A stretch of DNA of 64,000 bases from assembly GCF_001618865.1 (NCBI RefSeq), contig NZ_CP015136.1:3073001-3137000 (forward strand), given 5' to 3'. The notes beneath the pieces are model-generated. The model did no database searches and was not told the DNA's origin. It saw only the letters and a list, made by a program, of their open reading frames with translations. This DNA is from Luteitalea pratensis. Its GTDB lineage: Bacteria > Acidobacteriota > Vicinamibacteria > Vicinamibacterales > Vicinamibacteraceae. Made by a program: the position numbers and the translations under genes. Shown one piece after another: positions 1-64,000 of this stretch. Position 1 is the first letter of the stretch. Every line of letters starts with the position of its first letter.

Positions 1-1760
1 GCACCATCGATGGCGCCGCCACTGCCTTTCACGCCGTTCACGGTTTGATAGTCGCGGACGGAATCGAAGTCCCAGAGCATCTTGCCGTCGATTGCCGAGT
101 ACGCCCGCAGGTGCCCGTCCAACGATCCAGCGAACACGGCACCGGGAATCGCCGTCACTGCCGCCGACTGCGCGGGGCTGCAGTTCGCGCGCCCGGCGCA
201 CGGCGGTGGCTCGGCGTGCCACTCGACGCTGCCATCGGAGATGCGCAGCGCGGTCACTCCGCCGCCGGCGCTCGGATCGAGCACGCGCGCCGTTGCAGTG
301 CGCGTCACGGCGGCGTCCGACGTCGCCGCATACACGCGCGTGCCATCACTGGCCATGCCCCATTGCACGCCGCCGTTGATTCCGCCCTTGGCGACGCGCG
401 ACTGCCACACGACTGTCCCGCTGTTGTCCGGGTCGAACGCCCAGACGATTCCGGCTTTCTGTCCGGCCAGGAGCAGTTCGCGCCCACCGGTCGTCGTCAC
501 CAGGATCGCCGGCGAGCCGAAGTCGTAGTCCGGTCCGTTGCCTTCCGGACAGCCTGCGGCTTTGGGCGTCAGCGAGCACGCCGAGTTGTAGACGTCGTTC
601 GGCAGCGCCTGCCGCGACCAGACGATGTTGCCGGTGTCGAGATCGAGCGCGACAATCGCGTCGCTCATCGCGGTGGCCGGCAGCGAATAGTTGTTCCCTG
701 TCGTGACGTAGAGCCGTCGCCGCTTCAGGTCGAGCGTGACCGCGCCCCAGATGGCGACGCCGGATGGCCCGAACGTCTCCGCACCCGTGGGGGGCTTCCC
801 GGTGTGCATCGCCGCGTCGGGAATCATGTAGCGTTTCCACGCCAGGCCGCCGTCGCGCAACCGCAGCGCGACGACGCTGCCGCGGAACGTGCAGCACGGG
901 TAGTCTGCGTTCAACGCACGCGATTCTTCCCACGAGGCAACCGGCACGAAGATCAATCCTTCATGGAGGACCGGCGCAGCGCTGAGACGAACGGCTTCAT
1001 GCGCTTCGGGCCGCACGCGCCAGACCTGTTGCCCGGTGGCGGCGTCGAGCGCGTAAAGCCACCCGGTGAGATCGCCGAACACCAGCAGGTGGCGTCCCTC
1101 GAACGGCGTGGCGACGATCGCCGAGCGGATCGGGCCGTTGGCCTGGAACGTCCACTGCAGGCATCCGGTGTCGGCGCGCATCGCGTGCACGACGCCGCTG
1201 GCGCTACCGATGAAGATCTGATTGCCGATCACCGTCGGCTCGGCAAACGCCGCGATGTCCCCTTCGAAACCGAACGCCCATTTCAGCTTCAGGCGCGAGA
1301 CCTGCTCGATTGTCAGCCGGGCGCGAACGCCGGGAACGAAGCGCGTGTTGTCTCGCTCGGGACTCCATCCATTCCACGAGGGCACCGTCATGTCGCCGAG
1401 CGTCACGCGGCGATCGGCGCAGTACGCCTGCGGCCGCGGACCGGGCTCGCCGCCGGGCTTGCCGAGGTAGGCCGCAATGGCCTCGCGCTCGTCACGCCGC
1501 AGCGCGAAGGCAATCGTCATCATGGCGCCGAAGTCGAGCGTCCGCATGATGCGCGTCGAGGTCATCGCCCGCAGGGTGGCCTTCGAGGGCGTACGGCCGT
1601 CCGCGTTGTCGTGGCAGGCGGCGCAACGCGTCTTGTAGAGCGCTTCACCGGATGGCGGTCTCGATGCACTCTGCGCCGCTGCGGCAGAGGGAAGCATCGC
1701 GAGTGCGAGGACGCACGCCAGACGGCCTGCGCGCGATCGGCGGTCCATTGTTCCGTGCAT
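1..1760 (-). CDS. PQQ-dependent quinohaemoprotein dehydrogenase, polyvinyl-alcohol-dehydrogenase-like (3' end off window)
   Basis: Reading leftward from an ATG at 1760, the frame stays open to the window edge (about 586 residues), so the C-terminus is missing. Residues 1-30 look like a signal peptide. A class I cytochrome c motif C46-A-A-C49-H50 follows, then a long beta-propeller with repeated A-L-D-x-x-T-G-x-x-x-W blades typical of PQQ-binding enzymes. Haem domain first and propeller second is the order known from periplasmic polyvinyl alcohol dehydrogenases and related quinohaemoproteins. The expected role is periplasmic oxidation of an alcohol with electrons passed to cytochrome c; the substrate is unknown. 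The start lies 2 bases after the stop of the upstream VWA gene, so translational coupling is likely. A start at 1748 is also possible. Confidence 0.8.
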   Translation of the reverse strand, partial: MHGTMDRRSRAGRLACVLALAMLPSAAAAQSASRPPSGEALYKTRCAACHDNADGRTPSKATLRAMTSTRIMRTLDFGAMMTIAFALRRDEREAIAAYLGKPGGEPGPRPQAYCADRRVTLGDMTVPSWNGWSPERDNTRFVPGVRARLTIEQVSRLKLKWAFGFEGDIAAFAEPTVIGNQIFIGSASGVVHAMRADTGCLQWTFQANGPIRSAIVATPFEGRHLLVFGDLTGWLYALDAATGQQVWRVRPEAHEAVRLSAAPVLHEGLIFVPVASWEESRALNADYPCCTFRGSVVALRLRDGGLAWKRYMIPDAAMHTGKPPTGAETFGPSGVAIWGAVTLDLKRRRLYVTTGNNYSLPATAMSDAIVALDLDTGNIVWSRQALPNDVYNSACSLTPKAAGCPEGNGPDYDFGSPAILVTTTGGRELLLAGQKAGIVWAFDPDNSGTVVWQSRVAKGGINGGVQWGMASDGTRVYAATSDAAVTRTATARVLDPSAGGGVTALRISDGSVEWHAEPPPCAGRANCSPAQSAAVTAIPGAVFAGSLDGHLRAYSAIDGKMLWDFDSVRDYQTVNGVKGSGGAIDG

Positions 1761-1762
1761 CG

Positions 1763-2710
1763 TCACGTGAGGTCGTTGGTCCAGCGGGTCTTGATGCCAC
1801 CCGTGTTCAGGGCAAGCACTGCGAGGCTGCCTGTCAGCTCACTGTCCAGCGTCGCGGGGGATGACAGCCCGGAGGACATCGCTCCGTAGCCGGCTGCGCG
1901 AAGACCGCTCGGGTCGATCGTGTAGATGGCGACGTTGGCAAGTGCGGCGTTGCGAATGACCTCGAGATATTCGTCGTACCCGTTGTGTGCGTCCCGCCTG
2001 AACTGAGACTGTCCATTGAGCGGGCGCTGCCCTCCGCTGATCAGCAACACCGAACGGCGCTCGGCGTCGGAACGGACGCCGCCGGCTACCTTCGCCAGGC
2101 ATTCCATGGCCAGGCGGGCCTGCGTCTCGAACTCGCCCGGTACAAGAGCCGTCATCTGGTGCTGACCACGCGTGCTACGGACGAATGCCGGGGCCGCCTC
2201 CCGGTCTGTCGTGAAATCGCGCGCGTCGTTCGGGAAGCCCGTGGTCACGACGGCGAGCCGATCGTATGCGCCCAGCCGATCGATGAACCCGAGCGCGATG
2301 TCGATGGTTTGCGGTGTCCGGGTCGGATCGATGTGCAGGTTGTCGATCACCACCACGAAGTCGCGGCGCTGCGCGGGCCCGACCAGGAGACTGAGATGGA
2401 CGTACTCTAACGCGATCAGGGGTTGCCTGACGCCGTTGTCCAGCACCGTGACCTCGTCGGCCCGCTGGTCACCGACGGGACGGCCGTCGCTCGTGACCAC
2501 GGCTGACACTTCAACGAGCGTCGTCCCGGAACGGAACGTCGGTTGCGCGGGTGCGTGCGCCTGTCCGTGGCTTCCGACCTGAAGCTCGAGTACACCCATG
2601 AGCGTGGTGGCGACGGATACGCGCAACGCAGCCTCCTGACCATACGGGTTCGGTAGCCACAGCATCCCACACCCGGATCGATCCTCGAATTGGTCACGCC
2701 AGACTTTCAC
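1763..2710 (-). CDS. VWFA-related acidobacterial domain protein, C-terminally short
   Basis: The protein (up to 315 residues) carries the pattern of the acidobacterial VWFA-related family: an N-terminal F-R-x-G-T-T-L-V-E-V strand region, a D-G-R-P-V turn, then a VWA-like fold with V-V-V-I-D-N-L-H and L-L-I-S-G-G-Q blocks. The usual metal-site serines are not conserved. Family members normally continue past the A-x-x-T-G-G and T-N-D-L segment with a C-terminal strand region; here the stop follows directly after T-N-D-L-T, so the protein looks truncated. The GTG start at 2710 is uncertain. Later ATG codons (2665 and about 2599) are possible, and no clear signal peptide fits the first. It ends 2 bases before the PQQ dehydrogenase start. 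Function is unknown; the family is usually exported. Confidence 0.7.
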   Translation of the reverse strand: MKVWRDQFEDRSGCGMLWLPNPYGQEAALRVSVATTLMGVLELQVGSHGQAHAPAQPTFRSGTTLVEVSAVVTSDGRPVGDQRADEVTVLDNGVRQPLIALEYVHLSLLVGPAQRRDFVVVIDNLHIDPTRTPQTIDIALGFIDRLGAYDRLAVVTTGFPNDARDFTTDREAAPAFVRSTRGQHQMTALVPGEFETQARLAMECLAKVAGGVRSDAERRSVLLISGGQRPLNGQSQFRRDAHNGYDEYLEVIRNAALANVAIYTIDPSGLRAAGYGAMSSGLSSPATLDSELTGSLAVLALNTGGIKTRWTNDLT

Positions 2711-3130
2711 CTCAGACGTACGCGAGGCAGGTTGGCGGAAGGCCCATAATGCGACGTAGCCCCTGGGTGACCATGATGTTTGCCGATGCCCTCGACGATG
2801 GCTGGCGGCGCTCGTGTCTGGCGGGGATCCTGCTGGCGGTAGCGGGCGTGCGGGCCGGCGTACAGGATGCCCCTGGCCAGGATTTCGCGTGGGCTCGCGC
2901 GGTAGACGCCTACCTCGCGGGGGCAGAGAGCAGTGTGACCTCCGTAGTGCGCCTGTCGGCTGTCGAACTCCTCATCCGAGGCGTGGATGGCGTTCAGTGG
3001 GAGCCCCTGAGCGACCGCTGCCTCTCTCGCCTTCGCCAGGCCGACTGCTGAGACGTCAAAGCCCGACACATTCCAGCCACGCTGCGCGAGAAAGATCGCA
3101 TTGCGCCCCTGACCCGAGTACGGTGAGTCA
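2707..3130 (-). pseudogene. Class I SAM-dependent methyltransferase relic
   Basis: On the minus strand the segment G-Q-G-R-N-A-I-F-L-A-Q-R-G-W-N-V followed by S-G-F-D-V-S and A-I-H-A-S-D-E-E-F-D is a clear motif I/II region of a small methyltransferase. Upstream, an in-frame stop at about 3135 removes the N-terminus. Downstream of the E-E-F-D block the frame loses all resemblance to the family, which suggests an indel near 2950. The remainder reads without recognisable motifs to a stop at 2707. The gene is therefore judged broken at both ends. The substrate is unknown. Confidence 0.6.
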
Positions 3131-3268
3131 CCTGCTCGTCATGCGGCCACTCTAGCCGAACATATCGACGCAGCGAATCGCTGGTGCGCCAGGCACTGGA
3201 TGGCACCTGCTCGTGAGGCGGCGACGGCGTGGCCGTCCTGCTCGGGGCCAGTCAGCACGCCTCCGACC

Positions 3269-3308
3269 TGACGAGAACTCGCGCGGGAAAGTCCAGAATG
3301 TCCGTGGA
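3269..3308. repeat. 40-bp dispersed repeat, copy 1
   Basis: This stretch recurs at 47282-47321 with about 36 of 40 positions identical by eye, and the similarity ends abruptly on both sides. Both copies lie in non-coding sequence near other relics. It may be the end of a decayed mobile element, but no terminal structure is visible. Confidence 0.6.
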
Positions 3309-3328
3309 AGTAGCCGGGCTGCGTCGAC

Positions 3329-4039
3329 TTACGCCAGTGTCCCGAATAGCCAACCCACGCCGGCGGTAAGGCCCATCGCCAAGGCTCCCCAGAAGGCCAC
3401 CCGCGCCGAAGCCCTGAGCACGTGTGCCCCGCCCGTCCGCGCCGATAGGGCGCCGAGCGCTGTCAGCCACAGCAGTGACGTTGCCGCCACGACAGGAACC
3501 ACATATCGCGACGGAGTACCGAACGCGGTGACGAGAGGCAATGCGGCGCCCGCCAGGAATGTCGCTGCCGATGTGACGGCGGCCTGGACAGGGCGCGCGC
3601 CCACGGCCTCGGACAGGCCGAGCTCGTCCCGTGAGTGCGCGGCCAGTGCGTCATGTGCCATCAGTTGGACGGCGACTTGAGCGGCGAGCTCTGGTGTCAG
3701 CCCTCGTCCAACGTAGATCGCCGCGAGTTCCTGCATCTCGAATTCAGGCTGCGTGGCCAACTCCTCTCGCTCACGTCCGACGTCGGCTCGCTCGGTGTCG
3801 AGCTGCGAGCTGACCGACACGAATTCGCCTGCGGCCATCGACATGGCACCCGCCACCATGCCGGCGACGCCGGCGACAACAATCTCATCCCGACGGCCAC
3901 TTGCCGCCGCCACGCCCACGATCAAGCTCGCGGTCGACACGATGCCGTCGTTCGCGCCGAGGACGGCGGCGCGCAGCCAGCCGATTCGTTCAGTGCGGTG
4001 CCGCTCTCCATGATCACTTCGTGTCATCGGTGCTGTCAC
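3329..4039 (-). CDS. VIT1/CCC1 family membrane transporter
   Basis: The 236-residue protein has the hallmark N-terminal block R-A-A-V-L-G-A-N-D-G-I-V-S-T-A followed by a first hydrophobic hairpin, the A-G-E-F-V-S-V-S-S-Q segment, a charged cytoplasmic middle region rich in Glu (about residues 80-140), and two or three C-terminal membrane segments. Length and order fit VIT1/CCC1 (nodulin-21-like) proteins, which move Fe(II) or Mn(II) across membranes in plants and yeast. The bacterial substrate is not established. It lies 48 bases after the DUF2892 gene on the same strand, downstream of an RND efflux operon, which suggests a place in a metal/stress cluster. An internal ATG at 4024 is an alternative start. 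Confidence 0.85.
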   Translation of the reverse strand: MTAPMTRSDHGERHRTERIGWLRAAVLGANDGIVSTASLIVGVAAASGRRDEIVVAGVAGMVAGAMSMAAGEFVSVSSQLDTERADVGREREELATQPEFEMQELAAIYVGRGLTPELAAQVAVQLMAHDALAAHSRDELGLSEAVGARPVQAAVTSAATFLAGAALPLVTAFGTPSRYVVPVVAATSLLWLTALGALSARTGGAHVLRASARVAFWGALAMGLTAGVGWLFGTLA

Positions 4040-4087
4040 GCATGTTCTCCCTTGAGCATCAGGTGTTCGCGCCCGACCACTGTCGCG

Positions 4088-4312
4088 TTATCGCGAACGT
4101 GTGACTGGCGTTCGCGGCGCGATGGCGTCTGGCACGCCGCCCTTTCGCAGGATTACCATCATCGGACACCATTCTGTAAAGCCGGACTGAAACAGGTTCA
4201 CTCCCACGAACAGCGTGAACCACAGGAAGTTCGCGTTCACGTAGATGCCCAGCAACACACTGAGGGTCACGAAGGCCCCTGCGATCACACGAAGCGCACG
4301 TTCGACGGTCAC
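4088..4312 (-). CDS. DUF2892 small inner-membrane protein (YgaP transmembrane-domain-like)
   Basis: The protein has 74 residues with two closely spaced hydrophobic helices. After them comes the family's characteristic F-x-x-x-C-P block, here T-E-W-C-P-M-M-V-I-L-R-K, and a short polar tail. The same domain anchors the rhodanese YgaP in the membrane and also occurs alone, often near sulfur or oxidative-stress genes. The sequence alone does not show its role. It sits between the RND permease (167 bases upstream) and the VIT transporter (48 bases downstream), so co-transcription is plausible. Confidence 0.8.
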   Translation of the reverse strand: MTVERALRVIAGAFVTLSVLLGIYVNANFLWFTLFVGVNLFQSGFTEWCPMMVILRKGGVPDAIAPRTPVTRSR

Positions 4313-4478
4313 GGCATACTCCTCTGGAAAATTGCATCAGTTGACGAGACGAACACGATCGGCCAGGCAGACGTGGTCAGCACCTGACAATCGCGCCCAG
4401 GCGCGTGTCGCTGTAAGCGCCCACACGGAGGCGTCATCGACGTCACTCCTGCCAGCAGCCTCGCGACCGCGATTCGAC

Positions 4479-7400
4479 TCATGACAGCGCTCCCGCTGGC
4501 GATGGCACCGCGGACGCAGCCATGGCATGACGCTGCTGGTGACTCATGAAATACAGGACGGGGACGGCGACCCGCGAGAGCAGCAATGACGCGACTTCGC
4601 CCGCCATCAGGGAGATCGCCAGGCCCTGGAAGATCGGATCGAAGAGGATCACGGCCGCCCCGACGATCACCGCCGCCGCCGTCAACGCCATCGGGCGGAA
4701 GCGGACGGCGCCGGCGTCCACGACGGCTTCGGCAAGCGGCATGCCTTCACGCAGTCGCATCTCGATGAAGTCCACCAGGATGATCGAGTTCCGCACGACG
4801 ATCCCGGCGCCGGCGATGAAGCCGATCATCGACGTGGCCGTGAAGAAGGCCCCCATCGCCGCATGTGCGGGCAGGATGCCGACGAGCGAGAACGGAATGG
4901 CCGCCATGATGGTCAGTGGCACATCGAACGCCTCGAACCACCACACGACCAGGATGTAGATGAGGACGAGGACGGCGGCAAACGCCAGTCCGAGGTCGCG
5001 AAAGACTTCGTACGTGATGTGCCATTCGCCGTCCCACTTCATGGCGTACTTCGTCGTGTCGAACGGCTGACGCGTGTTGTAGATGTCGAACGCGTATCCT
5101 TCCGGTAGCGTCATCTGCGCGATGACACTGTTCATGCGCAGGATCGCGTACACCGGGCTTTCGGAGGCGCCAGCAAGGTCGCCGGTCACGTACGTCACGG
5201 GCAGGAGGTTCTTGTGGTACAGGCTGTCGGCCTCCGTGCGCGTCTCTTCGCGCGTCAGCTCGCCGACGGCGACGAGATTCGGGCCCAGGCGCAGCTCGCG
5301 CACGGCGGCCAGCGATCCTTGAGTCGTGCGTGGCAGCCGCAGGACAATCGGCACCTCCTCGCGCGCATTGGCATCGTGCAGGAGGCCGACGGTTCGGCCG
5401 TCGGTCGCCATCTGGACGGCCGTCGACACGTGTGAAGCCATGACGCCGGCGGCGCTTGCGCGCATCTCATCGACGACGAGTGACGTCTTGGCCTGCGGCG
5501 CTGCGACGTACCAATCGACATCCACGACGCCTGGCGTCTGCTCGAGCACGGACTTCACCTGGGCGGCGAGTTCCAGGCGGCGCGACGCATCCGGACCGTA
5601 GATTTCCGCGACGAGCGTCTGCAACACCGGTGGCCCCGGCGGGACTTCTGATACCTGAATCGTGGCGTTGAACCGTCGTGCGATCGGCACGAGCCGATCG
5701 CGCACGCGCTTGGCGATCTCATGGCTCTGTTCGCCGCGCTCGTCCCTGGCGACGAGGTTGACCTGAAGGTCGGCGAGGTGCGGGCCGCGACGCAGAAAGT
5801 AGTGACGTACCAGGCCGTTGAAGTTGTAGGGAGACGACAGCCCTGCGTAACTCTGCACATTGACGACGTTCGCGTCCTTCAGGACTTCATGGGCGAGCTC
5901 CGAAGCGACGCGAGCCGTGTGCTCGAGAGACGTTCCCTCGGGCATGTCCACGATCACCTGGAACTCGCTCTTGTTGTCGAAGGGCAGCATCTTGACGGTG
6001 ACCAGCTTGAGCGGCACGAGCGCCATCGACGCAAGGAGCAGGACGGAGAGGCCGGCCAGGAATGCCAGCCGCGTACGGCCGTTCCCGATGAGGCCGGTCA
6101 TCCCGCGACGATACAGCCGGGTGGCCGCGCCCTCTGGCGCCGGACCGTGTGCGCTGTCGGCCCGAAGCAGGCGGGCTGCGGCCCACGGGGTGACCATGAA
6201 CGCGGCCGCCAGCGAGAACAGCATCGCCGCCGACGCGCCCACCGGAATCGGGCGCATGTAGGGGCCCATCAGGCCGCCGACGAACGCCATCGGCAGAATC
6301 GCGGCGACGACCGTGAGGGTCGCAAGAATCGTCGGATTGCCGACCTCATCGACGGCGCGGACCGCAACGGTGACGAGACCCGCGCCGCCCTCGTGTCTCA
6401 GGCGGGCGTGCCGGACGATGTTCTCCACGACAACGATCGCATCGTCCACGAGGATGCCGATGGAGAAGATCAAGGCAAAGAGCGTGATCCGGTTCAGCGT
6501 GTATCCATAGGCCCAGAATGCGAACAGCGTGAGGGCGAGCGTGACCGGAATCGTGATCAGGACGACGATGGCCTCCCTGAGTCCGAGCGCCAGCGCGATG
6601 AGGAGCGAGACCGACACGACGGCAAGGAACATGTGGTAGAGAAGCTCGTTGGATTTCTCCGCGGCCGTCTCACCGTAGTTTCTCGTGACCGTGACGTTCA
6701 GATTGCCGGGCAGGAGCACCGGCCGTACCGCCGTCAGCTTGGCCTCGACCTGATGCGCGACGGTGATGGCGTTTGCGCCCTTGCGCTTCGCCACGGCCAG
6801 CGTGACCGCGGGATGCGCGCCGCCGTCGCGCGGGTAGAAGCGGACGTACGACGTCGGCGGGGCATCGGCATCGGTGACGCGCGCGACATCGCTCAACCGG
6901 ATCGAACGATCGTTCTGCGCCGAGATGACAACGTCTCGCAAGGCGCTGACAGTGTCCAGGTGGTGACCGCTTTCCAGTCGGGTGACGTCACCGGCCGATA
7001 GGGGACCGGTACCGGTGGTTCGGGTGTTGGCAGCTTCGAGCGTCCGCGCCACCAGCACGGGATCGATCGTGGCGGCAGCCAGCCTCGCCGGGTCCAGTTC
7101 CACGCCGATCTCGCGCGGGCGTCCGCCAAGCAGCGTTACTTCCGACACGTCCGGCACCTCGGCGAGGGCCTCGCTCAACTGCGCGGCGAGGCTCCGAAGG
7201 TCATCGTCCTCGTAGCCGTGTCCCCACAGCGTCACTGCGGCAATCGGCACGTCATCAATCGAGCGTGGCTTCACCATCGGCGACGACGCGCCTGGGGGAA
7301 TGCGATCGAAATTCGCCTGCAGTTTCTGGTTGAGACGTACGAGCGCCCGTTCCTCGTCCTCACCCACGAGGAAGCGGACGATGACGATGGACTGCCCGGG

Positions 7401-7676
7401 ACTCGAAGTGGAGTAGAGGTACTCGACGCCGGGCACTTCCCACAGCAGCTTCTCCATGGGGCGCGTGACGCGCTGTTCCACTTCCGCCGGCGACGCGCCC
7501 GGCAACGCCACGAAGACGTCGACCATCGGGACGATGATCTGGGGCTCTTCTTCGCGTGGGAGCGCCGCGATCGCGAACGCGCCGAGCGCCACCGACCCGA
7601 CAATCACCAGCGGCGTCAGTTTCGACGGAATGAACGTGGCTGCCAGGCGTCCGGCAAGACCGAGGTGCGCGGTCAT
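4479..7676 (-). CDS. RND-family efflux permease (inner-membrane pump)
   Basis: At 1065 residues this is a full-length RND permease. The N-terminal helix is followed by the conserved L-P-R-E-E-E-P-Q-I and [10 protein letters not shown] blocks. The central proton-relay helix reads [14 protein letters not shown], with the essential Asp pair. Two large periplasmic loops and a second set of six C-terminal helices are present. It pumps substrates by proton antiport in a tripartite complex with the adaptor and TolC-like proteins encoded just upstream. Its start overlaps the adaptor stop by 4 bases. It resembles the broad AcrB-like group more than classical CusA. Substrate unknown; nearby metal genes make metal or redox stress an inference only. 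Confidence 0.92.
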
Positions 7677-8884
7677 GACGCACCCCCTGGCCGAGTCGGC
7701 AGCTTCCCGACCGTGACGGCGGCTCCGTCGACCAGGCGCGCCAGCGGCGAGACGACGATCGATTCACCGGCTTCGAGGCCGGCGAGCACTTCGACGCCTT
7801 CCGACGATGAAGGGCCGACGCGGATGAGGCGCAGCCTGGCCACGCCATCGTGCACCACATAGACCGACAACACCTGGCCGTGCCGCTGAATCGCGTGTGC
7901 CGGAACGAGCAGGGCCTGCCGGGGCGCGCCGCGGAACACGACGCGGGCAAAGCTGCCTGTCCGAGCCGTTACCGTTGGCGGAAGGCTGACCTTGACGGTA
8001 AAGGCCCGCTGGTCCGCACCAACGGCACGCGCCACCTCGGTGACGACAGCTTCGAGTCCGTATGCCTCCGCGGCATGTGCGGCGGCTGCATCGATCACGA
8101 CGGTCACCTGGTCACCAGGGTGGACGTACGCCGCGCGGGCCTCATCGACGCGGACGACGACCTGCCGCGCCCCGTCGGACTCGAGTCTGAGAAGTGGGAC
8201 GCCGGGCGCGGCCAGGTTGCCTGGATCGGTGAGGCGCTCGGTCACCAGACCGTCGAACGGGGCCCGCACGGTCGTGAAGGATTCGGTTGCCGTGGCGACG
8301 CCGACCGCGGCCCGTGCCGATGCGAGCTGCGCATCGGCGCCTTCGATGCCCGCCTCGGTCCCCGCGAGGCGCGCCGCTGCCACCGAGAGACGGGCATCCG
8401 CTTCGTCACGTTCTTGATCGGTGGCCGAATTGCGCGCATGCAGCATCGCGATGCGCTTCTGCCATGCCGCGGCGACGCGATGTTCGGCCTCGGCCGCACT
8501 CCGCTCCGCTCGCGCGTGCGTCAGTGCCTTGTCGGCGGCGACGGCGCTGGCCTGCGCCTGCCCCGTGTGTGCCGTGATATCCCGGGCATCCAGCGTGATC
8601 AATCCGGCACCGGTGCGAACCCGGTCTCCGGCATTGACGTGGATGGCGGCAATCGTCGCGACGAGTCGACTCGAGATTGCTGCGGATTGCGGTGCGGCCA
8701 CAACGCCACCGGCTTCGAGCCGCTCGGCCGTGGCGATCGCCGCCACAGGAGTGACGGTGACCGGCATCGGCTCCCTTGCCTTTGCCCGGGGCCGGTCCTC
8801 GGCCCTGCCGCAGGCGGACACACCGGCCGCCAGAACACCGCACACGAGGATTCCAATCAGTCGATTCATGACCATCACGTCCAT
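7673..8884 (-). CDS. RND efflux periplasmic adaptor (membrane fusion lipoprotein)
   Basis: The protein (up to 403 residues) starts with a short hydrophobic stretch ending in V-S-A-C, a lipobox, so it is probably a lipoprotein anchored in the inner membrane. Next come the barrel-sandwich half (residues about 55-95), an Ala/Glu-rich alpha-helical hairpin (about 100-195), the second lipoyl half with T-V-R-A-P-F-D-G, and beta-barrel and membrane-proximal domains. This is the HlyD/AcrA-type adaptor order. It links the RND permease to the TolC-like channel. The ORF begins 20 bases after the TolC-like gene and overlaps the permease by 4 bases. The ATG at 8869, whose product starts M-N-R-L, fits the signal sequence better than 8884. 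Confidence 0.9.
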
Positions 8885-8904
8885 TGGCTCGGCGAACTTC
8901 GTTT

Positions 8905-10239
8905 CTAGATCCTCCCGAGAGCACGCTCGAGCGCCACGGTCTGCAGAATCACGTCCATGTCGGCGTTGGTGGCCCGCGACTCTGCCTCCAGCGCCGCCTC
9001 GGCGGCTCGCAGCACGTCGGTCACGGTGGCCAGCCCGCCCTCATATCGATCGCGGATGATGCGCTGCGACTCGCGAGCCTGCCTCAGCGCTGTGCGTCCG
9101 GCCTCTTCTCGGGCGCGTGCGGCAGCGAATTGGGTGAGCGCCCCGCGCACGCCCAGTTCGATTCGTCGCTCCACGCGTTCGCGCTCGGCAATCGCGCGCG
9201 CGTGCGCATGTTTTGCTTCGGTCGTGCGCGCCGAGTCGGCGAACCCGCGGAAGACGTTCACGCGCACCTCCGCGCCAAACACCCAGCTCGATTGCTGGGC
9301 GCCGAGCGTCGCACCGTTGAACTCCCAGCCACCTTGGAGGCTTACCGTGGGCAACAGCCCGGCGCGTGCAGTGCGCCGCGCGTTCTCGGCAAGTTGAAGC
9401 TGGATGCTGGACTGCAGGAGCTGCGGGTGCCTTGTGAGCGCCTCCTGGACGAGGGCATCGCCGTCGGCAGGCGCAGGCCGGGAAGCAGGACGAATCGGCA
9501 CAATCGAGGCGGTCAGCGGCAGACCGACGGCTTCGGCGAGCTGGAGACGACCAACGTCGAGGTCCCCGGCCGCGGCAATGTGCCGCTGACGCATGTCCGC
9601 CAGTTGCACGTCGACGGCCAGGACATCTGCGTCGGTGACGAGGCCGACCTCGCGGCGAGCATGAGCCCGTTGGCGATCGCTCTCCGCCGCTGTCACCGCC
9701 GCGTCCGCAGCCCGAACGTTCGCCTCGAGTTGCAGCACCCGCACGAAGGCCTGCGCTGCCCGGAAGCCCAGGTCCTGCCGCGCCGTATCACGGGTCGCTG
9801 TGGCCAGGTCGCGCTCCAACGTCGCCGCCTGCACGCCGAGCCGCGTCAAGCCAGCGTTGTAGACCGGCTGCTCCAGTGAAACCACCGTGCGCGTATTCGT
9901 GATGGGGTCAGGATGATTGAGTTCGGGAATCGCGAAGTTGGCGGCGGTGAACCGCCGCTGCGAAAGCAGCGAACTGAAGACGTAGACCGGCTGGTTGCCG
10001 CGCTGGATCGTCTCGGCCAGGTCGACCCGCGGCCAGTACCCTGCCTGCGCCCGCTGGATACGGGCGTGCGCCTCCTCGATCGACGACGCCAACGCCCGGG
10101 CATCGCTAGTGTCGCCCTGGGCGCGCCTGATGGCGTCCTCGAGGGTCAAGGGGGTCTGTGCGAAGGCCGTACCCAGCCCCGCGCCTCCCATGCACAGCAC
10201 AACCAGCCCGGCCCATGTGCGAAGGCGCCCACCCGTCAC
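8905..10239 (-). CDS. TolC-family outer-membrane efflux channel
   Basis: A GTG at 10239 with an AGGAG eight bases upstream gives 444 residues. The open frame extends further upstream, but that part lacks a signal peptide at its start. From the GTG a good signal peptide ends at G-T-A-F-A-Q (about residue 27). The mature part has two repeats of long coiled-coil helices and short strands, with L-T-L-E-D-A-I-R-R-A opening the first and repeated A-x-x-x-L-E-R-D-L patterns, as in TolC/OprM proteins. It should form the outer-membrane duct of the tripartite pump encoded by the next two genes. It is the first gene of the operon and is divergent from the ECF sigma gene at 10391. Confidence 0.88.
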   Translation of the reverse strand: MTGGRLRTWAGLVVLCMGGAGLGTAFAQTPLTLEDAIRRAQGDTSDARALASSIEEAHARIQRAQAGYWPRVDLAETIQRGNQPVYVFSSLLSQRRFTAANFAIPELNHPDPITNTRTVVSLEQPVYNAGLTRLGVQAATLERDLATATRDTARQDLGFRAAQAFVRVLQLEANVRAADAAVTAAESDRQRAHARREVGLVTDADVLAVDVQLADMRQRHIAAAGDLDVGRLQLAEAVGLPLTASIVPIRPASRPAPADGDALVQEALTRHPQLLQSSIQLQLAENARRTARAGLLPTVSLQGGWEFNGATLGAQQSSWVFGAEVRVNVFRGFADSARTTEAKHAHARAIAERERVERRIELGVRGALTQFAAARAREEAGRTALRQARESQRIIRDRYEGGLATVTDVLRAAEAALEAESRATNADMDVILQTVALERALGRI

Positions 10240-10339
10240 GATGTGATCTCCTCGTTCCACGTCCACGGCTGGTAAGAGCCCCAGGACGCACAAAGGGTTC
10301 AGACAGATGCATACCTGGTCCGGAGGACACGTGTGACGA

Positions 10340-10350
10340 GGGAGTCTCCC
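10340..10350. promoter_or_regulatory. Short palindrome between divergent efflux operon and sigma gene
   Basis: GGGAGTCTCCC is a perfect 5-bp inverted repeat around one central base. It lies in the 151-base gap between the TolC-like start (10239) and the ECF sigma start (10391). It could be an operator serving either side, but short palindromes occur by chance in GC-rich DNA. Confidence 0.2.
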
Positions 10351-10390
10351 GTACAAACGGTTCTACAGGGAGGAGTTGCGGTCGGCTGTC

Positions 10391-11308
10391 ATGTCACCGC
10401 ATGACGAAGTGCGAGGGCGAGCAGAGAAGAGTCGTGTGAGAATTTCATCGATGGGTGCGGATATTCCGACGAGCTCTGCGGCCGGATCGCCGACCGATGA
10501 CGCACTGTTGTCGGCCGCGCGCCAGGGCGACAGCGCGGCGCTCGAGACGTTGCTCGTGCGATACCAACCGCACCTGTACCGGTTTGGCCTGACGATGTGC
10601 GGCAATGTAGAAGATGCCGGCGATGTCGCACAGGAGAGCCTCATCTCGATGGCTCGCTCCGTCCATGACTTCCGTGGCGACTCCTCGGTCTCCACCTGGC
10701 TGTACACGATGGCGCGCCGGTTCTGCATCAAGAAGCGGCGCCGCAGCAAGTTCGCGCCTACGCGAGAAGAGTCGCTGGACGCCCCGGCAACCGACGTTGC
10801 CCAACACCTCGCCGATCCGGGGCCGACGCCGGAGCAAACAGCAACCAACCGGGAACTTGCGACCGCTCTCGCGCAAGCCATCGCCACACTGGATCCCTCT
10901 CAGCGCGAAGTGTTGGTGCTGCGAGACGTCGAAGGGGTATCGGCGCCAGAAGTGGCCAAGATCCTGGGCGTCAGTGTCGCGGCCGTCAAGAGCCGACTGC
11001 ATCGGGCGAGGCTCACCGTCCGTGGGGAGCTTGCGCCGGCGCTGGGGCGGCCATCCATCGCATCACCACGCGGAGTGCTGTGTCCTGATGTCCTGACCCT
11101 CTTTTCACAACATCTCGAAGGCGAGATCGAGCCGGGCGTGTGCGCGGCGATGGAGGCCCATCTCGTGCAATGCCATCACTGCCGCGAGGCCTGCGAGACG
11201 CTGAAGCGCACGCTGGCGATCTGCCGTCAGTTGCCGACGCCGAACGTGCCGGCATCCCTGGTCGCGTCCGTCAAGACCGCCATTCATGCGTTCCTCAACC
11301 AGCGCTGA
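10391..11308 (+). CDS. ECF sigma factor with fused C-terminal zinc anti-sigma-like motif
   Basis: From the ATG at 10391 the protein has 305 residues. Sigma region 2 includes Y-R-F-G-L-T-M-C-G-N and D-A-G-D-V-A-Q-E-S-L. Sigma region 4 includes L-D-P-S-Q-R-E-V-L-V-L-R-D and S-A-P-E-V-A-K-I-L-G. After about residue 220 comes a segment not usual for ECF factors: L-F-S-Q-H-L-E-G-E-I and H-L-V-Q-C-H-H-C, which is the HX3CX2C zinc motif of anti-sigma domains. Sigma and its likely inhibitor are thus in one chain. An AGGGAGGAG lies 15 bases before this ATG and directly abuts a TTG at 10376, so either could be used. It is divergent from the efflux operon and may control it. Confidence 0.85.
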   Translation: MSPHDEVRGRAEKSRVRISSMGADIPTSSAAGSPTDDALLSAARQGDSAALETLLVRYQPHLYRFGLTMCGNVEDAGDVAQESLISMARSVHDFRGDSSVSTWLYTMARRFCIKKRRRSKFAPTREESLDAPATDVAQHLADPGPTPEQTATNRELATALAQAIATLDPSQREVLVLRDVEGVSAPEVAKILGVSVAAVKSRLHRARLTVRGELAPALGRPSIASPRGVLCPDVLTLFSQHLEGEIEPGVCAAMEAHLVQCHHCREACETLKRTLAICRQLPTPNVPASLVASVKTAIHAFLNQR

Positions 11309-11609
11309 CAGACCAGACGCAATGTGGTACAGCCTCTCCGGTGCGACGTGGTCGGACCGTGTGTTCCCGAGCGTCGCGACCATCGTGCTGAGGTCGCTGC
11401 CCCTGCTCTGGGAGTCTCGCATTGGCGCCGACGTGTTCGCCCGCACGGCCGCGCCCGTCGTCGGCGGGCTGTGTTCGTGCATGGTGCTCAGGTGCTGGTT
11501 CTTCCCGCGGAGTACACCATGGCGACGCAGTCAGGTTCGTTCGTCGATGGCAGCGCCGTTGGTGCTGATAGTTCCGCAATCCGATTAGCGTCGGCGCTGA
11601 CCGGTCACG
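11309..11609. other. Intergenic stretch without recognised gene
   Basis: Open frames exist on both strands, but none shows a recognisable domain, a fitting ribosome-binding site or the third-position GC pattern of its neighbours. Nothing further could be supported. Confidence 0.4.
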
Positions 11610-11663
11610 ATAGGCAGCAGGGGGGGCCGAGTCTTGGCGTCGAGGCACATCGCTGCTGCCTAT
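11610..11663. promoter_or_regulatory. 11-bp perfect inverted repeat before CorE-like sigma gene
   Basis: ATAGGCAGCAG at 11610-11620 and its exact complement CTGCTGCCTAT at 11653-11663 enclose a 32-base spacer. The right arm ends 9 bases before the ATG at 11673 and overlaps a TATACT sequence (11661-11666) that resembles a -10 box. A paired operator or an RNA hairpin masking the start region are both possible. No T-run follows, so it is not an ordinary terminator. Confidence 0.4.
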
Positions 11664-11672
11664 ACTGCCGAC

Positions 11673-12248
11673 ATGAAGGAGACCCGCAGCGCGGAGCCAG
11701 GTTCCGCGGACGACCGCTCGCGAATCGCCCAGGTGCTCGTCGAGAACCACCGGGCCTTCCTGCGGTTCCTAGAGCAGCGGGTTGGCGACCGGGCAGTCGC
11801 TGAAGACCTCTTGCAGGAGGCGTTCACGCGCAACCTGGACCGGCTGTCCGAGATGCCGGACGAAGGCCTGGTGCCGTGGTTCTATCGCGTGCTGCGGAAT
11901 GCCGCGATCGACCGCCATCGTCGCAAGGGCGTCGAGGAGCGGGCCTTGGCCGCGTTCGCGCAGGAACTGGTCGACGTGACCCAGCCTCCTGACGACCTGC
12001 ACCGCGAAATTTGCGCGTGCGTCGGGCGTCTGGCCAGGACCCTGAAACCGCAGTACGCCCAGGTGCTCCAGGCGGTTGATGTCGAGGACACCCCAGTCAA
12101 GGCATTCGCTGAATCGGCGGGTCTGACGCCGTCCAACGCCGGCGTTCGGCTTTTCCGGGCGCGAGTGGCGCTGCGGCGGCAGGTCGCGGCGTCCTGTGGC
12201 ACGTGCGCTGAGCACGGCTGCGTCGACTGTTCGTGCGCAAAACATTAG
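11673..12248 (+). CDS. ECF sigma factor with Cys-rich C-terminus (CorE-like)
   Basis: The 191-residue protein has sigma region 2 (E-D-L-L-Q-E-A-F-T-R-N and W-F-Y-R-V-L-R-N-A-A-I-D) and region 4 (V-L-Q-A-V-D-V-E-D and N-A-G-V-R-L-F-R-A-R). It ends in a short tail C-G-T-C-A-E-H-G-C-V-D-C-S-C-A-K-H with five Cys and two His. Cys-rich tails of this kind mark the CorE group, first described in Myxococcus xanthus, where the tail itself senses copper, cadmium or zinc and no anti-sigma partner is needed. The next gene, 62 bases downstream, is a copper P-type ATPase, in line with metal-triggered activation. The ATG at 11673 is preferred over upstream in-frame TTG codons. Metal specificity is unknown. 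Confidence 0.8.
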   Translation: MKETRSAEPGSADDRSRIAQVLVENHRAFLRFLEQRVGDRAVAEDLLQEAFTRNLDRLSEMPDEGLVPWFYRVLRNAAIDRHRRKGVEERALAAFAQELVDVTQPPDDLHREICACVGRLARTLKPQYAQVLQAVDVEDTPVKAFAESAGLTPSNAGVRLFRARVALRRQVAASCGTCAEHGCVDCSCAKH

Positions 12249-12310
12249 GGAACGGCACGTGTAATGAAACGGCCGCGGCTGCGTGAAGGAGGGTAGAAGG
12301 AGGTCGCCCA

Positions 12311-14713
<2,403 letters not shown>

Positions 14714-14734
14714 CGTCCCGAGCATGAGCGATCC

Positions 14735-14857
14735 CGGTTCACCCGGCTGTTGCTGTACTGGATCGACAATGAGGTCCATCATCGGGGCCAGGCGTACGTA
14801 TACCTGCGGGCGAATCGAGCCGCCGCCGTTTTACGACCGGAGCTGATCCATCGCTAG
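14735..14857 (+). pseudogene. DinB-family protein C-terminal relic
   Basis: The frame reads L-L-L-Y-W-I-D-N-E-V-H-H-R-G-Q followed by A-Y-V-Y-L-R-A-N-R and ends at TAG 14855-14857. The E-V-H-H-R-G-Q block is the conserved C-terminal metal-ligand helix of DinB/YfiT-like thiol-transferase-fold proteins. Nothing upstream matches the rest of the family; the copper ATPase stop lies just before. It is a short remnant. Confidence 0.6.
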
Positions 14858-14942
14858 CAGAGCCGGTTCACGCCATCGATAGACATGCGCTGTGTCAATC
14901 AGTTGTCCCGAATCAAGCCGCGAGCACGTCGGCGACGGTCGC

Positions 14943-14966
14943 GGCGAGTTCGAATCCCAGGCTGGT
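14943..14966. repeat. 24-bp dispersed repeat, copy 1
   Basis: The same 24 bases occur at 19125-19148 with one mismatch. The central TTCGAATCC looks like a tRNA T-loop, but the flanking bases do not pair, so no tRNA is called. Its origin is unknown. Confidence 0.5.
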
Positions 14967-15024
14967 GTTTCGTCGGCTGGCCGACGCCGACACGTTTCAG
15001 GACGCCTTTGGAGCGTGGCGGTCT

Positions 15025-15524
15025 TCAGGTTGCGCCGGGCATCTGTTTGCAATGGTGGCGAGTGTGCATCGCGCTATACCTCACGAGGTCTTCGACCGAC
15101 ACCGTACCGAAACCTGTGCTCACGAAGTGTTGGCCACTGGCGACCCGTCTACGACATTCCTGGTCGAACCTGGCGAACGCCCCTTCCAGGCGGACGCGCG
15201 CCTGAGCCGGCGTGGCCGGTCCGCTAGCAGGGTTCATCGCCTTGTGGGCCTTCCACCCAGTCGGAAACACGCCCTCCTTCAAGATCCGGTTGAAGTACAG
15301 TCTGAGCAGCGGGCGCAGGAAAGCGGGGGCATCGGGATCGACGACGGAGCCCCAGAAACGACGTTGGCCGCTTCTTCCAAGCCACGCGCCACATGCTCGA
15401 CTACCTGGCTCGGCGACCACTTCCCCGGCGCACACGGCGTAGTCCAAGTCGTCGCTGATCTCTCCGCAGCCGCGACAAGGTCGATGACGGCGGCGCGATT
15501 GGCCGCAAGCACATCATTGACACC
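15025..15524 (-). pseudogene. DinB/DUF1569-family protein, frameshifted
   Basis: Two overlapping minus-strand frames together give one protein. The first half (from about 15524) reads N-D-V-L-A-A-N-R-A-A-V and P-G-K-W-S-P-S-Q-V-V-E-H-V-A. The second half, in another frame to the stop at 15025, reads K-E-G-V-F-P-T-G-W-K-A and E-D-L-V-R-Y-S-A-M-H-T-R-H-H. The frames join at a run of five C on the minus strand (15325-15329), so one base was gained or lost there. The family is a four-helix bundle with His ligands. The single lesion in a homopolymer means a sequencing error cannot be excluded. Confidence 0.6.
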
Positions 15525-15684
15525 AGCCGTGGGACCTCCTGGGCGTGAACCGAAGGGCCGAACAGGGACCATGCGTGCTCTCGACGTCTCGGACAACGCC
15601 GCGTCGCCGCAGCCTTGCCGCGGAGGGGTTGCCAACCGAGCGCACCCGCACATGCTGGTGCCTCGGCACTGTTCCTGGCTGGTC

Positions 15685-16242
15685 TCAGAACAACAAAGGT
15701 GCCGACGTCGCTGTGTTACAGCCTTCCGTCACGCTGATCACCGTGCCATCGACGGGGTTGAGGTTCGTGATCGTGTTGGTTCCATCCCCGCTGAGATAGT
15801 AAGGCTCAACAAAATCAGGCGTGTCAGGATTGTCTCCCTGAATGAGGGTTGGATGGCTTGTCACTTCGGTGATTCTGACGTGCCGACCCAGATTGTCGAA
15901 ACTGTGGGAACGGAAGAACACGAGAAACGTGTGACCTCCCGTGCGCTCCCATATGCCGTGCCCCGCGCTTCGCGAGGCGGCCGGCGGCGGAGCGGGCGGG
16001 CCGCCGCCTTCGATCAGGACGCCGCCGTGCATGTAGGTGGTCATGCTCTGGACGGTTGCGATGACCGCAAACGGCGCAGGCGAGCAGGTCACGATCTTGA
16101 CCTGATTCAGCCAGGTGCCTTCGAGTGTTCCGCGGCCCTCTTCCTGCGTCGTTGCTCCGGAGCCCAGAACCGTGCTGCCTGCCAGCGTGAGCACGCCGAC
16201 CAGCGTCATACCGGAGATCCGAGTGAACCGTGTGGCTGTCAT
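15685..16242 (-). CDS. Secreted protein of unknown function
   Basis: From the ATG at 16242, with AAAGGA seven bases upstream, 185 residues are read. Residues 1-30 form a signal peptide ending near V-L-G-S-G-A. The mature part has G-T-L-E-G-T-W-L-N-Q-V, a pattern resembling small lipocalin-like or DUF-type periplasmic domains that open with G-x-W, a Pro-rich stretch (about 80-90), and T-F-L-V-F-F-R-S-H-S-F-D-N and S-G-D-G-T-N-T-I-T beta-strand-like segments. No catalytic motif is evident. The same frame stays open upstream, but that part is antisense to the regulator at 16477. It is divergent from that regulator, with 234 bases between them. Confidence 0.65.
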   Translation of the reverse strand: MTATRFTRISGMTLVGVLTLAGSTVLGSGATTQEEGRGTLEGTWLNQVKIVTCSPAPFAVIATVQSMTTYMHGGVLIEGGGPPAPPPAASRSAGHGIWERTGGHTFLVFFRSHSFDNLGRHVRITEVTSHPTLIQGDNPDTPDFVEPYYLSGDGTNTITNLNPVDGTVISVTEGCNTATSAPLLF

Positions 16243-16476
16243 GGCATGTCCTTTCGTGACGTCTTGTGTCGACGTCTCAACGCCCCGTCGGTGTTGGGCT
16301 CCAGTGGATCTGGAACGCAGCGCCGACGTGCGAACCATCTTCGGAGGCCGGACGGTCGTTTGACCATGGCGCGGTGCTGGAGAAAATCTGATGGTTTCCT
16401 GACTCGGAAAAGCGAAGATAGGGTGGAGGTTGCGGCCCTTTGAGGCTCTTGTACGAGACTCCGAGGCCACGCCCGG

Positions 16477-18576
16477 ATGCTGACTTCCGATTCCCCGGAC
16501 ATTTATCGGTTTGGTGACTACGAACTGGACGTCGGCGCCTACGAGCTGCGTCGGCACGGACGTCCCGTGCGGATCGAGCGGCAACCGATGGACCTGCTGT
16601 TGCTGCTCGTCCAACGGCGAGGCCAGCTCGTGTTGCGGAGTGAGATCGTCGATCGGCTCTGGGGCAAGGACGTCTTTGTCGACGTCGAGACGGGGGTGCA
16701 CTCGGCGATTCGCAAGGTCCGCCAGGCGCTGCGCGATTCGCCCGACGCGCCCAAGTTCGTGGAGACGGTGTCCGGCAAAGGCTACCGTTTCATCGCAACC
16801 GTAGAGGTCCATGGCGCGCCGGTCACGGCTGCCGGCCTGGCCAGGTCTCAGCCAGCGGCGGAGGCGACCGCATCCGATGCGGCTGTTGCGGGGCCCTCGC
16901 TTGTCGCGGCGAGCGCGCTCGCCGTCGGTGAGGCGCCGTTCGCGATCGCCACGGCGGCGGGTCTGCCGCGTCCTGTGGACGATGGCGACGCGATCGCGTC
17001 TGCCGCTGCGGCGGCCGTGGTCCATCCGGCCACCGAAGTCGAGCCTCCGGCGCCCCATCGCGCAGCGTTCCAGTACCGCGGCCTCGCATTCGGCCTGATG
17101 CTGGGCCTTCTGGTCGGCGTCCTCATCTGGGCGCGGACGCCACGCGACGCGGGTCCTCGTGCCTCGCCGCTGACGCTCGCCGTGCTGCCGTTCACCAACC
17201 TCAGTGGCGATCCCGCACGCGAGTACCTGGCCGAAGGCCTCGCTGAGGAGACGGCCACGTCCCTTGGGCAAATCGATCCAGAGCAGATGGGCGTGGTCGC
17301 CCGCAGCTCGACCAGGCGGTACAAGGGCACAACGAAGTCCGCAGCCGAGATCGGACGAGAACTCGCCGCCGACTACCTCGTCGAGAGCTCCCTTCAGGTC
17401 GAGGACAACCGGTTGCGCGTGACGTCCACGCTCGTGCGTGTGCGCGACCAGGTGCAGGTGTGGTCCCAGTCCTACGACCGCGAGCCGATGAGCCTGCTGA
17501 GCCTGCAGCACGAGTTGAGCACCGCCATCGCCGAGCAGATCCGTCTCCGGCTCTCCACCGGCCGCCTCGAGATACTGACGCGTCGACAGACCGTGAGCCC
17601 TGACGCGTATGACCTGTACCTGCGGGGGCGCAACTTCGAGAATCAGCGCACGCCGGTGACCAACCGCCGTGCAATCGAGTACTACACTCGAGCCACCGAA
17701 CTCGACCCAGACTACGCGCTGGCCTGGTCAGCGATCGCGCGGGCGCTCGCGGCCAGCATCATCAACAGCGACGCGTCGCCTTCCGCCGTGCTTGCCAGAG
17801 CTCGCGACGCGGCGGCACGGGCAGTCGCGACGGGTCCTGCCACAGCCGAGGCGCAGTCGGCGCTCGCGTACCTGCAGTGGTGTTGCGAGTGGGAGTGGCC
17901 GGCGGCGGAAGCGAGCTTTCGACGTGCGCTGACACTCGACCCCGGAGCGGCGCACACACACCTGACTCTCGGACACGTGCTGTCGCAGATGGGCCGCCAC
18001 GGCGAGGCGCAGCGCTCGACGCGCCGCGCACGCGAGCTCGATCCGCTCTCGGCGATCATGCCCGGGCTGTCGTCGCAGGTCGCGTTCCAGGCGCGCGACT
18101 ATCGCGCGGCGCTCGACTACGCGCAGCAAGCCATCGTCCTCGACCCGGAACTCTGGATAGGCCACATGGCGCGAGGACAAGCGCTGGAGCAGCTGGGCGA
18201 GCACGCGTCGGCGCTGGAGGCGTTGACCACTGCGGCCAGGTTCTCTGGTGAGAACAGCAAGCCTCTCTCCCTGCGGGCGTACATCCTGGCGAAGACTGGC
18301 CGGGCTGACGAGGCGCGCGCGATGCTCCGGACGCTCGAAGCCGTCTCCAAGACCAGGTACGTACCTCCATACGCGATGGCCCTGATCAACGCAGGCCTCG
18401 CGCAGCGAGAATCCGCCTTTGTCTGGCTCGAGCGTGCCTACGATGCGCGCGATATGCACCTGATCTATCTGCCGGTGGACCCGAAATGGGATGCTTACCG
18501 CGCCGATCCTCGTTTCGAAGCGCTGATCGTGCGCTGTGGCTTCAGGCGAACCGCGAGCCCGACCCCTTCGCAGTAG
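16477..18576 (+). CDS. Membrane-bound winged-helix regulator with TolB/FlgO-like domain and TPRs
   Basis: The 699-residue protein has an OmpR/PhoB-type winged helix at residues 10-108 (F-G-D-Y-E-L-D-V-G-A-Y-E-L-R and G-K-G-Y-R-F-I-A-T), an Ala-rich linker, and one membrane helix at about 200-217. A domain starting L-A-V-L-P-F-T-N-L-S-G-D follows (about 230-350), and then TPR units up to the C-terminus. This layout resembles CadC-like one-component regulators, in which the DNA-binding domain is cytoplasmic and the sensor is outside. Acidobacteria carry many copies. The stimulus is unknown. It is divergent from the secreted-protein gene at 15685-16242, which is a natural candidate target. A 69-bp piece of this gene is duplicated at 45966. 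Confidence 0.85.
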   Translation: MLTSDSPDIYRFGDYELDVGAYELRRHGRPVRIERQPMDLLLLLVQRRGQLVLRSEIVDRLWGKDVFVDVETGVHSAIRKVRQALRDSPDAPKFVETVSGKGYRFIATVEVHGAPVTAAGLARSQPAAEATASDAAVAGPSLVAASALAVGEAPFAIATAAGLPRPVDDGDAIASAAAAAVVHPATEVEPPAPHRAAFQYRGLAFGLMLGLLVGVLIWARTPRDAGPRASPLTLAVLPFTNLSGDPAREYLAEGLAEETATSLGQIDPEQMGVVARSSTRRYKGTTKSAAEIGRELAADYLVESSLQVEDNRLRVTSTLVRVRDQVQVWSQSYDREPMSLLSLQHELSTAIAEQIRLRLSTGRLEILTRRQTVSPDAYDLYLRGRNFENQRTPVTNRRAIEYYTRATELDPDYALAWSAIARALAASIINSDASPSAVLARARDAAARAVATGPATAEAQSALAYLQWCCEWEWPAAEASFRRALTLDPGAAHTHLTLGHVLSQMGRHGEAQRSTRRARELDPLSAIMPGLSSQVAFQARDYRAALDYAQQAIVLDPELWIGHMARGQALEQLGEHASALEALTTAARFSGENSKPLSLRAYILAKTGRADEARAMLRTLEAVSKTRYVPPYAMALINAGLAQRESAFVWLERAYDARDMHLIYLPVDPKWDAYRADPRFEALIVRCGFRRTASPTPSQ

Positions 18577-18729
18577 AGAGCCGGGCAGACGGTGATGCCC
18601 GACTGGAGGCTGGCAAGGGCATGGATCGCGCGCGAGCTGCTGCGCGCCGACAAGGGTTGACCGACGGCACGACGCGCGCACGGTGACGATCTCGCGTGAC
18701 CGACATCGCGCACACGAACACGGAGTCGA
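18577..18729. other. Intergenic stretch before IS relic
   Basis: No gene or conserved motif is recognised between the regulator stop and the IS-derived sequence that starts near 18730. Confidence 0.4.
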
Positions 18730-18878
18730 GGTGGTCGGGAGGCCGAGGCGAGCCCTGCGTGCGGCGTCCTGAATCGGATGACCGCGCTTGGCAGGCCCGA
18801 GTCGTTGGCGATTCAGTCGGTGACGAGGCCGCGAGTTGGGGGACCTGTGAGTCCGGTGCTGAGCCATGCACCAACGCC
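18730..18878 (+). mobile_element. IS5-family relic, right end
   Basis: The stretch matches the last 150 bases of the element at 36103-37188: the transposase C-terminus (E-A-S and V-L-N-R-M-T-A-L-G-R-P-E-S) and then the terminal repeat AGCCATGCACCAACGCC ending at 18878. No left end or other transposase part is present nearby. Confidence 0.75.
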
Positions 18879-19223
18879 CCTCATCGACACGCTGCGGTTG
18901 TGCCAGGGCGTCCGGGGCTGGGAGACCAGAAGGTCACGCTGCACGGATGAGCCAGCTGCGGAAATCGTCCCTAACACCCAGCCAATCACCTCAAGGCGCT
19001 CCAAGCTATTCTTTCACAAGCATTTGGCGGGATCGATCCCTCGTGCTCCCTTCCGTGCCTGATCGGAGTCGAGACCGCAGGATCTGGCTGACATCCCACG
19101 ATGTCAGTGGGTTGGCGCGACGAAGGCGAGTTCGAGTCCCAGGCTGGTCTCGCTGGCTCCTGGCTCGATCGCGTGGCGTGCCGGCGGCCACAGACATTGC
19201 TAAACTCTGTTATTGAGGATGCC
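18879..19223. other. Non-coding stretch before parDE
   Basis: Apart from the 24-bp dispersed repeat at 19125-19148, nothing was recognised here. The last 30 bases should contain the parDE promoter; they are AT-richer than the surroundings. Confidence 0.4.
19125..19148. repeat. 24-bp dispersed repeat, copy 2
   Basis: It matches 14943-14966 at 23 of 24 positions. Both copies are oriented alike and lie in non-coding sequence upstream of other genes. Confidence 0.5.
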
Positions 19224-19478
19224 ATGAACGTGTCATTGACGGCTGAGCTGGAACAATTCGTCGACGCCAAGGTCGAGAGCGGTCTCTACAACAATGCCAG
19301 CGAGGTCGTGAGGGAGGGCCTTCGCCTGTTGAAGGAGCAGGACGAGGTCCGGCTCCGCTGGCGCGAGCAGATCGAACGAGGCTGGCTGGAGGCGCAGGCT
19401 GGGCGCCTGGTTGATGGCCCAGCCGCGTTGACGCGCATCAAACAGCGCCTGTCGACTCGTTCGAAGAAGCGCGCGTGA
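19224..19478 (+). CDS. parD: ParD-type antitoxin
   Basis: The 84-residue protein opens with M-N-V-S-L-T-A-E-L-E-Q-F-V-D, a ribbon strand followed by a helix. It continues with Y-N-N-A-S-E-V-V-R-E-G-L-R-L-L-K, the conserved ParD/CC2985 block, and ends in a charged flexible tail that would wrap the toxin. It should dimerise as a ribbon-helix-helix repressor of its own operon and neutralise ParE. TGAGGA lies a few bases before the ATG. The frame is open upstream, but that part has no motif. It overlaps the toxin start by 4 bases, the usual antitoxin-first arrangement. Confidence 0.88.
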   Translation: MNVSLTAELEQFVDAKVESGLYNNASEVVREGLRLLKEQDEVRLRWREQIERGWLEAQAGRLVDGPAALTRIKQRLSTRSKKRA

Positions 19479-19777
19479 GCCAGGCGTACCGTCTTACGGC
19501 GCAGGCCGAGGCGGATGTCGCGGCCATCGCTGATTTCATTGCCGCTGACAGTATCGACGTGGCGCTGAAGGTCGTGCTCGCACTGGAGGACACGTTCGTC
19601 CTGGTGGCGACGCAGCCAGGCATTGGCCACGCCCGTGAGGATCTGACGAACCGTCCTCTCAAGTTCTGGAGCGTCTACTCCTACCTGGTCGTGTACGACC
19701 CCGCCAGTGAGCCGCTGACGGTTGTGGCCGTCCTGCACGGCGCACGCGACGTGGCGAACATCCTGAAGGACATCTGA
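19475..19777 (+). CDS. parE: ParE/RelE-family toxin
   Basis: The protein has 100 residues and starts at GTG 19475 inside the antitoxin stop (GTGA overlap). Family blocks are Y-R-L-T-A-Q-A-E-A-D-V-A-A-I near the N-terminus, a P-G-I-G-H-A-R-E-D-L loop, F-W-S-V-Y-S-Y-L-V-V-Y, and A-V-L-H-G-A-R-D-V-A-N-I-L at the C-terminus. The H-G-x-R-D ending is typical of ParE proteins, whose characterised members inhibit DNA gyrase. It appears intact in frame, so the pair may be functional and may help retain this relic-rich region. Confidence 0.88.
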   Translation: MSQAYRLTAQAEADVAAIADFIAADSIDVALKVVLALEDTFVLVATQPGIGHAREDLTNRPLKFWSVYSYLVVYDPASEPLTVVAVLHGARDVANILKDI

Positions 19778-19856
19778 GCGACGGACCGCCGCGTGGGCAA
19801 CTCCACATCAGCAGGCGGTCTCGTGTCCGGTACTGGAATTCGGCGCGCCATGGGCG

Positions 19857-20292
19857 ATGAAACCGACGAGATTCGGCCGAGCACTCGATGCCATGAATGC
19901 GGCATGGCGCGAGCGTCGCTTCACGGACCTAGCCGCGTGCTTCGACGAGCAGGTTGTCATGCGCGGACCTGGTCTGGTCGAACTCGCTCGCGGACGGGAC
20001 GCCCTCGTCAAGAGCTACGCCGACTTCATGACGAGATCGGATATCACTGAGTACGTGGAATCGAGGCATGCCGTCGACCGACGGGGCGATACAGCGGTTG
20101 CGCGTTTCGACTGGTCGATGGTGTGGATCCAGAACGGCAAGAGCGATCGCGCGTCAGGCCAGGACCTGTACGTATTTCAGCAGCGAGACCCGGTGGGTCG
20201 TTCTCGAGCGGGTCATGCTCTACTGCGCGCTGGGTAGCGACGTGGAGCCACGGACGCGAACGGTCGGGCGTGCGAGGCCCCTTGTGGCCTGA
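19857..20292 (+). pseudogene. SnoaL/NTF2-like protein, probably frameshifted
   Basis: Residues 1-110 read as a typical NTF2-like fold: A-M-N-A-A-W-R-E-R-R-F and A-A-C-F-D-E-Q-V-V-M, then F-D-W-S-M-V-W and D-L-Y-V-F. The last strand is expected to read R-W-V-V-L-E-R-V-M-L; it exists, but in another frame starting near 20190. One base was lost or gained in the GAGACCC area (20185-20192). The unshifted frame ends at 20237 with an unrelated tail. The fold serves many small enzymes and binding proteins; the role here is unknown. Confidence 0.55.
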
Positions 20293-20436
20293 AGATGGTT
20301 GTCCGAAAGACTTGCATACACATTTCGCACAACCTCACAACGGACCGGACTGGCAGATGACCGTTGGTCTATCAGTTGCGCGGGAGTATCGGTCACTATC
20401 GAACTCCTTCGAACCAAAATCGCGACAAGAGAGGAT
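20293..20436. other. Short gap without recognised feature
   Basis: The sequence is more AT-rich than its surroundings. No convincing open frame or relic was identified. Confidence 0.35.
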
Positions 20437-20715
20437 CATGCGCCGTTACCCGCATGTCTAAGCCGATCTGTCGAAGATCAGTGACGCGAACGCCTCTGTC
20501 CACGAGAGCAGTTCCACGACTACTTACGCAGCCGGATTCGCGCGAACGTGGGCGATCGATTGATGTTCGGTTCGGACGAGGCCGGACCAGGTGCCCTGGG
20601 ACCGAGCATCGACGGCATCACATCGACCACGGTCCTCAGCGACGGACAGAAGCGAGCCATCTTGTGTGAGAACGCGGCGCGATTCTTCCGGCTGACGGCG
20701 CGACCTCGGAAGTGA
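20437..20715 (+). pseudogene. Amidohydrolase C-terminal relic
   Basis: The plus strand reads R-Y-P-H-V, a TAA, then A-D-L-S-K-I. The expected family block is Y-P-H-V-Y-A-D-L-S, so a Tyr codon appears to have become a stop at about 20459. After a frame change near 20505 the text continues F-H-D-Y-L-R-S-R-I and then D-R-L-M-F-G-S-D-E-A-G, with the metal-ligand Asp block, and A-I-L-C-E-N-A-A-R-F-F to TGA 20713-20715. The N-terminal two thirds are missing. It belongs to the amidohydrolase-2 superfamily. Confidence 0.65.
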
Positions 20716-20874
20716 ACGCCGCGGAAGATGCGGCTTCTCGCGCCGCACGGATGAGTCCGATCACTGAACAACCCTCAATCGACGGTGATACCGCCGATTT
20801 GATCGAGGCGGTTCTAAGGGACCCGCCTCTACGCGGCTGTGACGGTGGCGACTGGGAACACCCCAACTGAATAC

Positions 20875-22206
20875 CTACCGCACCGGCTTCATGAATTGGT
20901 GAACGGCGTACGCGGCGATCCTTCGTCCGTGGTGCACGCCTGTCTCGACTGCCTTTCGGAAGTGAATGCCGATGTAGATCCGAGACACCGCGTTCTCGTC
21001 CGCGGCCTGCGAAAAGCTCGAGTACGAGCGGATCACTGGCGTCGCGTCCGTGCACGTGCTGCCAGGACCCACCGTCGTGCTGCACGCCGTGAACGACACA
21101 TCGTCGGTGCCGAAGACTTGTTTCAGGATCTCTGCTGCCACGCCGCCCTGCACCGCGTGCCCCGAATCATGATCGGGTATCGGGTAAGTCGGTTGCAGAG
21201 GTGTCCAGGTCGAGTCGCCCTGCGTCGCTGGATTGCCGTCATCATCGCCTTCGCGGATCGCCGTGATCGGGCGCCAGAAGCTGTAGTGATACTTGACTTC
21301 CCATGACGCGATGTACCCGTCCGCCATGGCCATATTCAACAACCCGAACAGTCGTGCGTTCTCCCACAGATCGAAACCTCGGTCGGCCGACACCGCGCGC
21401 GCGAGGCGATTCCACGCCAACGGCGAACTCTCGATCCAGAACACCCCGATTTCGGTCTGGTCCGCGCTTCGTGTACTCGGTGTGGTGATGTCGTCACCGC
21501 CAATCAGCTTGATCTCGTTGTAATCGTCCGCGTACTCCTGGCTGCGTAGTGGGTGCGGCGGCCCAGGCCAGAACTGCCCGCTGTGCGCCAGCACGAACGG
21601 CGTCACCTGGCCGTAGTTGGACGCGAACGCCAAGGGCGGACCGTCGGGCGTGAAGCGCCACGCACCGGGTTCAGTGCCCTGGGGATAGCCGAAATCGAGC
21701 CACGTCGTCGTCTCGGATCCATCGCCGGCTCGCAAGGTGACAATGGCCGCCGCCGCGGCTTGCCCCACGGCGAGGCCCGCTGTCTTGGCCGGTCCGCTGG
21801 GTATGGGCATGACCGCGGCCGCATACAGGGCGTTGGCCTCCACAATTCCGCTCGCCACACACGCCGGCGATTCGGGCAATTTCGCGATGACCGACACGAG
21901 CACGTCCCGTGCAGCCGCGGCCACGGCCGCATCCACCGACACGGGTCCCTTCACGTTCGCGTCGAAGGCGTAGGGGCGCGCGCGGCGATCGATGGCATTC
22001 AGCGCGTCGTGGACCGCGCCGTGCACCATCGCATACATGCGGGACTCGGCGAGGCCATTCCCGCTCACGTGTAGACACGCCGCGGTCGCGGCCTTCGCGG
22101 CGTTCTCATTCCACGTGACTACCGCATCGGCGGCGGCGGTCGTGCCCGGCGACAACCCGAGAAGCGATACGCCCAGTCCGATGTTCACGGCCAGTTGCTT
22201 CTTCAT
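20875..22206 (-). CDS. Vanadium-dependent haloperoxidase family protein, secreted
   Basis: From the ATG at 22206, with a G-rich ribosome site just upstream, 443 residues are read. A signal peptide covers residues 1-25 (cut near T-A-A-A-D). The C-terminal half has the PAP2/vanadium haloperoxidase site: K-Y-H-Y-S-F-W-R-P-I-T-A-I-R (Lys and Arg ligands), D-H-D-S-G-H-A (Ser-Gly-His) and I-H-F-R-K-A-V-E followed by G-V-H-H-G (Arg and the vanadate-binding His). All the expected residues can be seen. Such enzymes oxidise halides with H2O2; some relatives are acid phosphatases, so halide use is not proven. No operon partner is apparent on this strand. Confidence 0.85.
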   Translation of the reverse strand: MKKQLAVNIGLGVSLLGLSPGTTAAADAVVTWNENAAKAATAACLHVSGNGLAESRMYAMVHGAVHDALNAIDRRARPYAFDANVKGPVSVDAAVAAAARDVLVSVIAKLPESPACVASGIVEANALYAAAVMPIPSGPAKTAGLAVGQAAAAAIVTLRAGDGSETTTWLDFGYPQGTEPGAWRFTPDGPPLAFASNYGQVTPFVLAHSGQFWPGPPHPLRSQEYADDYNEIKLIGGDDITTPSTRSADQTEIGVFWIESSPLAWNRLARAVSADRGFDLWENARLFGLLNMAMADGYIASWEVKYHYSFWRPITAIREGDDDGNPATQGDSTWTPLQPTYPIPDHDSGHAVQGGVAAEILKQVFGTDDVSFTACSTTVGPGSTCTDATPVIRSYSSFSQAADENAVSRIYIGIHFRKAVETGVHHGRRIAAYAVHQFMKPVR

Positions 22207-22499
22207 GATTCCCCCCACATACCCTCGCGGGTCTTGACACACGTCATTGCTTGGTCACATCGATTTGCGGCTTGATCGATTCGAGTACAGTGCGGAGGCT
22301 GCACGTCGCTGTGGTTCCGGCCAGTGCCAGCCCAACGCCTTGCCTCCCACAGAGGAGACGCTCGCGCCTCGACATGCGCCGGTCGCGAAGCGGCGCGAGT
22401 GGCGTCGAAACTGGACGCAGATCGCACGAGCTTGGACCGGCGCGCGGGAAGAGTGGCAGCACCCACTCTACGTGGCTGCCAACGGCCACGTCCTTTGCT
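22207..22499. other. Divergent intergenic region
   Basis: This lies between the haloperoxidase (minus) and the winged-helix gene (plus). Apart from the direct repeat at its right edge, no feature was recognised. Confidence 0.35.
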
Positions 22500-22529
22500 G
22501 GCCCATAGCAATTCCTTAGCCGGCCCATA
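22500..22529. promoter_or_regulatory. Direct repeat GGCCCATA x2, possible OmpR/PhoB-type operator
   Basis: GGCCCATA at 22500-22507 recurs at 22522-22529, 22 bases apart start to start (two helical turns). It ends 18 bases before the winged-helix gene at 22548. OmpR/PhoB-type winged helices bind tandem direct repeats, so autoregulation is possible; this is inference from spacing only. Confidence 0.3.
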
Positions 22530-22547
22530 ATTGACGCGGCGCGATCC

Positions 22548-22904
22548 ATGCCTGGTCCCGTGAGCAGCGTTTACGCGTTCGGCCCGTTCCGCTTGGACGT
22601 CTCTCAGCGCACGCTGACGCACGAGAACCGCCCAGTGGCGCTTCAGCCGAAGACCTTCGACCTGTTGCACCTGCTGGTGAGCAACCCCGGCCGCGCCTTG
22701 TCGAAGCAGGAGCTGATGGCTGCGCTATGGTCCGAAGCCTTCGTGGAAGAAAGCAACCTCGCGTTCCAGATCTCGGCACTGCGGAAGGCCCTTCGAAGCG
22801 AACCGACCCAATGGATCGAAACGGTGTCCCGGTACGGCTACAGGTTCGCGGCTGATGTGGTGTCGAGCTTTCGCGCGCTTGCCAACTTCCACGTCCCGCT
22901 TTGA
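22548..22904 (+). CDS. Winged-helix DNA-binding protein, N-terminal part of a split regulator
   Basis: The 118-residue protein is almost entirely one OmpR/PhoB-type winged helix: F-G-P-F-R-L-D-V-S-Q-R-T-L, V-A-L-Q-P-K-T-F-D-L-L-H-L-L-V and S-R-Y-G-Y-R-F-A-A-D. In many relatives this domain is fused directly to an NB-ARC-type ATPase and TPR region such as the next gene encodes. Here the frame stops at 22902-22904, and the ATPase begins at TTG 22901 in another frame. Either the two are translated as coupled separate proteins or one base change split a formerly single gene. The tail F-R-A-L-A-N-F-H-V-P-L is not family-like, which favours a frameshift. Confidence 0.75.
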   Translation: MPGPVSSVYAFGPFRLDVSQRTLTHENRPVALQPKTFDLLHLLVSNPGRALSKQELMAALWSEAFVEESNLAFQISALRKALRSEPTQWIETVSRYGYRFAADVVSSFRALANFHVPL

Positions 22905-25309
22905 CGAACGCCTTTGAGGACGTGCCGCCCGCCCGTCGAGCGCAGCGCACGGCGTTTCCGGTGCCGATCCCTCGCTCCGCGCTGATCGGACGCCATCACG
23001 ACCCGGCCACCCTCAGGCAGTTGCTGCGCAGAGACGACGTGCGGCTGCTGACGTTGAGCGGGGCCGGTGGATGCGGGAAGACGAGGCTGGCGATAGAGGC
23101 TGCCCTGGACGCGACGGACGCCTTTCCGGGGGGCGTGTCGTTCGTGGGTCTCGCGGGAGTCAAGGACCACGCGGGTGTCGGCTCCACGCTGGCAGACGTT
23201 CTCGGTTTCGAGGGCACCGACGACCGGCCGATGGCAGATGTACTCTCCGCCCACGCACGACTGACCCTCCATCGGCGGACCCTGCTCGTTCTCGACAATC
23301 TGGAGCACCTGCTCAGCGCGGCGGACCTCATCGTGGCGCTCCTGGATTCGACGCCGCATCTGCATGTGCTCGCCACCAGCCGGACCGTTCTGCGGCTGTA
23401 CGGCGAGCACGATTACCGCGTCTCGCCCCTGGCGCTTCCCGACCCTGCTCGTCCCAGCACGCTCGACGCCTTGCGCGACGTACCGGCGATTGCGCTCTTC
23501 CTCGTCCGCGCGAAGGCTGCAGACCACGACTTCTCGTTTACTGCCGCGAATGCGTCTGCCATCGCGGAAATCTGCTGTCGCCTCGATGGGCTTCCCCTCG
23601 GCATCGAACTGGCGGCCGCGCACATCACCACCCTTCCGCCGCTTGTCATGCTGGCGCGGTTGCGCAACCGGCTGGATCTCCCCCAGAGCGGCTATCGGGA
23701 CGTGCCGTCGCGGCAGCAGACGCTGCGCAATGCCCTCGACTGGAGTTACGACCTGCTCGCTCCCGCCGAGCAGCGGTTGTTTCGCCGGATCTCGGTCTTC
23801 GCCGGTGGTTGCACGCTGGAGGGCGTCGAGGCCGTGTGCAATGCGGCGCACGACCTGGGAGTGGACGCCATGGTTGGCGTCTCGTCGCTGATCGCCCGGA
23901 GCCAGCTGCGCGAGCTGCGTCAACGCGGTGAGCCTCGGTTCACCTCGCTCGAGACAATCCGCGAGTACGGGCTCGAGCTGCTTGCCGGCAGCGGTGAGGA
24001 GGCTGTGGTGAGGCGCGCCCACGCCGCGTATTGCCTCGTCCTCGCCGAGGAAGGCCACGCCGCGATCACGGACGAGGAACGTAGCGGCTGGCTCGAGCTG
24101 TGCACCCTCGAGCGGGAGAACTTTCGTGCAGCCCTTGCGTTTCTCATCGCCGGGGACCATGCCGAGTGGGCGCAGCGGCTCGGCGTGGCGCTCCACGCGC
24201 TCTGGGACCGACCGGATCACCTCTCCGAGGGACGGGCGCAGTTGGCGGCGATCCTCCGGCTAGGCAACCCCCAAGCGCGTCAATCCCGGACCTGGGTGAA
24301 CGCGGCGGTCTATGCCGCTGGGCTGGCTGCCGTGCAGGGCGACTTCGAGTCGACGCGAGCCCTGCACCATGCGGCGCTGGAAGTCTCTCGGGTACTGGAC
24401 GACCCGAAGGGCGTGATCAACGGCCTCACTGGACTGGGGTTTGCCGAGCGTGGTCTGGGAAATCATGTCGCCGCGCGGTCATGGTTCGAGCAGGCTCTGG
24501 CCGCCAGCCGGCACATGGACGACGCGTGGCGGATCGCTGCGGCACTGAGCAATCTCGCGCGGGTGCTCGCCGATCTGGAGCAACGCTCCGCGGCCGCGGC
24601 AGTGCTGCATGAGGCGGCCCGGACTTTTGCCAGGATCGATGACTCGAACGGCGCGGGCTGGGCGTTCCACCAACTCGGCGAGATCGCCCACCATGCGGGC
24701 GATTTGGAGGAGGCAAAAGAAGCCTACGAGCGGGGTCTTGCGTTGTTTCAGCGGCTGGGCCACGAGTGGGGAATCGCGAGGTGCTGCCTCGACCTCGGAT
24801 ATCTCGCGTGCGAGCAGGCCGATCGCGCTGCCGCGTCGGCGGCCTTTGCCGAGGCACTGCGCCTTCTCCACGCGCTGCAGCATCGCCGAGGCATCATCCA
24901 GGCGCTCGAGGGATGTGCGCTGCTGAGCGTTCTCGAAGACGATCCGGTGCGGGCCGTGACGATGGCCGGGGCGACGGCAGCCATGCGCCGTGCCAGCAAC
25001 CTGCCGTCCGTGAAGACGCGCATCAGCAAGCTGCGCGATGACGCCGTCTCGCGGGCGTGGACGCGGATCGACGAACGCGCGGCGAGATGCGCCTGGGACG
25101 CCGGCGCGCTGCTCTCTCTGGAGGCGCTGGTTGCGTTGGCCTTGGACGGGCGCCGGGTGCCAGGACCGCCACCTACTGAAAATTCGTCGGATCGAGCAGG
25201 CGTCTTACCGCCGTCACACGATCAGCCCGGAAGCCGCCACGTCGGGCGTGCTCCAGCACCAGTGACTCATCCGGTGCGTAGTAGATGCAGTAGATCTTGT
25301 CGTCGGTGA
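22901..25309 (+). CDS. NB-ARC-type ATPase with TPR region, C-terminal part of a split regulator
   Basis: The product (up to 802 residues) has L-I-G-R-H-H-D near the start, Walker A S-G-A-G-G-C-G-K-T-R at about residues 53-62, Walker B T-L-L-V-L-D-N-L-E-H, the L-A-T-S-R sensor and G-L-P-L-G-I-E-L-A-A. These are the marks of AfsR/MalT-like STAND ATPases. TPR-like repeats fill residues about 430-700. The initiation codon would be TTG 22901, overlapping the winged-helix stop by 4 bases. The last 45 residues after L-D-G-R-R look random and overlap the convergent DUF4242 gene by 137 bases, so the original stop may be lost. Ligand and target genes are unknown. Confidence 0.8.
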   Translation: MTNAFEDVPPARRAQRTAFPVPIPRSALIGRHHDPATLRQLLRRDDVRLLTLSGAGGCGKTRLAIEAALDATDAFPGGVSFVGLAGVKDHAGVGSTLADVLGFEGTDDRPMADVLSAHARLTLHRRTLLVLDNLEHLLSAADLIVALLDSTPHLHVLATSRTVLRLYGEHDYRVSPLALPDPARPSTLDALRDVPAIALFLVRAKAADHDFSFTAANASAIAEICCRLDGLPLGIELAAAHITTLPPLVMLARLRNRLDLPQSGYRDVPSRQQTLRNALDWSYDLLAPAEQRLFRRISVFAGGCTLEGVEAVCNAAHDLGVDAMVGVSSLIARSQLRELRQRGEPRFTSLETIREYGLELLAGSGEEAVVRRAHAAYCLVLAEEGHAAITDEERSGWLELCTLERENFRAALAFLIAGDHAEWAQRLGVALHALWDRPDHLSEGRAQLAAILRLGNPQARQSRTWVNAAVYAAGLAAVQGDFESTRALHHAALEVSRVLDDPKGVINGLTGLGFAERGLGNHVAARSWFEQALAASRHMDDAWRIAAALSNLARVLADLEQRSAAAAVLHEAARTFARIDDSNGAGWAFHQLGEIAHHAGDLEEAKEAYERGLALFQRLGHEWGIARCCLDLGYLACEQADRAAASAAFAEALRLLHALQHRRGIIQALEGCALLSVLEDDPVRAVTMAGATAAMRRASNLPSVKTRISKLRDDAVSRAWTRIDERAARCAWDAGALLSLEALVALALDGRRVPGPPPTENSSDRAGVLPPSHDQPGSRHVGRAPAPVTHPVRSRCSRSCRR

Positions 25310-25454
25310 CGTAACCCTGGATCCACTGTGTCTCCGGGCCCAACTCCCGTAGCACCTGCAACGACTTGAGCGAATCCTCGCGAATCTGGTCGTCCGATGG
25401 TACCTGGCCGGGCGACAGGTCGCGTTCGATGACGAATTTCGGCATGTTGTTCAC
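25173..25454 (-). CDS. DUF4242 small protein
   Basis: The 93-residue protein (or 90 from the ATG at 25445) reads M-P-K-F-V-I-E-R-D-L near the start, then E-T-Q-W-I-Q-G-Y-V-T-D-D-K-I-Y-C and A-P-D-E-S-L-V-L-E-H-A-R-R-G-G-F, ending R-R-L-L-D-P. This is the full DUF4242 pattern, a ferredoxin-like fold. One streptomycete member has been described as nickel-binding, but the general function is unknown. The gene is convergent with the ATPase gene and overlaps its unusual 3' end. Confidence 0.82.
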   Translation of the reverse strand: MNNMPKFVIERDLSPGQVPSDDQIREDSLKSLQVLRELGPETQWIQGYVTDDKIYCIYYAPDESLVLEHARRGGFRADRVTAVRRLLDPTNFQ

Positions 25455-25685
25455 TCTGTCTTGACTGAGATGTGGGCGCTCATGGCAGGACGCTGCCGGT
25501 GCAAAGGACTGGGGCCGCCAACGGCTTCATATATGAGTTTCCTCGCTCAGCGCAATGAGCACGTGCCGCGGTTCGGTAGTCGTTCGCGGCCGCGGACACC
25601 GACGACGGAAACATGTCCGGCACGTGCCCTCGCCATGGCTTGGAGTTTCACCGTGTGCTCCTATGGCCGACACCCGGACCGAATC
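25455..25685. other. Gap between DUF4242 and rhamnosidase genes
   Basis: Transcription of both flanking minus-strand genes passes here. No gene was recognised; the DUF4242 promoter should lie just right of 25454. Confidence 0.35.
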
Positions 25686-28079
25686 TCAGAACGACACCGT
25701 CTGCCGACCGGGCCGCATGGCGATCTGCTTTCCGTTCCATGCAAAGACACCCTCGAGCCCCTGCGGGAGGGTCACCTCACCGCGCAGACCACCACCCGCG
25801 GTCCGGGCCAGCGTCACGGAGATTGTCCCAGCAGGATGGGGCACGCGTCCCTCGACGCGCTGCAGTGGGCCGAGGTGGGGCTCGATGCGCACTCTCTTGA
25901 ATCCGGGCTCCGCCGGCCGTACACCGACGACAGTGGCCAGGAGGCCATAGTTGGGGTGCGCGCTCCATGCGTGCGAGTCGGAGCGCGTCGGTTCTGGCGT
26001 CTCGGGAACCGTGGTCAGGCCGAGGTCCAGCATCCCGCGCCAGGGCACGAGTTGCTCGACGTAACGGTCACCGAGTCCCGCCTTCCTGAGCGCCTCGAAC
26101 TGGTAGTAGCTGAAGTAGTAGGTCGATTGCGTGAGCGTCGTGTCCGACAGCACGCGCTCCATGAGCGCGGCCTGGTCGCCAGCCGCCACGGCGTCAGTGA
26201 GCACGGCCATGACGTTCGCCTGCTGGCTGTACGTGGTGCCACCCGGCGTGTCCCGGAACAGCCCCTTGGCCTGATCCCACGATCGCTGGCGCACGGCGTC
26301 GCGGACCTTCCGAGCGAGGCTGCGGTAATGGTCGGCCAGCCCGGGCACGCCCAGCGCCTGCTCCAACTCGGCGGCGCGATCGAGGGCGTAGACGAATTGC
26401 AGCGAGATCACCGTCGAGTGCCCCTCCGAGCCACCGGGCGGAACACCGCGGCCCCACTCCTTGGCCCAATCGACGTAGGGCCACCAGGAGATCGGACCGA
26501 GCAGGCCCGTGTCGTCGACCTGTCGTTCGAACCAGGCAAGGACCGACCTCGTTCCCGGCAGGAATCCGCGCACGTAATCGGGCGCGTCGCGGTGCATCCA
26601 GAAGTCGTGCACCATCGCGACCCAGATCGGCGAGAACGTCGGAATGTACTGACCCAGATCGGAGGGGTAGCGGCTGGCGGTGATCCCCTCGGGAATCCGC
26701 GAGAAGTCGAAGTGCTCGATGGCCTGGCGCACGAGGCGGTCGTCGTTGCTCATGTAGAGCGTGATCAGCGCCTGGATGCGCGTGTCCCCGACGTACTGCA
26801 GTTGTTCGTAGTACGGCGTGTCGAAGTAGGTTTCCCAGGCGCAGAGCCGGGCGCCGCGCCAGTTGATCGCCCACATGTCGGCAAGCCAGGCGAGATCGCT
26901 GGAGAACTGGGCTGCCAGCTCGAACGGATAGCCCACGAAGATGCCGTGCAGGTCGTGGACACGGAGAGGCTCTTCCCCCGTTGTGATCTCGAGCTGCACA
27001 TAGCGGTAGGTCCTGAACCACAGTGTCTGGAATCGACGACGATTCCCACCGTCGGGTCGGAACTCGTCACGAACGCCGGCGATCGTCTTGCCCTCGATCC
27101 CGTTTCGGTTCCCCTTGTTGCCTTTCGCGTCCTTGAGGGCCTCGGCGTACACGAGCGCGACGGTACTGCCGGCGCCGCCGCTCGTCTCGAGCACCGGGAA
27201 CGCGTTGGTCAGGTGTCCCTGGTCCAGCAGGAGCACTGCCCGCGACCGTGACGGCACGATCAGTTCGCTCTTGCCCTGCAGGAAGCCGGCATTGGCCTGG
27301 ACGCCCTCGGTTCGGCGCACGCTGGCGAACTGGACCGGGGACTCCTCCATCGGGGGAATCGAGCGTGGCACGAGTTGCCAGCCGCCTGCCTCGCCGAAGG
27401 GGTTCCCGGCTCGGAGTTGGGTGCGCCTGGCGCGCGCGCCTCTGCCGGCTTGCGCCGCCACCCAGTCATCCTGAGGGTAGTCGGGGTGTTCCCATCCCCA
27501 CGGATAACGCCGTGCGTCGATGGCCTCGCCCGGCGGTGCCGCGTAGTAGCCGCCGATCGCAGGGCCTGGCACCGGGATCCACGTGTAACCCTCGTTGCGC
27601 AGGACCTTCCACTCGGGGCCTGAGTTCACGATGGCCTCGCGTGGGCTGTTCCCCTGCAACAGGAAAGCGGTCTGGCGACTGAACTGGGCGACAGGTTTCT
27701 CGTCGCCCCAGTTCCATACGACGGCGGCGAGGACATTGCGGCCCGCTCGAAGTCGTGGCGCCAGGTCCACGGTCTCGTAACGCCAGTGCATCAGGTCGGA
27801 ACGTTGCGGTCCCGACGACACGGGTTCGCCGTTCACGAACAAGCGGTAGCGGTTGTCGGCAGACACGTGGACCACGAAGGTCGACGGCCTGGCGTCGAGT
27901 TCGAACACCCGGCGGAAGTGGAAGACGCCGAACTCGTTGCCGGCTGCGCCTGGCGGGAAGACCCAGAGTGCGGCCGGCGCCTTGTCGAAGACCTGGGGCG
28001 CCTGGAACTGGGCGGCGGCGGTGCCCACCCCCGTGACCAGCCAGCCGACCACGCAGACACAAGACAAGCGTCTCTTCAT
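25686..28079 (-). CDS. Secreted alpha-L-rhamnosidase, GH78 family
   Basis: The ATG at 28079 gives 797 residues with a signal peptide cut after G-T-A-A-A. N-terminal beta domains include the family segments N-E-F-G-V-F-H-F-R-R-V-F and Y-R-L-F-V-N-G-E-P-V. The catalytic alpha/alpha barrel (about residues 400-700) contains A-W-E-T-Y-F-D-T-P-Y-Y-E-Q-L-Q, the conserved GH78 block with acidic residues, and G-D-T-R-I-Q-A-L. A C-terminal beta domain follows. It should release L-rhamnose from plant glycosides or polysaccharides in the periplasm or outside. The reading frame is open further upstream, but that stretch is noise. It stands alone on its strand; GH172 and GH10 genes elsewhere in the window suggest plant-polymer use. 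Confidence 0.85.
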   Translation of the reverse strand: MKRRLSCVCVVGWLVTGVGTAAAQFQAPQVFDKAPAALWVFPPGAAGNEFGVFHFRRVFELDARPSTFVVHVSADNRYRLFVNGEPVSSGPQRSDLMHWRYETVDLAPRLRAGRNVLAAVVWNWGDEKPVAQFSRQTAFLLQGNSPREAIVNSGPEWKVLRNEGYTWIPVPGPAIGGYYAAPPGEAIDARRYPWGWEHPDYPQDDWVAAQAGRGARARRTQLRAGNPFGEAGGWQLVPRSIPPMEESPVQFASVRRTEGVQANAGFLQGKSELIVPSRSRAVLLLDQGHLTNAFPVLETSGGAGSTVALVYAEALKDAKGNKGNRNGIEGKTIAGVRDEFRPDGGNRRRFQTLWFRTYRYVQLEITTGEEPLRVHDLHGIFVGYPFELAAQFSSDLAWLADMWAINWRGARLCAWETYFDTPYYEQLQYVGDTRIQALITLYMSNDDRLVRQAIEHFDFSRIPEGITASRYPSDLGQYIPTFSPIWVAMVHDFWMHRDAPDYVRGFLPGTRSVLAWFERQVDDTGLLGPISWWPYVDWAKEWGRGVPPGGSEGHSTVISLQFVYALDRAAELEQALGVPGLADHYRSLARKVRDAVRQRSWDQAKGLFRDTPGGTTYSQQANVMAVLTDAVAAGDQAALMERVLSDTTLTQSTYYFSYYQFEALRKAGLGDRYVEQLVPWRGMLDLGLTTVPETPEPTRSDSHAWSAHPNYGLLATVVGVRPAEPGFKRVRIEPHLGPLQRVEGRVPHPAGTISVTLARTAGGGLRGEVTLPQGLEGVFAWNGKQIAMRPGRQTVSF

Positions 28080-28276
28080 AGACCCTCGGGCGTGTTTGTC
28101 ACGACAGGCGCGAAACACTGGACGGCCAGCGGCTGCTCGAACGCCGGCGTGCCGACTCTCCCAAGCGGCGCCCGGGCTCTTATTCGCTGCTTGACGGGAG
28201 CGACGGCCTGAAGCATGGGAACGTCGGCGTTGCGGGTAGAGTACGACCATTCGTGGACTGAGAAGGAAGTGACACC

Positions 28277-28381
28277 GTGTACGCCACGTACCGGAAGGCG
28301 CGGCCAGGCGAGTCGCCCACCGACCTCTACATCGCGATGTGGAGTAGTGAGCGCCGGCGTAGAGGCGCGACGCGGCTTTGA
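28277..28381 (+). pseudogene. Carboxylesterase-type relic
   Basis: A 34-residue stretch starts with V-Y-A-T-Y-R-K-A-R-P-G-E-S-P-T and continues D-L-Y-I-A-M-W-S-S. It resembles the segment of type-B carboxylesterases that reads A-Y-R-x-A-R-P-x-x-x-P-S-D-L. No catalytic motif survives, and IS-derived sequence begins 47 bases further on. The identification rests on one short block. Confidence 0.35.
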
Positions 28382-28427
28382 TGCGCGGCTCTTGGCGCTC
28401 CGCTCGTCCCACGGCGTGTGTCCGGTG

Positions 28428-28585
28428 GCGTGCCGGCGGCCTCCGCGTCATGATCGTGCGATGAAGTCGCGGGTGCATCCCACCTACACGACGCGCTATC
28501 GAGTGGGATATTGGCGGGCGAGCGCGCGCCACGCGCACGTCGTGGTGCCGCCGACCAGGACGGCAAGGGTGTCGCGCTCAGCTAG
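28428..28585 (+). mobile_element. IS5-family relic, internally deleted
   Basis: The first 100 bases match the transposase start (M-K-S-R-V-H-P-T-Y). They then jump to a segment equal to 36820-36880 of the main copy (H-A-H-V-V-V-P-P). About 530 internal bases are missing, as is the right end. Confidence 0.7.
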
Positions 28586-28887
28586 GGACGGCAGCGCCGA
28601 TCTAGGCGACTTGTACGACTCTTCTCAGGCAGTCGACCGAACGCAGCCAGCTGGTCACTTGGTTCCAACTGGCGCCGGTCCGCTCCGCCAGACTTCGCCG
28701 CAGCGCGCCGTAAGGAACCTGCGAGCGAGTCCCCGTTCGCCTGCGCCTGTCGCGGTCGTGTTGAAGGCTAAGCCGTGTGGACCGGCGAAGGCATGCATGC
28801 ACTTCTCCAAGGGAAACGGGAACGAAGCGCCGGATTGGTTCGTGAGGGAGAATAGCGCATGCGAGCGAACCGTCCTTGGAGGTCGGC
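28586..28887. other. Stretch without recognised gene
   Basis: A minus-strand frame reads L-A-E-R-T-G-A-S-W-N-Q-V-T-S-W-L-R, which looks like a real helix-turn-helix-like fragment, but no family could be named. Nothing else was seen. Confidence 0.3.
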
Positions 28888-29457
28888 ATGGTGAGCGTTG
28901 ATCTTGGGCGCCGCGGGTTCGTCGAAGCGCTCGCCGGGTTTCCGCTCGCGGGGATGGCGCCAGTCGACCAGACGTCGAGTCCGCCCGTTGTGAAGGTGGC
29001 CGCCGGAGCCGGCCGGTTGGACGACATCATCACGCTGCCGGGCGGCGACAGGATTCACGTCAAGGTCGCGACCCAGGAGAGCGGTGGCGCGCTCTTCATG
29101 ACCGAGCAGCCCATCGAGCGGCGTGGCTCCGGCCCACCAAGGCACTACCACGAAGAGCAGGACGAGTGGTTCTATTGCCTCGCCGGAGAATACGTCGTCG
29201 AGATCGGCGAGCAGCGGTTCCGGCTGGGGCCAGGCGATTCGATTCTCGGCCCGCGACGGGTTCCGCATGCGTTTGTCTATGACGGCGCGGGGCCGGGGCG
29301 GATCCTCATTGGATTCACACCCGCGGGGCGTATCGAGCAGTTCTTTCGTGAGCTCGAGAAGCGGGGCCAGTACTTCGGCAATGGCTCGCCGGAGGACAAG
29401 GAACTAGCGCACCGGCTGTATGGCATCGTGAATGTTGGACCGCCCTTGAAATTGTGA
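28888..29457 (+). CDS. Cupin-domain protein, probably exported
   Basis: The ATG at 28888 follows GGAGG by 5 bases and gives 189 residues. The N-terminus has R-R-G-F-V-E-A-L-A-G-F, resembling a Tat-type signal but with only one clear Arg pair. The core is one cupin barrel: motif 1 reads P-P-R-H-Y-H-E-E-Q-D-E-W-F-Y-C-L-A-G-E (two His and a Glu as metal ligands), and motif 2 reads G-P-R-R-V-P-H-A-F-V-Y with the third His. Members bind Mn, Fe or Ni; several are quercetin dioxygenase-like or isomerases. The substrate is unknown. An IS relic starts about 50 bases downstream. Confidence 0.8.
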   Translation: MVSVDLGRRGFVEALAGFPLAGMAPVDQTSSPPVVKVAAGAGRLDDIITLPGGDRIHVKVATQESGGALFMTEQPIERRGSGPPRHYHEEQDEWFYCLAGEYVVEIGEQRFRLGPGDSILGPRRVPHAFVYDGAGPGRILIGFTPAGRIEQFFRELEKRGQYFGNGSPEDKELAHRLYGIVNVGPPLKL

Positions 29458-29509
29458 GTGGCGCGCGCTGTGCTTGTCAGCGATCCCATCGATCTTCGTC
29501 TCGTTCAGG

Positions 29510-29811
29510 GCGCTCCATGATCAGGCGCGCCGCGATCACCGACGTGGAAGCACTCGAACGGCGCCAGTGGAAGAAGGTCTCGGACTACCATCGGCAGGCC
29601 CGGTGGAGAACGCCTTCTTCCGCTACAAGACCATCATTGGCGACGGCCTTCGCGCCCGTAGCGCCGGTGGTCGAGACGTCGAGGCGAGCCTTGCGTGCCG
29701 GGTCCTGAATCGGATGACCGAGCTTGACAGGCCTGAGTCGTGTGCGATCAGTCGGTGACGAGTCGGTGGGTCGGGGGACTGCGGTCCACTCTCGAGCCAT
29801 GCACCAACGCC
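29510..29811 (+). mobile_element. IS5-family relic, right 300 bp
   Basis: The sequence matches the right part of the copy at 36103-37188, including N-A-F-F-R-Y-K-T-I-I-G-D-G and E-A-S-L-A-C-R-V-L-N-R-M, and ends with the terminal repeat at 29811. The coding frame is interrupted by an indel near 29605. The left 780 bases are absent. Confidence 0.75.
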
Positions 29812-29974
29812 GCGATTGACCGCGACGATCTCCCGGCGCAGAATGAACGCGCTCGGTCGGAGCATCCACGTCCGCGGAAAGGGCTGCGCCCACGACCACG
29901 ATCGATTCGCACATCGCGATCCATCGTCCTCTTTCAGCCTGGTGCGGGCGCAGGCACGTGAAAGGGGATTCCAC

Positions 29975-31252
29975 ATGCCCGGCACGTCCGATCCGTACGC
30001 CTCCTTCCGGCTCAATCTGGAACAGCAACGTAAGCGCGCGAAGGATCTGCTCCGCGCGGTCCGCGCGGGCGATGCGGCGGCGCGCCGGCGTCTCGCTGAC
30101 GCTGTCGCACTCCCGGGGCCAGATGCCGCGACGATCAAACTCGCGGATGCACAGTTTGCGATCGCGCGTGAGCTCGGGTTCAGGGCGTGGCGTGACCTCC
30201 GAACTCATGTGATGGCGCAGGCCGCTGCGCGTGAGGCGATCACTCAGCCTGGCCCCGCCGTTGACGCCGACATGCCGACGCTGCACGTTCGCTGCGGATC
30301 GGACATCAAAGGAGCGCTCGAGGCGGCGAGATTCAGCGGTGACTTCCTCGCCGTGTGGGACTCGTTCCCCGTCGGGCCCGTGACGGACGCACCAGACTGG
30401 ATTGCACAGCGCGCGCGCTTTCACGCCGATACCGGTACTGTCCGCGATGTAGGTTACGACGCATTTCTCGCGGAGCTCACGGACGCAGACCGTCGGCTCG
30501 CGGCATCCGCCAAGAGCTATCCGCGCGTAGTCATCTGGACCGAGCATGACAGCCACGACCAACTCTCGCTCATCCGCTGCCTCGCACATTACGCGCGAAC
30601 GGGGCCGCCGAGTGTCCTCGAGCTGATCGCAGTAAACCACTTTCCCGGCTCACAGCGTTTCATCGGACTCGGCCAACTCCCGCCCGAAGCGATGTGGCTG
30701 CTCTGGAATCGGCGCGAAGTCATCGATGCTGAACGGCTGTCAGTCGGCGCCGCAGCGTGGGCGGCGTTGACATCGGGGGATCCCCGCGCCCTTGCGGCCA
30801 TCGCTCGCACGCGAACGCCGGCACTGCCGCATCTCGCACCGGCCGTGCATCGCCACCTGCAGGAGCTTCCGTCGTCGGTGAACGGCCTCAGCCTGACGCA
30901 ATCCTTGCTCTTACAGATATTGGCCAGGGAGCCCGCCAGCGTTGGCGACCTGTGGCGAGTGTCCCAGGGGAAACTGGAGCCGATGCCTTTTCTCGGCGAC
31001 ACGATGTTTCTGCACATCCTCGACCAAATGGCACGTGGCCACCCGGCCGTCTACGAACGGTCGGTGATCGATCCGGCGGGTCCGTTCAGCGATCGCCTTG
31101 CCATTACCCAGACTGGCCGTGAGGTGCTCCAGGGCGTGACCGACTGGCTCTCCTTGCGACCTCCCCCACGGTGGCTCGGCGGCGTGCGGATCGATCCGTC
31201 AACGCCGAACTGGCGCTGGGACGAGGCTCGACAGGAAGTTACGATGGCGTGA
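29975..31252 (+). CDS. DUF1835-domain protein
   Basis: AAAGGGGA lies seven bases before the ATG at 29975; the protein has 425 residues. Residues 1-85 form a helical region (L-E-Q-Q-R-K-R-A-K-D-L-L and L-G-F-R-A-W-R-D-L) often found before ankyrin-like or DUF1835 parts in soil bacteria. From about 95 the DUF1835 domain begins with L-H-V-R-C-G-S-D-I and contains D-F-L-A-V-W-D-S-F-P-V-G-P and W-T-E-H-D-S-H-D-Q-L. The C-terminal 150 residues match the associated DUF3658-type region. Function is unknown; a nucleotide-binding or transferase fold has been suggested for the domain. It looks intact despite an IS relic 160 bases upstream. Confidence 0.78.
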   Translation: MPGTSDPYASFRLNLEQQRKRAKDLLRAVRAGDAAARRRLADAVALPGPDAATIKLADAQFAIARELGFRAWRDLRTHVMAQAAAREAITQPGPAVDADMPTLHVRCGSDIKGALEAARFSGDFLAVWDSFPVGPVTDAPDWIAQRARFHADTGTVRDVGYDAFLAELTDADRRLAASAKSYPRVVIWTEHDSHDQLSLIRCLAHYARTGPPSVLELIAVNHFPGSQRFIGLGQLPPEAMWLLWNRREVIDAERLSVGAAAWAALTSGDPRALAAIARTRTPALPHLAPAVHRHLQELPSSVNGLSLTQSLLLQILAREPASVGDLWRVSQGKLEPMPFLGDTMFLHILDQMARGHPAVYERSVIDPAGPFSDRLAITQTGREVLQGVTDWLSLRPPPRWLGGVRIDPSTPNWRWDEARQEVTMA

Positions 31253-31270
31253 GTAGCGCGACTGCCGGGG

Positions 31271-31363
31271 ATGGACGGTCTTCGCACGTTCCACACGCGC
31301 CACCCCGAGTTCAAGCTGGTTGCGCGCACGATTCACGAGGACGATGGATCCGAACAGGAGTGA
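31271..31363 (+). CDS. Possible 30-residue small ORF
   Basis: ATG 31271 to TGA 31361-31363 encodes a polar peptide with F-H-T-R-H-P-E-F-K-L-V-A. A GGGG sequence precedes the ATG closely. It lies between the DUF1835 and GH172 genes on the same strand. It may be the tail of a lost gene or nothing. Confidence 0.2.
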   Translation: MDGLRTFHTRHPEFKLVARTIHEDDGSEQE

Positions 31364-31410
31364 AGATCAGGCGACCTGGTGCTGTAGACACACGGCATAA
31401 TGAGCGCGCC

Positions 31411-33393
31411 GTGACTCGCGCATATCTCATTGGTGCTGTGCTGCTAGCCTCGGCGCTCGCGTCGTTCGCTCAATCTCCAGCCGCGGCGCCGGTCGGCCTG
31501 CCCGCAATTGCCGCCTTCGATCGCCTGCCGCTCGTCGAAGACGACGCGCAGTTCCTGTACGCGTCGAGCTATGACCGCACCGGTGGCAACGACGACGGCT
31601 TCAAGGGCACGTACTCGGCGCTGGCGTTGGATGCCCGCGGTGAGCATGTGATCTTCGATGCGCGCGGACCGGGTTGCGTGTATACGCTCTGGTTCACAAG
31701 CCGCGTGGACGGCTGGGGCGGCCTCGACTGGGGCCGCCTCCGCCTGTACTTCGACGACGAGGAGAGCCCGCGGCTCGACATTGGAGCCGACGAACTATTT
31801 GCGGGCAGCCGTCAGCCGTTCGTCGCGCCCTTCGTCTACGGTCCCTTCACGTCGACGGGCGGGCACGTGCTGCAACTGCCGCTGCCTTTCGCCAGGCGGC
31901 TGCGCATCACGACCGAGCGCCGGGCCGGGTTCTACAACGTCGCGTACAAGCTGTATGCCGCGGATCGACCGGTCACCTCGTGGACGGGCCGCGAGGATGC
32001 GTCGGACGTGGCCAACATGTGGACGCGACCAGGCACGCGGCCCCGTACCTATCCATCGACCGTTCGCCGCGCTGGCGCCGTGCAACTCGCCGCACCGCTC
32101 ACGCCAGACGGCGCAATGGTGCCGCAGCAGGCCACGCTCGCATCGATCGACGGGCCGGGCGTCATCACCGCACTCACGCTCCAGCCCCTGTTTCCGCTGA
32201 CCGCGTACCAGCTCGATCATCTGCGTCTCCGCGCGTACTGGGACGGCGTCACCACGCCCGCGATCGACGCGCCGTTCGGCAGCTTCTTCGGCTCCGGACT
32301 CGGAGAGGCGGACGTGCGCGCTGTGCCGATCGGCATGAGCCCGTCGGGACGCTACTACTGCTACCTGCCGATGCCGTTCTGGACGTCGGCCCGGATCGAG
32401 ATCGTCAACGAGGGCCCGGGGCCGTCACCCACGCTGCGCTGGGAGATCGACGCCACGCCGCCTGCCGACATGGGCTACACCCGCGACCATGCCGGAGTCT
32501 TCCACGCGCGGTATCAGCGCGAATGGCCGACGACGGACGGCCGCGATTACACGCTCCTCGAGACCAAAGGCCGCGGCAACTATGTCGGGCAGGTGATGAC
32601 TGTCCAGCCGCTGCGGCCCGAGGTCAAGCGCTGGTGGGAAGGTGACCTGCGGATCTACATCGACGGCCGCCGTCATCCGGCCCTGCAGGGCACCGGTCAT
32701 GAGGACGAGTACCTGGGCGGCTGGTCCAACGAGTGGCTGATGAACCCGTATTCGTTGCCGATGCACGGCGAGCCGAAGACGACCGGGCTGACGCAGGTGG
32801 ACTTCCAGTGGAACGCCGCCACCACCGTCTATCGCTTCTTCCCCACGGGTATTCCGTATCAGTCGGAGCTGACGGTCGTGACCGAGCACGGCGTCGACAA
32901 TGGTGTGCCGGCCATGTACTCGAGCGTCGCCTTCTACTACGAACGGCCGGAGCCGGCCACGATGGTGGACGCGTTCGACGTGGGCGAGCCGGCCGACGAG
33001 GCCGCCCATCGCTACACCGCGACGTCGGCCAGCGTCGTGCGCGCGCTGACGTCGCGCTTCGAGGCGCGGCACGGCAACCGTGAGGTCAGCGATCGCGGGC
33101 GTGACGTCATCGGGCGGTCACGCTTCACCATGACGGCTCCAGTGGGCCACGGCGCCCTGCGACTACGTCGGCTCCGCGATCAGGCGCGCCCCCAGGAGGC
33201 AGAGCTGTGGGTCGACGGCCGCCTGGCCGGGCGCTGGTCCTCGTTGGCGATCAACCCGGACAGGCGCTGGGCCGATGACGACTTCCTCCTCCCGTCGTCA
33301 TTGACCGGGGGACGGACCTCGCTCGAGATTGAAGTTCGGGCCGTCGGTGGGCCGTGGTCCGAGTTCCGCTACGAGCTGTGGGCGACGCGCTGA
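31411..33393 (+). CDS. Secreted GH172-type protein (DUF2961)
   Basis: From GTG 31411 the protein has 660 residues with a signal peptide cut after A-L-A-S-F-A. The central part carries the DUF2961 pattern: G-P-G-C-V-Y-T-L-W-F-T near residue 90, L-R-I-Y-I-D-G-R-R-H-P-A-L-Q-G-T-G-H-E-D and E-Y-L-G-G-W-S. The G-T-G-x-E-D block carries an acidic residue expected at the active site. Characterised GH172 enzymes are exo-acting on fructofuranosyl or D-arabinofuranosyl links. The substrate here cannot be read from sequence. The track of the frame upstream of 31411 lacks a signal. C-terminal residues form an extra beta domain. Confidence 0.82.
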   Translation: MTRAYLIGAVLLASALASFAQSPAAAPVGLPAIAAFDRLPLVEDDAQFLYASSYDRTGGNDDGFKGTYSALALDARGEHVIFDARGPGCVYTLWFTSRVDGWGGLDWGRLRLYFDDEESPRLDIGADELFAGSRQPFVAPFVYGPFTSTGGHVLQLPLPFARRLRITTERRAGFYNVAYKLYAADRPVTSWTGREDASDVANMWTRPGTRPRTYPSTVRRAGAVQLAAPLTPDGAMVPQQATLASIDGPGVITALTLQPLFPLTAYQLDHLRLRAYWDGVTTPAIDAPFGSFFGSGLGEADVRAVPIGMSPSGRYYCYLPMPFWTSARIEIVNEGPGPSPTLRWEIDATPPADMGYTRDHAGVFHARYQREWPTTDGRDYTLLETKGRGNYVGQVMTVQPLRPEVKRWWEGDLRIYIDGRRHPALQGTGHEDEYLGGWSNEWLMNPYSLPMHGEPKTTGLTQVDFQWNAATTVYRFFPTGIPYQSELTVVTEHGVDNGVPAMYSSVAFYYERPEPATMVDAFDVGEPADEAAHRYTATSASVVRALTSRFEARHGNREVSDRGRDVIGRSRFTMTAPVGHGALRLRRLRDQARPQEAELWVDGRLAGRWSSLAINPDRRWADDDFLLPSSLTGGRTSLEIEVRAVGGPWSEFRYELWATR

Positions 33394-33496
33394 GCGCCGC
33401 GTCGACGATCGGTGCGGCCGTGTGGCGCAGTGGGTGTGATCCGGTTTCGTAGACACCTTCTGAAGGGTGGATACGATGGCGCCCAGGCCCGCGCGC

Positions 33497-33555
33497 GGCG
33501 TTGGTGCATGGCTGCTGGGGCCGCGTCGATGGGCGCGCGGTGGCCCTGCGCTCGT
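33497..33555 (+). mobile_element. IS5-family relic, left terminus only
   Basis: GGCGTTGGTGCATGGCTGCT at 33497 matches the left terminal repeat and its inner neighbour in the main copy; similarity fades after about 55 bases. No transposase sequence remains. Confidence 0.65.
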
Positions 33556-33627
33556 CCAAGTCGCATAGTAGGATTGCGGCCTCCAACTTTGTGCTCAGAT
33601 GGTGCCCTTTGGGAAAAGCGGTACATC

Positions 33628-34282
33628 ATGCGTCGCAGAACTGTTCTTGCCAATCTGTCCATGCTGGGGATCGAGGTCGCACGTGGAAGGTTCGGCCAAG
33701 CACATTCCGCACAAGGTGACTCCCATCGAACGAAAAGCAAGCTTCGCAAGATCGCTACGGAAGAAGCGTGCACTTTTCCCGAAATCGCCAGTGCCCTTCG
33801 TGACGTAGCCCGTGCCGGCGGAACCAATCTCGATCTCCCGTTGCTGACAGCGATCGACAACGCACCGACAGGAACCCAACCGCGCTTCTTGCCAGAGTTG
33901 CTCGATCTCGAGACACAGCGACTCGAGGACATGGATCGCCATGGCGTTGATGTCCAGTTGCTGTCGCTGACTGCGCCGGGCGTACAGATGTTCGACGCCG
34001 ATACCGGCTCGTCGCTCGCCATGGTCGCAAACGATCGACTGGCCGGGATACTTCCAGCGGAACTTCGCGATCACGACCAGCGGTGTTGACGATCCGCTGG
34101 CACTTCGATACTGCATCGACAGAATCGGGGCGGATAACATCATGTGGGCCATTGACTACCCGTTCCAGCCGACGGGTCCCGCAGTGGCGTTCATCGAGTC
34201 GGCACCAATGTCCGAGACTGACAGGGAAAAGATTGCGTACAAGAACGCTGAGCGCATCTTTCGTATTGCCGCCCTCGGCTGA
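33628..34282 (+). pseudogene. Amidohydrolase-2 family protein with internal deletion
   Basis: The first frame (33628-34089) has an export-like R-R-R-T-V-L start and then R-K-I-A-T-E-E-A-C-T-F-P-E-I and D-M-D-R-H-G-V-D-V-Q-L-L-S-L-T-A, the N-terminus of decarboxylase-like amidohydrolases. Directly after it, in another frame, comes the family's C-terminus: D-N-I-M-W-A-I-D-Y-P-F-Q (metal Asp block) and K-I-A-Y-K-N-A-E-R-I-F to TGA 34282. Roughly 150 middle residues with the His ligands are missing. The protein cannot be active. It should be compared with the second amidohydrolase relic at 20437. Confidence 0.75.
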
Positions 34283-34349
34283 GCCGAGGCTACGAACGGT
34301 GCGCGGTGGGTGAGTCGCAACTGTGACCTTGACGGTCTGGATTCCGGAT

Positions 34350-34563
34350 GCGGCAATCGAGAACGCCTTCTTCCGCTACAAGCCCATCATTGGCGATGGC
34401 CTTCGGGCCCGTAGTGGTGGTGGCCGGTCAGTTGAGGCGAGCCTTGCGTGTGGCGCCCTGAATCGGATGACCGCGCTTGGCAGGCCCGAGTCGTCTGCGA
34501 TCACTCGGCGACGAGCCGTGGGTTGGGGGAGTGCCTCTCCAGATCGAGCCATGCACCAACGCC
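34350..34563 (+). mobile_element. IS5-family relic, right end
   Basis: It begins inside the transposase at I-E-N-A-F-F-R-Y-K-P-I-I-G-D-G, ends with the terminal repeat at 34563, and is otherwise close to the main copy. It sits between the amidohydrolase relic and the His-rich gene. Confidence 0.75.
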
Positions 34564-34624
34564 GCGTTGCGGCGATGTCCGGTTCGCGGCGGTCTAGCGT
34601 TTGTAATCAGGAGGGGGGAACTGC

Positions 34625-35155
34625 ATGGCTCGAAAAAGCGCATCCGACGCCAGGCCGAGGAGGCCAGCGCTGTCGAAAACCGGCGAGATCACGGCAGACG
34701 CCAGCCTCGTGCAGGCGCAGAAGAACGCGGAGTACTTCAAGAAACTGCTCACCGACATGCACGCGCACGGCGACATGGACTCGGTTCGTGAAGCCGACCA
34801 CAAGGGCCACCACATCGTCATCACCACGACCTACAAGATCACGATCGACGGGAAGCCGTTCACGGCCGCGCTGGGCGTGACCAACGACGGGAGCGTGCAC
34901 TACCACGGCATGCCGAACGTCGGGTTCGACTCCGCCATCGAGCTCATGAAGGCCGTCATCGACACGTTCGTCGACGACTTCAGTGGTGGCGGCGGTCACG
35001 GCGAGGATCACGGGCCTGGCGCTCACGAGCATGGCGGCGACCACGACCACGGCATGATCGCGGCGAGACCTCGCCCGCGGAAGAAGGCCGCACCGACGCG
35101 GACCAAGACGACGACAAGAAAGCCGCGGCGTTCGGCGACACGCGCGCGCCGGTAG
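34625..35155 (+). CDS. Basic protein with His-rich metal-binding-like segment, tyrosinase neighbour
   Basis: The protein has 176 residues after a GGAGGGG site. A compact middle domain (about 20-115) includes K-N-A-E-Y-F-K-K-L-L-T-D-M-H, H-K-G-H-H-I-V-I-T-T-T-Y-K-I-T and A-A-L-G-V-T-N-D-G-S-V-H-Y-H-G. It is followed by a Gly/His/Asp stretch (about 120-143, reading G-G-H-G-E-D-H and E-H-G-G-D-H-D-H-G) and an Arg/Lys/Thr-rich tail. No signal peptide is visible. The stop is 11 bases before the tyrosinase start, so the two form an operon. The His segment suggests copper handling for the tyrosinase, in the manner of Streptomyces MelC1, but there is no sequence similarity to claim. Family unknown. 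Confidence 0.7.
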   Translation: MARKSASDARPRRPALSKTGEITADASLVQAQKNAEYFKKLLTDMHAHGDMDSVREADHKGHHIVITTTYKITIDGKPFTAALGVTNDGSVHYHGMPNVGFDSAIELMKAVIDTFVDDFSGGGGHGEDHGPGAHEHGGDHDHGMIAARPRPRKKAAPTRTKTTTRKPRRSATRARR

Positions 35156-35166
35156 GAGGGCGGACC

Positions 35167-36075
35167 ATGGCCGTTCGAAAGAACATCGTTACCGACGCCG
35201 CCTCGCGCCAGAAGTACGTCCAGGGCACGCTGGCACTCAAGGCCCAGTTCACGGGCGTCACCACGTCGACGCTCGGCATTCCGGGCCCGAACCGCCAGGT
35301 CAGTACCTGGGATCGGTTCGTCGCCTGGCACAGTGCCGTCATGGGCGTCGCACACTCGAGGCCCATCTTCCTGCCCTGGCACCGGATGATGCTCCGTACG
35401 CTCGAGCAGTTGATGCAGCAGGCGCTCAACGATCCGAATTTCGGCCTGCCGTACTGGGATTGGGCCGCAGACGGCCAGCTGTCCAACGCCGCGCAACTCT
35501 CGGCTCCGGTCTGGAGTAACAACTGCATGGGCACCGCGTCGTCTGCGCCGGGCCCCTATACACTCGTCGCTTTTCCCATTCGACTCGCGTCGAACAACGC
35601 CGGCATGCTCGTCCAGGTCAACCGCCCGCTGCAGCGGACACGAGGTGCAGGGGTGCAAGGGATGCCGAACCCGTCACTGCCCAAGAAAGCCTCGACCGCG
35701 GCGGCGCTGGCAACGCTTCCCTACGACGCCGCGCCCTGGAACCGGAACTCCACGGGATTCCGCAACCGGGTCGAAGGCTGGAATCCCCCGAACGATCTGC
35801 ACAACCTGGTACACATCTGGGTGGGCGGTGACATGCTGCCGGCCTCGTCACCGAACGATCCGGTCTTTTACCTGAATCACTGCAACGAGGATCGGATCTG
35901 GGAGGCCTGGATGGTCAGGAACGGGCGCAATTACCTGCCAACCAGCACGACGCCCGGCGGGCCCGCCGGCCAGCGGCTCAACGATCCGCTCGCGTCGCCA
36001 TTCGGACCGTCGGTCACGTCGGCCCAGGTCCTGAATATCTCGAGCGCCTACACCTACGACACGTTGACCGTCTGA
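35167..36075 (+). CDS. Tyrosinase-type dicopper oxidase
   Basis: The 302-residue protein has both copper sites. CuA is R-F-V-A-W-H-S with A-H-S-R-P-I-F-L-P-W-H-R. CuB is D-L-H-N-L-V-H-I-W-V-G-G with D-P-V-F-Y-L-N-H-C-N-E-D-R-I-W, so all six His ligands are visible. The L-P-Y-W-D-W motif lies between. No signal peptide is seen, so the enzyme is cytoplasmic or exported with a partner. Members hydroxylate phenols and oxidise o-diphenols; specificity is not readable. AGGAGGG lies before the ATG. It follows the His-rich gene by 11 bases. An IS copy begins 28 bases after its stop. No C-terminal lid domain is present. Confidence 0.9.
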   Translation: MAVRKNIVTDAASRQKYVQGTLALKAQFTGVTTSTLGIPGPNRQVSTWDRFVAWHSAVMGVAHSRPIFLPWHRMMLRTLEQLMQQALNDPNFGLPYWDWAADGQLSNAAQLSAPVWSNNCMGTASSAPGPYTLVAFPIRLASNNAGMLVQVNRPLQRTRGAGVQGMPNPSLPKKASTAAALATLPYDAAPWNRNSTGFRNRVEGWNPPNDLHNLVHIWVGGDMLPASSPNDPVFYLNHCNEDRIWEAWMVRNGRNYLPTSTTPGGPAGQRLNDPLASPFGPSVTSAQVLNISSAYTYDTLTV

Positions 36076-36102
36076 CCGGCGCGCGACGCGTTGCCGTCTC
36101 GC

Positions 36103-37188
36103 GGCGTTGGGCATGGCTGCTGGGCCGGCCGTCGATGGGCCCGGTGTGGGACCAGTGGCGTGTGTCGGCCGCCCACGCCGCATGATCGTGGGATGAAGTC
36201 GCGCGTGCATCCCACGCACAAGACGCACTATCGGGTGGGGAATTGGCGGGCGTACGAGCGCGCTCTCGTCAGGAGGGGCGACGTGACACTGTGGCTGTCC
36301 CCAGACGCTCGGGTTGCCTCGGGAGTTCCGCCGTCCGGTCGAGCAGGCGGACAGCAGCGTTTCTCGAATCTGGCCATCGAGACGGGGCTGACCCTCCGAC
36401 TCGTGTTTCGCTTGCCAATGCGCCAAACGGAGGGCTTCCTCCGGTCGATCCTGACCGTGATGCGCACCAATCTCGACGCCCCGGACCACACGACGCTCTC
36501 GCGGCGGGAGCAGTTGCTGAACGTGGCGGGGCACAAGACCCTCGCCACAGGACCGCTGCATCTGATCGTCGACAGCACGGGCCTCTCAGTGGTGGGTGAA
36601 GGGGAGTGGGCGGCGGCGAAACACGGCGGCCGTGGCACGCGAGGCTGGAAGAAGCTGCACTTGGGTGTCGACCGCTCCGGCATGATCGTCGCGCACGCGC
36701 TGACCGAGGCGACGGTCGATGAGGCAACCGTGGGCATTGACCTGATCGGCGCGGCGGCCGGTGGTATCGCCAGCGTCACGGCGGACGCGGCTTACGACAC
36801 GGTGGCTTTTATGAGGCCGCGAGCGCGCGACACGCACAGGTGGTCGTGCCGCCGATCAGGACGGCAAAGGTGTCGCGCCACGGACCACGCTCGAGTGTGC
36901 ACGATCGCACGATCACCGACGTGGAAACGCTCGGTCGGCGCGAATGGCAGAAGGCCTCGGGCTACAACCGGCAGGTCCGCGTCGAGAATGCCTTCTTCCG
37001 CTACAAGTCCATCATTAGCGATGGTCTTCGGGCCCGTAGTGGTGGTGGCCGAGAAGTCGAGGCGAGCCTGGCGTGCCGCGTCCTGAATCGGATGATCGCG
37101 CTTGGCAAGCTCGAGTCGTTTGCGATCACTCGGTGACGAACCGTGAGTTGGGGAAGTGCCTCTCTAGGTCGAGCCATGCACCAACGCC
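36103..37188 (+). mobile_element. IS5-family insertion element, near-complete, 1086 bp
   Basis: The element is bounded by inverted repeats: left GGCGTTGG-GCATGGCT (one T missing relative to other copies) and right AGCCATGCACCAACGCC. The flanking bases CTCGC and GCGAG also pair, so the repeats may extend further. No direct target duplication is evident. The only long gene is the transposase at 36193-37136, which is frameshifted. Fragments of the same element occur at 18730, 28428, 29510, 33497, 34350, 38001, 40012, 44244 and 50400. The element is probably no longer mobile by itself. Confidence 0.85.
36193..37136 (+). pseudogene. IS5-family DDE transposase, frameshifted
   Basis: The first frame starts M-K-S-R-V-H-P-T and includes the first Asp block L-I-V-D-S-T-G-L-S and K-L-H-L-G-V-D. 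The second Asp block is T-A-D-A-A-Y-D. At the TTTT run near 36807-36810 one base is missing, and the rest continues in another frame: A-Q-V-V-V-P-P, then the Glu block V-E-N-A-F-F-R-Y-K-S and A-C-R-V-L-N-R-M to TGA at 37134-37136. Restoring one base would give a protein of about 314 residues, normal for IS5-type transposases. All three catalytic residues are present in the two parts. Programmed frameshifting is known in some IS5 subgroups but is unproven here. Confidence 0.82.
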
Positions 37189-37319
37189 GCGAGCTACTGC
37201 AACACGGCGCGAGTCGTTCGAGCCGGCGATCAGGCTTGGCCGCGTTCGAGCTGCCGTGCGAACCGTGACAGGTGCAGGAAGCCCCACCGCATCGCGACGT
37301 CGGCGACGCCGGTCGAGTC

Positions 37320-37470
37320 CCAAGCCCGGCGGCAGTGTCACCGTCGGTGATATCGGCGGTCTCGGCTACCTCGCGATCCAGTACGCGACGGCCGCCGGTT
37401 TCCACGTTCACCGCAGGGACTCGCACTCAAACCAAGGGGGATCTCGCCCGGCAGCTCGGCGCCTGCTACC
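37320..37470 (+). pseudogene. Zinc-type alcohol dehydrogenase relic
   Basis: The text K-P-G-G-S-V-T-V-G-D-I-G-G-L-G, then Y-L-A-I-Q-Y-A and A-A-G-F-H-V, is the NAD(P)-binding segment of medium-chain alcohol dehydrogenases. After a frame change near 37410 it goes on T-K-G-D-L-A-R-Q-L-G-A. Only about 50 residues of the original 340 remain. The glycine pattern has an extra Asp in place of the first Gly. Confidence 0.65.
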
Positions 37471-37592
37471 CTGAAAATGCGATTGTGATAGGACTGCCTT
37501 ACGTGGGCTTCACGTCTCCAAGAATACGGACGCTTACCGGGTCCCGGGTCCAATCCGTCGTTCCCGACAGCGCAACAGAGTGGAGGCGACCG

Positions 37593-37979
37593 ATGCCGAC
37601 CGATAAGAGCGTGTTGATAATTGGATTCGATCCAAAACTACTGGATTTCTCGTCGCCCGAGCTTGCACCGACGAACTTGACCGCCGAGGCGGTCAACGCC
37701 GGCATTGCGGCGGAATTCGAACGCCTTCGAGGGCTTGGCTACGAGCCCGATGGATGCTTCGTGGATCTCGGCGAGACGGCAGAGACCGTAGTGGCGTCCC
37801 AGCTCCGCGCAAAGGACTACGGCTGCGTGATAATCGGCGCTGGAGTGCGTGCCAATCCAAAGTACTTCCTGCTCTTCGAGAAGCTCCTGAACGTCGTCCA
37901 CGAGTTCGCGCCCAAGGCTCGGATCGGCTTCAACACGAAACCGACTGATACTGTCGACGCAGTTCGACGGTGGTTATAG
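37593..37979 (+). CDS. Conserved-looking protein of unknown function, Rossmann-like pattern
   Basis: GGAGGCGACCG lies before the ATG at 37593; the protein has 128 residues. The text alternates strands and helices: K-S-V-L-I-I-G-F-D-P near the start, G-C-F-V-D-L-G-E-T-A-E-T, Y-G-C-V-I-I-G-A-G-V-R-A-N-P, and D-A-V-R-R-W-L at the end. This suggests a small alpha/beta domain with a possible phosphate loop, but no family was recognised. Third-position GC is lower than in neighbouring genes. It lies between an alcohol dehydrogenase relic and an IS relic, and appears intact. Confidence 0.6.
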   Translation: MPTDKSVLIIGFDPKLLDFSSPELAPTNLTAEAVNAGIAAEFERLRGLGYEPDGCFVDLGETAETVVASQLRAKDYGCVIIGAGVRANPKYFLLFEKLLNVVHEFAPKARIGFNTKPTDTVDAVRRWL

Positions 37980-38000
37980 GAGGCGCGCGTGGCCAAGGGT

Positions 38001-38390
38001 GGCGTTGGTGCACGGCTGCTGGGCCGCCGTCGATTGGCCGGCCGTTGAGCCCTTGGGGTGGTGACTGCCCACGCCGCATGATCGTGGGATGAAGTCGCGG
38101 GTGCATCCCACATACAAGACGCACTATCGGGTGGGGAACTGGCGGGTGTACGAGCGCGCCCTCGTCAGTCGGGGCGACCTGACCTGTGGTTCTCGCCAGC
38201 CGCCAGGGCCGCGTAGGGCGTGCCGCCGTCCCGGGCAGCAGTGGTTCTCGGATCTCGGATCGAGGCGAGCTTGACGTACCGTGTCCTCAACCGGATGACC
38301 GGGCTTGGCAGACCCGAGTCGTCTGCGATCAGTCGGTGACGATCCGTGATTTGGGTGGTACGAGTCCAGTGTGAGCCATGCGCCAACGCC
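38001..38390 (+). mobile_element. MITE-like internally deleted IS5-family derivative, 390 bp
   Basis: Both terminal repeats are present: left GGCGTTGGTGCACGGCT at 38001 and right ending in GCGCCAACGCC at 38390. About 230 bases of the left side (through the transposase start M-K-S-R-V-H-P-T-Y) join directly to the last 125 bases of the right side. Some 700 internal bases are missing compared with 36103-37188. It could have been moved by a transposase acting from elsewhere. Its right end lies 14 bases before the sheath start codon. Confidence 0.8.
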
Positions 38391-38404
38391 GGAGATCGAC
38401 GGCA

Positions 38405-39982
38405 ATGCCTGAGTACCTGTCGCCAGGAGTCCACATCGACGAGATCGAACCGGGGCCGCGGCCGATCGAAGGCGTGCCCACGAGCACCGCAGGCTGTCTG
38501 GGAGAAACGGCGCGTGGCCCGCTGGAACCCCGTCTGATCACCGGGTTCGAGGAGTTCAAGCGGATCTACGGCGGCTATCTGTCGGTGGACATCTCGACGC
38601 TGCCGTTTGCCGTGGAGGGGTTCTTCATGAACGGCGGCCGGCGCATGCTGGTGGCCCGGATCGCGGCGGCCGATGCGGTCGCCGCGCTCGGCGATCACGA
38701 CGGGACTCTCCGCCTGTCGGCCATCGGCCCGGGCGACTGGGGCAACCGCATCGCCGTCAAGATCGAGCCGGGCAGTCTCCAGATCGCGGGGCAGCCGGCC
38801 ACGCACTTCAAGCTCACCGCGATGTGTTGGGACGTGGCGCCGCCAACCGATCCGCCGATCGATCCGACGGCGGCCGAACACGTCACCAATTCCGACCGTC
38901 GCGAGCCGACCCTGCTCGAAATCTACGACAACCTCGTGGCCGACCCGGACTCGGTCGACTTCTACGAAAGACGCCTCAACGGCAGCTCCAGCCTGCTGCG
39001 GGCCCAGCGTCTGGCGCCCGGCGTCCCGCAGCCACTGGCGCTGGTGATGCTGGCAAGTCTCGGCAATGCCGGCGCAAACGGATCGGCAGTGACGGTCCTC
39101 GACTATCGCGGCCGCGAGCTGCCGCCGCTCCCCGACAGCACGGCCTATAAGACCGGCCTGCAGGGCTTCGCACAGATCGACGAGATCGCCATCCTCATCG
39201 CGCCTGCTCATCACGTCATCCCCAACCTGACGACCGAGATCATCGCGCATTGCACGTTGCTGCGCGATCGGTTCGCCATCCTGCACTCCGCGCCGGGGAC
39301 CGACACGCTGGCCAACATCACCGCGATCCGCCCGCCGCAAGACACCGCGTTCGCTGCGTTCTACTTCCCGTGGATCAATGTGTTCAACCCGTTGATCGAT
39401 CAGGACTCGTTGGTACCGCCGTCGGGCCATATCGCGGGCATCTACGCAAAGACCGACGTCGAACGCGGCGTGTTCAAGGCCCCGGTCAACGAGATCGTGG
39501 TCGGCGCGCGGTCGCTCGAATTCCAGATCAACAATCAGCAGCAGGACATACTCAACGCGCACGGTGTCAACTGCGTGCGCCTGTTCCCGTCGCGCGGCAT
39601 TCTCGTATGGGGCGCGAGAACCGCCTCGAGCAACAGTCAGTGGAGATACATCTCGGTGCGTCGTCTGCTCCTGTTCCTGGGTGAGTCGATCGACGAGGGC
39701 ACGCAGTGGGTCGTGTTCGAGCCGAACGACGAGCGGCTATGGGCGCGTGTGAAACAGGCCATCACGCAGTTCCTGGGCAGCCAGTGGCGGAGCGGTGCTC
39801 TGATGGGCGCGACACAGCAGGAGGCCTTCTTCGTGACGATTGATCGCACGACGATGACTCAGGACGACATCGACAATGGCCGCTTGATTTGCCTCATCGG
39901 CGTCGCCCCGTTGAAGCCGAAGGAGTTCGTCATGTTCCGCCTCGCGCGGCTCAAGGACGGCTCCGAGATAACCGAGTTCTGA
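38405..39982 (+). CDS. Contractile tail sheath protein (phage/eCIS type), solitary
   Basis: The ATG at 38405, with GGAG 10 bases upstream, gives 525 residues. The N-terminus M-P-E-Y-L-S-P-G-V-H-I-D-E-I-E and the block G-V-P-T-S-T-A-G-C-L-G-E-T are the hallmark start of phage tail sheath and extracellular contractile injection system sheath proteins. The C-terminal subtilisin-like sheath domain has C-V-R-L-F-P-S-R-G-I-L-V-W-G-A-R-T and ends with F-V-M-F-R-L-A-R-L. Sheath subunits surround an inner tube and contract to drive it through a membrane. No tube, baseplate, spike or ATPase gene lies within this window. IS relics flank it at 38001-38390 and 40012-40256. The frame is clean throughout. 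Confidence 0.9.
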   Translation: MPEYLSPGVHIDEIEPGPRPIEGVPTSTAGCLGETARGPLEPRLITGFEEFKRIYGGYLSVDISTLPFAVEGFFMNGGRRMLVARIAAADAVAALGDHDGTLRLSAIGPGDWGNRIAVKIEPGSLQIAGQPATHFKLTAMCWDVAPPTDPPIDPTAAEHVTNSDRREPTLLEIYDNLVADPDSVDFYERRLNGSSSLLRAQRLAPGVPQPLALVMLASLGNAGANGSAVTVLDYRGRELPPLPDSTAYKTGLQGFAQIDEIAILIAPAHHVIPNLTTEIIAHCTLLRDRFAILHSAPGTDTLANITAIRPPQDTAFAAFYFPWINVFNPLIDQDSLVPPSGHIAGIYAKTDVERGVFKAPVNEIVVGARSLEFQINNQQQDILNAHGVNCVRLFPSRGILVWGARTASSNSQWRYISVRRLLLFLGESIDEGTQWVVFEPNDERLWARVKQAITQFLGSQWRSGALMGATQQEAFFVTIDRTTMTQDDIDNGRLICLIGVAPLKPKEFVMFRLARLKDGSEITEF

Positions 39983-40011
39983 CGCTCGGGCCGATGCGCC
40001 ACGGCCGACCG

Positions 40012-40256
40012 CGGCATTGGTGCACAGCGCGGGCCGCCCGATAATAGCCCGAGGCCTTCTGCCATTGACGCGGCCCGAGCGTTTCCACGTCGTTGATCGT
40101 GCCTCGGGCCTGCCAAGCGCGGTCATCCGATCCAGCACACGACAGGCACGGCTCGCCTCGACGCTCCGGCCACGCCGATTCCGGGCGCGATGGATCAGTC
40201 GGTGACAAGGCTGTGGGTTGGGGAATGCCAGTCCAGTGTCGAGCCATGCACCAACG
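40012..40256. mobile_element. IS5-family relic with inverted internal pieces
   Basis: A degenerate left terminal repeat (GGCATTGGTGCA) starts at 40012. The right part with the terminal repeat ends near 40256. Between them, 40050-40190 is the reverse complement of two transposase segments (corresponding to about 36915-36965 and 37055-37105 of the main copy). At least one inversion and several deletions have occurred. Confidence 0.65.
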
Positions 40257-40258
40257 AC

Positions 40259-41261
40259 TCACTTCGTCGGCACGAGGCGCTTCAGTTCATCGAACCAATG
40301 CTGCACGACGACTACGTTGTCAGGTGTGAGGGTCACCCCGTCGCCGCGGCTTTGCTTGAGCATCAGGAATCGCCCATCAGGGGCGACGTCGAACATGGTC
40401 GGTCCGCCGATGAATAGGTACGGACCTTCGAACAACTTCTCCGGTGTTCCCCAGTCGGCGGGCGTCGCGCCGCGCACGGCCACGGCCATCACCGCTTGCC
40501 CCTTGCGATAGAACAGCGTTTGGCTGTTTCTGCCCCACACCGGTTCCTCCCCGCCGCCCGTCGAGAGCGACCATCGCGCAGTCGAGACGGAAGATGCGGC
40601 GGCCGGCCAACATCTCGAAGAGCACGCAGCCGAACGCCCATACGTCGCTCCGCCTGTCAGCCTGGTGCTTCGCCTGCTCGGGGCTCATGTACGCAGCCGT
40701 GCCCAGAATGACGCCGATCCCCGTGATGGCTGGACTGGTGAGGGTCGGCGACTGAGAGGCGTCGATCACCCCACGCGCCGAATCGAGTGCCTTCGCTAAT
40801 CCGAAATCCAGCACTTTCACGGTGCCATCGGGACGGAGTTTGATGTTGGCCGGCTTGAGGTCGCGATGAATGATGCCCAGGTCGTGAGCAGCTTCGAGGG
40901 CATCCGCGATCTGCCTCGCGATTGGCACCGCCTCGTCGACCGGGATGGGGCCTCTTGCTATGCGTTCCGCGAGGTCCTCACCCTCGACCAGTTCCATCAC
41001 GAGCGCGGACACCCCCCCCACTTTCCTCCAGGCCGTAGATACCCGCGATGTTTGGATGATTCAGTGAGGCGAGGACTTCCGCTTCGCGTTGAAACGCGCG
41101 AGCCGGTCGGCATCCGCCGCAACGGAAGGCGGCAGGATCTTGATGGCGACCTGGCGCTTCAGCTTGGTGTCGGTGGCCCGATAGACCTGCCCCATCCCGC
41201 CCTCACCGAGCAGGGCGATGACTTCGTAGACGCCGAGACGGGTGCCGGGAGCGAGTGCCAA
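40259..41261 (-). pseudogene. Ser/Thr protein kinase, collapsed
   Basis: From a TTG near 41261 the text is [14 protein letters not shown] with the P-loop [35 protein letters not shown] and M-S-P-E-Q-A-K. Single-base indels near 41090 and in the G-run near 41020 break the frame. After the kinase block F-E-M-L-A-G-R-R-I-F the sequence jumps to the last 90 residues of the usual C-terminal propeller (G-T-P-E-K-L-F-E-G-P-Y and V-V-V-Q-H-W-F-D-E-L). Membrane helix and most propeller blades are gone. Acidobacteria carry many such membrane kinases. Confidence 0.75.
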
Positions 41262-41653
41262 GAGTGACGCGATTATATGGGGGGACGGTCTTCGGTATGC
41301 GCCGTTTGGCAACAACGGCGTCCTCCGTGCAGCGTCCGTCACCCATCGCGTCCGTCTGACTACCGACAGCGGGCGAGGGCGGAGTTGAGCTACTGCTCAT
41401 GTCCTTCTGATCACGAGCGTTCCGGACTCACGACTTGAGCGTGAAGGCCGAGTAGCCGGACCGCACCGTCGGCGAATGGAAGGACATGATCATGTCTGGC
41501 GCCGCCCGCCCCACAACCACCCATCCCGTGCCTGCTTGAGACGAAATCGACGTGATGCGTGCCGATGGTTCGGACGAGCGGGCGTTGACCGACGACGCGT
41601 TTGAAGAAGGGACGCCCGCGTGGCGACCGATGCGGAAATGGCCTCGCCGCGCA
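41262..41653. other. Intergenic stretch without recognised gene
   Basis: Between the kinase relic and the hydrolase gene, no open frame with family likeness was found. It should include the former kinase promoter. Confidence 0.4.
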
Positions 41654-42478
41654 TCAACCGTTACGCTGACGAACGATGAAGTTCCGTACGAGCTCCGCGA
41701 CGACTTGCGGTTGCTGTAGCGGCATCATGTGCGTCGTGCCGGGGACGTAGGCCATCTCCGCGTGGGGGAGCAGACGCCTGGCCAGTTCCGTGACTTGTGC
41801 CGCGAGCGGGCCCAGCGTGTGGCTGTCGTCGCCTTCCAGGAGGAGCACCGGCTGTCTCACCTGCGCCGCGTCGTCCTCCGTGAAGGTGGAGGCGACGACT
41901 GACCGGACTTCGTCGCGAAAGAAGAAGGACGACTGCTGCACGGCCTCGTGCACGCCCGCCTCCCCCAAGCTCGCCTGCATCACCGGGCGGTGCTGATCCC
42001 CGCAGACGCCGCTCATGAACGTGTCGAACGCGAGTGCGATGTCGCCGGAGGCGAACGCCTGCATCGCCGGCCCGACGATGTGTTCGGCGAGATGGGCACT
42101 GGCAGGGACGGCGAAGCCGCCGACCGGGGCCGGCTCGAGCAGGACCAGGCTGGCGACCAAGTCGGGGCGCTGCAGCGCGAGTGCCAGGCCAATCTGGCAG
42201 CTGGACGAATGCCCGACGAAATGCAGTTTCGCGATACCGAGGCGGTCGGCCAGGCTGGCTAGATGGGCCGCGTGCGTCGCCATCGGCACATGCTCGGGCA
42301 CGTGCTCGCCATAGCCCGCGCGACGGACGTTGATGACGCGGAATTGATCGAGGGCGGCTGACTGGCTCACCGGCAGGAACCAGCCGCTGAACACGCCCGC
42401 GTGCACGAGAAACACCGCCGCGCCCTGACCCGTGTCCGAGTAGCCCAGATCCGTACCGTCCACCGTAAAGGAGTGCAT
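41654..42478 (-). CDS. Alpha/beta hydrolase
   Basis: From the ATG at 42478 the protein has 274 residues. The oxyanion region reads A-V-F-L-V-H-A-G-V-F-S-G-W. The nucleophile elbow is F-V-G-H-S-S-S-C-Q-I, a G-x-S-x-S variant of the usual G-x-S-x-G. The acid is probably the Asp in L-L-L-E-G-D-D-S-H-T, and the catalytic His is in V-P-G-T-T-H-M-M-P. No signal peptide is present. The function is a small-molecule esterase or similar, unspecified. It is divergent from the winged-helix regulator at 42625, with 146 bases between, so that regulator may control it. The frame is open upstream of 42478 but carries no motif there. Confidence 0.8.
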   Translation of the reverse strand: MHSFTVDGTDLGYSDTGQGAAVFLVHAGVFSGWFLPVSQSAALDQFRVINVRRAGYGEHVPEHVPMATHAAHLASLADRLGIAKLHFVGHSSSCQIGLALALQRPDLVASLVLLEPAPVGGFAVPASAHLAEHIVGPAMQAFASGDIALAFDTFMSGVCGDQHRPVMQASLGEAGVHEAVQQSSFFFRDEVRSVVASTFTEDDAAQVRQPVLLLEGDDSHTLGPLAAQVTELARRLLPHAEMAYVPGTTHMMPLQQPQVVAELVRNFIVRQRNG

Positions 42479-42624
42479 GCGCGGACTGTAGCCGCAAACG
42501 CGCCGTTCTCCCGCCTTCACACGGCTTGCATCTTCCTGCACGGCTAACCTACAGTCCGCCAGCGACTTGTACGACTGGCTGCCGTGCGGGCCGCCGGCGA
42601 TCGCGGTGATTCTGAGGTGAGCGC

Positions 42625-43941
42625 ATGGCACAGTGGCGTTTCGGTGTCTTCGAAGTCGACGCGGCTTCCGGCGAGCTCCGCAAGCGCGGCTCCCGCATGG
42701 CATTGCGCGACCAGCCCCTTCGGGTGCTGCTGACATTGCTCGAGCAGGCCGGCCGGGTCGTGTCTCGAGACCAGCTCCGCGTGCTGCTCTGGCCCGACCA
42801 GACATACGGCGACTTCGACGACGGCATCAACAAGGCGATCAGCGAGCTTCGCCGGACCCTCGGGGATTCGCTGGTCAGCCCGCGCTTTGTCGAGACGATC
42901 ACGAAACGCGGCTATCGCTTCATCTGTCCCGTTCAGTGCGAGACCGGTGCCGGAGCCGCCGGGACGCTCGCGCCCGTACTTGCCGACGCTCGCCTGGCCT
43001 ATGCCACTGGCCGTTACTTGTGGAATCGCCGGACGACGCCGGACCTGTACCAGAGCATTGGCTACTTCGAGCAGACCGTGGAACTCGACCCCGTATCGGG
43101 TCTGGGGGACGCGGGACTCGCGGACGCGCATGCCTTGCTCGGCATCTGGGGCATGCGTGACCCGCACACGGCATTCGCGGCCAGTCGGCAGGCGGCGCTG
43201 CGAGCGTTGAAGCTGGCACCGGACCTCGCCGAAGCACACACGGCGTATGCCGAGGTCCTGAAAGGCTACGAGTGGGACTGGACCAGCGCAGAACGACACT
43301 ACAGGCGCGCGTTGGCCCTGCGTCCGGACTACGCCACCGCTCACCAGTGGTACGCACAGTTGCTGGCGAGCCTCGGTCGCCACGCCGACGCCATTCGGCA
43401 CGTCGAGCGCGCGCGGCATGCCGATCCCGCGTCGCCCGCGATCACGGCCTTCGCCCCATACATCTACCTGGCGGCCCGGCAATACGAGCGGGCGGTGCAA
43501 CATGCGCAACGGGCGGTCACGCTGGAGCCGCTCGCACCACTCACACATCTGTATCTGGGGCGGGCGTACCTGTGTGCCAACCGACACGCTGAAGCCGTCA
43601 CCAGCCTGCGGCGTGCGCGAGCGCTCGGCGGTCCGGAGGGATTGTGGGAGGCCGCGCTCTGCTTTGCGGAAGCGCGTGCAGGCGACCTCTCTGCCGCGCG
43701 CGTGACGGTCTCAGGTCTCGTCGATCGGGCACGACACGCGTACGTGTCTCCATTCGACCTGGGCATCGCCTTCACCGGGATCGGCGATCATGACGCCGCG
43801 TTGTCCTACCTCGAACGTGCCGTGCAAGAGCGCGTCATGCGCGTCATCATGCTCGGCGATCCGGAGTTCGACCGCTTGCGGGCAGACGCACGGTACGTTC
43901 GCCTGCTGAAGACCGTGCAGCTACCACTGCCATGTCACTGA
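42625..43941 (+). CDS. Winged-helix regulator with TPR region
   Basis: The 438-residue protein has an OmpR/PhoB-type winged helix at residues 3-95 (F-G-V-F-E-V-D-A-A-S-G-E-L-R and T-K-R-G-Y-R-F-I-C-P). About nine TPR-like units follow from residue 115 to the C-terminus (for example H-Y-R-R-A-L-A-L-R-P-D-Y-A and A-V-Q-H-A-Q-R-A-V-T-L). Unlike the regulator at 16477, no membrane helix or TolB-like domain is obvious, so it is probably cytoplasmic. The TPR face likely binds a protein or small ligand. It is divergent from the alpha/beta hydrolase gene, its nearest candidate target. Confidence 0.82.
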   Translation: MAQWRFGVFEVDAASGELRKRGSRMALRDQPLRVLLTLLEQAGRVVSRDQLRVLLWPDQTYGDFDDGINKAISELRRTLGDSLVSPRFVETITKRGYRFICPVQCETGAGAAGTLAPVLADARLAYATGRYLWNRRTTPDLYQSIGYFEQTVELDPVSGLGDAGLADAHALLGIWGMRDPHTAFAASRQAALRALKLAPDLAEAHTAYAEVLKGYEWDWTSAERHYRRALALRPDYATAHQWYAQLLASLGRHADAIRHVERARHADPASPAITAFAPYIYLAARQYERAVQHAQRAVTLEPLAPLTHLYLGRAYLCANRHAEAVTSLRRARALGGPEGLWEAALCFAEARAGDLSAARVTVSGLVDRARHAYVSPFDLGIAFTGIGDHDAALSYLERAVQERVMRVIMLGDPEFDRLRADARYVRLLKTVQLPLPCH

Positions 43942-43984
43942 CTGCGCCACCCCGGATTCGAACAGGCATTCAAGGACTCGCTGC

Positions 43985-44060
43985 GACCGAACCGGACCCA
44001 CGCAGCGCTACATGCACCTGAGCCCGGCCGCATTGGTCGCGCGCCTGGATGGATGCGCCG
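43985..44060 (+). pseudogene. Tyrosine recombinase (integrase) C-terminal relic
   Basis: The frame reads T-Q-R-Y-M-H-L-S-P-A-A-L, matching the end of phage-type integrases where the catalytic Tyr sits in T-x-R-Y-x-H-L-S. Nothing of the Arg/His active-site regions remains upstream. The match is short, so the call is tentative. Confidence 0.4.
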
Positions 44061-44243
44061 AGGTATTCCCGGCTCTGATCGGCGCTGCTGCCGCGTGGCT
44101 GGGCTTGGCCGTCCGCTCCGCGTCCGGGTCGTTGCGCGATCCGCGGCGACAATGGCTCCTCCAGCGTGCAACGGCGGCCTTCATCCGATTACTCATCGCA
44201 CTCCCCCGGTTGAACACCACTGACCGGGGCGCCCGCAGAGGGT
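44061..44243. other. Stretch without recognised gene
   Basis: No family-like frame was found between the integrase-like relic and the IS terminus. Confidence 0.3.
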
Positions 44244-44261
44244 GAGCCATGCACCAACGCC
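44244..44261 (+). mobile_element. IS5-family right terminal repeat only
   Basis: GAGCCATGCACCAACGCC here equals the right terminus of the other copies, but the preceding sequence does not match the element. It is a minimal relic. Confidence 0.55.
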
Positions 44262-44282
44262 GCTATGCGCTGGCTTCCAGGA

Positions 44283-44535
44283 CTACTTCTTCGGCCGGTA
44301 GACAATCAGGGTCGCGCTTCGGGTGGCCGGATAGAGACTACCGTCGAAGCCGATGCCGAGTTGGTGGGACCGGCCGGGGATGCGGCCCAGCATCTTGCCG
44401 GTCTTCATGTCGAAGTGCACGACTTGGAACTCCTCGTCGAGTGAAACGTCCTTCGGGTGTACCGCCGCCCACGTGATCCCGGCGTGGCGAGCAGTGTCGA
44501 GCTCGGGCGTTCGCCAACGCAGGCTCCCCGGGCAT
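44283..44535 (-). pseudogene. Six-bladed beta-propeller protein, C-terminal relic
   Basis: The minus strand reads Q-V-V-H-F-D-M-K-T-G-K-M-L-G, then G-R-S-H-Q-L-G-I-G-F-D-G and S-L-Y-P-A-T, ending V-Y-R-P-K-K at TAG 44285-44283. This is like the last blade of NHL/PHM-lyase-like propeller proteins. No start or earlier blades are found; sequence to the right of 44535 is unrelated. Confidence 0.5.
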
Positions 44536-44733
44536 TCGTTAGTGTCTACAGCAGATACCTACCTGCTCAGGGGATTGGCCAGGCAGCTCACAGGTCACAT
44601 CCTGAGAGTCACTCTTGTCCCGGCGCGCCCAAAGCGCGCCGACTCCGCAAGGCGCAGGCAAACCACGAGGGAGCGTCGCGTCCACGCACCCGGCGCTCGT
44701 CAGGAAGGCTCGGCACCGTTCGAGGAGCAAGTC

Positions 44734-45282
44734 ATGAACCAACGAAACAACAGGACACGGCGGATCGCGCTGGCGGCGGCTCTCTTCACAGCGGCGTGGA
44801 CGGTCGATGCGAGGAACCCGCAGGTCCAATGCCAGGGGCAGGCGAAAAGCATCGCCGCCGTGACGAAGCCTGCCGGACACGTGATTACCACGCCGTATTC
44901 CGACACGTTGACTCTACAGCCGCTGCTCTCGACCACCATCCACACCGAAGCAGACGGCTGTGTGATCGCGAGCCTCAGCGGGCAGGTCAGAATCACCGAC
45001 AACTTCGTCGTGTTCCAGGTGCGTATCGACGGCGTGCCCCTGCAAGGTCAGTCGCCGCTGATCGGTTTCACCACACCGGTGGTGTTCGTCGCCATCGACG
45101 CCAGTACCGTCAACGATGACGAGCAGTTCATCGATCCCACCAAGGCGGTCGCGTTCAATTTCTTTGGGAGCCTTCCACGCGGCTCTCACCTCGTCGAAGT
45201 TCTGGGCGCAGGTGGCAGCGCCATCGCCGCGGAGAACCCGCCCACCGCGACACATCTCGTGCTGACCCTGGTGCATCGCTAG
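44734..45282 (+). CDS. Secreted protein of unknown function
   Basis: GGAG lies 8 bases before the ATG at 44734; the protein has 182 residues with a signal peptide ending near V-D-A-R-N. The mature part has two Cys (V-Q-C-Q-G and D-G-C-V-I-A) that may form a disulfide. It has long alternating strands such as F-V-V-F-Q-V-R-I-D-G-V-P-L and V-V-F-V-A-I-D-A-S, and a C-terminal S-H-L-V-E-V-L-G-A-G-G-S-A-I. The pattern suggests a beta-sandwich. No known family was recognised. The next gene on the same strand, 34 bases away, encodes another exported unknown protein, so they probably form an operon. Confidence 0.65.
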   Translation: MNQRNNRTRRIALAAALFTAAWTVDARNPQVQCQGQAKSIAAVTKPAGHVITTPYSDTLTLQPLLSTTIHTEADGCVIASLSGQVRITDNFVVFQVRIDGVPLQGQSPLIGFTTPVVFVAIDASTVNDDEQFIDPTKAVAFNFFGSLPRGSHLVEVLGAGGSAIAAENPPTATHLVLTLVHR

Positions 45283-45316
45283 TGGGTGAGTGCCAGACCT
45301 CAGATGAGGAGGTCCC

Positions 45317-45925
45317 ATGAAGAGACTGATGCAGTTGCTCGTCGCCTCAGCAGGAATACTGCTACTGGCGCTCACGCTGATCGCCAGCAACACGGGCCAG
45401 GTCATCGGCCAGTCCCTCAAGCCGCAACTGGTCGAGGTGATCAACAGCGAGGCGAGACCAGTACCGGTGGCCGCGGTCCCGGTCGCGGCCGACTACGTGA
45501 CGCTCGAAAATGATTTCGGCGAACCCGGAGACTGCCCGTTCGGGACGTCGACCCAACGGATTCTTCCGGATGGTACGAGAGTGCCGTTTGCCGTGCCGCG
45601 CGGACGGGTGCTGGTGCTGACCGACATGCAGGGCGTCGTCAGCGCAAGCTTTCCCGCCGTCTGGAGCTCCTCGCACGTCGGCCTCATCGCCACCATGCGC
45701 GCTACGATTCAGGGCGTCGGACAGACGCAGTCGTTCGAAGCACGTGCGCAACTCAATGCCGCCGGCGCGTCGGCGCAGGCGCTGGCGTTGGAGAGCCACC
45801 TGCAATCGGGTGTCGTGGCCGGGCCCGGTGCGATCGTGTGTCTCGGCGCCTCTGTGGGCAAACCCAATAGCAGTTTCACAGCGAATGCACAGGCGCGGCT
45901 GCAAGGCTATTTGATGAACCAGTGA
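45317..45925 (+). CDS. Secreted or membrane-anchored protein of unknown function
   Basis: GGAGG lies before the ATG at 45317; the protein has 202 residues. A strong hydrophobic stretch (about 6-25) acts as signal or anchor. The mature protein carries C-P-F-G-T-S-T-Q-R-I-L-P-D-G-T, V-L-V-L-T-D-M-Q-G and a long small-residue region, plus G-A-I-V-C-L-G-A-S near the end; two Cys could pair. The text suggests mostly beta structure, like its upstream neighbour at 44734, but the two are not obvious duplicates. Function unknown. A duplicated scrap of the 16477 regulator lies shortly after the stop. Confidence 0.65.
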   Translation: MKRLMQLLVASAGILLLALTLIASNTGQVIGQSLKPQLVEVINSEARPVPVAAVPVAADYVTLENDFGEPGDCPFGTSTQRILPDGTRVPFAVPRGRVLVLTDMQGVVSASFPAVWSSSHVGLIATMRATIQGVGQTQSFEARAQLNAAGASAQALALESHLQSGVVAGPGAIVCLGASVGKPNSSFTANAQARLQGYLMNQ

Positions 45926-45965
45926 TGCCGGCGCGGTGCCGCGATCGACCCTCAGCACGTAGGGG

Positions 45966-46034
45966 GCGGCGGAAGCGAGCTTTCGATGTGCGCTGACACT
46001 CGACCCCGGAGCGGCGCACACACACCTGACTCTC
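45966..46034 (+). repeat. 69-bp duplicate of part of the 16477 regulator gene
   Basis: The stretch equals 17902-17970 in the TPR part of the winged-helix regulator with one difference seen by eye (T for C). The similarity starts and stops sharply. There is no open frame continuing on either side, so it is a displaced fragment in the same orientation. Confidence 0.75.
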
Positions 46035-46039
46035 TGTTG

Positions 46040-46080
46040 GGCTGCGAGCCCAGCGGCCCTGTACCTCCCCGCAAGGGAGT
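46040..46080 (-). terminator. Two adjacent hairpins after a membrane-protein gene
   Basis: On the minus strand, CTCCC-TTGCG-GGGAG and GGGCT-CGC-AGCCC follow the stop at 46086 closely. A T-run is missing, so this is at best a weak terminator or a relic. Confidence 0.25.
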
Positions 46081-46085
46081 CGATC

Positions 46086-46619
46086 TCACAAACGCTGAGG
46101 GTGTCCCCGCCGCAGGGTATCTGCGCCGGCCGGGCCAGCGATGAGACGCATCGTCCCGTGGCCGAGCGCAATCCAGAGCACGTAGGTGCCGCCAACCGCG
46201 AGCACCGGTGCCATGCCAGGAGAAAAGACAATCCAGTTCGGGAACTGCGCCGCGAACGCATAGTCACGCGGCGGCCCCACAATTGCCGCCAGGACGAGAC
46301 AGACGGTGAGGCCAGCCGTCCCGAAACGTCACGCCACGGGCCACGTCACGAGATATACCGGTGCCGTCGAGATCGCGAGCCCGGCGAGAATCACGGCGCG
46401 GCCCGACACCGCTTGCACAACCGGGATGCGCCACCAATCATTCGCTTCAGCCACAGCACTCGCGACCAGACCCACGACCGCCGCTGAGACACCCCCGGCC
46501 AACGCCCCCATTACACGCCGCTGACCTGCCCGTGTGAGGTACACAACGAGGACGAGGCCCGCGGCGTACGCCCCCGTCACGACGAGCAGCTCCATCACTG
46601 TTGCCGAAGAGTTCGTCAT
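46086..46619 (-). pseudogene. Multi-pass membrane protein interrupted by one in-frame stop
   Basis: From the ATG at 46619 the frame encodes hydrophobic helices including V-V-T-G-A-Y-A-A-G-L-V-L-V-V-Y-L and V-I-L-A-G-L-A-I-S-T-A-P-V-Y-L-V. A TGA at 46331-46329 follows W-P-V-A. The same frame then continues without break for another 80 residues (R-F-G-T-A-G-L-T-V-C-L-V-L-A-A and V-L-A-V-G-G-T-Y-V-L-W-I-A) to the stop at 46086. The whole would be about 177 residues with five or so helices. A single Arg (CGA) or Trp (TGG) codon change would explain it. The family is not recognised. Confidence 0.6.
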
Positions 46620-46628
46620 CGAACCCAC

Positions 46629-47281
46629 CTTGAACGAGAACAGATGTTGTCGACCGCGCGCGGCAGAGCTCCGGGGACGTGTGATCGCCTCGGCAGCGCA
46701 TCAGCGCCGGGGCCCCATCCCCTGACGTGCTCGATGTCCGGACAGGTTCGTGATGCCTGGCGCAGTACGTCTCACCGCAGCTTCAGCCCGGGTGTGACCG
46801 ACATGCCTGGACCGGTGCTATCGGACACATGATGTCGGGGTTTGGCGCTCAAGCCGGTTTCGTGGACAGCTCGGCAAATTGAACGATGCCCCTGCGCCCA
46901 AGCTTCCGGAGGAGACGCAGTAAGGATCGCGCGCACAGGCGAGTTCTACAAGTAGCCGCGGTCCTTCTCGTGCGGGATCACGGTACGTTGAGCGGCTGGA
47001 CGCCCATGTATGGCCATGGACGCTTGTGGACCGCTGTGGACAATTGGTGGAAGGCGGCGGGAGTCGACCTGGTTGACCCCTCCACCGTGCAAGTCATTGC
47101 GGGCACGCGACTTCTGGTGTTAACCCCTGCAATAGCCGCAGTTAGTCCCTTCGCCCCGAGTTCACTCCCGTGCACCGCAGTCCTCCTGAATCGACCCCCG
47201 TCGTGGAGGAATAGGGGAGGCGGCGGGAACCGTGTCCCGCGTCCCGTGTCGACATCGGTGCAGTCGTCCTCGCGGTGCCAG
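46629..47281. other. Long stretch without recognised gene
   Basis: Only short or atypical frames are present; the longest plus-strand frame (46886-47284) has no family pattern and shows biased composition. The right part leads into the 40-bp dispersed repeat. It may be old mobile-element debris. Confidence 0.4.
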
Positions 47282-47321
47282 TGACGAGAACTCGCGCAAG
47301 AGAGTCCAGAATGTCCGTGGA
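47282..47321. repeat. 40-bp dispersed repeat, copy 2
   Basis: It matches 3269-3308 in the same orientation with about four differences. It lies 80 bases upstream of the amino-acid permease gene. Confidence 0.6.
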
Positions 47322-47400
47322 CGTCGGAGGGCTCCGGCTCACCTATCCATCGGGCTCGGTCGCCGCGAATTGGTGAAGATGCCCTAACATCTCGCGTGCC

Positions 47401-48720
47401 ATGCCCATCGCTGCGTTACCTCGATCGGCCGCGACGTCGCCGGTCTCGCTTCGCCGCGCGGTCGGCCGCTGGGACCTCACGGCCATCGGCGTCAATCAGG
47501 TCATTGGCGGGGCGATTTTTCTGCTGCCCGCGTCCCTCGCCACGGAGATCGGAACGTGGAGTCCGATTGGCTTCGTTCTCGCCGGCTTCGCAATGCTGTT
47601 GATCGCCGCGTGCTACGCGGAAACCGCGAGTCGGTTCTCGGACACGGGCGGCGCCTACATTTACGCGCGCGCGGCATTCGGCAACCTGATTGGCTTCGAA
47701 ATTGGCTGGATGCAGTGGTTCGTACGCGTGTCCAGCCAGGCCGCCATCGTCAGTGGCATCGCCAGCGCGCTGACGGCGGCCTGGCCGGCTGCGGCCGGGC
47801 GAGGTGGGCGCGCCCTAATCGTATCCGCGATCACTCTTCTCATCGGCTATTGGCACACGAAGGGCATTCGCCAGAGCGCCGGGGCGATCAACTTCTTCAC
47901 CGTCAGCAAACTGATTCCGCTGCTTGTTCTGATTGCAGGCGGTCTGCTTCTGGCCGACTGGGGGGCGATGGCGCCGCTGCGTGCCGTCTCGCCGGAGCAG
48001 GCGATCACTGCCGGATTATTGTTGGTCTTTGCCTACGGAGGTTTTGAATCGGTGGCGGTCATCGCCGGCGAAGTCAGGCTTCCGCAGCGCGAGGTGCCGT
48101 TCGCCCTCGGCGCGACGGTGCTCAGCGCCACGCTCATCATGGCTGCGACGCAGGCCGTGTACGTGGCGACCGTTCCCGGCCAGGCGGATTCGGCGGCTCC
48201 GCTTGTCGCATCGGCCCGGGTACTCCTGGGATGGGCCGGAGCACTCATGATCGGCGCGGGATCGGTGATCTCGATGATCGGAAATAATGTCGGCGGTTCG
48301 CTGGCGGCGTCGCGGATGTTGTTTGCCTTCGCCGAGAACGGCGACGTACCACGCGGGTTCGCGCGGATTCATCCGCGCCACCGTACTCCCGTCGTCGCGA
48401 TCTGGTTCTCGACCACAGTTGCCCTCGTCCTGGCGCTCACAGGATCGTTCGTCCTGCTGGCCGGCGTGAGCGCCCTCGCACGACTGGTCACCTATACAGG
48501 AGTGTCCGTAGCGACGCTGATCTTGCGCAAGCCGCGATTTCCCGCTGCGACATTCACGCTGCCCTTCGGCGCGACGATTCCCCTCGCGGCCACGGCGATC
48601 TCGCTGGCCATGTTCGCGGGAGCCACGCGTGAGCAAGTGACAACGGGAGCCGCAGCGCTGGCGGGAGGTGCGCTGCTGTATGCGTGCAACACGGGCTGGC
48701 GCCGGCGCAATGTTCGATAA
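47401..48720 (+). CDS. APC-superfamily amino-acid permease
   Basis: The 439-residue protein has about twelve hydrophobic helices. The first bears the family signature D-L-T-A-I-G-V-N-Q-V-I-G-G-A-I-F (unwound G-x-G-region of TM1), and the A-Y-G-G-F-E-S-V-A-V-I-A-G-E block marks TM6. P-R-G-F-A-R-I-H-P-R-H-R-T-P-V is the usual cytoplasmic loop after TM8. It should take up an amino acid or amine by ion coupling; the substrate cannot be told. No ribosome site is obvious, and the gene stands alone. Confidence 0.85.
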   Translation: MPIAALPRSAATSPVSLRRAVGRWDLTAIGVNQVIGGAIFLLPASLATEIGTWSPIGFVLAGFAMLLIAACYAETASRFSDTGGAYIYARAAFGNLIGFEIGWMQWFVRVSSQAAIVSGIASALTAAWPAAAGRGGRALIVSAITLLIGYWHTKGIRQSAGAINFFTVSKLIPLLVLIAGGLLLADWGAMAPLRAVSPEQAITAGLLLVFAYGGFESVAVIAGEVRLPQREVPFALGATVLSATLIMAATQAVYVATVPGQADSAAPLVASARVLLGWAGALMIGAGSVISMIGNNVGGSLAASRMLFAFAENGDVPRGFARIHPRHRTPVVAIWFSTTVALVLALTGSFVLLAGVSALARLVTYTGVSVATLILRKPRFPAATFTLPFGATIPLAATAISLAMFAGATREQVTTGAAALAGGALLYACNTGWRRRNVR

Positions 48721-48769
48721 CTCGCTCGCGGGTCCACCAGGAACTGAAGCGTGTGAGGGCAAAGGACGA

Positions 48770-49250
48770 TCAGGCCTCAAGGACGAGGTATTGTCCCTGA
48801 CCCCAGGCCACGAGGCGCCGCAGGGGCGTGAGTGTCCACCGCACGTTGGCGTGGATGAACGTCGCTTGCGCCGCGACGAGAAACACGTACACCAGCAGCG
48901 CGGGCCGCGAGAACCCGAGCAGGAAGATGGGGACGTAGGTCAGGCCGCGCGTGAGGATCACGTCGACCAGGTGCAGCCGTGAGCCTGCCAGCCAGTCCAT
49001 CTCCTCGACGGAGTGGTGAATCGCGTGGAAGGGCCACAGAAATCCCACCGTGTGAAACGTGCGGTGGACCCATACTGCGTCAGATCCGTCACCAGCACCA
49101 CGGCGCACACCTGCGCAGGGAGATGAGCGCGCCCACCCGTTGTGAGACGGCCTCGACACGGGCCCAGTCCAACAGGATCAGTGCGGGCGTCAGCGTGAAG
49201 ACCGTCGGCACCTCGACCGAGAGGGAGCGGCGGGATCTGGTCCCGCGTCC
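48770..49250 (-). pseudogene. Sterol desaturase / fatty-acid hydroxylase relic
   Basis: Three minus-strand frames in succession give one protein: T-P-A-L-I-L-L-D-W-A-R-V-E-A (near 49180), then V-C-A-V-V-L-V-T-D-L-T-Q-Y (near 49110), then W-V-H-R-T-F-H-T-V and W-P-F-H-A-I-H-H-S with the His box HxxxHH (49070-49000). The last part runs to T-F-I-H-A-N-V-R-W and ends early at 48770, lacking the final His box. Two frameshifts and a C-terminal truncation make it inactive. Confidence 0.7.
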
Positions 49251-49353
49251 CCTGCTCGGCAAGAAGGCGAGCGCGTCGGCAAGCTGTGGCACGCATCGCC
49301 GGAAGAATCGTGATCGCCCGAGTGCTCGGCACGGGCGCCACTGACCGCAGCCT

Positions 49354-50399
49354 CTAACCCCTGCGCAAGACGCCGGCCGGATTGGTCCGTAGCGCATCGT
49401 AGACCGGCCCCAAGGCTGCGAGCGTCGCGGTCAACAGGACCGCGAGCGTCACAGCTGTGTAGGTCACCCAGTCAAAGGGTGTGAAGCCAAAGAGCAGCCC
49501 GCGAAGCGAGCTGACGGCGACCGATGACGCCGTCAGACCGCACGCCAGGCCGAGGCTGACACGCAGCGCCGCCGTGCTCGCCGCACGGCGCACGATGTCG
49601 CGGGATGGCGCACCGAGCGCGAGGCGAATTGCGAACTCGTGCCGCCGGTAGGCGATATCCAAGCTCACCACGCTCACCAGTCCCAGCAGGGCCAGGACGA
49701 ACGCAGCGCCGCAGAACAGCGAAAAGACCCAGGCGGCGAAACGCCAGGGTGCCGTCGCTCGAGCGACGATCGCGTCGAGCGTTTGCACATCGTGGACGAC
49801 CACTCCCGGCCGAGATGCCCGCACCGCCTCGACGATCATCGTTGCGCTATCCACGGCGGGCCCTTCAGTCCGGACGATGAGGTCACCAGCCGGTAACGCC
49901 GATTGCGCGGCAGGGTCGTACAGGTCGAGAGAGGGCTGGTCGAGGCCTCGGTAGCGCGCGTCAGCAACGACACCAATCACGCGTCGCCACACGCTGAACG
50001 GCGCGCCTTCACGCCGGTCGAATGATGAGGTGAGCAGGCGTTTGCCAATCGGGTTCTCGCCGGGTCAGAGCCGTGCGGCGGTGCCGGCGCTCACCAGGAT
50101 GACGCGCTCTGACGAAGCGTCGTCGGCTGACGTGAAAGGCGGCCGCGCAACAACGGGATGCCCATCGCGTGAAAATAGTCCGGCGTTGCCGTCTGGTAGT
50201 TGAGCACCGGGTTCGCTGCGCTTTGCTCGGGCGTTTGTGGCTGGTGCTCGAGCAATACCCAGGTGCCCTGCCCAATCGGACCGAGCGCCATCGGCCGCAA
50301 GTACACGGCACCGGCCGCCAATACGCGAGGGCGCATCCGGATGGTCGCCAGCAGGTCTTCCATCCATCTCCGTCGTTCGTCACTGTTGTCGATGTTGGG
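49354..50399 (-). pseudogene. ADOP/MacB-type ABC permease, truncated by IS relic
   Basis: The intact C-terminal part (212 residues) has F-S-L-F-C-G-A-A-F-V-L-A-L-L-G, R-R-H-E-F-A-I-R-L-A-L-G-A and A-L-R-T-N-P-A-G-V-L, the FtsX-domain end of acidobacterial ADOP permeases. Upstream the periplasmic part continues P-G-E-N-P-I-G-K-R-L-L but contains a TGA in place of Trp at about 50065 and a frame change near 50130. Text such as M-G-I-P-L-L-R-G-R remains recognisable until the IS relic at 50400. The N-terminal half is missing. Confidence 0.72.
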
Positions 50400-50502
50400 T
50401 TGCCGGCGGCCCCGCGGCACTATCGTGGGATGAAGTCGAGGGTCCATCCGACGTACAAGACGCACTATCGGGTGGGAAATTGGCGGGTCTACGAACGCCG
50501 AG
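50400..50502 (+). mobile_element. IS5-family relic, left part
   Basis: It matches the start of the element's transposase (M-K-S-R-V-H-P-T-Y-K-T and V-G-N-W-R-V-Y-E-R) and 40 bases before it. The left terminal repeat itself is not recognisable. It adjoins the truncated ABC permease. Confidence 0.7.
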
Positions 50503-50652
50503 TATAGGTGCCAAGAGGGTTGTGAGGCGGCGCGATTCGCGTATCATCGCGCCCGCTGGGCCAAAGCCGAGCTGTTGGCGGTGGGGCGCGTCGATAGAAT
50601 GTCCGAGTCCCGCGACGCACGACGGACCAGGAACCTGCCTGAGGAGGCACTT

Positions 50653-51768
50653 GTGAGCACATTGCCCGATCCCGATGCCGAGTTCGAAAGGCGAGCTTCC
50701 ACCCTCCTTCTCGACGTCCTCATACGCGCCGCACTCGTCCTGGCCCTGGCGATGCTCTGCTATCAGGTGTTCTCTCCGTTCCTGAGCCTGATGACCTGGG
50801 CCGTGATTCTGGCCGTCACGCTCTACCCGCTGCATCAGTCGGTTGCCGCGAGGCTCGGCGGCCGCCAGGGATGGGCCGCAACGCTGCTCGTGTTGCTCGG
50901 AATCGTTGTCGTCATTGTCCCGACGGCGGCGTTGATGAGCTCGCTTGGTGACTCGGTGCAGCGACTGATCCACGACGTGCAGAACAACACGCTCAAGGTG
51001 CCGCCGCCAAGAGCAAGCGTGGCCCAGTGGCCGCTGGTCGGCGAACGGGTACTCGCATTCTGGACGAAGGCGCACGCCGATCTGCCCGCCCTGGTGCAGA
51101 GCATGCAGCCGAAGATCGGCAACCTGGCCTCCGCGGCACTCGGTTTCGTGGCCGGCATCGGCGGCGGGCTGTTGAAGTTCCTCGCCTCGCTCGCCATCGC
51201 CGGCATCATGATGGCGTTCGGCGACGGGGGAGCGCGCGCGATCCGCGCGATTTTCGAGAGAGTCCAGGGAAAGAGCGGAGCGGACCTCGTCGACCTGTCC
51301 ACCGCGACCATCCGCGCGGTGGCCAAGGGTGTGCTCGGTGTCGCGTTCCTGCAGGCCATCATCGTCGGGATCTGCCTGCTCATCGCCGGCATACCCTGGG
51401 CAGGCGTGCTGGCGGTCATCGTCCTCGTGCTCGGCATCGCGCAGGTTCCGGCGCTGATCGCCACGCTGCCGGCCATTGCTTACCTCTGGGTGAGTGGCAA
51501 CTACGGCACCGGCGCCGCGATCCTCTACACGGTCCTCCTTGTCGTGTCCGGCATGGCCGACAACGTCCTGAAGCCGTTGATGCTCGGCCGCGGTGTGGAT
51601 GCACCGATGCCGGTCATCCTTCTCGGCGCACTCGGCGGTATGGCCGCGGCGGGCATCCTCGGCATGTTCGTCGGCGCCACGCTACTCGCGCTCGGCTACC
51701 AGCTCTTCACCGGATGGGTCGCGACCAGTCCCGAGGCGCCTCAGGTCCACACAGGACGCACCGAATGA
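50653..51768 (+). CDS. AI-2E family transporter (YdiK/PerM-like)
   Basis: GAGGAGG lies five bases before GTG 50653, which is therefore chosen (371 residues); an ATG at 50599 in the same frame is weaker. The protein has a hydrophobic pair at the N-terminus, a central soluble domain, and the conserved C-terminal block with A-I-I-V-G-I-C-L-L-I-A-G-I-P-W-A-G-V and L-K-P-L-M-L-G-R-G-V, the family fingerprint. Some members have been described as exporters of autoinducer-2 or as ion/proton antiporters; the role here is open. The 3' end overlaps nothing. An IS relic lies just upstream. Confidence 0.85.
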   Translation: MSTLPDPDAEFERRASTLLLDVLIRAALVLALAMLCYQVFSPFLSLMTWAVILAVTLYPLHQSVAARLGGRQGWAATLLVLLGIVVVIVPTAALMSSLGDSVQRLIHDVQNNTLKVPPPRASVAQWPLVGERVLAFWTKAHADLPALVQSMQPKIGNLASAALGFVAGIGGGLLKFLASLAIAGIMMAFGDGGARAIRAIFERVQGKSGADLVDLSTATIRAVAKGVLGVAFLQAIIVGICLLIAGIPWAGVLAVIVLVLGIAQVPALIATLPAIAYLWVSGNYGTGAAILYTVLLVVSGMADNVLKPLMLGRGVDAPMPVILLGALGGMAAAGILGMFVGATLLALGYQLFTGWVATSPEAPQVHTGRTE

Positions 51769-51908
51769 TGGTCCCTGCGAGCTGACGCCGAACATCAGGG
51801 GCTCTTCTTCACGAGCGCGCGCAAGGCGGCGCCCTTTCATGGCAGCGCGGTGATCGATGTTGAGGCGCGCTGCATCGACAGTCATGACGTTGTGTAAGCA
51901 CCACGCTC

Positions 51909-53786
51909 TCATTCCGGGATGTTCCTGAGCTCGATCTCTATGGCGCTCCGCTCGCTGCGTCGATAGCCATCCGTCACAGAGACCTGCAGCGAGAACTTCT
52001 TCCTTCTTTCAAAATCGAGCGCGGCGCTATCGACCACCCTCAGCACACCCGTATCCGGGTCGATCTCGAAGAGCGTTGCTCCGTTACCGCCATCGATCTG
52101 CCATCCGGAGAGCATCTGATCGGTATCCGGGTCTGATGCTCTGACCGTGCCGACGACAGTCCCTTGTGGCGAGTGTTCGTCGATCTTGAATTTCTGCTTG
52201 GCCGGAATGAGAGGTTGAGTGTTCCCGACATACGCGACGAGCCATGTCAGCGCAGGGCGCTGTGCTCCATTCGCATACATCAGCCAGTCGCCGGATGCAC
52301 GGCGCCAGTGCGTATTCTGATGGTAGCCCCAGAGCGTTATGCCCGCGACCGCGGGATGCTCCCAGAACACGGGGAAGATCCGCTGATAGTTCGCCAGCTG
52401 CACCGGATCGTCATTGCCGGGGATGTCCAACTCCGTGATGTGAATCGGTAGTCCCGTTGCAGCGAGCCGGTCGAGATTCGCGCGATGCGTCGGCATCGGG
52501 GCGGGTTCCGTCGTCGAGAACCCGTGTGCCTGGTCGCCGACGATGTCGATCAGATCGCGGTCCTGCAGCAGCTGAACGATCTCGAGATAGCGCGTCGTTG
52601 CGTTGCTGTCGTTGGTGATGCTGAAGTCATTGAGCATCAGTTTCGCTGCCGGGAAGTACTGGCGGGCCAGCGTGAAGGCATTGATGATCCAGTCCCAGCC
52701 CGTTGCCCCGGCGCCGCCAAGGGCGTTGCCGTAGTTGCCGTTGGAAGGACCGAACGGCGGATCATGTAGCGGCTCGTTCACGACCTCAACGAAATCGAGG
52801 TCGGGATACCGCGCCGCAATGGCAGCGAACCACTCATTGATTTCCTCGAGTTGCTCTTCAGGCGGTAGGTTTTCGATCCAGAGCGGTTGCTGGTTGCCCC
52901 AGACGAGCACATGCCAATGGAACGGCCAGCCGTTCGCCTTGGCCAGGTTGTAGGCCGTATCGGCGTCGGTCCAATTCATCACATCGCGTGTCGCCTCGAC
53001 AGAGGCCCACTTGCCGGCATTCTCCGGCGTCACCTTGTTGAAGTATCGGTCGAACTGCAGGCTCGCTTGCCCCGGGCTCCAAGCGCTACCGACGAACTGG
53101 GCCTTTCCAGTCGCCATCGGTGGTCCTGGATGATCATAGGGCGGTGGCGGAGGTGGAGGCGGTGTACCCGTAGGCGCCGAGCCCGTATCCAGGTTGCCTA
53201 CGGTGTAGAAGAAACCCTGATAGCCGAACGCGAACTTGTCCATGAGCAGACCGGTCTCACGGCCTGCGAACTGAAAGGTTTGTGTGAGATTGCCTGCGGG
53301 CACGACCCATGGATTCGGTCCGGCAAATCCGGTGACCTTGAACCATTTGAAGACCTGATTGCCGGCGCTGCCGGCGTTGCGCACTGTCTCGTTCGGGTTG
53401 GTGTACCCGCCCGCAAAGTTGTTGACGAGCGTCCAGGGTCCGGCCGTGGCAACCCTGTCGCCGAAGCCGTTGCCAGTGAAGAAGCTGTCGTCGCTGCCGC
53501 CGCCCGGGCCGACCAGCAGGCGCACGTACAGCTCGTAGTTCCCCGCGACAGGGAACGTCACGGTATATGTGAGTGCACCTTCCTGTGTCGCTGGCGGACC
53601 GAAGCTCGGCGAGTCATTGATGATCGTCACGTACCCGGCGCCGTTCTGCGTTCCCGTGGAGTACAATGAGCTGATCGATGCTGCCGATTCGGCCTCGAAG
53701 ATAATCGGTTCATTCTGGGCATGTGCGCTGCGCGAAAACAGGAACATGAGCGCTGCCATCGACAACGACTGTCTCGAGTATTTCAC
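51909..53786 (-). CDS. Secreted multidomain GH10 endo-beta-1,4-xylanase
   Basis: GGGGAGA lies six bases before GTG 53786; the protein has 625 residues. After the signal peptide comes an N-terminal carbohydrate-binding-like domain (I-I-F-E-A-E-S-A, G-N-Y-E-L-Y-V-R-L, about 25-190), then a linker with eight Pro in a row. The GH10 barrel (about 230-520) has the acid/base E in V-E-V-V-N-E-P-L and the nucleophile E in I-H-I-T-E-L-D-I-P, plus H-W-H-V-L-V-W-G. A C-terminal cadherin-like repeat closes the protein (A-S-D-P-D-T-D and L-D-F-E-R-R). It should cut xylan outside the cell. It lies 346 bases after the TonB receptor gene on the same strand. Confidence 0.9.
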   Translation of the reverse strand: MKYSRQSLSMAALMFLFSRSAHAQNEPIIFEAESAASISSLYSTGTQNGAGYVTIINDSPSFGPPATQEGALTYTVTFPVAGNYELYVRLLVGPGGGSDDSFFTGNGFGDRVATAGPWTLVNNFAGGYTNPNETVRNAGSAGNQVFKWFKVTGFAGPNPWVVPAGNLTQTFQFAGRETGLLMDKFAFGYQGFFYTVGNLDTGSAPTGTPPPPPPPPYDHPGPPMATGKAQFVGSAWSPGQASLQFDRYFNKVTPENAGKWASVEATRDVMNWTDADTAYNLAKANGWPFHWHVLVWGNQQPLWIENLPPEEQLEEINEWFAAIAARYPDLDFVEVVNEPLHDPPFGPSNGNYGNALGGAGATGWDWIINAFTLARQYFPAAKLMLNDFSITNDSNATTRYLEIVQLLQDRDLIDIVGDQAHGFSTTEPAPMPTHRANLDRLAATGLPIHITELDIPGNDDPVQLANYQRIFPVFWEHPAVAGITLWGYHQNTHWRRASGDWLMYANGAQRPALTWLVAYVGNTQPLIPAKQKFKIDEHSPQGTVVGTVRASDPDTDQMLSGWQIDGGNGATLFEIDPDTGVLRVVDSAALDFERRKKFSLQVSVTDGYRRSERSAIEIELRNIPE

Positions 53787-53802
53787 AGCGTTCTCCCCTT
53801 CA

Positions 53803-54038
53803 TGAGACGACAGGAAGTTCAGGGCCGTCTTGCGGTCAGCATGAGGCTCGTTCTCGGTCCCTGCTCAGTGGGGCTCGTGGTGCACTCCAGCGCCGACCCG
53901 ACCAACGACTTCACCATCTCCGGGATCACCAGCGCGGACCTCGTCGGGACGCTGAACTTCGACAGCGCTAGGGACTTCGTGCCGAACGGGACGCTCGCGA
54001 TGGAACTGGCCGACTGCTCGGCGGTGGCCGTTCCGTGA
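53803..54038 (+). CDS. Possible small protein of unknown function
   Basis: A plus-strand frame gives 78 residues with D-F-T-I-S-G-I-T-S-A-D-L-V-G-T-L-N-F and F-V-P-N-G-T-L-A-M-E-L, which look like real beta strands, but there is no signal peptide, no good ribosome site, and it overlaps the xylanase promoter region. It may be a fragment of a larger lost gene. Confidence 0.3.
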
Positions 54039-54132
54039 AGATGCCTGGCTGAGAGGTCGCACAACGGAAGGGCGACGTCGAGGGAGCGCCGCCCCGGGTT
54101 GTGGCTCCGGCTGTTGCTCGCGCTCGGCGAAC

Positions 54133-57100
54133 TCAGAACGAGAACCGCGCAGCCAACTGCAACGCGCGTTGTGGTCCCGCCGTCGAGTTGATCCGGCCGG
54201 CGTTCGGGTTCAGGTTGCCCGGCACCCCCACGGTGGAATCCGGCAGTCCGAGGTTGACCTGGTTGAACACGTTCATCGATTCGATCCGCAGCTGGAGCAC
54301 GTTGGTTGGACCGAAGTGCAGGTTCTTGAACAGCGAAGCATCGGTCTGCCAGAAGTGCGGCCCGCGCAGCGCGTTACGTTCGAGCGAACCGAACGTCCCC
54401 TTTGCTGGTCGGCCGAAGGCGCTGTCGGACGCGCCGATCGGCGCGGCGTTGAACCACTCCGAGCGCGTTTCCGGTCCGTCCGGGTCACCGATCAGATCTG
54501 GCCGACCGGGTCCGGTATCGCGGTCCTGTCCCGAGTCGTTGTAGCCGACGTTGAACGGCAGTCCGCTCAGGAACGTGCTGTTCATGTTGAACTGCCACCC
54601 GCCGAGGATGGCGTCCACGACGGGACTCGCCGTCGAGCCCCAACGTTTGTCGCGTCCATACGGTACTTCCGCCACCAGCGAGACGACGAGGTTGTGGGTG
54701 CGATTCCAGTCCTGCACGCCGCGATTCAACGAGCGGTCGAAGAAGAAATACTGGCCTCCCTCGCCGCGCGCGCTCTGCCAGGTGTAGCTCACCCTGTAAC
54801 CGTAGCCATTGGAGAAGCGGCGTTCGAGCTTCGTCTGCAGCGAGTCGTACCAGTTGTTGGCGCAGTTGCAGAAGTAATCGATGCCCTGCGTCCAGCGGAA
54901 CGGGCCGCCGAGGTTCTCGACGGGTGTCGTGAGGCCCAGGAAGAACGGGCGTCGCTGGTCTACAGGCACGCCCGCGAGGTACCCGTCGAGCGTGGCCTCG
55001 TTCGCGTTGACGGCAGGCCCGTCACCGGCGAACACCCGCTGGCCGCGATTGCCGACATAGGCCACTTCCGCCGACATGACGCTGGTGAGCTGTCGCTGAA
55101 GCGTGACGTTGAACGCATCGACCGCCGGCGGCCGCTGCTGCTCGGGTAATGCGCGGCTGAACACACCGTTGGGCAGCGCGAAGCGCCCACTTGCCGGCAC
55201 CTCGGGAAAGACGGGGGCCGACGGTCCCTGCGCCAGCGAGAACACGGAGTCGAAGTTCGACGGAGCGTTGAGTTCCTGGACCGAGAGCACGGGCAGGTTC
55301 TGCGTCACGCTGTGGCCGAAGAGCGAGCCGAAGACACCGATGTCGTAGCTTCGCCCGTAACCGGCGCGCAGCACCGTCCGTTCGTCGACCTGGTACGCGG
55401 CGCCGAGTCGCGGCGCCCAGTTGAGGCGGTTGCGCACGTCGCCATTCAGGCCGATGCCGCCAACACCCCCAACGAGGATCTCGCCAGTGTCGAGGTCCAG
55501 CCAACCGCCATTCCCGGGTTCGTTCACCGTCTGCGGGTGGATGACATCGAGGCGCAGGCCGTAGTTCACGGTCAATTTCGGCCGCGGTCGCCACGTGTCC
55601 TGCGCGTAGTAGAACTGCCGCCACTGGCGTTCACGTGCATCCGTGCTCGGGCTGACGTAGCGGGTGAAGCGTGTGACGTCTCCCAGGAGGAAGGTCGCCA
55701 GACCGAGCCCGCCGCCGGTCGGACCTGAGGTGCGGTTGCCGCTGAAGGTCAGCTCGCCCGACCGGTGCCTGTCACTGGGCACGCGCAGGTTGTACGCGCG
55801 CCGGACATCAGCGCCGACCTTGAAGGTGTGCGAGCCGAGCATCTTGGTCACGTTGCCGACCAACTGCATCTGCTTCTCGTCCTGGTCGAGCGGGCAGTTA
55901 CAGCGGTTCACACCGAGTCCCGAGCCGAAGTTGAACGCGCCACGTGAGCCCTCGACGAAGCCTGCGGGCAGTCCCGACGTGAAGGTCGAGTCGAGATTGA
56001 GGTTGGGGATGCCCGCGTCGGCGGCCGGAGTGGTGCCGTAGTCGAAGGGCAGCACGGCGACGTTGTAGCGGAAGAACCCGAAGCGGAAGTCTGCAAGCAG
56101 TGTGCTCGACGCCGCGTAATCGATGCCGTACGCGAGGCTGTGGTTGCGCACATCCGACACGCCGCCCAGACTGCCGATTTCCTGCCCGCCGCCCGTCCCG
56201 AACGCGGTAGGCCCGTCGCGGATGTAGTCACCGAGACTGTAGCGGCCGAACGTGTTGAGCGAGTCGGTCAGCCGGCCATCGACGCGGACATTGAAGGCGT
56301 GTCCGCGAAACGTCTCGGAGCCCGAACCGATGTAGTTGTCGCGTGTGCCGTTCTCGCGGCCTGGCGTGTTGGGCAGCGGAATGAGGTCGAGGATCTTCTG
56401 CGCCTGCGGCGACAACCTGGCTGCCGGAATCTGGGCGCCGGCAAACGGTTGCCGGCCGTCCACGGCACCCGGAGTGCCCGTTTGCGGGTCGAAGATCGCT
56501 GTCTCGTACGCGCTCAGGTCGCCTCGACGCGCGGCCTCGGTGGGCACCGTCAGCAACCGCGAGCCACCCTGGGTGTCGCGCTGTGCCTGGTAGTCGGTGA
56601 AGAAGAAGAACCGGTTCGTCTGGATCGGGCCGCCGATCGATCCGCCGTACTGGTGCTTGGTCGTGTCGGGGATGAACTTGCCGGTCACGGGGTCAGCCTG
56701 GAATTGCGTGAACGGGTTGCGGGACTGGAAGGCGTCGTCCTGGTAGAACTCGAAGGCGCTGCCGCGGAAGCTGTTGCTGCCCGACTTGGTCTGCATGGAG
56801 ACGACACCTGCGGTCGCCTGCCCGAACTCGGCGTCGTAGTTCTGCGAGGTCACTTTCATCTCGCCAAGCGACTCGAGCGTCGGATTGATGACGATGATGC
56901 CGAGAATCGGGTCGCGGTTCTCCGTCCCGTCGAGTTGATAACCAGTGCCGCTGAAGTGCTGGCCGTTCACCTGAATCTGGACGGAGCCCTGCGGGTTCTC
57001 GCTCGCGGCGTGCTGCCACCCGAGCTGCTGCGTGCCCGGGGTCAGCAGCAGGAACTTCGTGGCGTTGCGATCGAGGACGGGCAGTTCGGTGAGCTGCCGC

Positions 57101-57561
57101 TGCTCGAAGCGCGTCGACACGTCCGCGCGATCGGTCTTGAGCAGCGGTGATCCGCCAGTCACGGTCACCTCTTCGGCGACCTGCCCCACCTCCATCGTGA
57201 AGTTCACCGGCGTCTGCGTGTCGACAGCGACCGTCACCTCGGGTACGACGGCAAGCTTGAAACCCTGGAGTTCGGCCCTCACCTCATACGCGCCGGGCAG
57301 CAACCGCTCTCGCGTGTACCGTCCGTTCTCGTCGGTGACGACGGTGTCGACCGTCTTGCGCTGGACACTCGTGATCGTGACCGCGACGCCGGGCAGCACG
57401 GCGCCGCTGTTGTCGGTGACGGTGCCCGCAATGCTGCCGTACACCGCCTGCCCGAGTGCGGGCGGCGACAGGAACGGCGCGCCGAGAGCGACAAGGAAGA
57501 CAAGGAGAGCGGCACACGACGGAGCAGAAACGCCGCGGCCGGCCATCGCGAGACGACGCAT
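54133..57561 (-). CDS. Oar-type TonB-dependent outer-membrane receptor
   Basis: GGAGG lies six bases before the ATG at 57561, giving 1142 residues; an upstream start at 57588 is less likely. A signal peptide ends near P-P-A-L-G-Q. A carboxypeptidase-regulatory-like domain follows (Y-G-S-I-A-G-T-V-T-D-N-S-G-A-V-L-P-G). Next comes a plug with L-L-L-T-P-G-T-Q-Q and G-Q-A-T-A-G-V-V-S-M-Q-T-K-S-G-S-N, then a long beta-barrel ending in F-S-F, the usual terminal aromatic. No canonical TonB box was located. Acidobacteria encode many such receptors, thought to bring in carbohydrates or peptides. It lies 129 bases after the CRTAC1 gene and before the GH10 gene, all on the minus strand. Confidence 0.9.
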   Translation of the reverse strand: MRRLAMAGRGVSAPSCAALLVFLVALGAPFLSPPALGQAVYGSIAGTVTDNSGAVLPGVAVTITSVQRKTVDTVVTDENGRYTRERLLPGAYEVRAELQGFKLAVVPEVTVAVDTQTPVNFTMEVGQVAEEVTVTGGSPLLKTDRADVSTRFEQRQLTELPVLDRNATKFLLLTPGTQQLGWQHAASENPQGSVQIQVNGQHFSGTGYQLDGTENRDPILGIIVINPTLESLGEMKVTSQNYDAEFGQATAGVVSMQTKSGSNSFRGSAFEFYQDDAFQSRNPFTQFQADPVTGKFIPDTTKHQYGGSIGGPIQTNRFFFFTDYQAQRDTQGGSRLLTVPTEAARRGDLSAYETAIFDPQTGTPGAVDGRQPFAGAQIPAARLSPQAQKILDLIPLPNTPGRENGTRDNYIGSGSETFRGHAFNVRVDGRLTDSLNTFGRYSLGDYIRDGPTAFGTGGGQEIGSLGGVSDVRNHSLAYGIDYAASSTLLADFRFGFFRYNVAVLPFDYGTTPAADAGIPNLNLDSTFTSGLPAGFVEGSRGAFNFGSGLGVNRCNCPLDQDEKQMQLVGNVTKMLGSHTFKVGADVRRAYNLRVPSDRHRSGELTFSGNRTSGPTGGGLGLATFLLGDVTRFTRYVSPSTDARERQWRQFYYAQDTWRPRPKLTVNYGLRLDVIHPQTVNEPGNGGWLDLDTGEILVGGVGGIGLNGDVRNRLNWAPRLGAAYQVDERTVLRAGYGRSYDIGVFGSLFGHSVTQNLPVLSVQELNAPSNFDSVFSLAQGPSAPVFPEVPASGRFALPNGVFSRALPEQQRPPAVDAFNVTLQRQLTSVMSAEVAYVGNRGQRVFAGDGPAVNANEATLDGYLAGVPVDQRRPFFLGLTTPVENLGGPFRWTQGIDYFCNCANNWYDSLQTKLERRFSNGYGYRVSYTWQSARGEGGQYFFFDRSLNRGVQDWNRTHNLVVSLVAEVPYGRDKRWGSTASPVVDAILGGWQFNMNSTFLSGLPFNVGYNDSGQDRDTGPGRPDLIGDPDGPETRSEWFNAAPIGASDSAFGRPAKGTFGSLERNALRGPHFWQTDASLFKNLHFGPTNVLQLRIESMNVFNQVNLGLPDSTVGVPGNLNPNAGRINSTAGPQRALQLAARFSF

Positions 57562-57690
57562 GCGAGCCTCCAATAGCATCCGTGCCAACGCAATCCGCCA
57601 TCCAAACGCAGGGCTGCGTGGCTGGCGTTTGTACTACCTGGGAGGTGATTGACGTCAGCCTAACACCTGTTGGTCACGTGTCAACGGGAT

Positions 57691-59424
57691 TCAGCGGCGG
57701 CTGCGCGCGCCCGCAGGCAGCTGCGCGATCTCATGCATTCGGTTGGCTGGAAGAGCTTCCACGACCGTCACGTCTCCGCCCGGCCATCGCACTTCAACCC
57801 GGTCCGCCTGCGTGACCCCGCCGAGGCCGACGTGCACCGCGAGTTCGTCGTGCGAGTAGTAGCTCGACTGACTGAGGACGACTCGTGACTGCGTCCGTCC
57901 GCCAGCCGTCACGCGAATGGTGGAACCCAGGCCCCGCCGGTTGGCCGCCGTGCCTCTCAGCCGCACGCCAATCCACGCATGCTTCACGCGGGCTGTATTG
58001 ATGAGCAGCGAGGGTGGCTCGTTCATGTTCATCACGAGCACGTCGATGTCTCCGTCGTTGTCAACGTCGCCGAAGGCCGCGCCGCGACTCGAGTGGGCCG
58101 CCGCGACACCCGGTCCCGAGAGCGCGCTGATGTGCTCGAAGCGCCCGTCGCCGCGATTACGGAAGACGACCCGCGGCGAGCGGTGCGGGTACTGCGGCAG
58201 CCGGGCTTCTACTTCCGGATACACGTTGCCTGTCACATACAGCAAGTCGGGCCAGCCGTCGTTGTCGAGATCGGGGAGTCCCACACCCCATTGCACGAAT
58301 CGGTTCTCCACAGCGAGACCGGCAGGCAGCGCCACGTCCTCGAAGAGGCCCCTGCCGAGCGCCTGATATAGGGCCGGGATGTCATCGGCAAAGTGCGTCT
58401 TGACGAGATCGAGGCGCCCGTCCGCGTTGACATCCGCAACCCCCAGGCCCATGCCAGCCTGCGGCGCACCGAGAGCGTTGTACGCGGCGCCGCTCTCGAG
58501 CGCGACATCGGTAAAGGTGCGGTCGCCGTTGTTTCGGTAGAGGATGGCGGCCGTTGAATCGGCCGCCACGTAGATATCCACGTCGTCATCGCCATCGAGG
58601 TCGGCGGCGATCGCGCTCATCGAATATCGACCGCTTACGCGACTGACGCCTGAGCCATCGGAGACATCGACGAAGGACGAGCCGGTGTTGCGATACAGCA
58701 GGTTCGTCTCGGCGGGCAATCCCTTGGGACCGCAGTTGACCGATACGCCCCTCCAGGCGCAGTTCGGGCCCTCGCCGGGGTTTGGCGCGGTGTCGAGACT
58801 GAACGTGAGGTAGTTGGCGACGAACAGGTCGAGGCGGCCATCGGCGTCGTAGTCGATGAACGTACAGCCCGATCCCCAACGGTCCGCCTTGCCGCCGAGG
58901 CCGCGCGCGTCGGTGTGATCCTCGAAACGGCCGCCGCCCATGTTGCGGTACAACAGGTTGTGGCCGTAGTACGTCACGAACAGATCGAGGCGCCCGTCGT
59001 TGTCGTAGTCACCCGCACAGACACCGGACGCCCAGCCCACCTTGCGATCGAGACCCGAGCCGCGCGTCACATCTTCGAAGGTCCCGTCGCGCCGGTTGCG
59101 ATAGAGCCGCGCCGTCGGCGCCTCGCCAGCAGGCCACGTGATCGCCGTGCGTGCGTCCTCACGCAGTCGCGTCCCGCTGAGCACCAACGCGTCGAGCCAG
59201 CCGTCGTCGTCGACATCGATGAGCGCGACGCCCGCACCGTTTGCCTCGAGGATGAATCGCTTGCGGTCGACACCGCCGTAGATGCTGGGACGTGTCAGCC
59301 CGGCGTCCGCGGCGCGATCGACAAGATGCACGGGCCACTCGTCGTCGGCCGCGACCGACGACCAGATCGAGAGAGAGGCCGCGAGGACGAGCCCAGCGAG
59401 CGACAGCGTGGCGAGTGGGACCAT
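57691..59424 (-). CDS. Secreted CRTAC1-type protein with FG-GAP repeats and ASPIC/UnbV end (copy A)
   Basis: The ATG at 59424 is chosen; the protein has 577 residues with a signal peptide (cut near S-V-A-A-D). Calcium-binding-like FG-GAP/VCBS loops repeat along the chain: D-V-D-D-D-G-W-L-D, D-Y-D-N-D-G-R-L-D, D-Y-D-A-D-G-R-L-D, D-L-D-G-D-D-D-V-D and D-V-D-N-D-G-D-I-D. The C-terminal 120 residues form the ASPIC/UnbV domain (R-G-L-G-S-T-I-R-V, S-S-Y-Y-S-H-D-E-L, V-G-L-G). It is probably a periplasmic or surface propeller. Function is unknown. Its start is 1 base after the TPR gene stop, so the two are coupled. Confidence 0.88.
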   Translation of the reverse strand: MVPLATLSLAGLVLAASLSIWSSVAADDEWPVHLVDRAADAGLTRPSIYGGVDRKRFILEANGAGVALIDVDDDGWLDALVLSGTRLREDARTAITWPAGEAPTARLYRNRRDGTFEDVTRGSGLDRKVGWASGVCAGDYDNDGRLDLFVTYYGHNLLYRNMGGGRFEDHTDARGLGGKADRWGSGCTFIDYDADGRLDLFVANYLTFSLDTAPNPGEGPNCAWRGVSVNCGPKGLPAETNLLYRNTGSSFVDVSDGSGVSRVSGRYSMSAIAADLDGDDDVDIYVAADSTAAILYRNNGDRTFTDVALESGAAYNALGAPQAGMGLGVADVNADGRLDLVKTHFADDIPALYQALGRGLFEDVALPAGLAVENRFVQWGVGLPDLDNDGWPDLLYVTGNVYPEVEARLPQYPHRSPRVVFRNRGDGRFEHISALSGPGVAAAHSSRGAAFGDVDNDGDIDVLVMNMNEPPSLLINTARVKHAWIGVRLRGTAANRRGLGSTIRVTAGGRTQSRVVLSQSSYYSHDELAVHVGLGGVTQADRVEVRWPGGDVTVVEALPANRMHEIAQLPAGARSRR

Positions 59425-59425
59425 G

Positions 59426-60430
59426 TCAGCGCCGCCCCTGTTGCTGCAACTGTTCGGCCCGGGCGAACGCTTCCTTCGCCGCGGCAGACTGTCCGAGTTG
59501 CTGGAGGACCTGGCCGAGCAGGTAATGCGCGGTGCGGTTGTTGGGATCGAAGGCGATGGCGCGGCGCGCCATGCCCTCGGCGAGATCGGGATGCCCGGCG
59601 CGCAGGTGCCCGCGGCCGAGCAGGATGTAGGGCGCGCTGTAGTACGGGTTGAGCCAGATCGCGCGTTGCAGGACAGGCAGGGCCCCGTCCCACCGGTCCA
59701 GGCGTGCCAGCGCGTCGCCCAGCTGCACCAGCGCCATCGCATCGAGCGGGTTCAGCGCCAACTCGCGTTGGGTGAGCGTGACGGCTTCATCGAGGCGGCC
59801 ACGGAAGAGAGCTTCCTGGCCGAGGAGGTAGTTGGCCTGCAGCACCGACGCGTTCCGGGCCAGGGCCGCACGCAGGGCCTGCTCCGCCATCTCGTGCATG
59901 TCCAGACGAGCCATCAGCTGCCCGGCTGCGACGAAAGCCTCGGCTCGATCTTCATCGAGACCAAACGCCAATGCGAGCGCCCGCCGTGCCGTGTCTGGCT
60001 GCCCGGCCTGCACGGCCGCCTGTGCGAGCACGTGGGCGACCTCGGGCGACCGACGGGCCCTGGTGGCGGCCTCGAGGTGGGGAAGTGCCTCCGTGGCGCG
60101 GTTGGCAAGCATCAGCGCCAGGCCGAGCACTTCGGTGGCGTGCAGGCGTTCGGCCTCATCCTCCAGTCCGGCCCGCGCGCGCTCCAGGAGGGCGATGGCG
60201 CGCGGCGCGTCGCCGAGGTGGTAGTACGCCAGCCCGCGTACGAGGTGACGACGCGCATCCTCGTCGGCGGTGCCGGGATCGCCGAGGAGGTCGAGAGCCG
60301 CTTGCGCGCGGCCGGCATCGACGAGGCGTCGCGCCTGCTCGACGCGGTCGTCGGGCGGGGGAGCCTGCGCGATCGCACCGGCGCCGAGCGCGAGGTACAC
60401 GACCACCGCCCGTACCAGTGAAGCAGCCAT
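59426..60430 (-). CDS. Exported TPR protein (copy A partner)
   Basis: From the ATG at 60430 the protein has 334 residues. A signal peptide occupies residues 1-22 (ending G-A-I-A-Q). About eight TPR units follow, such as L-V-R-G-L-A-Y-Y-H-L-G-D-A-P-R-A and A-N-Y-L-L-G-Q-E-A-L-F-R-G-R. There is no other domain. It lies between two CRTAC1 genes and ends 1 base before copy A. It probably serves as a binding scaffold for its CRTAC1 partner in the periplasm; this is inference from order alone. Confidence 0.85.
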   Translation of the reverse strand: MAASLVRAVVVYLALGAGAIAQAPPPDDRVEQARRLVDAGRAQAALDLLGDPGTADEDARRHLVRGLAYYHLGDAPRAIALLERARAGLEDEAERLHATEVLGLALMLANRATEALPHLEAATRARRSPEVAHVLAQAAVQAGQPDTARRALALAFGLDEDRAEAFVAAGQLMARLDMHEMAEQALRAALARNASVLQANYLLGQEALFRGRLDEAVTLTQRELALNPLDAMALVQLGDALARLDRWDGALPVLQRAIWLNPYYSAPYILLGRGHLRAGHPDLAEGMARRAIAFDPNNRTAHYLLGQVLQQLGQSAAAKEAFARAEQLQQQGRR

Positions 60431-60452
60431 CGCCCAGTGTGCGCCCACGGCA

Positions 60453-62174
60453 TCAGCGCCGCGGCGCCGCACCAGAGCCTTCCCGTAGCGTGTGCAGCTG
60501 GTTGACGGGCAGGTCGTGCCACTGCTCCTCCATGCCGTTCGGCCAGCGCACGTCGATGCGGTCGACACGGGCGTGGCCTCCAAGCCCGAGATGTAGACGA
60601 AAGTCGTTCTGCGCGTAGTAGCTGCCTCCTCCTCGCACCTCGTCGACCCACCTGTCGCCACCGGCGCGCACCGTCACGCGCGCACCAATCGCGTCGGGGT
60701 TGGACGCAACGCCGCGCAGGTGAAGCAGCAGCCAGGTTCCAGCCGACGCCCTCGTCTCGAGACGGTACAAATCCGGTCTCGTGTGCATGTTGTTGACGAC
60801 GACGTCGACGTCGCCGTCGTTGTCGAGGTCGCCGAAGGCCGCGCCACGCCCAGGACGTGCCACTGTCATGGGCGGCCCCAGCCGGTCGGTGACGTCCTCG
60901 AACCGGCCCGCGACATTGCGGTACACCACCTTGCGTTGCGCATACGCCGCCTCACCCGGCAACTGTGTGACTTCCGGATAGACATGGCCGTTGACGAGGA
61001 ACAGGTCCGCCCAGCCATCCCGATCGAAGTCGGCTGCGCCGACGCCCCATCCGAGATACCGCGTGTTGATGCCGATACCGGCCGGGAACGTGCGGTCGTC
61101 GCAGAAGCCCTTGCCGTCGTTGAGATACAACGTCGAGGTGTCGCCCGCGAAGTTCGTCTTGAAGAGATCCATGGTCCCCGACCTGTCCAGGTCCGCCACG
61201 ACCACGCCCATTCCCGCCTGCGGCTTGCCGTCCTTGCTGTAGGCGCACCCCGCCAGCACTGCGGCGTCGCTGAACGTGCCGTCCCGGTTGTTCACGAACA
61301 GCGCGCTCGGACTCGAATCACTCGCCACGTACACGTCGACCCACCCGTCGTCGTTGAAGTCGAGGGTGCTGACGCCCATGCCGTACGTGGAGGATGTCCG
61401 CGTCACGCCGGACTTCACCGAGATGTCGTCGAAGGTGCCACGCCCCGTGTTGCGATAGAGCACGTACTTGCCGCCCGTGAGGCCAGGTGGTCCGCAGGCG
61501 ACTGGAATGCCCTTGTAGCGGCACAAGCCGCTGTCGGGTGTCGGCGTGCGACCGGGATCGAAGTCGATGTAGTTGGCCGCGAAGAGATCGAGATGGCCAT
61601 CGCGATCGATGTCCAGGAATGCGCACCCGGCACCCCATCGCCGCGCCGTGACCAGGCCGGCGGCCTCCGTCACGTCCTCGAATCTTCCACCCGTGTTCCT
61701 GAACAGACGGTTCTGGCCCCAGTACGTGACATACAGGTCGTCGCGGCCGTCGCGGTCGTAATCGCCGACGCAGGCGGCCTGTCCCCAGCCGGTCTGACGC
61801 AGGCCCATGGCGTCGGTGACGTCCTCGAACCGTCCGTCACGACGATTCCGGTACAGGTGGGCAGTCGGTGTGTGCGCGCCGGTCGGCGGATCGAGCAACG
61901 TGCCATTGACGACGAAGATGTCGAGCCAGCCGTCGGCATCGACGTCGATCAGCGCGATCCCTGGCCCCGTGGTCTCGAGCAGGAAGCGGTTGCGATCCAC
62001 ACCCCCGAATACCGTGTCGTGCACGAGGCCCGCCTCCGCCGCCACTTCGCTGAAGGCGAAGGCCAGTGCGCCCTCGCCTGTGGGTGGCGCCGGTTCACGT
62101 GCCGCGACGACCGCCACCGAGACGCACGCTGCGGCAACCGTCAGACGGCGCAAGCTCACCGAGTGCGTTGGCAT
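60453..62174 (-). CDS. Secreted CRTAC1-type protein with FG-GAP repeats and ASPIC/UnbV end (copy B)
   Basis: The ATG at 62174 gives 573 residues with a signal peptide cut around V-V-A-A-R-E. The FG-GAP loops read D-V-D-A-D-G-W-L-D, D-Y-D-R-D-G-R-D-D, D-I-D-R-D-G-H-L-D, D-F-N-D-D-G-W-V-D and D-L-D-N-D-G-D-V-D, at the same places as in copy A. The C-terminal ASPIC/UnbV domain includes G-S-Y-Y-A-Q-N-D-F and L-G-L-G-G-H. Copies A and B align along their whole length, so they stem from one duplication but have diverged widely. It starts 4 bases after the stop of the larger TPR gene. Confidence 0.88.
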   Translation of the reverse strand: MPTHSVSLRRLTVAAACVSVAVVAAREPAPPTGEGALAFAFSEVAAEAGLVHDTVFGGVDRNRFLLETTGPGIALIDVDADGWLDIFVVNGTLLDPPTGAHTPTAHLYRNRRDGRFEDVTDAMGLRQTGWGQAACVGDYDRDGRDDLYVTYWGQNRLFRNTGGRFEDVTEAAGLVTARRWGAGCAFLDIDRDGHLDLFAANYIDFDPGRTPTPDSGLCRYKGIPVACGPPGLTGGKYVLYRNTGRGTFDDISVKSGVTRTSSTYGMGVSTLDFNDDGWVDVYVASDSSPSALFVNNRDGTFSDAAVLAGCAYSKDGKPQAGMGVVVADLDRSGTMDLFKTNFAGDTSTLYLNDGKGFCDDRTFPAGIGINTRYLGWGVGAADFDRDGWADLFLVNGHVYPEVTQLPGEAAYAQRKVVYRNVAGRFEDVTDRLGPPMTVARPGRGAAFGDLDNDGDVDVVVNNMHTRPDLYRLETRASAGTWLLLHLRGVASNPDAIGARVTVRAGGDRWVDEVRGGGSYYAQNDFRLHLGLGGHARVDRIDVRWPNGMEEQWHDLPVNQLHTLREGSGAAPRR

Positions 62175-62178
62175 TAGC

Positions 62179-63741
62179 TTACATGTCCGGAGGCGGCTTG
62201 AGGTACGGGGCCAGCCGCGACGCTTCGTCGAAATGTCGCTGCGCGTCGCGGATCTCGCCGCGCGCGCGCAGGGCGAGCGCCAACTGGTAATGCGCCTGGG
62301 GGTTGTCGGCCGCGAGGCGTATGGCCTCGCGGAACTGCACGATGGCGCCGTCGAGATCGCTGGCGCGCAAGCGTTCGCGCCCCGCTCCGACGGCGAATGT
62401 CGAGGCCTGTGCATCGGCCTTGAGTTGTGAGAGCTGCGTGGCGGTGGCCACGGCCGCGGCGGCGGCGTCGTGATCGCCGTGCTGCTGGAGCGCGCGGGCC
62501 AGGCTCAAGTGGGCGTCGGCCGACGAGGGGCGCAAATTGATGGCCGCACGCAGTGCGTCGATGGCCGCCGGCAGGTCGCCACGCTCCTGCAGTACCAGGC
62601 CGCGCATATAGTGGGCGTCAGCGAAGGCCGGGTCGATCGTCAGCGCCTTGTCGAACCACTCGGCCGCTTGCGCGGCGCGGCCCGTCTGCCACAGCAGGAC
62701 GCCGAGCGTGAACGGCGCCTCGCGCATGGTCACGTCCAGCGCGCACGCCTTGCGCAGCGCCCGCTCGGCCTCGTCGAAGTCGTCTTGCTGCTTCAACGCC
62801 ATGCCCAGGTTGTAGAAGGCCTCGGCGCTGGTGGGGGTGTCCACGAGCATCGCCCGGTAGGTCGCCACGGCTGCGGTCAGGTCGCCCCTCTGCAACTGCG
62901 ACATGCCGAGGTTGAGCCGCGCCGTGTCCCGCATCGCCGCGTCGCGAGCCAGCACGGACCACAAGTCCTCTGCCTCGCGCCAGTCGCCTTGCTGAACAAG
63001 CGCCAGCGCCAGGCTGTTGCTGATGTCCGGTTGGGCCGGATCGAGCGCGAGTGACCGCCTGTACGCCGTGATGGCACCTTCGACATCACCCAGCGACTGC
63101 CGTGCCACACCGAGCTGCGCATGCGCCGGCGCCAGCGTTGGACGCAATGCGGCAGCGCGCTCCAGATGCGTCAGTGCCTCGGCACCCCGACCCGACTGGC
63201 GTAACGCACGGCCGAGATAGTAGCGGGCCTCCGCATGATCCGGCTGCAGACGCACGGCCTCCGCGAGGGGTTCGACGGCACGCTGAGGCTGCTTGACCCA
63301 CCAGCGGGTGGCTCCGAGGTGATACTGCGCGTCGAAGTTTCCCGGATCCGCCGCGATGGCACGTTCGAATGTGGCCAGCGCCTCTTCTGTCTGGCCACTG
63401 CGCCCAAGCGCGAAGCCCAGCCGGTCGAGGGCGGCTGCGTCGCGGGGGAGTCGGTCGACGGCTTCGCGGTAGTGCGCGATGGCGTCCGAGAGCCGTCCCT
63501 CCTGTTCGTCGACGGCTCCGAGAAGAAGGTGGGCATGCCCAGCTGCGGCCTGGCTCCTCGTCAGGGGCTCGAGCATGGCGCGCGCGGCCCCATACTGACC
63601 TGCCGCTGCCAGCTTACGAGCGTCCGCCAGGACCTCGCGATCGGACGCGGGCTGTGCGAGCGCGACTCCGCGTGCGCACAGCAGGAGTAGCACGCCAACC
63701 GTCGTTCCGTGGCCGCAGATCATCTGCCGCCATCGCGCCAT
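62179..63741 (-). CDS. Exported TPR protein (copy B partner), large
   Basis: The 520-residue protein has a signal peptide (residues 1-29, ending G-V-A-L-A-Q) and then about thirteen TPR units across the whole chain, such as Y-R-E-A-V-D-R-L-P-R-D-A-A-A-L and G-M-A-L-K-Q-Q-D-D-F-D-E-A-E-R-A. It is the first gene of the minus-strand run that ends with CRTAC1 copy A. It resembles the shorter TPR protein at 59426 in type but is nearly twice as long. Its stop is 4 bases before the CRTAC1 copy B start. Confidence 0.86.
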   Translation of the reverse strand: MARWRQMICGHGTTVGVLLLLCARGVALAQPASDREVLADARKLAAAGQYGAARAMLEPLTRSQAAAGHAHLLLGAVDEQEGRLSDAIAHYREAVDRLPRDAAALDRLGFALGRSGQTEEALATFERAIAADPGNFDAQYHLGATRWWVKQPQRAVEPLAEAVRLQPDHAEARYYLGRALRQSGRGAEALTHLERAAALRPTLAPAHAQLGVARQSLGDVEGAITAYRRSLALDPAQPDISNSLALALVQQGDWREAEDLWSVLARDAAMRDTARLNLGMSQLQRGDLTAAVATYRAMLVDTPTSAEAFYNLGMALKQQDDFDEAERALRKACALDVTMREAPFTLGVLLWQTGRAAQAAEWFDKALTIDPAFADAHYMRGLVLQERGDLPAAIDALRAAINLRPSSADAHLSLARALQQHGDHDAAAAAVATATQLSQLKADAQASTFAVGAGRERLRASDLDGAIVQFREAIRLAADNPQAHYQLALALRARGEIRDAQRHFDEASRLAPYLKPPPDM

Positions 63742-64000
63742 GCCGGCATCTTAAACCGTGAGGCACCAACTGGGCGTGATCCGAGCGCGCGCGGACAGCT
63801 TGGTGAACATGAATAGACAGCGCGTCGCGCTCATTGAGGCCCGCGTGCGGGAGCAGATCGGAGCGCCGGCGAGCGCCGGTTCGCTGCCGAAGCGCAGCGG
63901 CGCGCTTGCAAGGGGGTACGCGTTCGAGCGAGCTCTACAAGGAACGCGCCCGTTCTCGTGCGCTGGATCGTAGGAACGACGGAACTGTCCGAACGATGGG
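63742..64000. other. Window end, no recognised gene
   Basis: It includes the promoter area of the TPR-CRTAC1 run. A plus-strand frame (63758-63973) has no known pattern. Confidence 0.35.

Follow-up and report, generated by a model that had tools for sequence, protein, structure and literature searches.

We found that a small His-rich protein of Luteitalea pratensis whose gene lies immediately before a tyrosinase gene, referred to here as the helper, is a highly diverged and unannotated relative of the Streptomyces caddie protein MelC1, as judged by profile comparison and predicted structure. Sequence, structural models and analogy with characterised systems together make it likely that the helper is a cytosolic assembly factor of the caddie type for the tyrosinase beside it. 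MelC1 has been reported to function in copper incorporation, activation and secretion of tyrosinase (PMC2758597). Reviews present the caddie as a protein of Streptomyces, assign it to family PF06236 and regard the other bacterial tyrosinases as having a lid or no helper (PMC9454253, PMC11608171).

The helper and tyrosinase genes form a closely spaced pair

The pair lies within the window, the whole stretch of L. pratensis DNA analysed (64,000 nucleotides of contig NZ_CP015136.1), with the following features.

34609-34614, plus strand: AGGAGG ribosome-binding site of the helper gene (direct reading of the sequence)
34625-35155, plus strand: small helper gene, 176 amino acids, ATG start; open reading frame for a divergent caddie (MelC1-like) protein that lacks a signal peptide
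34694-34756, plus strand: helix predicted near the N-terminus of the helper, residues 24-44, not part of the conserved core (AlphaFold2 model)
34769-34993, plus strand: caddie-like conserved core of the helper, about residues 49-123 (62-member alignment and predicted fold)
34985-35053, plus strand: Gly/His/Asp segment of the helper, residues 121-143, with six His (sequence; predicted unstructured by AlphaFold2)
35063-35152, plus strand: basic Lys/Arg/Thr/Pro tail of the helper, residues 147-176 (sequence; predicted unstructured by AlphaFold2)
35154-35159, plus strand: AGGAGG ribosome-binding site of the tyrosinase gene, overlapping the helper stop codon (direct reading)
35167-36075, plus strand: tyrosinase gene, 302 amino acids, ATG start (Pfam PF00264 and alignment)

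Both open reading frames lie where the original prediction had placed them, 11 bases apart, and the sequence bears out its description of the small protein as a compact domain followed by a Gly/His/Asp segment and a basic tail. That description differs from the sequence in one detail, the number of His residues: seven were predicted within about 20 residues, while the segment contains six within 18 (residues 125, 129, 134, 136, 140 and 142). The overlap of the tyrosinase ribosome-binding site with the helper stop codon suggests that the starts of the two genes are probably translationally coupled. We found no promoter-like site upstream of the pair; the host may use other promoters.

The tyrosinase matches PF00264 (E 1.3e-38) and contains all six copper-binding His (H55, H63, H72, H212, H216 and H238), at alignment columns that are invariant among five bacterial tyrosinases. 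No secretion signal was apparent in the enzyme by eye.

Helper homologues precede related tyrosinases in at least nine phyla

Single-sequence searches with the L. pratensis helper returned nothing real outside its own genome, and its relatives surfaced only when tyrosinase served as bait. Scanning with an alignment of tyrosinases returned 80 related tyrosinase loci, and all open reading frames of these loci were searched for helper homologues by phmmer. We found a homologue directly upstream and on the same strand in 65 of the 80 loci (E 1e-28 to 6e-11). Since the core recurs in this position so often, the arrangement of helper and tyrosinase is not due to chance. Among the 15 remaining loci, two are truncated by the contig edge, two have MelC1 in its place, five have a caddie-like open reading frame of another, mostly shorter type, and in six no helper was found.

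The helper is thus not particular to one locus, as its homologues span at least nine bacterial phyla (Actinomycetota, Pseudomonadota, Nitrospirota, Chloroflexota, Acidobacteriota, Verrucomicrobiota, Planctomycetota, Zixiibacteriota, Myxococcota and Ignavibacteriota). The carriers include nitrifiers, methanotrophs, pseudomonads, roseobacters and acidobacteria. Two weak helper matches in the same phylum (L006 and L007) lie within unrelated genes that have no tyrosinase nearby, and were therefore taken as chance. Viral contigs contained no relative of the L. pratensis tyrosinase.

Within 42 carrier genomes, 43 of 43 helper copies lie beside a tyrosinase on the same strand, while additional tyrosinases in these genomes lack this helper. 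A sample of 632 genomes contained five helper copies, partly from the same genomes as above, all beside a tyrosinase and none alone. The original prediction had named a domain that is common away from tyrosinases as an argument against it; because all copies in both sets of genomes adjoin a tyrosinase, this check came out in favour of the prediction.

The two proteins are also inherited together. In a tree of 112 tyrosinases, a branch with SH-aLRT support of 99 separates all helper-bearing enzymes from the rest; grouped with them are two loci at contig edges and one locus with no detectable helper (L088). On the other side are enzymes associated with MelC1 or MelD1 and those without an L. pratensis-type helper. 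The presence of the helper requires four changes on this tree, compared to a mean of 35.8 when labels are shuffled. Furthermore, helper distances and tyrosinase distances are correlated (Mantel r 0.83), and none of 2000 permutations gave a value as high.

As a separate observation, one tyrosinase-like protein of Acidobacteriota (L009:1495-3792, minus strand) has a very long N-terminus of Ser/Gly/Asp repeats, and two of its copper-B His are replaced (GMNNLVRTW compared to LHNLVHIW). This protein is probably not an active type-3 copper enzyme.

The helper has a conserved core and variable ends

Across an alignment of 62 helper members, residues Y70, G89, P97 and S103 of the core are invariant, and R55, G61, T68, D75, V85, V91, H94 and A104 are nearly so, with H94 kept in 60 members. 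The 20 residues before the core contain at least two His in 54 of the 62. The C-terminal tail is the least conserved part of the protein: members with only a basic tail, with only a His tail, or with a tail of a few residues all occur. Overall, His makes up 12.7% of the tail residues in the family; 41 of 62 members have at least three tail His and 13 have none. The helper of a Luteitalea metagenome-assembled genome (L021) contains the same Gly/His/Asp segment and strongly basic end as the L. pratensis protein.

Established family libraries do not recognise the helper. The L. pratensis protein had no match in Pfam, NCBIfam or PADLOC, and a sequence search of the PDB gave nothing significant. 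Similarly, the 62 aligned members belong to no convincing Pfam or NCBIfam family; nine of them match Pfam CGDB weakly, with a best E of 0.004. The Pfam MelC1 model (PF06236) matched neither the L. pratensis helper nor any of the 62 members at its curated cut-off, and one member (L059) matches the MelC1 HMM directly with an E of 2e-4. By hydropathy, none of the 62 members contains an N-terminal hydrophobic stretch, and we found no Tat signal.

The helper core is related to the Streptomyces caddie

We compared the aligned helper cores (62 rows) with 23 sequences of MelC1 and MelD1, almost all of them collected through PF06236, using hhalign. The two profiles matched with a probability of 95.3 and a score of 47.4 across 59 columns, which cover the core from end to end, while 100 column shuffles reached a score of at most 20.6 and a probability of at most 9.6. 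MelC1 is represented in the PDB by entries such as 1WX2 (chain B), 2ZMX (chain B) and 6J2U (chain A). AlphaFold2 modelled the full helper with a pLDDT of 71 and the core with a pLDDT of 83 and a pTM of 0.67. When the core model was compared to the PDB by VIA-align, the top 20 entries were all Streptomyces caddies (Z 3.4-4.5), the best of which superimposed at 2.0 Å over 54 of 77 residues. The next fold was SH2 (Z 2.8); since it ranks below the caddies, we took the similarity as a shared arrangement. Foldseek likewise placed caddies in the first six positions, with E-values that are not significant (0.25 at best). Low absolute structural scores are expected because the domain is small and diverged, and the case for homology rests on the combination of profile and predicted structure.

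The original prediction had suggested for the small protein a caddie-like role with no visible homology to the Streptomyces protein. The proposed role gains strong support from linkage, co-inheritance, profile homology and predicted fold, but the second part does not stand, as both the profile-profile comparison and the predicted structure find MelC1.

Similarities between the helper and MelC1 are the position of the gene (directly upstream of the tyrosinase and on the same strand), the predicted core fold, and a profile match over the full core that includes the motif Y-x-G-R/H-x-I ... Y-x-V/I-x-V/I-D-G ... D-G. There are also differences. The helper lacks both a PF06236 match and a Tat signal, and its partner tyrosinases form a separate clade. 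Known helpers do not all carry a Tat signal, however, as the motif is absent from MelD1 of S. coelicolor (PMC2758597). In addition, MelC1 contains a His-rich hairpin inside its core; the helper family lacks this hairpin and has His-rich stretches before and after the core instead.

Residues at the metal site also differ. The residues mutated in caddie crystal structures, according to the titles of the PDB entries, are H82, M84, H97 and Y98, and these align with A82, G84, P97 and N98 of the L. pratensis helper, where the alignment at 97 and 98 is possibly off by one. His occupies position 82 in 41 of the 62 helper members, and the residue following N98 is Tyr in 33 of 62 and Val in the L. pratensis protein. 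Taken together, our data suggest that the helper family shares its descent, and probably its task, with the caddie while lying outside the described family and using different metal-site residues.

The helper may deliver copper to a probably intracellular tyrosinase

Because it is homologous to MelC1 and its setting is analogous to that of the intracellular enzyme MelD2, we reasoned that the helper would act as a caddie that holds the apo-enzyme and aids copper loading. The core would dock over the mouth of the tyrosinase active site and keep the apo-enzyme folded and inactive, and copper would reach the dinuclear site through the helper. Since H82, M84, H97 and Y98 of the caddie are not kept, a copper relay would have to rely on other ligands. 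H94, which is nearly invariant, and the flexible His-rich stretches that flank the core would be the best candidates, and these flexible arms could perhaps collect copper. Since no secretion signal is recognisable in either partner, the holoenzyme probably remains intracellular, as reported for MelD2 of Streptomyces, which is not secreted (PMC2758597). Within the cell it may oxidise phenolics.

The helper resembles MelD1, encoded in the intracellular melD operon of Streptomyces (PMC2758597), in probably serving a tyrosinase that is not secreted and in the order of the genes, helper then enzyme. Unlike the helper, the MelD1-type sequences we collected match PF06236 and keep the H-Y motif of caddies (DHY), and their partner enzymes group with MelC2, apart from the L. 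pratensis-type clade. PpoB2 of Marinomonas mediterranea (COG5486) is likewise a partner in a tyrosinase operon; it is encoded by the second gene and is involved in copper transfer (PMC2855505). However, PpoB2 is a putative transmembrane metal-binding protein whose mechanism is said to differ from that of the Streptomyces chaperones (PMC2855505), while the L. pratensis helper looks soluble, charged and caddie-like, with neither an N-terminal hydrophobic segment nor a transmembrane region.

An alternative is that the helper is only a lid of caddie fold that folds and silences the apo-tyrosinase while copper enters elsewhere and the tails aid solubility. Tyrosinases of Verrucomicrobium, Ralstonia and Burkholderia carry beta-rich C-terminal lid domains that cover the active site, block activity and have an analogous role (PMC9454253), although these lids are part of the enzyme chain and are removed by proteolysis while the helper is encoded by a separate upstream gene. 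Loss of the caddie relay residues and the members that lack tail His are consistent with such a lid. In contrast, the retention of H94 and the presence of at least two His just before the core in most members suggest metal contact, and MelC1, the nearest characterised relative, promotes copper incorporation (PMC2758597). We therefore consider a lid without a part in copper loading unlikely.

It is less likely still, and in our view quite improbable, that the His-rich and basic tail is the main functional part, either as an anchor of the complex on DNA, polyphosphate or membrane or as a copper store, independently of enzyme maturation. The shared tail of the L. pratensis and L021 helpers agrees with this possibility, but within the family the tail is the most variable region, and it is the core that is conserved and linked to tyrosinase.

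If the helpers act as caddies, as we favour, then expressing these tyrosinases in another host while leaving out the upstream gene should give poor or copper-free enzyme. The family would also provide a set of natural variants for studying copper handover without the known relay residues.

Smaller caddie-like proteins occur upstream of other tyrosinases

We found that caddie-like cores of 60-90 residues are encoded directly upstream of other tyrosinases, at the following loci.

L079:1987-2427: minimal caddie-like open reading frame, cyanobacteria, upstream of a tyrosinase
L086:2182-2445: minimal caddie-like open reading frame, cyanobacteria, upstream of a tyrosinase
L083:843-1085: minimal caddie-like open reading frame, Anaerolineales (Chloroflexota), upstream of a tyrosinase
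L090:2149-2472: minimal caddie-like open reading frame, Desulfobulbaceae, upstream of a tyrosinase
L095:1896-2429: minimal caddie-like open reading frame, Chloroflexia (Chloroflexota), upstream of a tyrosinase
L016:2225-2425: minimal caddie-like open reading frame of 66 amino acids, plasmid of the haloarchaeon Haloarcula, preceding a tyrosinase-VWA fusion
L098 near 1086, minus strand: minimal caddie-like open reading frame at the third tyrosinase of Nitrosospira

The Haloarcula plasmid gene (L016:2426-5302) encodes a tyrosinase fused to a VWA-domain protein.

The profile of these mini-caddies matched the L. pratensis-type helper family with a probability of 97.4 (shuffled maximum 4.0) and MelC1 with a probability of 97.8 (shuffled maximum 1.0). 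Since the mini-caddies match both families, homology between helper and MelC1 is also supported transitively. Tentatively, these data can be read as a two-part proposal: that caddies are an ancient, mostly unannotated superfamily of many bacterial phyla and haloarchaea, and that the helper clade might load copper into cytosolic tyrosinases by a route different from that of MelC1, relying on H94 and on flexible arms rich in His that lie outside the core, where MelC1 has the H82/M84/H97 relay and the Tyr98 plug.

A whole branch of tyrosinases is preceded by a helper that shares the caddie's descent, with smaller versions elsewhere, and the family libraries we tried recognised none of them. Not every bacterial tyrosinase needs a helper (PMC9454253). 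Tyrosinases assisted by a caddie probably occur far more widely than reviews state. In the open-licence literature we found no paper describing the L. pratensis-type helper family and no mention of a caddie-like protein or tyrosinase in Luteitalea pratensis; only four such papers pair tyrosinase with Nitrosospira, and we saw no treatment of the helper in them.

The pair was likely acquired or mobilised recently

The following insertion sequence features flank the pair.

34357-34566, strand not assigned: IS5-like element remnant (3' end, 210 nucleotides) on the left side of the pair, sharing 90% identity with 36982-37191
36091-37086, plus strand: IS5-like transposase (DDE_Tnp_1_5), right of the pair, in the same orientation as the left remnant

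Since IS5-like copies in the same orientation flank the pair, recent acquisition or mobilisation is likely. The idea that the helper is unrelated to tyrosinase, a chance neighbour brought by these elements, could appeal to the flanking copies and to two other genomes of the genus in which neither tyrosinase nor helper gene was found, but it is refuted by linkage, as adjacency and co-inheritance recur in at least nine phyla, and we give it almost no weight.

Altogether, one IS5-like element is represented three times, as copies or remnants, within 4 kb around the pair (34357-34566, 36982-37191 and 38260-38391). To the left of the first, an open reading frame at 33412-34313 reads by eye as the start of an amidohydrolase-type phenolic-acid decarboxylase and ends early; it had no Pfam match at 0.001 and is likely a broken gene. 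A phage tail-sheath gene (PF04984/PF17482) is present at 38378-39982, and no other phage tail genes were found among the few neighbours scanned. The L. pratensis genome, a single contig of 7.48 Mb, contains one intact tyrosinase; a second, unrelated tyrosinase near 1.12 Mb (L002:380-2116, minus strand) is broken by frame changes or stops.
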